Source: Candidatus Methylomirabilis sp. (GTDB lineage Bacteria; Methylomirabilota; Methylomirabilia; Methylomirabilales; Methylomirabilaceae). Taken from it: a DNA stretch of 46,766 bases. The stretch is taken from assembly GCF_028716865.1 (NCBI RefSeq), contig NZ_JAQUOY010000022.1, positions 1-46,766 on the forward strand, given 5' to 3'. Of the stretch, positions 1-46,766 are shown one piece after another; position 1 is the first letter of the stretch, and every line of letters starts with the position of its first letter. The notes below the pieces were generated by a model. It was not told the origin of the DNA. It did no database searches and saw nothing but the letters and a program-made list of their open reading frames with translations. Made by a program: the position numbers and the translations under genes.

Positions 1-936
1 ATCCGCGTTCTGCTTCACGGTCGAGGTGATCTGCTCCAGGGAGGCCGCCGTCTCCTCCAGGGAGGAGGCCTGCTCCTGGGCGCCACTACTGAGCTGTTGC
101 GACCCCTCGGCGAGTTGCTGGGAGGCGGTGGTAACGCTGCTCGCCACACTGCCGACCTGTGCGATGATATCGTGGAGCTTGTCCATGAAGGTGTTGAACC
201 ACCGGGCCATCTCACCGATCTCGTCGTGACTCGTGACCACCAACCGCTTGGTCAGATCCCCGTCGCCCTCGGCGATGTCCTCGAGGACCGCAACCGTTTG
301 GCTCAACGGTCTGGTAATCGAACTGATCGTTAGCCACGTCAGACCAAGGCCTACCACAATCGAGATCGTCAGCAAGATCAGGGAGAGCCTCGCGGATCTC
401 GCTACACCGGCAAGCACCACTTCCCCGGCCTGCTTCGCTTGGACCTGCTGCTCAGAGATGATCGCCTGAATTGAACTGGAGGCTTCATCCGCGCTCTGTC
501 GGCTCTTCGCCACCATTGCGTTTCCCAGCACCCGATTGTCATCAAGATAGGCCTTTACGGCCTCTTGCATCGCCGTCCAAATGTCGTCTGAATGCTTCTG
601 GATCTCCGCGGCCCGCTTAGGGTCGATCGTCTGGAGAGTCTTCAGGTGCTGATCCAACGCCTGGCGAGCCTGTTTGGCCTTGTCCTCAGAGTCATTGAGC
701 TGACTGACGGCCAAATCTGTGAGCCAATATCGGAACTCGCTAAAGGTCTTGGCCACGGCATTCCCGGTCTCCAGCCGATCCAAGACGGTCCCCTGGAAGC
801 GCACAGCCTCACCGCCACGCACGAGGCTCACCCGCAGATACCAGAGCGAGCCACCAAGGAGCACCAGCAGCAACACGTTCGTGAAAATCAACTTGGCTCG
901 AATCGTCTGGGAACGTCGCCATAAACTCGCCACCAT
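1..936 (-). CDS. Methyl-accepting chemotaxis protein (C-terminus cut by window edge)
   Basis: Inner-membrane chemoreceptor that would signal to CheA. The 312 visible residues start at an ATG at 936, 8 nt after a GGAGA site. TM1 spans about residues 14-34, followed by a helical periplasmic sensor region (about 35-183) of four-helix-bundle type with no recognised ligand motif. TM2 spans about 184-204, then a HAMP domain (about 205-258) with the TRPL and DEIGEMARWFN landmarks. The start of the signalling coiled coil (SSGAQEQASSLEETAASLEQ) is visible, and the kinase-contact hairpin lies beyond position 1. It is the last visible gene of a cheY-cheA-heme protein-receptor run on the same strand, so CheA at 2042-3910 is its likely partner. 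The ligand is unknown. Confidence 0.93.
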   Translation of the reverse strand, partial: MVASLWRRSQTIRAKLIFTNVLLLVLLGGSLWYLRVSLVRGGEAVRFQGTVLDRLETGNAVAKTFSEFRYWLTDLAVSQLNDSEDKAKQARQALDQHLKTLQTIDPKRAAEIQKHSDDIWTAMQEAVKAYLDDNRVLGNAMVAKSRQSADEASSSIQAIISEQQVQAKQAGEVVLAGVARSARLSLILLTISIVVGLGLTWLTISSITRPLSQTVAVLEDIAEGDGDLTKRLVVTSHDEIGEMARWFNTFMDKLHDIIAQVGSVASSVTTASQQLAEGSQQLSSGAQEQASSLEETAASLEQITSTVKQNAD

Positions 937-1024
937 GGCATGTCTCCTTTGACTTCAACTCGGACCGACGCAAGCCCCAGCGCTCTGTTGGCAGGGCAAC
1001 TGGGCGCCTATGCCGGTCGCGAGA

Positions 1025-1813
1025 TTACTTGGTATAGATCACCACGCTGATCGCCCCGCCTACTTCATCCAGCTTGCCGCCCTCTTTCTTGCCCCCGGTG
1101 ATGTCCTTCTCTCCTTTGGGCTCGCCATGACAGTCCAGACAGGATGCGCCGTAGTACTCCGGGATCAACAGCCGGTACGCGGGCTTCCCCTTGTACTCGC
1201 TCATTTCAGCGTACGCCTTGCTCTTGGTCCAGTCGTTGGCCTTAAGCTTACTCTCGATGATCTGATCCTCCCAGGCGTCGGGAGCATTGGCCCGATTGCG
1301 CACATAGCTCTTGGGCGCGGTCAGCTTGAGGCTCGCGGTCTCCTCGACCTTCTTCTTGAAGGTGTCTGCGACCCGGTGGGCAAATGTCGCGGGCAGGAAT
1401 CCCTTGAACCCTACGCCCTGCTTATTGATGAGGGGCTGGGCTTTGTCCATCACTTCCTTCATGGACTCCAGCATGGCCTGCGTCAGCTTACCCTCTGGCG
1501 TGCCACGATCAGTCCCCAGTTCCTTGTTGGCGGCCTTCTTGTAGTTCTCCTTGGCGAGGCCTACCACCTTTTCCGCGGTCAGCCCCTTGTCGCCCTTTGT
1601 CTCGTCGTTGATGAGCTTCTGGTTGTCCGAGATAACCGCTCGGCCGGCTCGGAACAGCGTGGCCAAATGCACTGCCAGCCGTTCCTGTTCTGGGGTTTGC
1701 GCAAGGGCGTCCGTCGCCTCAAACTGCCCAAGGCTAAGCGCAAACGCCCAACTCACGAGAGCGAACCCGAGCATCAGTTTGATCACCGTCTTGAGGTTCT
1801 TGAAACACTGCAT
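1025..1813 (-). CDS. Secreted c-type heme protein, DUF3365/Tll0287-like
   Basis: A predicted periplasmic 262-residue protein. The ATG at 1813 was chosen over upstream in-frame starts because GGAGG lies 7 nt before it and a signal peptide follows at once (KNLK, then a hydrophobic stretch to about residue 35). The body resembles the Tll0287-like DUF3365 domain, a heme-associated sensor-type fold that is often fused to kinases or receptors. A single CLDCH heme c attachment site is at residues 225-229, after the typical YYGASC lead-in. It sits between cheA and a chemoreceptor on the same strand, which suggests a redox or gas-sensing role, though it could be a simple electron carrier. The heme motif is seen; the sensing role is inferred. 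Confidence 0.85.
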   Translation of the reverse strand: MQCFKNLKTVIKLMLGFALVSWAFALSLGQFEATDALAQTPEQERLAVHLATLFRAGRAVISDNQKLINDETKGDKGLTAEKVVGLAKENYKKAANKELGTDRGTPEGKLTQAMLESMKEVMDKAQPLINKQGVGFKGFLPATFAHRVADTFKKKVEETASLKLTAPKSYVRNRANAPDAWEDQIIESKLKANDWTKSKAYAEMSEYKGKPAYRLLIPEYYGASCLDCHGEPKGEKDITGGKKEGGKLDEVGGAISVVIYTK

Positions 1814-2041
1814 GTTCACTTCCTCCTCTCCTGTCCCGCTCCTCCTCGTTGATCCGCCGGCAACTCTCCAGCCTCCGGCGGCATCAAGAAGAACGGACCC
1901 TAAGAGCCTGCGCCCACTGGCATGGCTAAGCTCCTGTTTTTGTGATCGACCGCACACGCGCTCCACCGGCGCCTCTACGTGGTTTTCTCCAATCGCCCGT
2001 CATCCTCTTCCTCTCCCAAGCGCGGAGGGATCTCTGTCCTC

Positions 2042-3910
2042 TCAGGCTGCATGGCGCAGGAGCTGTGGTTCGGAGGCCAACCGGATCAACCCCGGAACAT
2101 CCAGGATCAGGGCCACCCGGCCGTCACCCATGATGGTCGCGCCCGTGACACCCTCCATCCGTTGGTAGTTAGCCTCTAAGCTCTTGATCACGGCCTGGTG
2201 TTGCCCCAGCAATTCGTCCACCAGAATGGCAACCCTCCGGCCCTCCTGTTCGACAATGACGAGCAGGCTTCTGGTCGGATCGGTCACCTTCGGGGTCACC
2301 CCAAACTGTTCGTACAAACGGACGATCGGCAAAAGCTGTCCCCGTACGCTGACAACCTCGCCGCGGCCGACCACGCTGCCAAGATCCGTCTGCTTCGGGC
2401 GGATCGATTCGGTGATCGACACAAGCGGGATAATATAGATCTCGTCGCCGACTTGGACAGAGAGGCCATCCAGGATCGCCAGAGTGAGCGGCAGGTTGAT
2501 GGTAAATCGGGTCCCACGACCCACTTCGGTCGAAATCGTGACCGTCCCCCCGAGTTCCTCGATGTTCCGCGATACGACGTCCATCCCAACCCCCCGGCCA
2601 GAGACATCGGTCACCTGCTCAGCGGTCGAGAAACCAGGTCTGAGGATGAGCCGGTGGACCTGCTCGTCAGTGAGGGTCTCGGATCTACTCACCAGTCCTT
2701 GCTCCACGGCCTTGTGTATAATCTTCTCCTTGTCCAGGCCGCGCCCGTCATCGGCAATCTCAATGAAGATGCTGCCGCCCTGGTGGAAGGCGTTGAGCAT
2801 GATCAGCCCCTCATCGGACTTTCCCTGAGCCAATCGCTTTTGCGGCGGCTCGATCCCGTGATCAACAGCGTTGCGGATCAGGTGGGTCAGTGGGTCGCTG
2901 ATCCGCTCAATGACGGTCTTGTCCAGCTCGGTCTCTTCGCCCTTAATCTGAATCGCGACCTTTTTCCCGCATTGCGCCGCCAGGTCGCGAACGAGCCGAG
3001 GCAGACGGCTAAAGACGGTGCGGATCGGCAGCATCCGGATCGCCATCACCCGTTCTTGCAACTCTCGCGTATTCCGCTCCATCTGAGCCACCGCCCCCTC
3101 CAGGATGGGAAGCGCCTCTGTCTTGTAGTTGGCTACAAGCTGGCTGATCATGGATTGAGTAATAACCAACTCTCCTACCAGATTGATCAACCTGTCCACC
3201 TTGTCCGTGTTGACCCGGATCGTCGAGGATTCCTGCTTCTGCTTAATGAGCTTTTGCTTTTCAAGGACTCCTGTGAGTCGGTCCTGGGTCACTGACTGCT
3301 CTTGGACCAGGATCTCCCCGACCTTCTTCTGCTTCCCCAGGGCCTCCTCAAGTTGCGCCGGGGTGATCACCCGCTCTTCGAGCAGCAGTTCGCCGATCAG
3401 AGGGACCTCCATCTCTTTGACGTTCGGCATGGCGGCAGTCGCCTCGGCTGCCGAAGAGATCTCGACGACGTCGCCGGCGGCGGCACGTTCCGGCGGCGGT
3501 GAATCCAGCCGAACAGCGTCGCGTTCTTGTCCCAGGAACGTCTGGAGCGCCTTGATTATCTCCTCGTCCCACACCTCCTCCCCCTGCTCGCCTTTCGCTT
3601 GGGCGAGCAGACCCTTGATCACATCGGCGGAGCGCAACAGCAGATCGGCGCAAGGGCGTGTAAGGGGGAACTCATTCTTGCGGAGGCGATCAAGGAGATC
3701 CTCCAGGACGTGGGCGGCCTTGGCGATCCGATCGAACCCCAGCATCCCGCTGTTACCCTTGATGGTGTGCATCGCGCGGAAGCTCCTATTCAGGAGTTCC
3801 TGATCGCCGGGCGTCGTCTCGAGCCCAAGGAGACAGCCCTCAAAGTCGGCCAGCAGATCGGCCGACTCATCGAAGAAGCCCTGCAATAGCCCGTCGTCAT
3901 CCATCATCAT
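2042..3910 (-). CDS. cheA: Chemotaxis histidine kinase CheA with MshEN-like insert
   Basis: Cytoplasmic kinase of a chemosensory array. It autophosphorylates on histidine and passes phosphate to CheY. Of 622 residues, the Hpt/P1 domain comes first, with phospho-accepting His48 in MHTIKGNSGMLGF. Residues about 170-220 hold two tandem copies of a 25-residue motif (LIGELLLEERVITPAQLEEAL and KVGEILVQEQSVTQ) that resembles MshEN/GspE N-terminal repeats; a typical CheY-binding P2 domain is not evident. The dimerisation helix pair starts near 231. The ATPase has its N box at HLIRNAVDHGIE (about 343-354), then DDGRGLD and GRGVGMDVV, and a CheW-like domain ends the protein. The start is one of three adjacent ATG codons after GAGG. 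The gene follows cheY by 23 nt. Confidence 0.95.
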   Translation of the reverse strand: MMMDDDGLLQGFFDESADLLADFEGCLLGLETTPGDQELLNRSFRAMHTIKGNSGMLGFDRIAKAAHVLEDLLDRLRKNEFPLTRPCADLLLRSADVIKGLLAQAKGEQGEEVWDEEIIKALQTFLGQERDAVRLDSPPPERAAAGDVVEISSAAEATAAMPNVKEMEVPLIGELLLEERVITPAQLEEALGKQKKVGEILVQEQSVTQDRLTGVLEKQKLIKQKQESSTIRVNTDKVDRLINLVGELVITQSMISQLVANYKTEALPILEGAVAQMERNTRELQERVMAIRMLPIRTVFSRLPRLVRDLAAQCGKKVAIQIKGEETELDKTVIERISDPLTHLIRNAVDHGIEPPQKRLAQGKSDEGLIMLNAFHQGGSIFIEIADDGRGLDKEKIIHKAVEQGLVSRSETLTDEQVHRLILRPGFSTAEQVTDVSGRGVGMDVVSRNIEELGGTVTISTEVGRGTRFTINLPLTLAILDGLSVQVGDEIYIIPLVSITESIRPKQTDLGSVVGRGEVVSVRGQLLPIVRLYEQFGVTPKVTDPTRSLLVIVEQEGRRVAILVDELLGQHQAVIKSLEANYQRMEGVTGATIMGDGRVALILDVPGLIRLASEPQLLRHAA

Positions 3911-3933
3911 CTGTCGCCTCTAGTCTCCTCGCC

Positions 3934-4311
3934 CTAGCCCGCCGGCGGCGGCAGCACTTTGGCAACCACCTGGACGAGTTGCTGCGGACTGAACGGTTTG
4001 ACGATCCAGCCGGTTGCCCCCGCCGCCCTCCCAGCCTGTTTTATCTCGGCACCGCACTCGGTCGTCAAGATCAGCACAGGGGTAGACCTTGTGGCAGGGC
4101 GATGCCGGATCGCCTTCACCAGACTGATGCCGTCCATGACTGGCATGTTCACGTCGGTGATGATAAGATCTACCTCTTGCCGATCAAGCATGATGAGCGC
4201 ATCCGGCCCATTCGTCGCCTCGACCACATCAAAGCTCCCTGCGGTCAGGGCGGACCGGATCATCCCCCGCATCGACACCGAATCATCAACAATCAAGATC
4301 CGCTTCGCCAT
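3934..4311 (-). CDS. cheY: CheY-like single-domain response regulator
   Basis: A 125-residue receiver domain with no output domain. All key residues are visible: the DD pair in LIVDDS, the phosphorylated Asp in LIITDVNMPVMDG, the conserved Thr in LILTTE, and the Lys in WIVKPFSP. CheY proteins carry phosphate from CheA to the flagellar switch or another motility target. The ATG at 4311 lies 5 nt behind GGAGG, which is better placed than the in-frame GTG 6 nt upstream. It is the first gene of the chemosensory run and is followed by cheA. A sigma-54-type motif lies 155 nt upstream. It could act on a non-flagellar output, because no flagellar gene is in the window. Confidence 0.92.
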   Translation of the reverse strand: MAKRILIVDDSVSMRGMIRSALTAGSFDVVEATNGPDALIMLDRQEVDLIITDVNMPVMDGISLVKAIRHRPATRSTPVLILTTECGAEIKQAGRAAGATGWIVKPFSPQQLVQVVAKVLPPPAG

Positions 4312-4684
4312 CCCCACCTCCTACCGCTATCCACCAGGAAAGGACGACCGTAGGATAGGCAAGTATTTCCGCCCATCGACTACCGTCAGGTTATGAACGC
4401 CCCTTCTCGATCATAGGTATCGGCAGCTTTGGTCCCGCACTGAAGGGTTATTCACTGCAATAGGAAGCAAGCTTTATGCCATGCGAACAATCGCAACTGC
4501 TCAGACAGGTAGATAGGCTGAAGGCTTTTAGGGGTAGGAGCCGAGAAGATCGCGAATAACTTGATTCGTGCCTGGCGATAATATATAGTTTTTCGTCTTG
4601 AGTCTAACCTCCTAAGCCTTTAGGAAAATCGGTCACGCGATCGAGTGAGCCTGCCGATAACAAAGATCAACAGGGGGGGGACAA
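4312..4684. other. 373-nt divergent intergenic region
   Basis: This gap separates cheY (minus) from the plus-strand kinase-like gene. It is more AT-rich than its surroundings and has no convincing ORF on either strand. It holds a sigma-54-type motif facing cheY (4466-4481), an AT-rich block near 4578-4594, and a run of eight G at 4673-4680 directly in front of the plus-strand start codon. I saw no well-spaced sigma-70 promoter for the plus-strand gene. Confidence 0.8.
4466..4481 (-). promoter_or_regulatory. Candidate sigma-54 promoter of the cheY-cheA operon
   Basis: Read on the minus strand, the bases are TGGCATAAAGCTTGCT. The family consensus is TGGCAC-N5-TTGCW, so only one conserved position differs, and the invariant GG and GC are spaced correctly. 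It points at cheY and implies a leader of about 145 nt. Sigma-54 control of motility and chemotaxis genes is common in bacteria. A chance match over a few hundred bases is possible, so this is a prediction. Confidence 0.45.
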
Positions 4685-5485
4685 ATGGCAGATCCTTCGA
4701 TAGAACTCGGGACAGGCGAGATTCAGGGAATACGGGAGAGACAACCGATCCTCGGACAGGGCCTAGCCTATAACGATGGGATGGGTGGGGGGGGCTTTCA
4801 AAACAATAACCATGGACAGGCCTCCTTCGACGCGGCTCAGGACAGGCACTGGATCGGCGTGGGGAAACTTACCCCCGGACTCATCCACGAGATCAACAAC
4901 ACCCTCTGCGCGATCGGCAACTATCTCCAGCTCCTCATGCTCGAACGGGAGCGTCGGGGCTGGGACATCTTAAAGCCGCTTCAGGCGATGAGCAACTCGC
5001 TCGAGCGTACTCAGATCCTCACCCAGCGGGTTGCGGTGTACGCCAGAGAGCCGGCGCGTCCCCAGTCTCGCCTCCAGATGCACGATCTGCTGAAGGAGGC
5101 GATTGTGCTCGCGCACTTGCATCGAGCATTTCGAGAGATCCACCTCCGCCAAGCGTTCGCCGATAACCTACCTGAGATCGAAGGCGATCCCAGGTCGCTG
5201 ATGGATGCCTTCCTCGATCTGCTGGCATGTGCCGCGTCGGTCGTAGGGCGAGGGGGCACACTCGCCATCTCAACCGCATCGACCGCAGGCTGGGTTGGAG
5301 TAAGTTTTAGCGGGGCCGGCCAGTGGCCGCAATGCTCGGACGAGAGCCTGACCCTTGCCCGCCAGATTATCGAGCACCAGGGGGGCCAAGTAGTTCGTGA
5401 AGCGCAACCGGGATCGACCGAAGGGCAACTCTCGGTCTGGCTCAGGGCAGGGAGGCAGGAAGGATTGGGCGAGAGAGGGGCGTAG
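4685..5485 (+). CDS. Histidine-kinase-like protein with degenerate ATPase domain
   Basis: A soluble 266-residue protein, the only plus-strand gene in the window. Residues about 60-120 form a HisKA-like helical pair with an H box (GLIHEINNTLCAIGNYLQLL, His68). The rest aligns by eye with a HATPase_c fold, but its ATP-binding residues are lost. The N-box region reads MDAFLDLLACAASV without the usual Asn, the DxGxG box is replaced by FSGAG (about 208-212), and the GLGL box is replaced by SLTL before ARQIIEHQGGQV (about 221-236). It may be a pseudokinase or a phosphotransfer/scaffold protein. The N-terminus (1-58) is Gly/Gln-rich. The start ATG follows eight G residues that double as the ribosome site. 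It converges with the hybrid kinase, the two stops lying 4 nt apart. Confidence 0.72.
   Translation: MADPSIELGTGEIQGIRERQPILGQGLAYNDGMGGGGFQNNNHGQASFDAAQDRHWIGVGKLTPGLIHEINNTLCAIGNYLQLLMLERERRGWDILKPLQAMSNSLERTQILTQRVAVYAREPARPQSRLQMHDLLKEAIVLAHLHRAFREIHLRQAFADNLPEIEGDPRSLMDAFLDLLACAASVVGRGGTLAISTASTAGWVGVSFSGAGQWPQCSDESLTLARQIIEHQGGQVVREAQPGSTEGQLSVWLRAGRQEGLGERGA
4824..4846 (+). repeat. Half-copy of the TTCGAC...GCTCAG dispersed repeat core
   Basis: The bases CTTCGACGCGGCTCAGGAC within this stretch match the core of one arm of the inverted repeat at 21508-21583 (CTTCGACTGGCTCAGCAC) at most positions. Here it lies within codons 47-54 of the kinase-like gene and encodes SFDAAQDR. It may be an old insertion that stayed in frame, or a chance match. 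Confidence 0.4.
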
Positions 5486-5489
5486 CGAT

Positions 5490-8400
5490 TCACCCGATCG
5501 GTTCGTCCCCGCCTCGCGAGGTGAGTGCGACAGCCTGGACGAGGGCGTCCTGAAGCTGTGCTACCGTGTATGGCTTAGCCAGAATCAAGTCCACTCCCGT
5601 CCCCTCGAGCCGGTCACGCTCTACTGCATCACCCCAGCCGGTGACCAGGATTACGGGAAGCTGTGGCCACCGGGCTTTGACCGCCTGAGCAACCTCCCAC
5701 CCCGACATCTCCGGCATTCCAAGATCGGTGAGCACCAGATCGAAGCGCTCCGTCGCGAGGTGCGTGAGGCCCTCTTCGCCGCTGGTTGCGATGGCTGCCT
5801 CGTGGCCCAGGATGTGCAGGAGATCGGAGAGGGTCTCGGCAAGGAGAGGCTCGTCGTCGATGACGAGGAGTGTGAGCGGGCGGGTGATGGGGGGTGGGGC
5901 GGTGGACGGCTGGACCACATCGGCGGCCGCCACCTCGGCTACCGGCAGGCGCATGGTGATCGTTGTCCCCTGTCCTTCTGCGCTCTGGACGGTGATCTCG
6001 CCCTCGTGGCGGCTAACGATGCCATAGACCATGCTGAGACCGAGCCCGGTCCCGCGCACCCCCTTCGTGGTAAAAAACGGCTCAAAGAGGCGGGCCTGCA
6101 CGGCCGGCGACATCCCGACCCCGGTATCGGTCACGCTGAGTTCAACCCATTCGCGTACACTCCCGGTTACAGGTACCGGGATCCGGGTGCCCGGATCTGA
6201 GGTCCGCACCTCTCCGATCACGGAACCGGACACCTGCCTCGTCGTGATCGTAATCGTCCCACCCTGCGGCATGGCGTCGAGCGCGTTGAAAAAGAGGTTG
6301 GTGAGTGCCTCGCGCAACTCGGCAGCGTGGCCCAGGATCGGCGGCGTCTCAGCAAGCGCCGTCCGGACCGTGATCCGCGACCCCGCTGCTTCGGCCTGAT
6401 CCTTCCAGCGGGGTCGGCTGACTGCGAGGACCTGCTCGACGATCCTGCCGAGCGATACCGGCCCGAATGCCTCCGTGTTCCTCGGGCGGGTCGCCTCGCG
6501 GATCTTGCGGATCGTCTCGGCCGCATCCTGCGCTGCCTGGTGCTGCCGTTCGAGGCACTCCAGGAGGCGAGCGCCCCCCTCCACGCCCTGTAGGGCGGCC
6601 GCGACCGGCCCCCGGTCGAGGACGAGCCGCATGAGCTGGGCCTGTCCAAGGATCCCCATCAACGCATTATTGAAGTCGTGGGCGACCCCAGCCGCCATCT
6701 GGCCCATCGCCCGGAGCCGCTCGGCCTCAAGGAGACGGGCCTGCATCCGCTCCAGTTCCTCGACCTTCGCGCCAAGCTGAGTCGCGGCCACGCGCTGGTC
6801 CTCGAAGAGGCGGGCATTAGCCACGGCCATCCCGATCGTGGCCCCGATGGTGGTCAAGAACGGAAAGTCCCCATTGGGAAAGGAGTGGGGAGCACGGGTG
6901 GCCACATCCAGGGTGCCGACCACCTTGCCTGCAGCCTTCAGGGGGATCGCAGCGAGGGTGTTGAAGCCCGCCTCGATCACCTGCTTCCGGAGAAAACGGG
7001 GGTCCTTGGATAGGTCGGCGGTGGTTAAGACCTCGCCAGAGAGGGCCACCCGTCCCGGGAACCCCTCCCCGAGCTTGAAGCGGGATATCTGCTGGAATGT
7101 CTCCGGAGCCAGCCCCCGATGTCGGACCAGGACGACCTCGCCCTGCTCTTCATCCAGCAGAAAGATCTCGCCTGCTTCGACGCCCAGACCGAGCAGCGTC
7201 GCATCCAGGGCCTGGTCCAGGATCTCATTGAGTGAAAGGGTACCGCTGACGGCCGTCCCGATCTGATTCATGGCCGTAAGCTCTCTCAGTTGCCTCTCGA
7301 TCTGGCTGCTGGCCTGAGTCAAACCTTCCGCCATGGCATTAAACGCTTCACCCAGCGCCGCGATCTCGTGGGACCCACCGGCTTTCACCCTGGCGCCCAG
7401 ATCACCTTGTCGGATCTGAGTAGCGGCCTTTTCCAAGGCCACGATGGGACGAGCGAGTTTTTCCCCTATCAAGACGGCGCCCATCAGAGCCACGGCGCCC
7501 ATTCCCACGAGCAGGATCAGCAGATACAAGCGAAGGTCCGTGATAGCCGCCAAGACGACGCTTGTCGGCACCTTCTCGACAATAACCAGAGAGGGACCTG
7601 AGCGGCTCGAACTGAGGGTGAGGGACTGAGAGGTAACGACGTGTTCCTGTATGATTGAACCAGCTGCTGTTCTCTGTCCGCGTCCCGGTACCGGCTGAGC
7701 AGTGATGGCCTGCTCTCCCATGACCGTCGCGACAGCGTGTCGAGAGAGGATCTGTGTGGCGAGGGTAGGGAAGTCCCGTTGGATCCGTTCTCCCGTGTTC
7801 AGGTCGCGGGGACTACCCCACTGCTTCGCCGGATCGGGGTGCAGGAGGTAGAATCCCTCCTGATCGACAACATACACCTCCTTCCTGGCGGCTTTCGCTT
7901 CCTGGTACAATGCCTCGAGGAGAGGGCCTGCCATCAGATTGATGATTACGATCCCGCGCCGATGGCCCGCGTCATCGAAGAGGGGCGTGGCGTAACGGAT
8001 AACGGGATGGTACGGGACTTCGATCTGACCATCCTCTCGGTTTAAGCCTAGCGGGGAGATGTAGACTTGACCTGGCCCGAGCGTCATCGCCTCGGAAAAG
8101 TAGTCGCGCTGCCGCGTCTCCTGCAAGCTTTTCCACGGGATAAGCCGGGGTGGATGGATTCCGTCGTAGTCCACCCGGACCACCTCCCGGCCATTCTCAT
8201 CGAGATAGCGAATCTGGTCGTACACCTTCCGGTTACTCGAGAAGGTCAGAAAGACTTGCTCTACCACCGTCCTCGCGAGTTCAATCTCTCTCAGGTTTGT
8301 GCCGGCTTTGGCCCGTACCAACTCCCGCACCGCGGGAAGTTGGCTCAGAATGGGGAGGTCGTCTTGGGCCATGTCGAAGACGCGCTTGATCTTGTCAGCA

Positions 8401-8561
8401 TCGTCCACAACACTCCGCTGAAGCTTCTCTACGGATTCTCGCACGAGGTGGTTCGATACTACCTGAATGGCGTAGAGACCAAAGACTGCCAGAGGGATCA
8501 GAGCGGCGAAAGCAATCAAAACGCTTAAGAGCGTGAACCGCTCGAATATGGAGCCTCTCAT
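5490..8561 (-). CDS. Membrane hybrid histidine kinase (Cache-HAMP-GAF-HisKA-HATPase-REC)
   Basis: A 1023-residue sensor kinase. The order is TM1 (about 10-33), a large periplasmic double-Cache-type domain (about 40-335), TM2 (about 343-366), HAMP (about 367-420), GAF (about 435-580), HisKA with His628 in AAGVAHDFNN, HATPase_c (N box NLFFNALDAM, DTGVGM, GTGLGL), and a C-terminal receiver with phospho-acceptor Asp946 in VLTDLGMPEMSG. Every catalytic motif is intact. The ATG at 8561 was chosen because GAGAGGG lies 5 nt before it; a TTG 24 nt upstream has no such site. The gene lies downstream of the tRNA pair on the same strand and ends 4 nt from the convergent pseudokinase gene. Ligand and output are unknown; a small-molecule ligand for the Cache domain is an inference. 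Confidence 0.9.
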   Translation of the reverse strand: MRGSIFERFTLLSVLIAFAALIPLAVFGLYAIQVVSNHLVRESVEKLQRSVVDDADKIKRVFDMAQDDLPILSQLPAVRELVRAKAGTNLREIELARTVVEQVFLTFSSNRKVYDQIRYLDENGREVVRVDYDGIHPPRLIPWKSLQETRQRDYFSEAMTLGPGQVYISPLGLNREDGQIEVPYHPVIRYATPLFDDAGHRRGIVIINLMAGPLLEALYQEAKAARKEVYVVDQEGFYLLHPDPAKQWGSPRDLNTGERIQRDFPTLATQILSRHAVATVMGEQAITAQPVPGRGQRTAAGSIIQEHVVTSQSLTLSSSRSGPSLVIVEKVPTSVVLAAITDLRLYLLILLVGMGAVALMGAVLIGEKLARPIVALEKAATQIRQGDLGARVKAGGSHEIAALGEAFNAMAEGLTQASSQIERQLRELTAMNQIGTAVSGTLSLNEILDQALDATLLGLGVEAGEIFLLDEEQGEVVLVRHRGLAPETFQQISRFKLGEGFPGRVALSGEVLTTADLSKDPRFLRKQVIEAGFNTLAAIPLKAAGKVVGTLDVATRAPHSFPNGDFPFLTTIGATIGMAVANARLFEDQRVAATQLGAKVEELERMQARLLEAERLRAMGQMAAGVAHDFNNALMGILGQAQLMRLVLDRGPVAAALQGVEGGARLLECLERQHQAAQDAAETIRKIREATRPRNTEAFGPVSLGRIVEQVLAVSRPRWKDQAEAAGSRITVRTALAETPPILGHAAELREALTNLFFNALDAMPQGGTITITTRQVSGSVIGEVRTSDPGTRIPVPVTGSVREWVELSVTDTGVGMSPAVQARLFEPFFTTKGVRGTGLGLSMVYGIVSRHEGEITVQSAEGQGTTITMRLPVAEVAAADVVQPSTAPPPITRPLTLLVIDDEPLLAETLSDLLHILGHEAAIATSGEEGLTHLATERFDLVLTDLGMPEMSGWEVAQAVKARWPQLPVILVTGWGDAVERDRLEGTGVDLILAKPYTVAQLQDALVQAVALTSRGGDEPIG

Positions 8562-8610
8562 CGTCCCTCTCTCAACAGCCCACAAAGGTCGTCTCGATAA
8601 ACGCGTGTAG

Positions 8611-8632
8611 AAGGATATAAAGGATATATAGG
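8611..8632. repeat. Short tandem repeat AAGGATATA x2
   Basis: Two adjacent copies of AAGGATATA followed by a partial third (TAGGA) lie between the hybrid kinase gene and tRNA-Cys. It is AT-rich compared with its surroundings. On the minus strand it is a pyrimidine-rich stretch just past the tRNA 3' end and might act in tRNA 3' processing or termination; no clear hairpin was seen. Confidence 0.4.
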
Positions 8633-8642
8633 AGGGGAAGCA

Positions 8643-8718
8643 TGGAGGCGGCGGGCGGACTCGAACCGCCGAATAAAGGTTTTGCAGACCTCTGCCTTAG
8701 CCACTTGGCTACGCCGCC
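8643..8718 (-). tRNA. tRNA-Cys (anticodon GCA)
   Basis: The minus strand folds as a cloverleaf. The acceptor strand GGCGGCG pairs with CGCCGCC, the anticodon loop is CTGCAAA, and the T arm is GGCGG-TTCGAGT-CCGCC. The discriminator base is U, as expected for tRNA-Cys, and the 3' CCA is encoded. It follows tRNA-Gly after 127 nt and probably shares its promoter. Confidence 0.95.
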
Positions 8719-8845
8719 ATGAAAGAGGCAGTGATGACGTGATCCAGTAACTGAGTCGGCAGGAAACAATGGGTGGGCACGGCCTTGAGCGACATGCCGA
8801 TTATATCATGCAACTGCTCGATAACGATTTCGTGGATTTCAAGGT

Positions 8846-8920
8846 TGGAGCGGGAAACGGGATTCGAACCCGCGACCCTCGCCTTGGCAAGGCGATGCTC
8901 TACCACTGAGCTATTCCCGC
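8846..8920 (-). tRNA. tRNA-Gly (anticodon GCC)
   Basis: The minus strand folds as a cloverleaf. The acceptor GCGGGAA pairs with TTCCCGC, the D arm begins TAGCTCAGTGGTAGAGC, the anticodon loop is TTGCCAA, and the T arm holds GGGTTCGAATCCC. The discriminator is U and the CCA is encoded. A near-consensus sigma-70 promoter lies just upstream. Confidence 0.97.
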
Positions 8921-8932
8921 GCCCGAAAAAAG

Positions 8933-8961
8933 ACTATAGCGTCGGCGGCCCTGACTGTCAA
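8933..8961 (-). promoter_or_regulatory. Sigma-70 promoter of the tRNA-Gly/tRNA-Cys unit
   Basis: On the minus strand TTGACA (8956-8961) is followed by a 17-nt spacer and TATAGT (8933-8938). The -35 box is perfect, the -10 box differs by one base from consensus, and the spacing is optimal. Transcription should begin about 6 nt before the tRNA-Gly 5' end. The -35 box lies about 20 nt past the thrC stop. Confidence 0.85.
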
Positions 8962-8980
8962 ACGAAAATCACCAAACCGG

Positions 8981-10045
8981 CTAGACCGACAGGAGCTTCA
9001 GGACAGCCTCGGGATCGGCCTTCACCGTCACAGGCTGCTGCGACAGACGGATGGCGGCATCGGGTTCTTTCAGACCGTGCCCGGTGAGCACGCACACGAT
9101 GACCGCATCCTTTGGGAAGCGGTTCGATCGGCAAAACTTGATGAGCCCGGCCACCGAGGCTGCCGAGGCCAACTCGCAGAAGACCCCTTCCGTGTGGGCT
9201 AGGAGACGGTAGGCGTCGATAATCTCGCTGTCAGAGACCATATCAATCCGCCCGCCGGACTCGGCCGCAGCAGCCACCGCCCCATGCCGGCTTGCGGGGT
9301 TACCGATCCGAATGGCTGTAGCGACGGTCTCGGGCCGCTCGACCACCGTCCCCAAGACGATCGGCGCCGCGCCTTCCGCCTGCCACCCCATCATCTTCGG
9401 CAACGAGGTGATCTGTCCGGCCTTAAAATATTCCTGGTACCCCTTCCAGTACGCGGTAATATTGCCCGCGTTGCCGACCGGAATAAAGTGATAGTCGGGG
9501 CTCCGGCCCAGCCGTTCGCAAACCTCGAAGGCGCCGCTCTTCTGGCCTTCGATCCTGTATGGGTTGACCGAGTTGACCAGCACGATGGGCTGATCTGCAG
9601 CGATCTGCCTCACGATCTGCAGGGCTTCATCGAAGTTGCCCTCGATCTGCAGCACCTGCGCGCCATGGATCATCGCCTGCGCAAGCTTGCCCAGCGCGAT
9701 CTTCCCCTCCGGGATCAGCACAAAGGCGCGCAGTCCTGCCAGAGCCGCGTATGCCGAGGCGGAGGCCGAGGTGTTCCCGGTCGAGGCGCAGATCACGGCC
9801 CTCGCGCCTTCCTCCACCGCCTTGCTGATGGCGAGGGTCATCCCCCTGTCCTTGAAGGAGCCGGTTGGGTTAAGCCCCTCGTACTTCAAATACACCTCCG
9901 CCTCGATCCCAAGCATCGCTCGGAGCCGTTCGGCGCGAATGAGCGGTGTATTCCCCTCATTCAGGGTGACGATCGGCGTCCGATCGGTCACGGGGAGAAA
10001 CGCTCTATATCGGTCGATGATTCCGTTCCAGTTCGTCGTCTTCAT
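8981..10045 (-). CDS. thrC: Threonine synthase
   Basis: Converts O-phosphohomoserine to threonine and phosphate in the cytoplasm using pyridoxal phosphate. The 354-residue protein is the compact form of the fold-type II family. The PLP lysine is Lys65 in NPTGSFKDRGM, and STGNTSASASAYAA and PVGNAGN are the phosphate-binding loops. The ATG at 10045 is used; a GTG codon sits directly before it in frame. The gene starts 7 nt after the hom stop, so the two final steps of homoserine-to-threonine metabolism are co-transcribed. The C-terminus runs to within 60 nt of the tRNA unit. Confidence 0.95.
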   Translation of the reverse strand: MKTTNWNGIIDRYRAFLPVTDRTPIVTLNEGNTPLIRAERLRAMLGIEAEVYLKYEGLNPTGSFKDRGMTLAISKAVEEGARAVICASTGNTSASASAYAALAGLRAFVLIPEGKIALGKLAQAMIHGAQVLQIEGNFDEALQIVRQIAADQPIVLVNSVNPYRIEGQKSGAFEVCERLGRSPDYHFIPVGNAGNITAYWKGYQEYFKAGQITSLPKMMGWQAEGAAPIVLGTVVERPETVATAIRIGNPASRHGAVAAAAESGGRIDMVSDSEIIDAYRLLAHTEGVFCELASAASVAGLIKFCRSNRFPKDAVIVCVLTGHGLKEPDAAIRLSQQPVTVKADPEAVLKLLSV

Positions 10046-10052
10046 CACAGGC

Positions 10053-11357
10053 TCAATCGGTGGCCCCCTCGACCCTCAGGCACACGGTCTGCCCGCTCAC
10101 CACATCGAGTTGGTCGATGGCCAGCAGCGACCGTTGCATATCGCCCTCCACCGCCTCATGCGTCATCATGACGATCGGCACAGCGCTCTGCTCCTGGCGT
10201 CCTTTTTGGATGACGGATACGATACTGATGTTGTTGCTGCCCAGAATCCCGGTGACCCTCGAGAGGACCCCTGGTTTGTCGACCGCCATGATCCTGAGGT
10301 AATAGCAGGAGCGGACAGCCGCCATCTCCTTAACCGCAGCCTCCGCATCGGAGATCGGCGGAGGCGGAACGCCCCTTGCGGTTGGGTCGTGCAGCAGACC
10401 TCTGGCGATTTCCGCGATGTCGCTGACGACCGCCGAGGCGGTCGGCATCTGGCCCGCCCCTCGCCCATAGAACATCAGGGAGCCCACCGCGTCGCCGACA
10501 ACGTAGACAGCATTGTGGACCCCGCCGACCGAGGCCAGCAGGTCATCTTCCGGAATGAGCGCCGGATGCACTCTGGCCTCCAGCTCGCCATTCAGCTGCT
10601 TGGCAATCGCCAGCAGCTTAATCCGATATCCCAGCTCGCGGGCGTATTCGATGTCGGAGGCATCGATCTGTCTGATCCCCTCGACGTGGATTCGGTCGAA
10701 GGGGACATAGGCCCCGAATGCCAGCGTCGCCAGGATCTGGAGCTTGTGGGCGGAATCGATCCCATCCACGTCGAACGATGGATTGGCCTCAGCATAGCCA
10801 TGGGCTTGCGCCTCGGCCAGCACCTCGGCGAAGGGCCGCTTGCTGTCCGTCATTGTCGTGAGGATATAATTACAGGTCCCGTTCACAATTCCGATGATTG
10901 AGCGGACCCGATCGGCCACCAGCCCCTCTTTCATCGCCCGGATCAGCGGAATGCCGCCACAGACGCTGGCCTCAAACCCGATCGATACGCGATGCGTCGC
11001 AGCGGTCCGATACAGTTCGAGCCCGTGAGTAGCCAGGAGCGCCTTATTGGCTGTGACCAGATGCTTGTTCCGGTTGAGTGCATCCCGGCAAAACCTGAGC
11101 GCAACATCACAGCCCCCGATCAGCTCGACGATGATGTCGATCGCGGGATCCTCCAACACGGCCGTCGCATCGGTGGTCAGCAGCGTCGGGTCTACCTCTA
11201 CGTTTCGCCTACGATGGACATCGCTATCGGCGATCCGGCGGATCACAATCTTCCCTCCAAGCCGTTGCTGCAAGAGGGCGCTGTTCTCCTGAATCAGCTT
11301 CACAACCCCGGATCCCACTGTCCCGAACCCCAAGATGCCGATCTGTATCGATTTCAT
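10053..11357 (-). CDS. hom: Homoserine dehydrogenase with ACT domain
   Basis: Reduces aspartate semialdehyde to homoserine with NAD(P)H, the branch step to threonine and methionine. At 434 residues it has the usual length of the monofunctional enzyme. The Rossmann motif GFGTVGSGV is at residues 10-18. The catalytic core includes GIVNGTCNYILT and EANPSFDVDGIDSAHK. A C-terminal ACT domain (about 350-425, starting YYLRIMAVDKPGVLSRVTGIL) suggests feedback control by threonine. The ATG at 11357 follows GGGAGG by 6 nt. The gene lies between purL (15 nt upstream) and thrC (7 nt downstream). Confidence 0.96.
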   Translation of the reverse strand: MKSIQIGILGFGTVGSGVVKLIQENSALLQQRLGGKIVIRRIADSDVHRRRNVEVDPTLLTTDATAVLEDPAIDIIVELIGGCDVALRFCRDALNRNKHLVTANKALLATHGLELYRTAATHRVSIGFEASVCGGIPLIRAMKEGLVADRVRSIIGIVNGTCNYILTTMTDSKRPFAEVLAEAQAHGYAEANPSFDVDGIDSAHKLQILATLAFGAYVPFDRIHVEGIRQIDASDIEYARELGYRIKLLAIAKQLNGELEARVHPALIPEDDLLASVGGVHNAVYVVGDAVGSLMFYGRGAGQMPTASAVVSDIAEIARGLLHDPTARGVPPPPISDAEAAVKEMAAVRSCYYLRIMAVDKPGVLSRVTGILGSNNISIVSVIQKGRQEQSAVPIVMMTHEAVEGDMQRSLLAIDQLDVVSGQTVCLRVEGATD

Positions 11358-11372
11358 CGCGCGCCTCCCGCC

Positions 11373-13595
11373 TCACGCGCCCATGGATGACGCTAATCCG
11401 CTTCGCCAGGCCTTCTCGACCTCTTCAATGGAAAGATCAAGCCCACACGTTGGACCATGAAGTCTCAACCTCGTCCCCCCGACGACTCCAAGAAGCCGTA
11501 CGGGAACCTGGTGTGCCTCGGCAATCTTTTCCAGCCTCGGCCAGTCAGCCTTTTTGAGGGAAACAACGATCCTGGATTGCGATTCTCCGAAGAGCAAGGC
11601 ATCGGGGCGAATTGCGTCGCTGAGCCTCACATCGACGCCGATCGGCGCCCCCGCCCCACCCAGGCACGACTCCGCCAGCGCGACGGCCAGCCCCCCATCC
11701 GAACAGTCGTGGGCTGAACGAATCATCCCCTGCCGAATCGCTTCGAGGCAGGCGCGTTGAACGTTCCGCTCCCTGACCAAGTCCAACACCGGCGGCTCAC
11801 CCTGCACCAGGCCGAACCGGACCGAAAGATACTCACTTGCCCCCAGCTCTTCACGCGTTTCTCCCAGGAGCGCTACCAGATCCCCTTCAGTCTTGAACTG
11901 CTGAGTTGTGGCGTAAGCGACATCATCCAGGAGACCGACCATCCCGATCATGGGCGTGGGGAATATCGCGTGTCCCGATGTCTCGTTGTACAGGCTCACA
12001 TTGCCGCCGGTGACGGGAGTCTGCAAGGCTCGACAGGCCTCGCCGATCCCCTTGACCGCCTCGACAAACTGCCACATGATCTCCATACGCTCCGGACTGC
12101 CGAAGTTCAGGCAGTTGGTGATGGCGAGCGGCTCACCGCCTGCGCAGACGACGTTCCTGGCCGCCTCGGCTACGGCAATCATGGCTCCCCGATACGGATT
12201 CACGGCGCAATAGCGGCCATTGCCGTCGACGGATAGCGCGATGGCGCGTCTGCTTCCGTGTAGTCGCAGAACTACGGCGTCCGATCCGGGCCCGACAATG
12301 GTGCCCAGGAACAGCATGTGGTCATATCGCTCCCAGATCCGTTCCTTGCAGCAGAGGTTGGGTGATCGCAGCAATTCTAACAAGACGGCCGCATAGTCGT
12401 CAGGCAGCGGAATGCGATCCAGGTCGAGCCGTTGCCGCGCATCGGCCTCGGCAGGGCGGCTGCTCGGCCGGTGATAGACGGGCGCCTCTGACGCCAAGGC
12501 ATTAGCCGGGATCTCTGCAACCGGTCTTCCATGATCCAGAACTCGCAGCAAGTCCCCATCAGTGACACGCCCGATCACCGCTGCGTCGAGATCCCACTTT
12601 TCGAATACCCTTCTGACCCGCTCCTCGCTGCCTTGCCGCGCCACTACGAGCATCCGTTCCTGCGACTCCGACAACATCAGCTCATACGAGGTCATCTCCG
12701 GCTCTCGCCGGGGAACATGGGCAAGGTCGATCTCGATCCCGGTGCCGCCGCGGCTCGCCATTTCGGCCGTTGAACAGGTCAATCCCGCAGCCCCCATATC
12801 CTGGACCGCTACCAGATCGTCCCCTTCCATTAGCTCAAGGCAGGCCTCGATCAGCAGCTTTTCACGAAACGGATCGCCAACCTGGACGGTCGGTCGCCTT
12901 TGCTCCGCCCCCTCGTCGAAGACATCAGAGGCCATCGTGGCGCCATGGATGCCGTCGCGTCCGGTCCTGGCTCCGACATAGATCACCGGATTGCCGATCC
13001 CACCGGCCCCGGAAAAGAAGAGCCGATCCTTCCTGGCAATCCCGACGCACATCACATTCACCAGCGGGTTGCTGCTGTAGGCTTCCGCAAAGCAGGTCTC
13101 TCCGCCTACTGTCGGTACGCCCACAGCGTTTCCATACCCTGCGATTCCGGCCACCACGCCGCCCAACAGATGGCGGTTCTTCGGGTCGGTCAGCGGACCA
13201 AAACGCAGCGCATCACATAGCGCGATCGGTCTTGCGCCCATGGTGAAAATATCTCGGATGATCCCTCCCACACCTGTGGCAGCCCCCTGATACGGCTCGA
13301 TGAAAGAGGGATGGTTATGACTTTCCATCTTGAAGACAAGCGCAAGACCATCTCCAATATCGAGGGCACCCGCGTTCTCCCCTGGCCCCTGGAGGACGCG
13401 CGGACCCTCCGTTGGAAGCGTGGCCAGATGGACTCGCGAGCTTTTGTAGCTGCAGTGTTCCGACCACATCGCGCCGAACATCCCCAGCTCGACCAGGTTC
13501 GGTTCACGACCGAGGATCGCCAGAATCCTGTCATACTCCTCGGCCGTCAGGCCGTGGGACTCGACAAGATCTGGGGACACGACAGATACGGTCAT
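11373..13595 (-). CDS. purL: Phosphoribosylformylglycinamidine synthase, large subunit
   Basis: Catalytic subunit of FGAM synthase, step four of purine synthesis, using ATP and ammonia delivered by PurQ. With 740 residues it is the small PurL form that needs separate PurS and PurQ. Landmarks are [12 protein letters not shown] near the N-terminus, the KMESHNHPS loop, and a repeated AIR-synthase-type fold with [14 protein letters not shown] near the C-terminus. The ATG at 13595 was preferred (GAGG 8 nt before) over an in-frame TTG at 13619 that would overlap purQ. It starts 10 nt after the purQ stop. Confidence 0.96.
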
Positions 13596-13605
13596 GGCGG
13601 AAGCC

Positions 13606-14301
13606 TCAGGCGCAGACAAAGGTGTTCAGGATCGACGCAAACATCAGGCAACCATCCTCAGAACCCAGGATCGCCTCGGCGGCCCGCTCCGGATGAGGCA
13701 TTAATCCCAGGACATTGCGGCGCTCATTGCAGACGCCGGCAATCTGGTCAAGCGAACCGTTCGGGTTCGCGTCTTTCGCGAGTTCTCCCTTCGCATCGCA
13801 ATAGCGAAAGATGATCTGGTCGCCCTCCACCAGCCTTTTCCACCCTACCTGGTCGATGTAGTATCGCCCGTCGCCATGCGAGATCGGCATCCGCACCACC
13901 TGCCCGGGTTGCATGGCAGCCGTAAAGGGGGTCTGTCGGCTCTCCACCCTCAGGTGGACCCACCTGCACCGATAGTGCAAGCAGTCGTTAGGCAAAAGCG
14001 CGCCTGGGAGTAGACCGGCCTCGGTCAGGATCTGAAACCCGTTGCAGCTTCCCAGGACAAAGCCGCCGGCTTCCGCAAAGGCCGTCACCGCTCGCATAAC
14101 GGGGGACAGTCGCGCGATCGCGCCGGAACGCAGATAGTCACCATGGGCGAATCCTCCAGGGAGAATCACACAATCGGAGCCTTTGAGATCGGCCTCTTTA
14201 TGCCACAGGTAGCAGGCCTGCTCCTTCAGGACGTTCACGATGACATGGTAGAAGTCCTGCTGGCTCCAAGAGCCGGGGAAGACCACGATGCCAAACTTCA
14301 C
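13606..14301 (-). CDS. purQ: Phosphoribosylformylglycinamidine synthase, glutaminase subunit
   Basis: Class I glutamine amidotransferase that supplies ammonia to PurL. The 231-residue protein has nucleophile Cys86 in [12 protein letters not shown] and the His203/Glu205 pair in [23 protein letters not shown] is also family-typical. It starts at a GTG that overlaps the purS stop by 4 nt (GTGA), which suggests translational coupling of the PurS-Q-L complex. Confidence 0.96.
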
Positions 14302-14552
14302 CCCGCGGCCCCCTCTATGTCGAAGCTGTAGTCTTCAATGACCGGGTTCGCGAGCAGCCGCCTGCACATCTCTTCGACCTGCGCAGCCGCCTCCTCTTTC
14401 GTGAGGCTGTTCAGCGTGAGTACCATGAACTTTCCGATCCGCACATCCGCCAGCCCCTCAAACCCCAGCGTCTCAAGGGCAGACCGTACCGTATCCCCCT
14501 GGGCGTCGAGGACGCCCGGCTTCAAGGTGACGTAGATCTTCGCGGTCAGCAT
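14298..14552 (-). CDS. purS: Phosphoribosylformylglycinamidine synthase, PurS subunit
   Basis: Small 84-residue subunit that bridges PurL and PurQ in the Bacillus-type enzyme. The sequence matches the family from start (TAKIYVTLKPGVLDAQGDTV) to end (CRRLLANPVIEDYSFDIE). The ATG at 14552 follows the purB stop by 1 nt, so a longer reading with an N-terminal extension into purB was rejected. Confidence 0.95.
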   Translation of the reverse strand: MLTAKIYVTLKPGVLDAQGDTVRSALETLGFEGLADVRIGKFMVLTLNSLTKEEAAAQVEEMCRRLLANPVIEDYSFDIEGAAG

Positions 14553-14553
14553 A

Positions 14554-15846
14554 TCACAACCCCGTACGAGCAAAAATGTCATCCAGATGTCGCAGATGAT
14601 AGCCAAGATCAAAACAGTTTTCAACCTCGCCAGGGGAGAGATGCCGGCGAATCTCCGAATCGGCCAGCAGGAGCGGCTTGAAGGGTTCACCCGACTCCCA
14701 CGCCTGCATGGCATGCCGCTGCACCAGCCGGTAGGCAGCTTCCCGAGTGAGCCCCTTGCCAACCAGCGCCAGCAATACCGCCTCTGAGAAAACCAGACCC
14801 CCTGTCAGTTCCAGGTTGTGCCGCATTCGATCCGGATAAACCCGTAGTCCCTCCAGCACTTCCCGGAAACGGACCAACAGGTAATCAAGCAGGATGGTCG
14901 CATCGGGCAAAATGACCCGCTCTACAGATGAGTGGCTGATGTCGCGCTCGTGCCATAACGGCACATTCTCCAGGCTCGACTGGCCGTAACTTCTCAGCAG
15001 CCTCGCCAACCCGGATACCTGTTCACAGGCGACCGGGTTCCGCTTGTGAGGCATGGCCGATGATCCCTTCTGCCCTTCGACAAACGGCTCCTCGACCTCA
15101 CGCACCTCAGTTCGCTGCAGGTGTCGGATCTCGGTGGCGAACTTATCGAGAGAGGTCCCGATCAGGGCCAGCGTGAGCACAAATTCGGCGTGTCGATCCC
15201 TGGAGAGAATCTGGCTGGAAATCGGCGCCGGCTTTAACCCAAGCCTGGTACAGACATACGTTTCCACAAATGGTGGAAGGTGGGCGAAGGTCCCAACAGC
15301 GCCGGAGAGTTTGCCGTAGGCCACGGTCTCCCTGGCCCGACGGAGGCGATCGATATTGCGCGCCACTTCACCATACCAGAGCAGGAGCTTCAAACCAAAG
15401 GTCATCGGCTCGGCATGAATCCCATGCGTCCGCCCAACCATGATCGTTTGCTTGTGGCGTCGAGCGAGGTCAGCAAGCACCAGGGAGAGCGCATCGAGGT
15501 CTTCCAGTAGAATGTCGGCAGCCCGCTGAAGCTGCACCGCCAGGGCCGTGTCAACCACATCATAGGACGTCAGCCCGAAATGGAGGTAGCGCGCCTCCGG
15601 ACCGACCCGTTCCGCCACCGCCGAGACAAAGGCGATGACATCGTGGCGAACTTCCCGTTCGATCTCCTGGATGCGGTTAAGGTCGAAGCCGGCCCGCTCC
15701 TGGATTACGGCCAGCGCCTCGCGCGGAACCACGCCCAGTTCGGCCCAGGCCTCGCACGCCAACAACTCGATCTGCAGCCATGTGGTGTAGCGACTGTGCG
15801 GTTCCCAGATGGAGGTCATTCGGGGGAGCGTATAGCGGGAGATCAT
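14554..15846 (-). CDS. purB: Adenylosuccinate lyase
   Basis: Cleaves SAICAR to AICAR and adenylosuccinate to AMP, acting twice in purine synthesis. The 430-residue protein is of normal length. The fumarase/aspartase signature GSSAMPHKRNP is at residues 261-271 with the catalytic serine, and the general-acid histidine lies in RTHGIHAEP (about 139-146). There is no strong ribosome site before the ATG at 15846; the gene begins 12 nt after the M16 peptidase stop and may be coupled to it. It leads a purB-purS-purQ-purL unit. Confidence 0.96.
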   Translation of the reverse strand: MISRYTLPRMTSIWEPHSRYTTWLQIELLACEAWAELGVVPREALAVIQERAGFDLNRIQEIEREVRHDVIAFVSAVAERVGPEARYLHFGLTSYDVVDTALAVQLQRAADILLEDLDALSLVLADLARRHKQTIMVGRTHGIHAEPMTFGLKLLLWYGEVARNIDRLRRARETVAYGKLSGAVGTFAHLPPFVETYVCTRLGLKPAPISSQILSRDRHAEFVLTLALIGTSLDKFATEIRHLQRTEVREVEEPFVEGQKGSSAMPHKRNPVACEQVSGLARLLRSYGQSSLENVPLWHERDISHSSVERVILPDATILLDYLLVRFREVLEGLRVYPDRMRHNLELTGGLVFSEAVLLALVGKGLTREAAYRLVQRHAMQAWESGEPFKPLLLADSEIRRHLSPGEVENCFDLGYHLRHLDDIFARTGL

Positions 15847-15858
15847 CGGGATGAGTGA

Positions 15859-17112
15859 TCAGGAGAGCAGGGCCGCCTGAGGAACAGGGCCGATAGAGGT
15901 AATGGCGAACGCCTCGTCGCGTAATACTCTTCTCATCAGCGACTCGAACTGATCGGTAGACACCGAATCGATCCCGGCAATGATTTCATCCAGGCCATAA
16001 GTGCGCTCGAAATAGATCTCTGTCTTGGCAAGACGAGTCATCCGACTACTCGTCCCTTCGAGACCAAGGAGCAGACCGCCCTTGAGCTGATCCTTGGCCC
16101 GCTGGAGATCGCTGGGATCGATCGGCTGATTCCGCAGACGGGCGCACTCAGCCCGAATCAGGTCCACGACCAGTCCTGATGACTCGGGATCAGTCCCGGC
16201 ATAAATAACCAGCAGGCCACAGTCACGATAGGAGGCCTGATAGGAGTAAATCGAGTATGCCAGACCTCGTTTTTCGCGAATCTCCTGAAAGAGCCGAGAA
16301 CTCATACTGCCACCCAGCATGGCATTTAACAGGTAGAGCGCATAGCGATCCCGGTGGGCAAAGGGGAGGCCATCCATGCCTAGGCACAGGTGGAGCTGGG
16401 CCGTATCACGCTCCTCCACCCTGACCGCCGCCTTGGAAGATGGTGGCGGAGGGTCTGCGTGAACGGATCGGCCTTCAAAGTTATCGAATGTCCGCATCAC
16501 CAAATCCACCAGCCGCTCGTGCTCCAGGTCGCCGGCCGCCGTCACGACGGTCCGATCAGGACGGTAGAAGCGGCCCATGTGGCAGCGAACGTCGTCTTGC
16601 GTAAAGCGGCGCACCGTTTCCTTCCGCCCCAGGATCGGCCTGGCCACCGGGTGATCACTCCAGATCGCCTCGGCAAACAGGTCGTGAACCAGATCATCGG
16701 GGGTGTCCTCCACCATCTTGATCTCCTGGAGAACCACCTGTTGTTCCCGCTCAATATCTTTGGGGTCAAGGCTGGAGTGAAGGAAGGTATCAGCCAGGAT
16801 ATCAATGGCCAGAGGCAGGTGCTCGCCTAACACCTTGGCAAAGAAACAGGTGCTCTCGCGGCTCGTGAAGGCGTCGAGTGTGCCGCCAACGGCGTCAATC
16901 GTCCTGGCGATCTCTTGCGCGCTCCGCCGCGGTGTCCCCTTGAAGAGCATATGCTCGATGAAGTGGGAGATGCCGGCCATCTCTTCCGCCTCATCCCGAG
17001 ACCCAACCCGCACCCAGACACCGATCGAGGCCGACTTGACGGCAGGCATCTGCTCGCTGAGCACAACCATCCCATTTGGTAATACCTGGCGATTGTAGGA
17101 GAGAGGGGGCAT
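15859..17112 (-). CDS. M16 family zinc metallopeptidase
   Basis: Processing-peptidase-like protein of 417 residues with an intact inverted zinc motif HFIEH (His50, Glu53, His54) and the third ligand Glu130 in VLQEIKMVED, 76 residues on as expected. The C-terminal M16_C half has the usual GSSRMTRLAK-type segment. Proteins of this size act as dimers or partners on peptides. No signal peptide is evident. It follows pnp by 3 nt; a pnp-M16 pairing is also known in Firmicutes. The substrate is unknown. Confidence 0.92.
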   Translation of the reverse strand: MPPLSYNRQVLPNGMVVLSEQMPAVKSASIGVWVRVGSRDEAEEMAGISHFIEHMLFKGTPRRSAQEIARTIDAVGGTLDAFTSRESTCFFAKVLGEHLPLAIDILADTFLHSSLDPKDIEREQQVVLQEIKMVEDTPDDLVHDLFAEAIWSDHPVARPILGRKETVRRFTQDDVRCHMGRFYRPDRTVVTAAGDLEHERLVDLVMRTFDNFEGRSVHADPPPPSSKAAVRVEERDTAQLHLCLGMDGLPFAHRDRYALYLLNAMLGGSMSSRLFQEIREKRGLAYSIYSYQASYRDCGLLVIYAGTDPESSGLVVDLIRAECARLRNQPIDPSDLQRAKDQLKGGLLLGLEGTSSRMTRLAKTEIYFERTYGLDEIIAGIDSVSTDQFESLMRRVLRDEAFAITSIGPVPQAALLS

Positions 17113-17115
17113 TGC

Positions 17116-19227
17116 TCAGGAGGACCTCTGTTCCGCTTTGGCCTGTCCCTCCGACTCCAACACCTCTTTCCGACTCAACCGGAGCTTGCCGTTCTTGTCG
17201 ATGTCGATCACCTTCACCATGACCTCTTCCCCTTCCGACAAGACATCCTCGACCCGCTTCACCCGGTGTTCGGCAATTTGAGAGATATGCAGAAGGCCAT
17301 CGGTGCCTGGGAGGATCTGGACAAAAGCGCCAAAGTCCATGATCTTGACGACCTTCCCTCGATAGACCTTGCCAACCTCAGGAACCTCGACGATCTTGCT
17401 GATGATCGACAACGCCTTTTGCGCTGCGGCCTCGTCAACCGAGGCGATCTCGATCCGTCCATCGTCTGAAACATCGATCTTCGCCCCAGAGTCTGCCACA
17501 ATCCCGCGGATCACCTTGCCGCCTGGGCCGATGACATCACGGATCTTATCCACCGGGATCATAATCGTGATGATGCGGGGAGCATACGCCGACATATTCG
17601 GCCTTGGCGTCGCAATAGCGCGGTCCATCTGATCCAGGATATGGAGGCGGGCGCGTCGGGCCTGATCCAGTGCCTTCGGCATGAGGCTAGGTGCAATGCC
17701 ATGGGTCTTGATGTCCAATTGCAGCGCGGTGATCCCTTCCCGCGTGCCGGCCACCTTAAAGTCCATGTCGCCGAGGTGATCTTCAAGCCCGATGATATCG
17801 GTGAGAATCGCTGCCTGCGCATTTTCCATGACGAGTCCCATGGCGACCCCGGCCACCGCTGACCGAATCGGAACCCCGGCATCCATCAAGCTGAGGCTTG
17901 CGCCACAGACCGTAGCCATGGATGACGACCCGTTCGACTCGAGGATATCCGAGACGATCCGAAGGGTATACGAAAACTCCTCTTTCGGCGGTAGCGCCGC
18001 GAGAAGAGCCCGCTCGGCAAGCGCCCCATGTCCGATCTCGCGCCGACCGGGACCGCGCATAAACTTGACCTCGCCGACGCTGAACGGTGGAAAATTATAA
18101 TGGAGCATAAACCGTTTGGTGCCTTCCCCTTCAAGATTATCCAGGCGCTGTTCATCTTCCGAGGTGCCGAGCGTGGTGGTCACGAGGGCCTGGGTCTGAC
18201 CCCTGGTGAAGAGAGCCGATCCGTGAGTCCTTGGCAGGACTCCAACCTCGGCGGTGATCGGCCGAACATCCTCGAGTGACCTTCCGTCCGACCGCTTCCC
18301 CTCTTCCAGGATCATTCGGCGCAACTCTTCGTGCTCGATCTGCTCAAATAGCCCCCTGACGGCGATCTTCCGATCGTCCGGCTCAGCGCTGAACTGGCCC
18401 ATGACTTCATCAAAGAGCGCCTGCCGACGGCTGCGCTGCTCCTCCTTCTCGGCGATCCCGGTCAGGGTCCGAAGCCCCTGGCGGGCGAGAAGGCTCACGC
18501 GCTCGCACAACTCCGGATCCGGAGATGGAGCCTGGAAGGGCGTCTTTTCAACCCGAAGCTCTTTCGCCAGATCCAGTACCATGTTAATCATCGGCTGGAT
18601 CCCCTTATGCCCAAACTCGATCGCCTCCACCATCACTACTTCAGGGATCTCATTGGCTCCGGCCTCAAGCATGACCACATCGCTTCTGGTCCCCGCAACA
18701 ACGATATCGATGTCAGATTCTTCCATCTGGGCATAGGTTGGATTGAGGACCAACTTGCCGCCAACCCGGCCCACCCTGGCAGCCCCAATCGGTCCGAGGA
18801 ACGGAATAGGCGCGATGGCAAGAGCCGCGGAGGCGCCCAGCACCGCCAAGACGTCAGGGTCGTTTTCCTGGTCAGCCGACAGGACCGTGGCGATAATCTG
18901 GACATCATTTCGATAGCCATCCGGAAAGAGGGGCCGGAGCGGACGATCGATGAGGCGGGAGGTCAGCGTCTCCTTCTCATGGGGCCGGCCCTCTCGCTTG
19001 AAGAAGCCGCCAGGGATCTTACCTGCCGCATACGCCCGCTCCTGGTAATCAACCGTGAGCGGAAAGAAATCGACTCCCTGTCGCATCTGTTTCGAAGCCA
19101 CCGCCGTGACAAGAACGACCGTGTCGCCGTACCGGACTAACACTGCGCCATCGGCTTGCCTGGCCACACGCCCGGCCTCGATACTCAATGGTTTCCCTTC
19201 GATGATTTGCTCGACACGACAACTCAT
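17116..19227 (-). CDS. pnp: Polyribonucleotide nucleotidyltransferase (PNPase)
   Basis: 3'-to-5' phosphorolytic exoribonuclease of RNA decay. Its 703 residues have the normal order: RNase PH domain 1, a helical linker, RNase PH domain 2 ([49 protein letters not shown]), a KH domain with [12 protein letters not shown] (about 565-577), and an S1 domain (about 625-695). The ATG overlaps the rpsO stop (ATGA), matching the well-known rpsO-pnp pairing and suggesting coupled translation. Confidence 0.97.
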
Positions 19228-19493
19228 TTACGAATTCCCAACCTTTCGATGATCTGCTTGTACCGGTTCACATCCTTGCTCCTAAGATAATCCAAGAGCT
19301 TTCGGCGCCGCGCAACGAGGCGGAGCAGTCCTCGCCGGGAGTGAAAGTCTTTCTTATGGCTATTCAGGTGCTCGGTCAAATACCCTATTCGCCCGGTCAG
19401 GAGAGCGATCTGCACATCCGGAGAGCCGGAGTCGCTATCATGAAGACGATACTGCCCAATAATCTCTTGCTTATTTGCGGATGCCTTGACCAC
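19224..19493 (-). CDS. rpsO: 30S ribosomal protein S15
   Basis: An 89-residue 16S rRNA-binding protein of standard length. The family core [19 protein letters not shown] and the end [19 protein letters not shown] are both present. The start is a GTG at 19493 with AGGAGG about 10 nt upstream. It lies between ribF and pnp, the usual order. Confidence 0.96.
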
Positions 19494-19557
19494 GGAGCCC
19501 TATCCTCCTTTCTTCTCAAATAGATACCTGTAATCGCGAGTACGATAGCATACGCCC

Positions 19558-20520
19558 TCAGGGGAGTAAAGTCCATTCTTCCGGAGAAAACCTGGGGCAC
19601 GCAGCAAATACCGCGTCCGCCTGCCGCTTGTCGCTGTCGATCTGTTGTCGGAGCAGTGACGGGTTCTCGAAGCGTCGCTCGCCACGCAGACGTTCGAGAA
19701 AGAAGAGCGTAAGGATCTCTCCATATAACTCCTCCTCGGTCTCCAGCAGGTGGACTTCCACTCGGCGCGCCTCACCACCAAAGGTCGGGGCCCTCCCGAC
19801 ATTGACCAGCGCCTTGCGCAATCCCTGTTTCAACCACGTTTGGCCGGCATACACGCCATCCGGAATGAGCAGATCAGCCGTAGCGGGAAGGTTGGCTGTC
19901 GGGTACCCCAGCCCCTTGCCCCGTGCGGCGCCACGTTCGACGTGTCCACGAATCGCGTACGGACGCCCTAGATAGCGGGCAGCTTGCCGAAGATCCCCTC
20001 TTGCCAGTAAGCCGCGGATGAGCGTGGAACTCACCACCTGGCCGTCCTCGGTCATCGCAGGAACCACATCGAGTACGAACTGATGCTCCCGCCCAAGCCC
20101 CATGAGCACCTCCGGGGAGCCGGCCCTGGCGTTGCCGAAGGCGAAGTCGTATCCAATACAGACAAACCGAGCCCGAAGCCGATCGACCAGGTAGCTCTTC
20201 ACGAAATCGCGCGCCGAGGTGGCAGCAAGACGAGGGGTGAAGGTGACGGCGATCATCAGGTCGACGCCAAGAGCGGCAATGATGTCCCGCTTGATCGAGA
20301 GCGGAGTGATGAGGGACGGCGCGTTTGAAGGGTTCACCACCTCTAACGGGTGCCGCGCGAAGGTGAAGACAACCGCTGTTCCCCCTTCCTGACGAGCCCA
20401 CCGCACCACTCGACCAAGAATCTCGCGGTGTCCGAGATGGACCCCGTCAAATGTCCCAACCGCCACCGCAGGGGCCGGATAGTCGTCTTCCAGATCTTCA
20501 ATCTGCTCGACAACAATCAT
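19558..20520 (-). CDS. ribF: Bifunctional riboflavin kinase/FMN adenylyltransferase
   Basis: Makes FMN and FAD from riboflavin. The N-terminal adenylyltransferase (about 15-185) has GTFDGVHLGHREIL and the SSTLIRGLL loop. The C-terminal riboflavin kinase (about 186-305) has GYPTANLP and ends with the LRGERRFENPSLLRQQIDSD pattern. The length of 320 residues is typical. Its ATG overlaps the truB stop by 4 nt, so the two are probably translationally coupled. Confidence 0.96.
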   Translation of the reverse strand: MIVVEQIEDLEDDYPAPAVAVGTFDGVHLGHREILGRVVRWARQEGGTAVVFTFARHPLEVVNPSNAPSLITPLSIKRDIIAALGVDLMIAVTFTPRLAATSARDFVKSYLVDRLRARFVCIGYDFAFGNARAGSPEVLMGLGREHQFVLDVVPAMTEDGQVVSSTLIRGLLARGDLRQAARYLGRPYAIRGHVERGAARGKGLGYPTANLPATADLLIPDGVYAGQTWLKQGLRKALVNVGRAPTFGGEARRVEVHLLETEEELYGEILTLFFLERLRGERRFENPSLLRQQIDSDKRQADAVFAACPRFSPEEWTLLP

Positions 20521-21458
20521 TGCCCGGCAAGGACCCGTACCGGCTTTAGAACAATCCGGCGCGGGTCGATGGCAGCGAACTCCCGGCCGGCAACTGTCGC
20601 CTCAGCCAGCGAAAGGAGTTGGCGACGATACCCCAGAACTCGAACTAGATCACCCTTCTCCACCTCCAGGGGAAAGCTGAGCAGTGCGCCGGCCGACATC
20701 CCGCTTCCCTGGACAACCCCTCGAGAGGACTCAGGGTGAACCCTGACAACCGGAAGATGCCCCAGGGCCTCGCTAATGGGGATCAGTGCCTCCAGGATGC
20801 GACCCTCCGCAACGATCTGCTCGAGCTGCTGTAGCGTGAGCGCGTTCTCAACCAGAAAACGACCCGACCGGACGCGAGTCAACGCATACAGGTGTGCGCC
20901 ACACCCGAGGACACGGCCGATGTCATCGCACAGGCTGCGGGCATACGTCCCCTTGGAACAACTGACCCGGAACCGGACGAAAGGCAGATCAATCTCCAGA
21001 AGCGTGAGGTCATGGATCCGCACTGCAATCGGCTGCCGTTCGACTGTTTCGCCACGCCGAGCCAGACGATAGAGGCGCTCCCCCTGATGCTTCTTGGCGG
21101 AAAAGAGCGGCGGCACCTGCTGGATCTCGCCGACAAACTGCTTCAGGACGTCCGGTAGCTTGGCAGGATCTACGGTGATATTGTCCGTCTGGGACAGCAC
21201 CTTCCCATCAGCATCCAAGGTATCGGTAGTGATGCCCAGCCGCATCGTAATCAGGTACTCCTTGTCGGCCTGAGTGAGAAATTGTGCGATTCGAGTCGCG
21301 CGCCCAATACAGAGCGGCAAGACTCCGGTGGCCCTCGGATCGAGCGTACCGGTGTGGCCAACGCGGCGCATCTTGAGCAGACGCCGCACCACGTCCACCA
21401 CATCATGGGAGGTCATCCCCCCAGGCTTATTGATATTCAAGACCCCGCTGAGTTCCAT
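20517..21458 (-). CDS. truB: tRNA pseudouridine(55) synthase
   Basis: Makes pseudouridine 55 in the tRNA T loop. The ATG at 21458 gives 313 residues and the usual short lead-in (SGVLNINKPGGMTSHDVV). The catalytic Asp40 is in HTGTLDPRATGVLPL, and SCSKGTYARSLCDDIG follows in the second motif. The C-terminus has a PUA-like domain (GSGMSAGALLSFPLEVEKGDLVRV). GGAGG lies very close to the start, and an in-frame TTG at 21470 is an alternative. A dispersed inverted repeat fills the space to the PHP gene. Confidence 0.95.
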   Translation of the reverse strand: MELSGVLNINKPGGMTSHDVVDVVRRLLKMRRVGHTGTLDPRATGVLPLCIGRATRIAQFLTQADKEYLITMRLGITTDTLDADGKVLSQTDNITVDPAKLPDVLKQFVGEIQQVPPLFSAKKHQGERLYRLARRGETVERQPIAVRIHDLTLLEIDLPFVRFRVSCSKGTYARSLCDDIGRVLGCGAHLYALTRVRSGRFLVENALTLQQLEQIVAEGRILEALIPISEALGHLPVVRVHPESSRGVVQGSGMSAGALLSFPLEVEKGDLVRVLGYRRQLLSLAEATVAGREFAAIDPRRIVLKPVRVLAGQ

Positions 21459-21507
21459 TGCCTCCGCCAAAGACTAATGAAGTGTTTCAGTAATGGCTCG
21501 ACAGTTC

Positions 21508-21583
21508 CGTTCGCCCTGAGCGTGTCGAAGGGTGAATCTTGTTACGGCCTTCCGTTCATGCTTCGACTGGCTCAGCACGAACG
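21508..21583. repeat. Imperfect inverted repeat (dispersed-repeat type) at the PHP gene 3' end
   Basis: Two opposed arms of about 30 nt surround an 18-nt centre. The left arm contains CCGTTCGCCCTGAGCGTGTC and the right arm reads, in reverse, CCGTTCGTGCTGAGCCAGTC. The element contains the stop codon of the PHP gene, whose last residues (about NDRSC) are repeat-encoded. Similar TTCGAC-N2-GCTCAG repeats are scattered in many bacterial genomes. I see a hairpin-forming potential but no clear T tract. Confidence 0.75.
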
Positions 21584-22480
21584 GTCATTGTGAGTCACGA
21601 CACTAGATGGGCTGATTAGCGCCCGGTCCAACTCCTGTTTTCTTGCTCGCAGCCGTTCGACGGTCTCCCAGGGCACCTCTACCCCTCCCAGCTCGGCATC
21701 CGCAACGACTCCGCCACCATGAAAATCGCTTCCACCAGTGGGCATGAGTTGATGTCGATCGGCAACGGCGAGCAGGGATGCTGTCATCTCTGGGGTATAC
21801 CCTTTGTAGTAGGCCTCGATCCCTTCTAAGCCCGCCTCCATCATCATCGGCAGCAGTCGCTCCAGGTCCAGATGGTAATCGCTTGCCCCCGCGATGATCG
21901 GGTGCGCCAGTGAGGGTACACCTTGAGCCTCCCTGATCAGGCTAATCGCCTCCTGTGGGAGCAGGGTTCGACCTTCAACATAACCAGGACCCCCCCGTCT
22001 CAGAAAACGCGAGAATGCCTCGTCGACCGACGCAACGGCGCCGCGCTCTACCAGGGCCTTTGCGATATGTGGCCGCCCGACTGATCCCCCATTCGCAATA
22101 GCTATCACGCGGTCCCACTCGATCTGATACCCGAGCGCGCCTAGCCGCTCAACCATGGCGTGGGCCTGAGTCATTCTATCCGCTTGCACTCGGCCAAGGG
22201 CCTCTCGTAGGGAAGGATCGTCCGCATTGAGCAGATAGCCCAGAACATGGATCTCGTTGCCATCCAGGTTGGTACTCACCTCGATCCCCGGAATGACCTC
22301 GATCGGCAGGCCTGAGGCAGCCTCTCGCGCCTCGCCGATCCCACCTACGCTGTCGTGGTCGGTCACAGCTATCACGCGGATCCCAATGAGGGCGGCCGCC
22401 TCCACCAACTCGGCCGGTCGAAGCGCGCCATCGGAAGCTTTCGTGTGAAGGTGCAGATCGACACGACTCGCCATCGTCAT
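21572..22480 (-). CDS. PHP-domain phosphoesterase (RNase AM/YciV-like)
   Basis: A cytoplasmic 302-residue metal-dependent phosphoesterase. The four PHP motifs are visible: HLHTKASDG near residue 10, VTDHDS near 40, a SLAHP histidine motif near 195, and GGSDFHGG near 257. The nearest family I recognise is TrpH/YciV, whose members hydrolyse 3',5'-nucleoside bisphosphates and short RNAs. The start ATG overlaps the rbfA stop (TAATG), and a second ATG 6 nt later is possible. It lies in the slot between rbfA and truB where nrnA is often found. The C-terminal residues are encoded by an inverted repeat, so the natural end may have been replaced. Confidence 0.85.
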   Translation of the reverse strand: MTMASRVDLHLHTKASDGALRPAELVEAAALIGIRVIAVTDHDSVGGIGEAREAASGLPIEVIPGIEVSTNLDGNEIHVLGYLLNADDPSLREALGRVQADRMTQAHAMVERLGALGYQIEWDRVIAIANGGSVGRPHIAKALVERGAVASVDEAFSRFLRRGGPGYVEGRTLLPQEAISLIREAQGVPSLAHPIIAGASDYHLDLERLLPMMMEAGLEGIEAYYKGYTPEMTASLLAVADRHQLMPTGGSDFHGGGVVADAELGGVEVPWETVERLRARKQELDRALISPSSVVTHNDRSC

Positions 22481-22839
22481 TACTCCTTCGTCCCGGTAGC
22501 CTCGATCTGCCGGAACAGCTCAGCCATGTGTAGCTCCTGCTCAAGCGAATCATCAAGCAAAAAGAGAAGTTCCGGGACGTAACGCAGGGTAACCCTCCGC
22601 CCTAACTCCCCACGGAGAAAACCGGCCGCCTTCTTCAGGCCGACCAACGTCTCCTGACGCTGTTTCATGTCGCCGCCGGCCGACGCAATATAGACGCTCG
22701 CGTGCCGTAAATCCTCACTCACTTTGACATGGGTGACTGTGACAAATCCGATTCTCGGGTCCTTGACCGATCGTAAGATCAGACGACTGATCTCTTCCTG
22801 TATCAGGGTACCTACACGATCGGCGCGTCTGCCTTGCAT
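22480..22839 (-). CDS. rbfA: Ribosome-binding factor A
   Basis: 30S maturation factor of 119 residues. The core GTLIQEEISRLILRSVKDPRIG, split here by eye into the usual KH-like elements, and LRYVPELLFLLDDSLE are family-typical. Of several in-frame ATG codons, 22839 is preferred because GGAGAGG lies 6 nt before it and the protein then starts MQGRRADRVG as is normal. It sits between ylxP and the PHP gene. Confidence 0.94.
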   Translation of the reverse strand: MQGRRADRVGTLIQEEISRLILRSVKDPRIGFVTVTHVKVSEDLRHASVYIASAGGDMKQRQETLVGLKKAAGFLRGELGRRVTLRYVPELLFLLDDSLEQELHMAELFRQIEATGTKE

Positions 22840-22873
22840 GACCATCCTCTCCGCGACCACCAGACCAAGAACG

Positions 22874-23161
22874 TCAATGGGCCATCAAATCGATCTCGTA
22901 ATCGAGCATCAGCGCGTCGGGGTGAGTCTCGATGAGATTTACCACTTTGGTCAGAGTCTCGTCTACCAGGCGGGAATTGTTGCTGACGCAGACAATCCCC
23001 AGCGTGGCGCGCTGCCATTCATCGAGGCGATCTACCTCAGCAACAGAGACATTGAAACGGCCTCGGATCCGATCTTTGAGGCCCTTGATAACCCGCCGCT
23101 TACCTTTGAGGGAGTTGTTGCCGGGGAGATGCAACTCGACGCGGCAGGTTCCGACGGTCAT
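22874..23161 (-). CDS. ylxP: DUF503 family protein YlxP
   Basis: A small conserved protein of about 95 residues with no established biochemical role, almost always found between infB and rbfA. The N-terminus TVGTCRVELHLPGNNSLKGK and the GIVCVSNNSRLVDE segment match the family. The ATG at 23161 gives the standard N-terminus but lacks a ribosome site; an in-frame TTG at 23182 would add seven residues. Confidence 0.88.
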   Translation of the reverse strand: MTVGTCRVELHLPGNNSLKGKRRVIKGLKDRIRGRFNVSVAEVDRLDEWQRATLGIVCVSNNSRLVDETLTKVVNLIETHPDALMLDYEIDLMAH

Positions 23162-23229
23162 AGCCAAAATAGTTTCGAGCAACGAGTCCCGGGTTTCGCA
23201 TTAGGAATAATTCGCAACCCGACACGTTG

Positions 23230-25626
23230 TTAGAGTTTCTGTGCTACCGATTCAAGTTCGAAGACTTCCAGGATATCGCCGACCTTGACGTCGTTGAAGT
23301 TCATCAGACCGACGCCGCACTCAAACCCGCCTTGCACCTCTCTGACATCCTCTTTGAAGCGGCGAAGCGATCCCACTCGCCCCTTGTGAACAACCTTGCC
23401 ATCCCGAACAATGCGGATCTGACTGTCTCGATAGATCTTTCCCTCTACAACGAATGAACCGGCAATCGCTCCCACCTTGGGCACAGCAAAGACCTGACGA
23501 ACCTCCACGCGACCAATTGACCGCTCAATATACGTGGGCTCCAGCAGCCCCTCCATCGCCTGTCGGATCTCATTGATGGCGTCGTAGATCACGGTGTAGA
23601 GCCGAATCTCAACGCCTTCCAGTTCGGCCAGCTTCTGAGTCTTTGGCTCAGGACGTACGTTGAATCCGACAATGACAGCATTAGAGGCCGAGGCCAGCAT
23701 TACGTCAGTTTCGGTGATGGCGCCGACCGACGCATGAATCACCTTCAATCTGACCGCTTCGGTGCTAATCCGCTCCAGCGATTCGCGGAACGGTCCGACG
23801 GAGCCCTGGACGTCCCCCTTGATAATCATTCGAAGTTCTTTGACCTCACCATCCCGGATGCGACGGTGCAAGTCCTCCAAGGTCACGCGGTGTTTCGAAC
23901 CGATCATCTCCTCGCGATGTTTCTGCTGCCGACTGATAGCGATCTGCCGTCCCTTCCGCTCGTCGGATACCACAACGAATGTATCTCCGGCCATGGGGAC
24001 ACCTGAAAGACCCAGCACCTCTACCGGGGTCGCGGGCCCGGCCATCTGGACCCTTTTCCCCGTCTCATTGTTCATGGCCCGTACCCGACCCGAATGTAAT
24101 CCGGCCACGATCACGTCCCCCACCTTCAGGGTCCCCTGCTGAATCAACACTGTCGCGACTGGTCCACGACCTCGATCCAGTTCAGCCTCGACGATGACGC
24201 CCTTCGCTGCCCTGTGCGGGTTCGCCTTCAGTTCCTGAACCTCGGCCAGCAGCAGCAGCATCTCGAGAAGGTGATCTATGCCCACCTTCTTCTTGGCCGA
24301 AACCTCCACATAGACCGTCTGACCTCCCCACTCTTCCGGGACCAGACCATGCTCCGCCAACTGTTGCCTGGCACGATTCGGATCGGCGCCGGGCTTATCG
24401 ATCTTGTTAATCGCAACCAGAATCGGGACGCCCGCGTCCTTGGCGTGGCTGATCGCCTCCAGCGTCTGGGGCATCACCCCGTCATCGGCCGCCACCACCA
24501 AGACTACGATATCGGTCGCCTGTGCTCCACGCGCCCGCATGGCGGTAAACGCCTCGTGGCCTGGCGTGTCCAGAAACGTAATCTTGCTACCCGACAGATC
24601 GACTTGATAGGCACCAATGTGCTGAGTGATTCCTCCCGCCTCCGAGGCAATGACATTGGTCTGCCGAATCGCATCCAGCAGAGATGTTTTACCGTGATCG
24701 ACATGACCCATGATCGTGACCACTGGAGGCCTGGGTAGGAGCAGCGACAGGTCCTCAAGCTCCTTCGTCTCGGTCGCAGTTTCTTCCAGGGACGTCACTT
24801 CCACTGAGAACCCTAGCTGGTCGGCCGCACCTTTTACCACCTCCACATCGAGGGGCTGATTAATAGTGGTCATGATCCCCATCTTGATCAACTGCTTGAT
24901 GATCTCGCTGGGGCTCATCGAGATCTTCTCCGCCAGCTCCTTCACGGTAATCGTCTCCGCAATCCGGACTATCGGGCGAGACGGAGGCGAGGGCTCACGC
25001 TCGACCTGCTCTACCTGGACCTGAGGTTCCAGCGTCGGCGGGATCACAGCCACCCTCTGTCCGGTGGGTGAGACAGACGAAGGCGGCATGAGGATCTGGG
25101 ATGGCTCCCCTTTCAAACCTGCTGGCGCTACCGTGGCCTCGCGAGGAGGCTGAAGCGGCACAGAGGGCGGCTGATCGAGAACCGCTGTCCCCTTAGGCGG
25201 TTGTAGGGTAGGGGTAGATTTGGACTTGCCAGGTCCCTGCGACTCAACCGCGCCCAATCTTTTAACGGAACTCGTCCCTTCGGTTATTGGCCCACCCCCG
25301 GATGGTGCCTTTGCCTCGGCAAGCCTGGAGCGGGCGGGCTTGCCAGCCAAAACCTTGGTTGTTGTTGTCGGTGCATTTCCTGTCCTGGGGCGTCGGCTCT
25401 CCACGGGCTTAGCGTGGACCGTCGGAGCCGAAGGACCGGTCTCTATCGATTTGGGCTTGGGACGGCTTTTCTTCTGAGGCGGTGTGGCTGTCAGGAGTGC
25501 CCTCACATGGTCCTCATCCACGTTGCTGCTGTGGCTCTTCAGTTGTAAGCCCGACCGCTCAAGTCGGTCAATGAGCTCCTTGCTTGACATGCCGAGCAGT
25601 TTCGCCAGATCGTAAACCCTAATCAT
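23230..25626 (-). CDS. infB: Translation initiation factor IF-2
   Basis: GTPase that brings initiator tRNA to the 30S subunit and promotes subunit joining. Its 798 residues comprise an N-terminal IF2_N segment ([20 protein letters not shown]), a long Pro/Lys-rich linker (about 55-225), a second IF2_N (about 227-280), the GTPase domain with [22 protein letters not shown] and NKIDKP, and then domains II to IV. The ATG at 25626 follows GGAG by 5 nt; a GTG 6 nt upstream was rejected. It starts 12 nt after the ylxR-ylxQ stop. Confidence 0.97.
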
Positions 25627-25638
25627 TCCCACTCCGGA

Positions 25639-26280
25639 TCACCCCCAGACCTTCCGAGGCTCCGCCCTGCCCCCCAAATCGGTGGCCTGACCCGCGGCCT
25701 CTCTCGTTTCCATTTTCACCGGTATCTTTTCCAGCACTGACATCACCGCCCCTGCAAAGTGCGGATCCGTCACAGCGACGCACGCTCGAGGAGCCCCCCC
25801 GAGAGCGGCCCCCAGCTCCTCTTTACCCAGGGCCTGCATCCATCTGACGTCGACCTGTGCAGCCAAACTCCGCAACTTCGCAACCGAATTCGCTGACGCG
25901 TCTGCCGCACTCAGGATCAACCGAGCTGAATGGTGCTTCACGGCTGATTCCACTGCCTCCGTACCTGAGGCGACCTTGCGGGCTCGGCGCGCAAGCCCAA
26001 GAAGCGCAGCGACCTTGCGCGAGACACGTTCTCGGATCAGCCCTTCAAGGGCCTCCACTGTTATCGGTGCGAGCGTCACCTTCAGACAGCGCGCGAACTC
26101 ATCTCTTTTTACCGCCTGATCGAGGCATGCGTGGCGCGGACAGACATACGCCCCGCGCCCGGATCCCCCGCCCAGATCCACATCCAATCTCCCGCCTGGA
26201 ACAAGATGCACACGAATAAGCTCCCGCTTCGGCCGGCTGGTACGGCAGGCTACACAAGAGCGAAAGGGCGGAGAAACCAC
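25639..26280 (-). CDS. YlxR-YlxQ fusion protein (DUF448 + L7Ae-like RNA-binding)
   Basis: One 213-residue reading frame covers what are two genes in Bacillus. Residues about 6-80 are the YlxR/DUF448 domain (RSCVACRTSRPKRELIRV, GRGAYVCPRHACLDQA). Residues about 85-175 are an L7Ae/YlxQ-like K-turn-binding domain (AALLGLARRARKVASGTEAV, ARLILSAADAS). It starts at a GTG abutting the nusA stop (TAGGTG) and is followed by infB, the normal nusA-ylxR-ylxQ-infB order. The fused form is known elsewhere; its function in RNA metabolism or transcription is inferred. Confidence 0.9.
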   Translation of the reverse strand: MVSPPFRSCVACRTSRPKRELIRVHLVPGGRLDVDLGGGSGRGAYVCPRHACLDQAVKRDEFARCLKVTLAPITVEALEGLIRERVSRKVAALLGLARRARKVASGTEAVESAVKHHSARLILSAADASANSVAKLRSLAAQVDVRWMQALGKEELGAALGGAPRACVAVTDPHFAGAVMSVLEKIPVKMETREAAGQATDLGGRAEPRKVWG

Positions 26281-27582
26281 CTATCCTGCATCCCTCGAGG
26301 CGAGGGCAGCTTTCGCAACCTCGATTAATTTCTGCGCTGTCTTTGGGCCAACCCCTTCTACCTGGACCAAGGCTTCTTCTGATGCGTCGGCCAACTTCTG
26401 GTAACTGTCCAGACCAGCCTCGATCAGGCGACCGGCTAACTTTTCCCCTACGCCCGACAACTCCGCTAGCCGCAGGACAGCCGGAGGAGGACTCTCCGAC
26501 ACTGGCGCCGCAGCCTCGACCTCCGGCTTGATCGGCTGTTCCAACTCTTTCTGAGCCTCACCGCGGCCCTTGACATCCACCTTCCATCCTACGAGCTTGG
26601 CCGCCAGACGCGCGTTCTGTCCCCGTTTCCCAATGGCCAGAGAGAGCTGGCCATCAGCCACCAGCACATTAAGGGTATGCGTCTCCTGGACAGCTTCGAC
26701 GCTCTCAATCTCAGCCGGGGCAAGCGCACTCCGAACGAAGGAGGCCGGATCGTCCTTCCAGGCGATCACGTCGATCTTTTCGCCCATCAGCTCTCTGACG
26801 ATAGCCTGAACCCGACTACCACGATATCCAACGCAAGCCCCCACAGGATCCACATTGCTGTCTCGTGAGGCTACAGCCACCTTGGCGCGTTCACCCGCAT
26901 CGCGGGCTACCGCCTTAATCTCAACGATCCCCTCGTAGATCTCTGGAACTTCGATCTCGAGCAGCTTAGCCAAGAGACCAGGATGCGTTCGCGAAAGAAC
27001 AATCTGGGATCCCCGCGGTAATTTCTTTACATCCAGAACATACGCTCGAACCCGATCGCCGATTCTGTAATCCTCACGGGGGAGTTGCTCTCTGGGGGGG
27101 AGAATTGCCTCAGCCTTCCCGAGATTGATGATGACGTTGCCCTTCGCAACTCTCTGTACGACACCACCCACCAGTTCACCCACTCTGGCCTTAAAGGCCT
27201 GAAACACGCTCTCCCGTTCAGCTTCCTTGACCCGCTGGATGATGACCTGCTTCGCTGTTTGGGCAGCGATCCGTCCGAACTCTTTTGCCTTTACCTCGGA
27301 TTTGATCTCATCGCCAGGTTGGATCCCGGGGTTCAGTTGCTGGGCCTCATCAATGGAGATCTCGACATGGGGATTAGCAACCTTCTCGACAACCTTTCGC
27401 ACTGCGTACAACATAAAGGAATGGGACCGTTGGTCAAACTCCACCCGCAGATCAAGGGCGGCTCCAAGGGTCTTACGGGATGCGGAGAGGATCGCCGCGC
27501 TGACAGCCTCCATCAGAACTGCCGAGCCGATCTCTTTCTCGCGTCCAACCTGTTCTATAACCTGCAGTAAATCGATGCCCAT
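26281..27582 (-). CDS. nusA: Transcription termination/antitermination factor NusA
   Basis: RNA polymerase-binding factor for pausing, termination and antitermination. Counting from the ATG at 27582 it has 433 residues: NusA N-terminal domain (about 1-125), S1 domain (about 130-200), two KH domains (about 205-345; DSNVDPVGACVGYRGSRVQA and LAIGKRGQNARLA) and one helix-hairpin-helix region at the C-terminus (LSGVGEKLAGRLIEAGL, VEGVGPKTAQKL). It is longer than Bacillus NusA but shorter than that of E. coli. A GTG at 27591 is an alternative start. The rimP-nusA gap contains a heptad element. Confidence 0.95.
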   Translation of the reverse strand: MGIDLLQVIEQVGREKEIGSAVLMEAVSAAILSASRKTLGAALDLRVEFDQRSHSFMLYAVRKVVEKVANPHVEISIDEAQQLNPGIQPGDEIKSEVKAKEFGRIAAQTAKQVIIQRVKEAERESVFQAFKARVGELVGGVVQRVAKGNVIINLGKAEAILPPREQLPREDYRIGDRVRAYVLDVKKLPRGSQIVLSRTHPGLLAKLLEIEVPEIYEGIVEIKAVARDAGERAKVAVASRDSNVDPVGACVGYRGSRVQAIVRELMGEKIDVIAWKDDPASFVRSALAPAEIESVEAVQETHTLNVLVADGQLSLAIGKRGQNARLAAKLVGWKVDVKGRGEAQKELEQPIKPEVEAAAPVSESPPPAVLRLAELSGVGEKLAGRLIEAGLDSYQKLADASEEALVQVEGVGPKTAQKLIEVAKAALASRDAG

Positions 27583-27607
27583 CAGTCTCACACCGGGGTA
27601 GAGAGTT

Positions 27608-27674
27608 TAGGGTATAGGGAAGCGCTAAATGCCTTCTTATTTTCTGTACCCTGTACCCTGAACCCTATACCCTG
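27608..27674. repeat. 7-nt-period intergenic element between rimP and nusA
   Basis: The right arm, read on the minus strand, is a run of heptads CAGGGTA, TAGGGTT, CAGGGTA, CAGGGTA. The left arm reads TAGGGTA TAGGG on the plus strand. AGGGTATAGGG (27609-27619) and CCCTATACCCT (27663-27673) are perfect 11-nt complements, so the transcript could fold into a hairpin between the two genes. Confidence 0.8.
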
Positions 27675-27678
27675 CTTT

Positions 27679-28140
27679 TTACAGGATTGGGTCCAGTCGA
27701 GCCTTTGAAATTAGCGCATACGGGATGAGGACAACCGTACCGTCCTCTCGTTCCAGTGACACGTGTCCGTCCTCGTAACCCTTCAGGATGCCAAGAAACC
27801 GCCGTTGTCCAGCAATGGCCTGCGAGGTACTGACTCTCGCCCGTTGGCCCACGAAGCGAAGAAAATCCGACTCCAGGCGGAGTGGCCGGTTCAAACCGGG
27901 AGAGGAGACTTCAAGTGTGTAAGGATGATCGATAAAATTCTCGACGTCGAGAAGGTCGCTCAGCTCTTCACTCACCTGCTGGCAATCCCCCAAGGTCACC
28001 CCCCCAGGCTTATCGAGGTAGAGACGGAGGATCCATCCGCTGGCTTCCCGACGAAACTCAACGTCTACCAGCTCAAGCTCTAACTCCGTGAAGAGCGGAA
28101 GGGCGATCGACTTGACCCGCTCTACGATCTCCCCTGTCAT
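27679..28140 (-). CDS. rimP: Ribosome maturation factor RimP
   Basis: 30S assembly factor of 153 residues. The family pattern is clear: LELVDVEFRREASGWILRLYLDKPGGVTL split over the first domain, then LDVENFIDHPYTLEVSSPGL with PL at the domain end, and a C-terminal SH3-like domain. The ATG at 28140 follows GGGGTGG by 6 nt. It opens the nusA-infB operon. Confidence 0.94.
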   Translation of the reverse strand: MTGEIVERVKSIALPLFTELELELVDVEFRREASGWILRLYLDKPGGVTLGDCQQVSEELSDLLDVENFIDHPYTLEVSSPGLNRPLRLESDFLRFVGQRARVSTSQAIAGQRRFLGILKGYEDGHVSLEREDGTVVLIPYALISKARLDPIL

Positions 28141-28255
28141 ATCACACCACCCCTTATAAAACAAAGAGCGGGCATTGTTGGCCCACTCCATTTAAAATAG
28201 CACATTTCGCTTAGACCGTACAAGGGAAATCAAGGGGAAGTAAAGGAAAGGCAGC

Positions 28256-30340
28256 CTACTCTCCTTTCGCCTTTTTCAATTCTGCGATCACTCGCTCCCT
28301 CAGATGCTGGGGAACCTCGTCGTAGTGGGAAAACTCCACGGTATAGTCGCCTCGGTCACCGGTAACGGCCTTGAGTTGTGTGGCGTACTCCAATATTTCG
28401 GCTAAGGGAACCTGGACCTTGATAGTTTGCGCTTTCCCCTTGGCCTCTACGCCCATTACACGTCCCCGCTTGCTGTTCAGGTCGCCGATCACATCCCCCA
28501 CACACTCATCGGGGACTATCACCTCAACCGTCATGATCGGCTCCAGAAGAGTTGGGTTCGCTTGCAGGATGCCCTTCTTAAATGCCAATGATCCGGCAAT
28601 CTTGAACGCCATTTCCGAGGAATCGACAGGATGGTACGAGCCGTCGTAAAGCGTAACCCTCACATCGACGACGGGATACCCGGCCAAGCTTCCTTCTCCC
28701 ATCGCCTCTACGATCCCCTTCTCGACTGCAGGTACGTACTGCTTGGGAATCACCCCTCCCACGATCTGGTTGACGAATTCGTACCCCCCACCGCGAGGGA
28801 GCGGCTCCAGCTTAATCCAGCAATCGCCGTACTGTCCATGACCCCCGGTCTGTTTCTTATGCTTCCCCTGAACCTCAGTTCGCCCGTGAATGGTCTCCTT
28901 GTACGGCACGCGGGGCGTCTTCATCTGGACATCAAGTCCGAACTTCCGCTTGAGACGATCGACTGCGAACTCTACGTGGGCCTTGCCCATCCCGGCCAGG
29001 ATGGTCTCCTTGGTCTGCGGATCGCGTCGTATCTGCAGGGATGGATCCTCCTCTCGAAGCCGATGGAGTCCCACACTCATTTTTTCTTCATCCCCTCTTG
29101 TCTTGGGCGCGATGGCATACTCGATAATGGGGTGTGGAATCCCAACCGGTTCCAGGCAGATTGGGCTTCGTTCGTCGCAGAGGGTATCACCTGTGGCTGT
29201 CTCCTTCAGTTTTACGACAGCCCCCAGATCTCCCGCCCCGATTACCGGAACCGGAACCTGATTCTTGCCCCGAAGTAACACTACTTGGCCGATCCTTTCT
29301 TTACACCCTTTGGTACTATTGTAGACGTTGGAATCTGAAGGGAGCGTGCCGGAGTACACCCGGAAAAGAGTGATCTTGCCAGCGTAGGGATCGACGAGCG
29401 TCTTAAACACCAGAGCAGACAATGGAGCGTCCTCTCTGCTCTCTCTCTCAAGCCGCTCCCCGCTCCTTAGATCGATCCCCGTGCGGGCTTCACGATCTAT
29501 CGGAGATGGAAAGACCTCCGCCAGGACATCAAGTAAGGGATGCACGCCGATATTCTTGAGGGCCGAACCACAAAGGACCGGAACAAGCTTTCCCTCAATA
29601 ACCGCTCGCCGCAGCCCGACCTTCAATTCCTCATTCGAGAGTATTCCGGTTTCCAGATACTTCTCCAGCAGTCTATCGTCGCTGTCCGCAACCACCTCCA
29701 TCAGCGCCGCCTGCAACTGCTCTGCCTTCGGCCTCAGGTCCGGTGGAATCTCTCTCTCGGAGAACTTTCCCATCCTCTCGTCCTGATAGATCAGCGCTTT
29801 CATCCGCAACAGATCGACTACACCCACAAAGGAAGCTTGTGCTCCTATTGGAAGTTGAACGGGTGTCGCCACCGGGCAGAGGTGCTTGCGAATGTCTTCC
29901 AAGGTTCGGAAAAAGTCGGCCTGCTCCTGATCCATCTTGTTGATATAAATCATTCTGGCAAGGCCTTCTGCTTCAGCGTACGTCCACACCTTCTCTGTCT
30001 GCACCTTGACGCCAGAGACGGCGCTCACCACCACAACCGCGCCATCAAGGACTCTCATGCAGTTCCGGGTATCAGTCAGGAAGATGGACGCTCCAGGGGT
30101 ATCAATCAGGTTAAGCTTATACCCTTTCCACTCACAGAAGGCGAAGGCTGAGCTGACGCTCATCTTCCGCTTGACCTCGTCCTCGTCAAAGTCGGTGACG
30201 GTCGTCCCATCTTCGACCTTCCCGAGACGAGAAGTGGCACCGGCGTCGAAAAGCATCGCCTCGGTCAGCGTCGTCTTGCCCGCGCCTCCGTGGGCCACAA
30301 TCGCTATGTTGCGAATCCTGGTAATCTCTACCCCGCTCAT
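28256..30340 (-). CDS. fusA2: Elongation factor G-like GTPase (EF-G2 type)
   Basis: A ribosomal translocase-type GTPase of 694 residues. The P loop is AHGGAGKTTL rather than the canonical GHxDAGKTT of housekeeping EF-G; the G3 box is LIDTPG and the G4 box INKMD. Domains II-V follow, with domain IV around GHGQYGDCWIKLEPLP. The divergent P loop and the position away from tuf suggest the EF-G2 group, whose members can be alternative or conditional factors. The start at 30340 has GGGGTG 6 nt upstream. Another, canonical fusA probably lies beyond 46766 next to tuf; that is an inference. A terminator separates this gene from rplQ. Confidence 0.9.
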   Translation of the reverse strand: MSGVEITRIRNIAIVAHGGAGKTTLTEAMLFDAGATSRLGKVEDGTTVTDFDEDEVKRKMSVSSAFAFCEWKGYKLNLIDTPGASIFLTDTRNCMRVLDGAVVVVSAVSGVKVQTEKVWTYAEAEGLARMIYINKMDQEQADFFRTLEDIRKHLCPVATPVQLPIGAQASFVGVVDLLRMKALIYQDERMGKFSEREIPPDLRPKAEQLQAALMEVVADSDDRLLEKYLETGILSNEELKVGLRRAVIEGKLVPVLCGSALKNIGVHPLLDVLAEVFPSPIDREARTGIDLRSGERLERESREDAPLSALVFKTLVDPYAGKITLFRVYSGTLPSDSNVYNSTKGCKERIGQVVLLRGKNQVPVPVIGAGDLGAVVKLKETATGDTLCDERSPICLEPVGIPHPIIEYAIAPKTRGDEEKMSVGLHRLREEDPSLQIRRDPQTKETILAGMGKAHVEFAVDRLKRKFGLDVQMKTPRVPYKETIHGRTEVQGKHKKQTGGHGQYGDCWIKLEPLPRGGGYEFVNQIVGGVIPKQYVPAVEKGIVEAMGEGSLAGYPVVDVRVTLYDGSYHPVDSSEMAFKIAGSLAFKKGILQANPTLLEPIMTVEVIVPDECVGDVIGDLNSKRGRVMGVEAKGKAQTIKVQVPLAEILEYATQLKAVTGDRGDYTVEFSHYDEVPQHLRERVIAELKKAKGE

Positions 30341-30449
30341 CGCCATCACCCCATATATCGCATGGCCTGCTCAACCGCGTCGAGGTTCCTTTTCGTACCA
30401 CAGCGGCCGTCCCGTTGTAAAGGGGAAACCATTTCTCCGTAAAAGCAAC

Positions 30450-30482
30450 GATGCCCTTCCCGATTCAATCGGGAAGGGCATC
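30450..30482 (-). terminator. Terminator of the S10-spc-alpha superoperon
   Basis: A perfect 16-nt inverted repeat around one base, with arms GATGCCCTTCCCGATT and its exact complement. On the minus strand it starts 25 nt past the rplQ stop and is followed by GTTGCTTTTA, a modest U tract. It divides the ribosomal superoperon from fusA2. Confidence 0.8.
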
Positions 30483-30507
30483 TTGTGCTCAAGTTCGCTC
30501 ATTATTC

Positions 30508-30999
30508 TCAGGGACTGACCGCCCTTTCGGCACCAGGTGAATGGGCGGGCAAGGATTCGGCCGGCTTCAGTTTCGGTGCTTTCCCCTTCTCCACACGCCT
30601 GCTACGACGTTTAGCAGGCGTTGCCGGAGGCTCGGTATCGGCACCGATCTCTACCAACTCCATGGCCGCAAGCGGGGCGCCGTCCCCCATCCTGTACTCC
30701 AGCTTTGTCATCCTCGTATAGCCCCCGTTTCGATCCTTAAAGCGGCTACCGATTGAGTCAAACAGCTTTTTTAAGACGTCCTCGTCCAGGACAACCTCGG
30801 CTGCCTGTCGGCGCGCATGTAAATCTCCGCGCTTGGCTAGCGTGACCACCTTGTCTGCCAGCTTACGCAGCTCTTTGGCCTTCGCCTCAGTTGTGACGAT
30901 CTTCTCGTAATGAAAGAGCGATGTCAGCAGATTACGGAGCAGCATCTCTCGATGAGCCGTAGTTCGACCAAGCTTTCTCCCAGCTTTCCTGTGTCGCAT
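30508..30999 (-). CDS. rplQ: 50S ribosomal protein L17 with C-terminal extension
   Basis: Ribosomal protein L17. The core [20 protein letters not shown] to [20 protein letters not shown] spans residues 1-112. A Lys/Pro/Ala-rich tail of roughly 45 residues follows, making 163 in all against about 120 in most bacteria. The ATG at 30999 has AGGAG 8 nt before it and was preferred over a GTG at 31008. It ends the alpha operon. Confidence 0.95.
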
Positions 31000-31051
31000 T
31001 GCAGGCACTCCTGCCTGACCGTACGAAACCCGGCCAGGCTCAGGCCCCTAT

Positions 31052-32068
31052 TCAGGCCTTCGAGGTCTTGTCGCCCCGTTTCCCAACGGACTCACCGACA
31101 GGGAGACCTTCCAGTTTCATTCCTAAGGTCAACCCCATGCCGACGAGGATCTCCTTGATCTCATTCAGAGACTTCCGGCCGAAATTCTTTGTCTTCAACA
31201 TCTCGGCCTCACTCTTGACGACCAACTCATGGATGTATCGAATATCAGAGTGTTTCAAACAATTAGCCGACCGCACCGAAAGCTCCAACTCGTCGACGCT
31301 GCGATTCAGATTATCCAATAGCTGCTTCTTCGCCTCATCGATGACAATCCCCTCCCCCTCCGGCTCTTCCTCAAAATTTGTAAATATGCTCAGGTGATCT
31401 TTGAGGATCTTTGCAGCATACGCGATGGCATCCCGCGGCAGAACGCTCCCGTCAGTCCAGACCTCCATGGTGAGTTTGTTGTAATCGGTGATCTGGCCGA
31501 CACGAGTGTCTTCAACCAGGAAGTTCACCTTCCGGATCGGGGAGAAGATAGAGTCTATGGCAATAACATCGACAGGTTGTCCCTCTCGTTTGTTGCGCTC
31601 TGCGGGAACATACCCACGCCCATGGCGAACCTCCAACTCCAACTCGAGCTTGCCATCCTGCTCCAGGGTTGCAATGTGCAGATCGGGGTTCAGGATCTCG
31701 ACATCAGGATCCGAAGTGATATGCGCGGCTCGAACCTCCCCCTCCGATAACGCCTTGAGGTACAGGGTCTTGGGGTGGTCAACGTGCAGTCTGAGCCGCA
31801 GCCCCTTCAGGTTGAGGATGATATCGGTGACATCTTCTTTGACTCCAGGGATACTTGAGAATTCATGCAGAGCCCCGGTGATTCGAATTGTGGTCACCGC
31901 AGCCCCCTCAATCGCGGAGAGGAGGATGCGTCGAAGCGCATTGCCGATGGTCAAGCCAAACCCACGTTCAAAGGGCTCCGTAAAGAACTTGCCGTATGTG
32001 CTGGTCAGAGATTCCAGCTCGCACTCCAGTCGCTTTGGCTTCTGGAGGCCCTTAAACTTCTGAATCAT
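31052..32068 (-). CDS. rpoA: DNA-directed RNA polymerase subunit alpha
   Basis: Alpha subunit that scaffolds RNA polymerase and contacts activators. Its 338 residues have the N-terminal dimerisation domain ([41 protein letters not shown]) and the C-terminal DNA-binding domain ([40 protein letters not shown]) joined by an acidic linker. The start ATG at 32068 follows GGGAGG by 5 nt. Confidence 0.97.
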
Positions 32069-32089
32069 CAAAACCTCCCACGCCCACCA

Positions 32090-32716
32090 TTATTTGGAGT
32101 ACAACGCAACAATCAGCTGTTCCTCCACGGGGATAGCGATCTCCTCCCGGGATGGGATCGATCGGACAATCCCTTTCATGTTGGTCGCATCAAGCTCTAG
32201 CCAGCTCGGCAGCGTTCGCCGCTTTGCCCCTTCAAGAGCCGCCTTAATTGCCGTCAGTTCACGGCTCTTGGGCCGTACTTCGATGGTCTCACCTGGACGA
32301 ACCCGATAGGACGCAATATCTGTCTTTCGCCCATTCACGAGGATATGACCGTGGGTAATCAAGATCCTCGCCTGTGCGCGGGATGCGGCAAATCCGAGGC
32401 GATGGACAATGCTGTCCAGCCGTTGCTCCAAAATCTTGACAAGATTCTCGCCTGTGACTCCCTGCTGTCGCTCGGCCAGATGAAAGTATTTCCGAAACTG
32501 AGTTTCCAGCACCCCATAGATTCGGCGCATCTTCTGCTTTTCACGAAGCTGCTTACAGTAGTCGGAAACCTTCGTCCGTCGCTGGCCATGTACGCCGGGA
32601 ACGTAGTTGCGCTTCTCAATCGCACACTTGACAGAAAAGCATCGATCCCCTTTCAGAAACAGCTTCAGCCCCTCTCGTCTGCAAAGCTTGCACACGGAAT
32701 CCCGATACCTAGCCAC
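32090..32716 (-). CDS. rpsD: 30S ribosomal protein S4 (zinc-binding form)
   Basis: Primary 16S rRNA-binding protein of 208 residues. The start is a GTG at 32716 with GGAGG 5 nt upstream, giving the usual ARYR N-terminus; a longer frame from 32788 was rejected. Four cysteines at about residues 9, 12, 26 and 31 form the zinc site of C+ S4 proteins. The S4 RNA-binding domain ([20 protein letters not shown]) is intact. A long leader with complementary arms lies upstream. Confidence 0.96.
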
Positions 32717-32741
32717 GAACCCCTCCTCCCCAGAGGGTAGT

Positions 32742-32804
32742 GTCACCCCTCGTCCCGTTAATACCGGCGCGAATAACGCTTCTGGCACTCCTTTCAGGGG
32801 TGAC
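32742..32804 (-). promoter_or_regulatory. Inverted arms in the rpsD leader
   Basis: GTCACCCCT (32742-32750) and AGGGGTGAC (32796-32804) are perfect 9-nt complements separated by 45 nt. They lie in the rpsK-rpsD gap just upstream of the rpsD ribosome site. S4 is a known autoregulator in several bacteria, so an S4-responsive leader is possible. The S4 link is inference. Confidence 0.4.
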
Positions 32805-32833
32805 TGGGCAATACATCGGCCAGAACGACTGTG

Positions 32834-33244
32834 TCATACGCGTCTCCGCTTGGACGGTCGACAGCCGTTATGGGGAATCGGCGTCACGTCCTTAATCGCC
32901 ACGATCTCCATGCCTGCCGCCTGTAAGGCCCGAATGGCAGCTTCTCGACCGGCACCCGGCCCTTTAACAAGCACCTTCACTTCTTTCATGCCATGGCTCA
33001 TCGCCTTCTGGGCGGCACTATCCGCCGCCCTCTGGGCAGCGAATGGGGTGCTCTTCCGCGAACCTTTGAACCCTACAGAACCGGCGCTAGCCCATGATAC
33101 GACGTTGCCTGCGAGATCTGTGATGGTCACAATGGTGTTGTTGAACGTCGCCTGGACGCAGGCGATCCCGTGAGCAATATTCTTGGTCTCTTTCCTGCCC
33201 CCTGCACGCCCCACCGGACGCTTCGGTTTTACTTCTTCCGCCAT
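32834..33244 (-). CDS. rpsK: 30S ribosomal protein S11
   Basis: Platform protein of 136 residues. The signature [21 protein letters not shown] and the C-terminal [18 protein letters not shown] are present. The ATG at 33244 follows GGAGGAAGA. The gap before it contains a heptad element that stops short of the ribosome site. Confidence 0.97.
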
Positions 33245-33263
33245 TCTTCCTCCAACAAGTGAG

Positions 33264-33374
33264 TGGTCATGGTTCATAGCTGATAGTTCATAGTTTTCAG
33301 TTTATCGCTTAGAGTCCAAATCGTGGCCTGTACTTGAGAACTCTCTATGAACTCTGAACCCTGAACTATGAACC
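33264..33374. repeat. 7-nt-period intergenic element between rpsM and rpsK
   Basis: The left arm reads in heptads TGGTCAT, GGTTCAT, AGCTGAT, AGTTCAT, AGTTTTC (33264-33298). The right arm ends with GAACTCT, GAACCCT, GAACTAT, GAACC (33349-33374), the complement of the same pattern. About 36 nt of unrelated sequence lie between the arms. It fills almost the whole 137-nt gap. Confidence 0.85.
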
Positions 33375-33381
33375 GGTCCGG

Positions 33382-33756
33382 CTACACTTTCTTACCCTTC
33401 GCGCCGACCGTCCGTCGAGGCCCCTTGCGCGTCCTGGCATTGGTACTGGTTCGCTGACCACGAACGGGAAGACCCCTGCGATGCCTTAGGCCTCGATAGG
33501 CGCCTATGTCCATGAGCCGCTTGATGTTCATGGAGATCTCACGCCTCAGATCGCCTTCAACCTTGTAGTTGCCTTCAAGGGTTCGCCGCAGCTTCGTGAT
33601 CTCCTCTTCAGTGAGGTCCTTGACACGGACATCCGGGGATACTCCGGAGCCCTGCAAGATTTTCTGCGAAGCCGGACGGCCGATGCCGTAGATATACGTC
33701 AGCGCAACCTCAACACGTTTTTCCCTCGGAAGATCCACACCGGCGATACGTGCCAT
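33382..33756 (-). CDS. rpsM: 30S ribosomal protein S13
   Basis: Head protein contacting the P-site tRNA and the large subunit, 124 residues. [21 protein letters not shown] at the start and [18 protein letters not shown] at the end are typical. First gene of the alpha section; a heptad element lies on each side. Confidence 0.97.
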
Positions 33757-33770
33757 ACAACTCCCTTTCT

Positions 33771-33866
33771 TAGTTCAGAGTGCATAGTTCATTGTTCATA
33801 GAACGGTGCTCAAACCCATGAATGACACCATCCCCAGCTTAAACTCTGAACTATGAACCGTAAACC
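33771..33866. repeat. 7-nt-period intergenic element between rpmJ and rpsM
   Basis: The left arm is TAGTTCA, GAGTGCA, TAGTTCA, TTGTTCA, TAG (33771-33801). The right arm contains AAACTCT, GAACTAT, GAACCGT, AAACC (33841-33866), the complement of the same wording. It shares the GTTCATA/GTTCAGA heptads with the element at 33264-33374. Confidence 0.82.
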
Positions 33867-33868
33867 AT

Positions 33869-33982
33869 CTACCCCTGGCGCTGTTTGTGCCGAGGATTTT
33901 CGCACACAACCCGCAGCACCCTTTTTCGTCGAACGACCTTACACTTCTCGCACATCGGCTTGACTGACGCCCGAACCTTCAT
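33869..33982 (-). CDS. rpmJ: 50S ribosomal protein L36
   Basis: A 37-residue protein reading [19 protein letters not shown] and on to NPRHKQRQG. Cys11, Cys14, Cys27 and His32 form the zinc site of the C+ form. It is in the standard place between infA and rpsM. Confidence 0.96.
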
Positions 33983-34000
33983 GGCAGCCCTCGCGTCTCG

Positions 34001-34035
34001 AAATCGCTAATCGCCCTTAACCCCCTACCCGTTAC
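34001..34035. repeat. Short 7-nt-period element between infA and rpmJ
   Basis: Read on the minus strand the stretch falls into heptads GTAACGG, GTAGGGG, GTTAAGG, GCGATTA, GCGATTT. It is more degenerate than the other elements and has a single arm. It fills most of the gap between the two genes. Confidence 0.55.
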
Positions 34036-34254
34036 CTATTTATATCGATAAATGATGCGACCTCGCGTGAGGTCGTATGGAGACAGCTCCACAATCACCT
34101 TATCTCCGGGAAGAATCCGAATGAAATGCATCCGCATCTTTCCTGAGATGTGCGCCAATACCTTATGTCCCGTTTCCAGTTCTACGCGAAACATGGCATT
34201 GGGCAAAGGCTCAATCACAGTCCCCTCGACCTCAACCGCTTCTTCCTTCGGCAT
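34036..34254 (-). CDS. infA: Translation initiation factor IF-1
   Basis: A 72-residue S1-fold protein that binds the 30S A site during initiation. [20 protein letters not shown], then [16 protein letters not shown] and [16 protein letters not shown] are diagnostic. Its start overlaps the map stop (TGATG), so the two are coupled. Confidence 0.97.
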
Positions 34255-35033
34255 CAGCGGCCCGCGTTCTCAGGCGACTCGTCCGCGGTCAAGCTGGTCA
34301 GGACATCTACCCCATCCTCGGTGAGCGCGACTGTGTGCTCAAAATGTGCGGAAAGAGAACTGTCGCACGTCACCGCTGTCCAGCGATCATCAAGGATCAT
34401 CACGTCTGGACCGCCGGCATTGGCCATCGGCTCAATGGCCAGAACTAACCCGGGTTTGAGCATAGGACCTTGGGCTGGTGGGCCGAAGTTCGGGATCTGA
34501 GGTTCCTCATGAAGGGATCGACCGATCCCGTGGCCGACAAACAGGCGCACCACCGAGAACCCTCCCGCCTCGACAGAAGACTGTACAGCATGAGAGATAT
34601 CAGAGAGATGATTCCCAGGCCGCGCAGCTATCGTAGCCCGCGTCAGAGCCTCTCGAGTCGCGGCAATCAAACGCCTGGCCTCCTCCGACACCTTTCCCAC
34701 TGGAACCGTAATCGCTGCATCACCGTAATAACCATCGACAATAACCCCAAGATCCAGACTCACGATGTCACCCTCCTCAAGGCGCCTTGCCGACGGAAAC
34801 GCGTGAACCACCTGCTCGTTCACAGAGGCGCAGAGCGTATACGGGTAACCACGGTAGCCCTTGAACGCCGATTTTCCCCCTCGCCTCAGTATATAGCTCT
34901 CTGCGAGGCGGTCCAGCTCTAGGGTGGTCAGTCCAGGTTCTATCAATCTTGCCAGCCTATCGAGGGTTTCCGCCACGATCCGACTGCTCTTTCGCATCAG
35001 ATCAATTTCCCATGGGGACTTCAAGATCATCAT
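34254..35033 (-). CDS. map: Type I methionine aminopeptidase
   Basis: Removes the initiator methionine from nascent proteins. The 259-residue protein carries the dimetal ligands in [33 protein letters not shown] and the final Glu near [12 protein letters not shown]. The ATG at 35033 overlaps the adk stop by 4 nt. The adk-map-infA order is typical. Confidence 0.97.
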
Positions 35034-35689
35034 GATTGAACTAATCCATCCCCCAAGGCTTGACGAATGCGTTGAGCAATCTCCTCAATCGTCCCCCGAC
35101 CGTCGACCCGCCTCAGCAGCCCTATCTTTTCGTAATATGCAATCAGAGGCTCTGTTTGCTCTCGGTAGACCCGAAGGCGATGGCGAATCGTATCCTCCTT
35201 ATCGTCGTCCCTCTGGTAGAGGGCCCCCCCGCAGGTGTCACAGGCCCCAATCCTCATCGGCGGCTTCGTCTCAACGTGAAACATCGATCCACAGGCCCGA
35301 CAAATCCGTCGACCGGCAAGCCTCCTCACCAGATCGTCCTCAGACACCTCTACACTGATGACCCGATCTAATGGGGCCTGTAAAAGATTGAGAACTTCTG
35401 AGAGCGCCTCGGCCTGGCGGAGCGTCCTCGGAAACCCATCAAGGATGTACCCGCCGGCGCAATCTGGTCTGCGCAATCGCTCTTCCATGATCCCAATGAC
35501 CACTTCATCGGGAACAAGAGCCCCTCGCGCCATGATCGACTTGGCTGTCTGTCCCAGCTCCGAACCATCGGCCACAGCTTGCCGAAGCAGGTCTCCGGCA
35601 GAGACATGGGCGACATCGAACGTGGCCGTCAGTAGCCTGGCCTGTGTCCCCTTGCCAGCGCCCGGCGGTCCCAGCAGGACAAGCCGCAT
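35030..35689 (-). CDS. adk: Adenylate kinase (zinc-type)
   Basis: Interconverts ATP + AMP and 2 ADP. The 219-residue protein has the P loop GPPGAGKGTQ (about 7-16), the AMP site DGFPRTLRQAEAL, and a long LID with four cysteines (CRAC and CDTC), so it binds structural zinc. It begins 6 nt after the secY stop. Confidence 0.97.
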   Translation of the reverse strand: MRLVLLGPPGAGKGTQARLLTATFDVAHVSAGDLLRQAVADGSELGQTAKSIMARGALVPDEVVIGIMEERLRRPDCAGGYILDGFPRTLRQAEALSEVLNLLQAPLDRVISVEVSEDDLVRRLAGRRICRACGSMFHVETKPPMRIGACDTCGGALYQRDDDKEDTIRHRLRVYREQTEPLIAYYEKIGLLRRVDGRGTIEEIAQRIRQALGDGLVQS

Positions 35690-35695
35690 CGCCCA

Positions 35696-37006
35696 CTACC
35701 CCAGCCTGCCTTTAATTCGACTCTTCTTTAAGAATCCCTCATAGTGACGCATGAGCAAGTGAGACTCCACTTGCTGTACGGTATCCAGGGCCACACCAAC
35801 CACAATCAGGAGGGAGGTCCCTCCAAAGAAGAATGGGACGTTCATCGTCGTGATCAACAATTCCGGAAGAATTGAGATAAGCGTCAGGTAGATTGCTCCG
35901 ACAAGCGTAATCCGATCCAATACCTTTTCGATAAATTCCGCCGTCCTCGCTCCCGGTCGAATGCCCGGGATAAAGCCCCCGTACTTTCTCATATTATCAG
36001 CAACGTCAGTCGGGTTAAAGACGATGGCCGTGTAAAAATACGTGAAGAAAATAATAGCGACTGCATACAGCACCGTATAGGTCACCGTTGCCGGAGAAAG
36101 CGCCCTGGCCAAAGCCTGCATCCAGGGATGATTAAAAAATTGCGCGATCGTAGCGGGAAAAACGATGATAGAGGCGGCAAAGATCACCGGAATGACTCCG
36201 GCCGTGTTGATCCGCAACGGGATATGCGTGCTCTGGCCTCCATAGATCCGACGTCCAACGACCCTTTTCGCATACTGCACCGCTATCGGTCTTTGGCCGA
36301 GCGTCATGACAATGACTCCGGCCACGACCAACACCATGAGAACCAGGACAAGCAACAACGCCAGCACCTTCAATTCGCCTGTGGTCAGAAGCCGCCACGT
36401 ATTCACAATCGCCTCAGGCATTCGGACAATAATGCCGGCAAAGATCAGGAGAGAGATCCCGTTTCCGATCCCCCGCTCAGTAATCTGCTCGCCAAGCCAC
36501 ATGAGAAAGATCGCCCCCGTCGTCAGCGTAATCGCGGTCATCAGACGAAAGCCCACTCCCGGATTTATCACGATCTGCTCGCCAATGGGGCTGCGCATGT
36601 TCTCAAGGCCGATGGCAATTCCCATGGCCTGAATGGCCGCGAGCAGGACAGTGCCGTACCGGGTGTATTGAGAGATCTTCTTACGCCCCGCCTCACCCTC
36701 TTTGCTCAACTTCTCTAATGGGGGAAAGACCACGGCGAGGAGTTGAAGGATAATCGACGCGCTGATATATGGCATGATACCGAGCGCGAGGATACTGAGG
36801 CGACGCAGCGCGCCACCTGAGAAGAGATCAAAGAAACCAAGAAGTGTCCCGCCTGCCTGCTGAAAAAACGATGAGAGCGCGTGAGCATCAATGCCGGGTG
36901 TCGGGATATGGGACCCTAGTCGGTAGGCAATCAGCGCAAGAGCGGTGAAGATGATTCGCTTCTTGAGCTCAGGGACTCTGAAGATATTTTCAACCCCCTC
37001 CATCAT
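35696..37006 (-). CDS. secY: Preprotein translocase subunit SecY
   Basis: Channel subunit of the Sec translocon in the inner membrane. The 436 residues have ten hydrophobic segments, with the N-terminal [22 protein letters not shown] and the plug-region [20 protein letters not shown]. The C-terminus [18 protein letters not shown] is conserved. Its ATG overlaps the rplO stop by 4 nt. Confidence 0.97.
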
Positions 37007-37449
37007 GTGCTGATAACCTCGACCTTCCCGCCAGAGGCAAGGATCTTCTCAATCGATCGCTTGGAGAACTTATGGGCTGCGACACTCAGAGGCTTACTGA
37101 GTGCCCCCTCGGCAAGAACCTTCAGCCCCGCCTTCAGGTCCTTGACAAGCCGCCTCTCCTGCAGCAACCCCGGGGTCACTTTGGTTCCTGCTTCGAATCG
37201 CTCCAGATCTTTCAGATTCACGGTGGCGTAGACCTTCCTGAACCTGTTGGTAAAGCCTCGCTTTGGCACGCGGCGATGCAGCGGAAGCTGGCCACCCTCA
37301 AACCAGGGATGGATATGGGCGCCAGAGCGAGCCTTCTGGCCTTTTTCTCCGCGGCCGGATGTCTTTCCGTGCCCAGAGCCGGTACCCCGACCGACACGTT
37401 TCCTGCGCCGATTCGCGCCCGCTGGCGGCTTCAACTCGTGCAGCTTCAT
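37003..37449 (-). CDS. rplO: 50S ribosomal protein L15
   Basis: A 148-residue 23S rRNA-binding protein. The Gly/Arg/Lys-rich start [20 protein letters not shown] and the C-terminal [18 protein letters not shown] are typical. Overlaps both neighbours (rpmD and secY) by 4 nt. Confidence 0.97.
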
Positions 37450-37652
37450 CCCCTCTCCCTCTGCTCACTATCAACCTGCTCGACATCGACCAGGTGGACC
37501 ACCTTCCTGATCATCCCTCGAATAGTCGGGGTGTCTGCGCGAATCACAAATCCATTGATCCTGCGCAGCCCAAGCCCGGCGAGGACCCTGGCCTGACGCT
37601 CCGGATGGCCGATCTTACTTTTTCGGAGAATGATACGAAGGCCTTTATCCAT
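37446..37652 (-). CDS. rpmD: 50S ribosomal protein L30
   Basis: A 68-residue protein with the L30 pattern [39 protein letters not shown] and [10 protein letters not shown]. It starts 2 nt after rpsE and overlaps rplO by 4 nt. Confidence 0.96.
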
Positions 37653-37654
37653 AG

Positions 37655-38164
37655 TTATGCCCCTTGCGCGATCAGCCCTTCCTGACGTACCCCTCTGGCG
37701 CGCGCGACTTCCTCAGGTGTCCGAAGCAACTGTAAGCCCTTTAATGTTGCCTTCACAACATTGTGGGGATTATCAGAACCCAGCGATTTAGACAGCACAT
37801 CCCGCACGCCTGCCGCCTCCAAGACCGCACGGGCCGCCCTTCCCGCCACGACCCCAGTTCCTTGTGATGCCGGCTTCAGGATCACCCTACTTGAGCCGAA
37901 CCTTCCGACAACCTCGTGAGGAATGCTCGTTCGCACCAAGGGTATGCCAATCAAGTCCTTTTTGGCTGCTTCTATTCCTTTGCGAATCGCCTCCGGTACC
38001 TCGTGCGCTTTTCCTAATCCAATGCCGACGTGTCCGTTTTGATCGCCCACCACAACAAGGGCACTGAAATGAAATCTCCGCCCTCCCTTCACCACCTTGG
38101 CGACCCGGTTAATATGGACGATGCGCTCGGCAAGATTCAACGCGTCAGCTTTGATCTGCTTCAA
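37655..38164 (-). CDS. rpsE: 30S ribosomal protein S5
   Basis: Protein of the decoding-site body, 169 residues. [20 protein letters not shown] and the [17 protein letters not shown] segment are diagnostic. The start is a TTG at 38164 with GGGAG 4 nt upstream. The gap to rplR is 115 nt, unusually long for this operon, with no recognised element. Confidence 0.95.
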
Positions 38165-38279
38165 ATCTTCTCCCTCTCTTCTATACCGGCAACTCTTCGA
38201 GCGGAATAGCTGAAGTCATCACCGCGATGTCTGATGAGCCTCGAGAGGGCTAAAAGGTCAGGCGTGTGCTTCGACCCCA

Positions 38280-38648
38280 CTAGAGCTTCACCCCTTTCTC
38301 TCCAAGCCCAGCGGCCAGCGCCTTAACGCGGCCATGGAACTTGAACCCACCACGGTCAAAAACCACTCGAGAAATCTGAGCTGCTAAGGCCTTACTCGCC
38401 AATAGTTCACCGACTAATCGAGCAGCAGCCGTCTTATCCCCCACCTTCCCTTTTTCTCTGATCTCCCTCGAAAGGGTGGACGCGGCAGCGAGCGTCTTTC
38501 CCTGCTCGTCGTCAACGATCTGGGCGTAAATATGACGTGTGCTCCTAAAGACACAGAGCCGCGGGCAGATTGCGCTTCCGGCAACACGCTTTCTAATTCG
38601 GCGATGACGTCGAAGCCGACGTTCTTGTTTTCCTTCGTGGCCCACCAA
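38280..38648 (-). CDS. rplR: 50S ribosomal protein L18
   Basis: 5S rRNA-binding protein. The body [20 protein letters not shown] to [14 protein letters not shown]-type end is family-typical. A TTG at 38648, with GAGGAGG 7 to 10 nt upstream, gives 122 residues, the normal length; a GTG at 38645 is almost as good. The longer frame from 38720 would overlap rplF and was rejected. Confidence 0.92.
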
Positions 38649-38679
38649 CTCAACTCCTCCTCGAGATGTGCGACACGAC

Positions 38680-39216
38680 CTACGCCCCAGCCTTCCCGGC
38701 TTTTCGGCGAATGCGCTCACCCGCGTACTTAACCCCCTTGCCTTTATACGGCTCAGGCGGTCTGAGACTTCGAATCTTGGCGGCGACCTCTCCGACCTGC
38801 TGTTTATCCGCGCCGGAGACCGTCAGCAGATTCTGGCTTTCTACTGAAACATGAATTCCGTCAGGCAATGGAAAAATAAGAGGATGCGAATATCCCAGCA
38901 TCAGTGAGAGATTCCTCCCCTGCACCGACGCACGATAGCCCACCCCGATCATCTCCATCTTCTTTTCGAATCCCTTGGTGACTCCCTCGATCATATTAGC
39001 GATCAGAGTGCGAGTCAGCCCATGAAGTGAACGATGGAGCTTATTGTCTGAGGGCCGTATACAATGAAGCTGGCTGTCTTCCATCTTCACCGCCATCGAA
39101 GGATGGAGGCGAAGTGAAAGCTTGCCCTTAGGCCCCTCGACGGAGATACTACCTCCTGCAATCTCGACTTTGACCCGATCTGAGAACGGGATTGGCTTCT
39201 TTCCGATTCGCGACAT
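38680..39216 (-). CDS. rplF: 50S ribosomal protein L6
   Basis: A 178-residue protein near the sarcin-ricin loop. [19 protein letters not shown] at the start and the C-terminal [20 protein letters not shown] are diagnostic. Ends 31 nt before rplR. Confidence 0.97.
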
Positions 39217-39309
39217 ACCTACCTGTTTCCTCTGCGGTGTAGCGCTTCAGTGACTCTCACGAACTCATCTCCACCATTGGGAACGCCGCTCACGAGTCTC
39301 GCATGGCCT

Positions 39310-39705
39310 TTACCAGGCGTAGCACAGTACCTCGCCACCTACCCCGCGGTCCCTGGCCGCACGTGCTGTTATGATCCCCTGTGAAGTCGAAAGGATCGCG
39401 ACGCCCAGACCATTCATGACCCGAGGTAGTCGCCGAGACGTCGCATACACCCGGAGCCCTGGTCGGCTGACACGGCGGAGGCCGCTCAGGATCCGCTGAT
39501 CCCCCGCACCGTACTTCAAGTAGATCCGAAGCACTCGACGGTTGTCGACTTCAAGAACCTTGAAGTTTTTGATGTACCCCTCTTCCCGTAAGATCTTTGC
39601 AATCTCCACTTTCGTCCTAGAGGCCGGGATGTGAACCGTGTCATGAGAGGCCAAGTTGGCGTTCCTGACCCTGGTCAGCATGTCAGCGATGGGATCGGTC
39701 ATCAT
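39310..39705 (-). CDS. rpsH: 30S ribosomal protein S8
   Basis: A 131-residue 16S rRNA-binding protein and known operon regulator in other bacteria. [20 protein letters not shown] and the C-terminal end [15 protein letters not shown] are typical. ATG at 39705 or 39702; a TTG at 39711 is less likely. Confidence 0.96.
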
Positions 39706-39718
39706 GGTCAACTTACTC

Positions 39719-39748
39719 CACGTTCTACGTTTCGCGTTCGATGTTCCG
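39719..39748. repeat. Short 7-nt-period element between rpsZ and rpsH
   Basis: The stretch falls into CACGTTC-TA, CGTTTCG, CGTTCGA, TGTTCCG with GTTC or GTTTC recurring every 7 nt. It is a single arm. It lies directly upstream of the rpsH ribosome site. Confidence 0.65.
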
Positions 39749-39792
39749 TATCCAGAGAGCTTGATCCTTCACTCTCCTGGTGCGCAGCATTC

Positions 39793-39978
39793 CTACCAAC
39801 TTGCTTTAATGACGCCTGGGATTTCACCTCGAAGGGCCAGATCTCGAAAGCAGATCCGGCACATTTCGAACTTCCTGAGGTAGCCACGCGGTCTTCCACA
39901 GATGCGGCAGCGATGATAGCCGCGCACCTTAAATTTCGGCTCACGCTGGCTTTTAACAATTAGCGAAAGCTTTGCCAT
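39793..39978 (-). CDS. rpsZ: 30S ribosomal protein S14, zinc-binding type Z
   Basis: A 61-residue S14 of the short zinc-binding class, with CRIC and CRIC pairs in [20 protein letters not shown] and [18 protein letters not shown] at the end. It is in the usual place between rplE and rpsH. Confidence 0.96.
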
Positions 39979-39990
39979 GTGTTGCTCCCA

Positions 39991-40070
39991 AGCTTTCAGC
40001 GATCAGCGATCGGCTTTCAGCAAAACACATACGCGACGTGTCTTCGCTGGTAGCTGACGACTATTCGCTG
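39991..40070. repeat. 7-nt-period intergenic element between rplE and rpsZ
   Basis: The left arm falls into GCTTTCA, GCGATCA, GCGATCG, GCTTTCA, GCA (39992-40022). The right arm, read on the minus strand, falls into CAGCGAA, TAGTCGT, CAGCTAC, CAGCGAA (40043-40070). The wording differs from the GTTCATA elements but the period is the same. Confidence 0.8.
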
Positions 40071-40072
40071 TA

Positions 40073-40687
40073 CTAGCTCTTCTGAAAGGGGAAACCGAGA
40101 TGCTCTAAGAGCGCGCGCGCCTGCTCATCCGTTCTCGCTGAAGTCTCGATGGCGATATCCATTCCCCGGACGGCATCCACCTTATCGTATTTGATCTCCG
40201 GAAAGATGAGTTGTTCTCTTACTCCAAGATTATAATTACCACGGCCATCGAACGACTTAGCCGGTATGCCCCTGAAGTCCCGGATTCGCGGTAGCGCAAC
40301 ATTCACGAACCGATCAAGAAACTCATACATCCGATCTCCGCGCAGGGTGACCTTGCACCCGATCGGAACCCCAGTTCTCAGCTTGAACCCGGCTTCGGAT
40401 TTCCTGGCACGCGTGACAACCGGTTTCTGTCCGGTCACGGCTGAGAGCTCCTCGACTGCGGAGTCGATCACCTTCACATTCGCCACAGCCTCCCCAAGTC
40501 CCATATTGATGACGACCTTCGATGGGCGTGGCACCTGCCAGATATTTTTATACTTGAACTGTCTCATGAGGGCAGGAGCAATCACATCGCGAAAGCGTTC
40601 GCGGAGTCGTGGCAGGGCGCGACGCTCGATTTTTGACTCGCTCACATCTGCCTTCACTTTCTTTTTAGTTTTGGTCACTTCCGCCAT
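40073..40687 (-). CDS. rplE: 50S ribosomal protein L5 with N-terminal extension
   Basis: 5S rRNA-binding protein. The core ([17 protein letters not shown] to [14 protein letters not shown]) is preceded by a Lys/Glu-rich tail of roughly 25 residues, giving 204 against about 180 in most bacteria. The start at 40687 is supported by GGAAGG 3 nt upstream, so the extension is probably real. Confidence 0.95.
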
Positions 40688-40697
40688 TGACCTTCCT

Positions 40698-41027
40698 CTA
40701 ACTCACTACTTCGCCACACTTTTTACACACCCGCACCTTTTTGCCATCGGCGAGGCGACTCACGCCGACACGCACAGGGCGGTCACACTTCTTGCACACC
40801 AGCATCAGGTTGGACGCATGAATGGGGTTCTCCCGTTCAAGGATTCCTCCCTGCTTTGAGGTCCGCCCAGGCTTGGTGTGGCGCTTCACGAAGTTCACCT
40901 TTTCCACCAGGGCCCGAAGGGTCTTCGGGATCACCTTCAGCACCTTGCCCCGTTTTCCCTTATCTTTCCCAGCCACCACGGCGACCAGATCGTTCTTTTT
41001 GATCTGAAGCCCCTGTCCTACCGCCAT
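40698..41027 (-). CDS. rplX: 50S ribosomal protein L24
   Basis: A 109-residue assembly-initiator protein. The KOW motif [20 protein letters not shown] is followed by [18 protein letters not shown]. The C-terminal part has two CxxC pairs (CKKCDRP and CKKCGE), as in L24 of many bacteria. Confidence 0.96.
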
Positions 41028-41057
41028 TACACCCTCACAGACTCAGCCCTCGCCATT

Positions 41058-41426
41058 TTAGACCACCTCTGGCGCCAGGGAGATAATCTTCATGAACCGC
41101 GCCTCGCGTAGCTCCCGCGCCACCGGACCAAAAATCCTAGTGCCGACCGGGTTATTCTGCTCGTTCAGGAGCACCGCAGCGTTTCGATCGAATTTAATGT
41201 ACGAGCCATCCGAGCGGCGTAGCTCTTTCGTCGTCCTGACCACTACCGCCTTCACCACGGCGCCCTTCTTCACCGAACCCTCCGGAATCGCCTCTTTGAC
41301 GTTCGCGACAATGATATCGCCCAGGCGAGCGTATCGCTTCCCGGATCCTCCCAATACCTTAATCAAAGAGATCCGCTTGGCGCCGGAATTGTCGGCCACC
41401 TCCATGATTGTCCGCAAGCCGATCAT
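41058..41426 (-). CDS. rplN: 50S ribosomal protein L14
   Basis: A 122-residue subunit-interface protein. [20 protein letters not shown] and [20 protein letters not shown] are diagnostic. Standard place after rpsQ. Confidence 0.97.
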
Positions 41427-41454
41427 GATCGTCTACCTTCCTCGCGCCTATCCA

Positions 41455-41724
41455 CTACACGACCGCCTTCCCCAGGATTTCTGTGACCCGCCAATGCTTC
41501 TCTTTACTCAAAGGCCGAGCCTCTTCAATGGCAACCCTGTCACCCATGCTGCAGCGATTGTCTTCGTCGTGGGCTTTGACCTTAGTTCGGCGGCGAATCA
41601 TTTTGCCATACGCCTCATGACGAACGAGGCGCTCAACCATCACCACAACGGTCTTTTGCATCTTGTCGCTCACCACGACCCCCACTAAGGCTTTTCGACG
41701 ACCCCTCTTCTTCTGCTCGGTCAT
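41455..41724 (-). CDS. rpsQ: 30S ribosomal protein S17
   Basis: An 89-residue primary 16S-binding protein. [20 protein letters not shown] and [19 protein letters not shown] are typical. The start overlaps the rpmC stop by 4 nt. Confidence 0.96.
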
Positions 41725-41942
41725 GGTGTCCGCTCCACCCCGGGTGATACGTGTTTACGCACGGACTCTCTCCGCACCGTCTCTCCGGCGGCGATTTCCC
41801 GACGAAGTCGGCGGATACGGGCTGGGTTCTCAAGCTGTGCCACCGACGCCCTCAACCTCAGCTTTAAGAGTTCATCTCTCATATCGCGGAGCTTTTGCTC
41901 CAACTCCGCCGCACTCAATTCACGAAACTCCTTGGCATCCAT
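41721..41942 (-). CDS. rpmC: 50S ribosomal protein L29
   Basis: A 73-residue helical protein at the exit tunnel. [20 protein letters not shown] and [16 protein letters not shown] are diagnostic. It starts 8 nt after rplP and overlaps rpsQ. Confidence 0.96.
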
Positions 41943-41950
41943 CGTCGCCC

Positions 41951-42370
41951 TCAGCTCGCCACCATCGTACGAGACACAAATCGTGTGGCAATGGGCAACT
42001 TATGCGCAGCAAGACGCATTGCCTCCTTGGCCGTTGCCTCTGTAACCCCTTCCATCTCGCAAAGTACACGCCCGGGTTTCACGACCGCCACCCATCCTTC
42101 CGGCGCACCCTTCCCCTTACCCATCCGAGTCTCCGCAGGCTTTTTCGTGATCGGTTTATCCGGGAAGATGCGGATCCATACCTTGCCCCCGCGCTTGACG
42201 TGATGCGTAATCGCTCGACGGGCTGCCTCGATCTGGCGATTGGTAATCCAGGCGGCCTCCAGGGCTTTTAGACCATATTCTCCAAAAGCCAATGACGACC
42301 CCCTGACGGCGATTCCGGATCGACGCCCCCGATGTTGCTTTCTGAACTTGACTCGTTTTGGTGCCAGCAT
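41951..42370 (-). CDS. rplP: 50S ribosomal protein L16
   Basis: A 139-residue protein near the A site. [19 protein letters not shown] and [16 protein letters not shown] are typical. It starts 6 nt after rpsC. Confidence 0.97.
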
Positions 42371-42376
42371 CGCGTT

Positions 42377-43084
42377 CTAGCTCGCCACCGGGGCAAGCCC
42401 CTTGGGCCGCCGTTGACGGTCTTGAGGTATCTCCCGTTCCGGTTTGGCCGCCGCGGTCTCAGGAGTTGCCTCCCCATGGTAGACCCAGCATTTGACCCCA
42501 ATCAGCCCGTACGTGGTCTTGGCCTGAGTAAACCCATAGTCGATGTCGGCTCGCATGGTACTCAATGGCATCTGACCCTCGCGATATCGCTCTGTGCGGG
42601 CAATCTCTGCTCCAGCCAGCCGACCGGAGCATACAATCTGAACTCCCTGAGCCCCAAGCCGCATCGAGGACTGCACGGTTTTTTTCATCGCCCGCCTGAA
42701 CGCTACCCGTCGCATCAATTGGGAAGCAATCTGCTCAGCGATCAATTGGGCGTCCAACTCCGCCCGTCGCACTTCGACGATGTCAAGCTGAATCGGCTTT
42801 TTGGTCATACCGGAAAGAGCAACTTTCAACTTGTCGACCTCGGAACCTTTCTTCCCGATGATAATACCTGGCCTCGCGGTATGGATCACGATACGTACCT
42901 GATCGGCCTTCCGCTCGACATCGATCCCGGACACCCCAGCGTGATAGACTCGCTCTTTGATGAAGCGCCGGAATTTCAGGTCTTCATGTAGGGCGTCTGC
43001 ATACCCCTTCACGGCAAACCACCTGGACCTCCATGGTTTGATGAGGCCCAGCCGAAATCCTATCGGGTGTACCTTCTGTCCCAT
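42377..43084 (-). CDS. rpsC: 30S ribosomal protein S3
   Basis: mRNA-entry-site protein of 235 residues with a KH domain ([20 protein letters not shown]). The ATG at 43084 gives the standard [13 protein letters not shown] start, behind GGTGGAGG; eight upstream in-frame residues were rejected. Confidence 0.97.
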
Positions 43085-43156
43085 CACACCTCCACCTTCT
43101 CGTTTCAACCAGAACTTACAGGAGCGGGCTCATCCCGCCCTTCCGCAAGGTACGCG

Positions 43157-43504
43157 TCAAAGGGCAGCTTCCTTCTCTGTGAGGACAATAGTGATGTGGC
43201 TGCTCCGTTTCCTTATCGGGTTCGACCGTCCCATAGCACGAGGACGGAATCGCTTCATGGTCGGGCCCTGATCCACAAAGGCCTCCTTGACGAACAGACG
43301 ATCGATATTCTTTGCGCCGTGATTATGTTGGGCATTGGCAAGCGCCGACTTCAGAATCTTCTCGACAGCCCTGGCGGCATACTTTTTCGTATACTTCATG
43401 GTATCGAGAGCCTGGTTAATGCCGCGACCACGAATAAGATCAACGACAAGTCTCACCTTACGTGCCGGAATTCCAATATAGCGACCGACTGCGCGACATT
43501 CCAT
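43157..43504 (-). CDS. rplV: 50S ribosomal protein L22
   Basis: A 115-residue tunnel protein. [20 protein letters not shown] and [20 protein letters not shown] are diagnostic, ending in [11 protein letters not shown]. Confidence 0.96.
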
Positions 43505-43521
43505 GATCGATTCGACTCTCT

Positions 43522-43806
43522 TTATTTGAGTGCAGTGGAACGAGCGGTATGCGCTCCGTGCCCACGGAAGGTCCTGGTTGGAGAGAACTCCCCTAGCTTG
43601 TGCCCGACCATATTCTCGGAAATGTAGATCGGGATAAACTTCTTGCCGTTATGGATTGCCAGCGTATGCCCGACGAACTCAGGAAGAATAACGGATCGTC
43701 TCGACCATGACTTGATGATCTTCTTCTCTCTTCCTTCGTTCATCGCCTCAATCTTCTTGAGAAGCTTCGGTTCAACGAACGCACCCTTTTTCAGTGACCT
43801 CGGCAC
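43522..43806 (-). CDS. rpsS: 30S ribosomal protein S19
   Basis: A 94-residue head protein. The GTG at 43806, with GGAGG 5 nt upstream, gives the standard [11 protein letters not shown] start. [20 protein letters not shown] and [13 protein letters not shown] follow. Confidence 0.96.
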
Positions 43807-43821
43807 GCTAACCTCCACACA

Positions 43822-43869
43822 AGGTTTCGGGTTCTAGATTCCGCGTGTACTCACCCCGAAACGCGAAAC
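43822..43869. repeat. 7-nt-period intergenic element between rplB and rpsS
   Basis: The left arm falls into GTTTCGG, GTTCTAG, ATTCCGC (43824-43844). The right arm, read in reverse, falls into GTTTCGC, GTTTCGG. GTTTCGGG (43824-43831) and CCCGAAAC (43856-43863) are exact complements. It abuts the rplB stop. Confidence 0.75.
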
Positions 43870-44688
43870 TTATTTTCTTCGCTTTACAATGAAGCGATCT
43901 GACGGCTTTCCCTTCTTCCTGGTTTTCCGCTCGAGCTTGCCCCAGGGACTGCAGGGATGGCGGCCACCGGAAGTTTTCCCCTCGCCACCACCCAACGGGT
44001 GATCATGAGGGTTCATGGCCACACCTCGAACTGCTGGCCTGATCCCAAGCCATCGTGACCGACCGGCCTTTCCCAGCGACACGTTCTCATAATCCAGGTT
44101 TCCCACCTGACCAATGACCGCCATACAATCAAGGCTGATCCGACGTAACTCACCCGAGGGAAGCTTCACCAAGCCGAGGCCGCCCTCTTTGGCCAAAAAT
44201 TGTACACCGGAGCCGGCGCTTCTGGCCAGTTGCGCTCCCTTGCCGGGCTTCAACTCAAGATTATGAAGCGTCATACCGACTGGAATAGCGCGTAATGGGA
44301 GAGCGTTTCCGACCTTGACTTCCGCATTCGGGCCTGACATCAGCCCCTCCCCGACCTGAAGGCCCAATGGCCCAACGATGTATCGCTTTTCCCCGTCCGC
44401 GTAGTGGAGGAGAGCAATCCGCGCGGACCGGTTCGGATCGTACTCAATCGATGCCACCTTGGCAGGGATTCCGGACTTGTCTCGCTTAAAATCAACAAGG
44501 CGATACTGCCGCTTGTGACCACCCCCACGGTGACGGACGGTAAGTCTGCCGACCTTGTTCCGACCCCCACTCTTCCGAAGCGGACGGAGGAGTGTCCCCT
44601 CCGGGGTGGACCTAGTCACATCAGCGTATTCCAGAACCGTCTGGAAACGCCTGCCAGAAGATGTCGGTTTGTATGCTCGGATAGGCAT
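43870..44688 (-). CDS. rplB: 50S ribosomal protein L2
   Basis: A 272-residue peptidyl-transferase-centre protein. [20 protein letters not shown] near the start and the functional loop [20 protein letters not shown] near the end contain the key histidine. Abuts the rplW stop. Confidence 0.97.
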
Positions 44689-44979
44689 CTACGCTCCCTC
44701 GAAGAATTCGATAGCTTCCCCTTCTTTCAGAGTGGCTATCGCCTTCTTCCAACCGGGTGTGCAACCGACAAAGCGGCCCACTCGCTTGAGTTTACTCTTG
44801 ACGGAGAGAGTCCGCACCTGAAGTACCTTTACTCGAAACAGCGATTCGACCGCACGCTTGATCTCGATCTTATTAGCATCGCGAGCCACTTCAAAAAGGT
44901 ACTGGTTGGTGTGTTCCTTCAAATCCGTGCCCTTCTCGGTAAGAAGAGGGCGACGAATAATCTGATATGCCTCTCTCAT
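44689..44979 (-). CDS. rplW: 50S ribosomal protein L23
   Basis: A 96-residue tunnel-exit protein that docks trigger factor and SRP. IIRRPLLTEKGTDL and FEVARDANKIEIKRAVESLF are diagnostic. The ATG at 44979 overlaps the rplD stop; the longer frame from 45087 lies inside rplD and was rejected. Confidence 0.96.
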   Translation of the reverse strand: MREAYQIIRRPLLTEKGTDLKEHTNQYLFEVARDANKIEIKRAVESLFRVKVLQVRTLSVKSKLKRVGRFVGCTPGWKKAIATLKEGEAIEFFEGA

Positions 44980-45611
44980 GGCCTCCACGCCTCTTCTACC
45001 ACACTGACCGCATCCTTGGTCATGATAAGGGTATCGTGCCTCAGGATATCGTACACGTTTAACCCCTGCGTCGGTACCAGCGTGCATTGGGGTAAATTGC
45101 GGCAGGACTTGACGGTCGCATCACCGTGCTGAGCCTGGCCTGTCACGATTAAGGCCCGCCCGGCAATCCCCAATCGATCGAGCAGCATCTTGAATGCCTT
45201 TGTGCTCGGCTCCTCCAGCGAGAGGCTATCCAACACCATAAACTGACCGGATCGAACCTTCCCGGAGAGGGCAGCCCGAAGCGCTGCCGCCCGTACCTGC
45301 CGTGGGACCACGTAGCCGTAGCTCCGAGGCTTGGGTCCGAAAACCGTCCCCCCACCACGCCACAGGGGTGAGCGTCTCGTTCCAGCACGAGCTCGACCAG
45401 TCCCCTTTTGCTTCCAAGGTTTTTTCCCGCCCCCGCGAACCTCAGACCGTGTGCGAGTTGAAGCGGTCCCCTGACGACGATTGGCAAGTTGCATTTTGAC
45501 AACGTCATGCAACAGCTGCGGAACGGCAGCAGCATCAAAAACCGCCTCATCGAGGGCGACATCGACTGTTTTCACGCCGTTCGCATCCAACGCCTGGACC
45601 ATAACTGACAT
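44976..45611 (-). CDS. rplD: 50S ribosomal protein L4
   Basis: A 211-residue tunnel protein and known S10-operon regulator in gamma-proteobacteria. The internal loop KKPWKQKGTGRARAGTRRSP and GPKPRSYGYVVPRQ are typical. It starts 4 nt after rplC. Confidence 0.97.
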   Translation of the reverse strand: MSVMVQALDANGVKTVDVALDEAVFDAAAVPQLLHDVVKMQLANRRQGTASTRTRSEVRGGGKKPWKQKGTGRARAGTRRSPLWRGGGTVFGPKPRSYGYVVPRQVRAAALRAALSGKVRSGQFMVLDSLSLEEPSTKAFKMLLDRLGIAGRALIVTGQAQHGDATVKSCRNLPQCTLVPTQGLNVYDILRHDTLIMTKDAVSVVEEAWRP

Positions 45612-45615
45612 CGTC

Positions 45616-46248
45616 TTAGCCTCGCTTGCAGATCGTGACCAGGCCCCCTGCCGGGCCAGGCACAGCGCCCTTCACCAGTACCAGGTTCTGCTCCTGGATG
45701 ACCTTCACTACCTTCAGCCCCTTGACACTTGCGGTATCTGTACCCATCCGTCCCGGCATATGGTGTCCCTTGAAGACCCTGGACGGAAAGGACGATGCGC
45801 CGATCGAGCCTGGGGCCCGGTGAAACATGGAACCATGCGTCTCGGGACCGCCCAAGTACCCCCACCGTTTGACCCCGCCCTGAAACCCTTTCCCCTTCGT
45901 GATACCAGTCACCTGAACTTTCTCTCCCGGCTCAAAGAGACCAACGGTAAGAATCTGGCCCACAGCGTACTTCGAGCCCTCCGGAAGCTCCACGCGGAAC
46001 TCCTTGAGATGCTTCTGCGGGGTCACCTTGGCTCTGTCGAAGTGGCCCTTGAGCGCCTTGGTCACCTTCTTGGCCTTACGTTCCGCCTGATAGCCGATCT
46101 GAATCGCCTCGTAGCCGTCAGTGCCGGTGGTCCTCAGCTGTGTCACCGGACACGGTCCCGCCTCGATGATGGTCACCGGGATGGCGGCCCCGCTATCGTC
46201 AAATAATTGCGTCATCCCAATCTTTTTACCAAGCAATCCGATACTCAT
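45616..46248 (-). CDS. rplC: 50S ribosomal protein L3
   Basis: A 210-residue assembly-initiator protein. MSIGLLGKKIGMTQLFDDSG at the start and GKGFQGGVKRWGYLGGPETH with HRAPGSIGASSFPSRVFKGH later are diagnostic. Confidence 0.97.
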   Translation of the reverse strand: MSIGLLGKKIGMTQLFDDSGAAIPVTIIEAGPCPVTQLRTTGTDGYEAIQIGYQAERKAKKVTKALKGHFDRAKVTPQKHLKEFRVELPEGSKYAVGQILTVGLFEPGEKVQVTGITKGKGFQGGVKRWGYLGGPETHGSMFHRAPGSIGASSFPSRVFKGHHMPGRMGTDTASVKGLKVVKVIQEQNLVLVKGAVPGPAGGLVTICKRG

Positions 46249-46260
46249 GTCACAGAACCT

Positions 46261-46316
46261 TTGGCTTGCAGCAAGCAGCTTTTCGCGAGGAGCCGGAAAC
46301 TGACTGCTGTTAGCGG
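46261..46316. repeat. 7-nt-period intergenic element between rpsJ and rplC
   Basis: The left arm reads GGCTTGC, AGCAAGC, AGCTTTT, CGC. The right arm in reverse contains CAGCAGT, CAGTTTC. The period is weaker than in other elements. It fills the gap up to the rpsJ stop. Confidence 0.55.
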
Positions 46317-46625
46317 CTAGAGCTTGATCTCGACATCGACACCGGCCGGCAGGTCAAGTCGCATCAGGGCGTCTACCGTCTGAGGTTGCGCCTCCAGGAT
46401 GTCCATCAGGCGAATATGAGTCCGAATCTCGAACTGTTCGCGCGATTTCTTATCGATATGCGGTGAGCGCAGAACCGTAAATCGGCTGATCTTAGTCGGC
46501 AGCGGGATGGGCCCGGACACCCGTGCGCCCGTTCGCTGGGCCGTGTTGACGATTTCCCTGGCCGACTGATCAAGGATTCGGTGATCATACGCCTTCAGTC
46601 TAATTCGGATACGTTGATTTTCCAT
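46317..46625 (-). CDS. rpsJ: 30S ribosomal protein S10
   Basis: A 102-residue head protein and transcription antitermination partner (NusE). [20 protein letters not shown] and [19 protein letters not shown] are diagnostic. First gene after tuf. Confidence 0.97.
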
Positions 46626-46643
46626 AGGTCCCTGATCTGCCCC

Positions 46644-46766
46644 CTACTCCATCACCTCGCTCACCACGCCGGCCCCCACGGTGCGGCCCCCCTCGCGGAT
46701 CGCGAAACGCAGTTCCTTCTCCATGGCGATCGGCTGAATCAGTTCGACCGCGAGACTCACGTTGTC
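46644..46766 (-). CDS. tuf: Elongation factor Tu, C-terminal end (cut by window edge)
   Basis: Only the last 40 residues are visible: [20 protein letters not shown], then [13 protein letters not shown] and the stop. This is the C-terminal beta-barrel of EF-Tu, the carrier of aminoacyl-tRNA. It lies 18 nt upstream of rpsJ, the usual tuf-rpsJ order; fusA probably lies further upstream. Confidence 0.95.

Follow-up and report, generated by a model that had tools for sequence, protein, structure and literature searches.

The window analysed here, 46,766 nucleotides long, is contig C22 of a genome of the methane-oxidising Candidatus Methylomirabilis (G000; 2.54 Mb, 53 contigs, completeness estimate 99.98%), which together with G021–G034 makes up the genus set (n = 15). 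It carries an operon-like gene order (nusA, infB, DUF503, rbfA, PHP, truB, ribF, rpsO and pnp) in which the slot between rbfA and truB is occupied by a PHP phosphoesterase gene. The genes and the sites discussed below are as follows.

23230–25632, minus strand: infB, an open reading frame named from its sequence; order kept in the genus and the phylum
22874–23182, minus strand: DUF503 (ylxP-like) gene (PF04456, 2.6e-33)
22480–22860, minus strand: rbfA, the upstream neighbour of the PHP gene (TIGR00082, 9.4e-33)
22478–22482, minus strand: TAATG, in which the rbfA stop codon overlaps the PHP start codon; AAGGAG lies just upstream, inside rbfA
21572–22480, minus strand: PHP phosphoesterase gene of the slot, RNase AM/Cv1693-like; an open reading frame of 302 amino acids with profile, sequence and fold matches
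22166–22168, minus strand: codon CAG for Gln105, in place of Arg110 of RNase AM (residue alignment)
21863–21892, minus strand: extra loop, about seven residues longer, after metal ligand His193; within the phylum, in the slot clade only
21797–21805, minus strand: Lys226-Gly-Tyr228, with the lysine and the tyrosine invariant throughout the slot clade
20517–21470, minus strand: truB, the downstream neighbour of the PHP gene (TIGR00431, 7.3e-76)
19558–20520, minus strand: ribF (TIGR00083, 3.2e-66)
19224–19493, minus strand: rpsO, an open reading frame named from its sequence; order kept in the genus
17116–19227, minus strand: pnp, the fourth gene downstream of PHP, an open reading frame named from its sequence; order conserved in the genus

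A first-pass annotation had placed a PHP gene in the rbfA–truB slot and beside pnp. The former placement is correct: the open reading frame spans exactly 21572–22480 on the minus strand, and a PHP gene lies between rbfA and truB, co-oriented with both, in 15/15 genus genomes, a conservation that rules out an assembly accident. The latter needs amending; the PHP gene and pnp belong to the same cluster, yet truB, ribF and rpsO come before pnp. The TAATG overlap indicates that rbfA and the PHP gene are translationally coupled, and the RbfA-to-PHP spacing is identical in 14 of the 15 genomes.

The slot protein belongs to the PHP superfamily, its match to PF02811 (2e-11, 44.9 bits) lying above the curated cut-off of 26.4 and the metal ligands being present in all 15 slot genomes. 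PHP was the sole domain found by profile search, with neither DHH nor DHHA1 detected. Among curated NCBIfam models, the best match is the 3′,5′-nucleoside bisphosphate phosphatase (NF041577, Cv1693; 1.1e-53, 182.2 bits), followed by RNase RNM/RNase AM (NF047791; 6.3e-52, 176.5 bits). Neither score reaches its cut-off (400 and 375 bits, respectively), and the 400-bit cut-off of NF041577 is reached in no genome of the phylum. The closest solved structures by sequence (1e-34 to 1e-37) are BAD_1165 (3e0f), RNase AM (7ug9 and 9etk) and Cv1693 (2yb1), and a Foldseek search with an AlphaFold2 model of the slot protein (pLDDT 89.3, pTM 0.87, 28 aligned homologues) gave 3e0f, Vibrio RNase AM 9etk and 2yb1 as top matches (TM 0.80–0.83). 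Profile, NCBIfam and structure matches agree on the likeness to TrpH/YciV (RNase AM) proposed in the first-pass annotation, at scores below the equivalog cut-offs. Across the genus, the slot gene is 73–85% identical.

RNase AM binds three Mn ions through His13, Asp20, His45, Glu72, His83, His198, Asp255 and His257; its 5′-phosphate pocket consists of Arg107, Arg110 and Arg141, and Phe161 stacks on the base (PMC9410882). The slot protein retains the trinuclear site with all eight ligands (H10, D17, H42, E67, H78, H193, D252 and H254), as well as the stacking phenylalanine (F156). Two of the three pocket arginines are conserved (R102 and R136, for Arg107 and Arg141), and the third, Arg110, is replaced by Gln105. 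Glutamine occupies this position in 15/15 slot genomes, against arginine in 60/60 other phylum homologues sampled and in 3e0f, 7ug9, 9etk and 2yb1; the one further non-arginine case is a Bacillota protein with alanine. The Arg201 salt-bridge position of RNase AM is Ile196 in the slot protein, and its arginine is also missing in most phylum homologues. The loop after His193 comprises 24 residues in all slot proteins versus 16–19 in the 60 others from the phylum, whose residue at position 228 is histidine (glutamine in one) and at position 226 never lysine. The slot clade is a distinct PHP subfamily, catalytically intact as judged from its sequence and with a changed 5′-end pocket, and its substrate has probably shifted.

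The slot protein compares with its closest known relatives as follows. With RNase AM (Rnm/YciV/TrpH of E. coli and Vibrio; 7ug9, 9etk), it shares the PHP barrel and insertion domain (TM ~0.80 to 9etk), all trinuclear ligands and the equivalents of Arg107, Arg141 and Phe161, but it has glutamine for Arg110 and isoleucine for Arg201, falls below the equivalog cut-off and is only ~35% identical to enterobacterial Rnm; moreover, the RNase AM gene lies beside trp/yciO, not between rbfA and truB. Cv1693 (2yb1, with AMP and phosphate bound) agrees with it in fold, metal site, two of three pocket arginines and the stacking phenylalanine; however, the slot protein scores 182 of 400 bits on the corresponding model, has no Arg110 equivalent and differs in the sequence of the post-His193 loop. 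The top structural match, BAD_1165 from Bifidobacterium adolescentis (3e0f, 3o0f), has in common with it the GRPH motif and the long loop and carries a basic residue, arginine, at the position of slot-clade Lys226, but is actinobacterial, 31–32% identical and keeps the Arg110 equivalent.

The PHP gene of the slot stands where relatives carry nrnA. A DHH profile found matches in 0/15 genus genomes, compared with 78/80 other phylum genomes and 13/14 control genomes, and a query with the NrnA protein gave no genus match, even with the limit relaxed to E ≤ 1 (a search without a positive control of its own, which the DHH profile has). The slot was assembled in all 15 genus genomes and contains a PHP gene in each, whereas all 74 non-genus genomes readable on both sides have an NrnA-like DHH gene there; among the remaining non-genus slots, one has rbfA followed by NrnA where its contig ends, and no readout was obtained for five. 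On the TruB tree, one NrnA-to-PHP switch, at the base of the genus, suffices. The first-pass annotation had read the locus as a non-orthologous replacement, to be judged by a survey of the slot across the phylum and abandoned if a standard nrnA turned up elsewhere in the genome. The survey returned PHP in every genus slot and NrnA in every readable slot outside, and a standard nrnA was looked for and is absent in 15/15 genus genomes; replacement in place is well supported.

RecJ is missing in the whole genus (G000, G021–G034) because no DHH domain occurs anywhere in it, unlike in several other lineages of the phylum.

Disposal of short RNA is essential in some bacteria, and the folds known to perform it so far are those of Orn and NrnC (DEDD) and of NrnA and NrnB (DHH). 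Orn and CysQ, which the first-pass annotation had suggested looking for, were both searched. Neither the genus (domain search, 15 genomes) nor most of the phylum has Orn/RNase_T. The search for a DEDDy protein of NrnC size came up empty in G000, where PF01612 matches only a PolI-sized frame and, weakly and below threshold, a 1003-residue frame, and cover by NrnC or RNase D in this genome was rejected on these grounds. Nor does G000 have a CysQ equivalog over the cut-off: its two Inositol_P proteins score 92 and 99 bits, far below the required 228.8, one being HisN (over its own cut-off) and the other SuhB-like, which led us to reject CysQ cover as well. In the phylum, CysQ exceeds the cut-off in 2/95 genomes.

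Two observations on related nucleases were made in passing. RNase_T, here in the sense of the DnaQ-type proofreading exonuclease, was undetected in 84/95 phylum genomes; in G000, a frame of DnaE size contains a PHP domain (locus G000:C6:23285-23482), and this domain might carry proofreading. An extra DEDDy (PF01612) protein, absent from the other genus members, occurs in two of them, in frames of 403 and 261 residues (loci G030:C22:10703-11200 and G022:C16:48547-49032).

A c-di-AMP synthase (DAC domain) is encoded in 13/15 genus genomes and a 7TM-HD (PgpH-type) protein in 12/15, G000 having both. Loss of NrnA through loss of c-di-AMP signalling was therefore rejected, and pApA is probably still made. 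In S. aureus, pApA is cleared by the DHH enzyme Pde2; when Pde2 is lost, pApA accumulates and feedback inhibition follows (PMC5207132). The need once filled by NrnA as a degrader of pApA and nanoRNA therefore probably persists in the genus.

G000 encodes a second full-length PHP protein (L014, on contig C5), located in an fdhD–PHP–yjbQ cluster that is conserved in most genus members. This paralogue shares the PHP subfamily, ~39% identity and the GRPH motif with the slot protein, but differs in its intact Arg107/110/141 pocket (the Phe161 equivalent being kept as well), its short loop, its locus and its branch of the tree, where its nearest relative is a PHP protein of family f5 (G019). On the 3′,5′-nucleoside bisphosphate phosphatase model, it scores 201 bits versus 182 for the slot protein. 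Full-length PHP proteins of the paralogue's kind are also common in NrnA-bearing relatives within the phylum, so the presence of PHP alone is not enough to make NrnA dispensable.

A phylogeny of 86 homologues groups the slot proteins into a single clade with full support, separate from the paralogues. Forcing all genus PHP proteins into one clade is rejected (p-AU 0.019, a moderate value, with long branches present), which argues against the slot gene having been copied recently from the second PHP gene of the genome. In a search of the whole collection, the slot clade (at least 73% identity) was not found outside Methylomirabilis/Methylomirabilota records; the other matches, from Verrucomicrobia and one actinobacterium, are 36–41% identical, and their flanking sequence, as far as compared, matches neither RbfA nor TruB. 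A plasmid search gave a best match of 39.6% (Paenibacillus) and no donor; the slot gene may have arrived by transfer or by relocation of an old paralogue.

Comparison shows that the ancestor of Candidatus Methylomirabilis lost nrnA from the rbfA–truB slot and that an unrelated three-metal PHP gene came to sit exactly at its position, translationally coupled to rbfA. Building on the fold, the metal ligands, the position, the single replacement event and the absence of DHH and Orn-type enzymes, we propose that the product of this gene assumed the task of NrnA, at least in part, an account that we rate slightly better than an even bet. The substrates would be 5′-phosphorylated di- and short oligoribonucleotides, that is, nanoRNA and the pApA arising from c-di-AMP breakdown. 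The trinuclear metal site would hydrolyse the phosphodiester that adjoins the first nucleotide, with the 5′ end held by Arg102, Arg136 and the stacking Phe156, and Gln105 (for arginine), Lys226, Tyr228 and the longer loop would tune specificity.

RNase AM degrades 5′-phosphorylated RNAs of ≤5 nt, and longer ones, in the 5′-to-3′ direction (PMC9410882), and this direction has also been reported for NrnA (PMC9757072). NrnA/Pde2 (DHH-DHHA1) has a fold and motif set unrelated to those of the slot protein and was not found in the genus; relatives carry it at this very position of the operon, and we propose that the two share short 5′-phosphorylated RNA and pApA as substrates. As both are metal-dependent phosphodiesterases, from families reported to act 5′-to-3′ on short RNA, takeover of part of NrnA's role by the PHP protein appears the most economical reading, although co-location and the absence of NrnA do not prove it. 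Against it stand the paralogue with its intact pocket, which could itself be the RNase AM-like enzyme, the loss of the Arg110 equivalent, the lack of an Arg201 equivalent (as in most phylum homologues) and scores far below the curated cut-offs. A further counterpoint comes from a pGpG degradation screen, where activity among the genes tested was limited to Orn, NrnA, NrnB and NrnC (PMC6256023).

A bolder version of the takeover would make the slot protein the first of a new PHP-fold class of nanoRNase/dinucleotidase, on which Methylomirabilis came to rely chiefly for pApA and RNA 2–5-mers once all DHH enzymes were gone, with the 5′-phosphate pocket remodelled to that end (Arg110 to Gln, Lys226, Tyr228, longer loop); this we put forward tentatively, with the odds somewhat against it.

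The main competing explanation is that the replacement was positional but not functional. The slot protein would then have some other phosphorylated substrate, a small molecule or an RNA end, and the duties of NrnA, including any nanoRNase or pAp function, would fall to the fdhD–PHP–yjbQ paralogue or to RNase J, PNPase or other nucleases. The paralogue's three pocket arginines and Phe161, set against the glutamine of the slot protein, agree with this, as do the extra clade-specific features of the slot clade, the occurrence of PHP proteins elsewhere in NrnA-bearing relatives and the tree result, by which the slot protein is no simple recent copy of the paralogue. However, NrnA would have to have been lost, by coincidence, exactly where an enzyme of the same chemistry entered its slot, and if a paralogue-type PHP protein sufficed, the retention of NrnA in all PHP-bearing relatives would be left unexplained. 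We consider a purely positional replacement unlikely, if worth keeping in mind.

Less probable still, and in our estimate improbable, is that the slot protein is a pAp (3′,5′-nucleoside bisphosphate) phosphatase like Cv1693, which would replace a pAp-clearing and not a nanoRNase role. pAp is produced in all bacteria by holo-ACP synthase, the best curated-model match of the slot protein is to this phosphatase, and the Inositol_P proteins of G000, HisN and SuhB-like, leave it without a CysQ equivalog over the cut-off. By contrast, that model gives the paralogue a higher score, and the 5′-phosphate pocket of the slot protein is one arginine short. Moreover, when tested directly against CysQ, NrnA-like enzymes did not hydrolyse pAp robustly (PMC9757072), so the slot may have supplied something other than pAp clearance. 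For the same reason, and because the slot pocket is altered where that of the paralogue is intact, the first-pass suggestion that the PHP protein covers both activities of NrnA stays conjectural, whereas its reading of an in-place replacement is well supported.

That there was no real replacement, nrnA having been missed through divergence or the incompleteness of metagenome-assembled genomes and the slot PHP being a hitchhiking gene, is scarcely credible and already largely refuted: most genomes are indeed drafts and slot NrnAs can diverge (two in the phylum score 91–104 bits against a 350-bit cut-off), but the DHH profile that detects 78/80 relatives fails in all 15 genus genomes, several of them 99–100% complete and one a single 2.75-Mb contig, and their agreement, with the slot assembled and a PHP gene inside it every time, led us to reject incompleteness or misassembly as the cause.

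A literature search that lay mostly outside subscription journals found no publication that puts a PHP protein at the position of NrnA or has it replace NrnA; what seems new here, on sequence grounds, is the slot in which a known PHP fold stands, together with a pocket particular to the clade. A lineage that has neither DHH nor Orn-type enzymes and whose slot is filled by a PHP gene amounts to a natural experiment, and it names a candidate for the missing nanoRNase. It is also a clean example of a fold being displaced by another while the genomic position stays fixed. The clade-specific pocket change provides a prediction at the level of single residues, and reading loci in this way could be useful for other lineages in which cyclic dinucleotides are used and no nanoRNase is known.

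Two minor features concern the slot gene itself. Its product is 302 residues long in the window, compared with 292 in most genus members, and a 30-nt imperfect inverted repeat (REP-like; window 21507–21584) lies between the PHP gene and truB, with one arm overlapping the 3′ end of the PHP gene.
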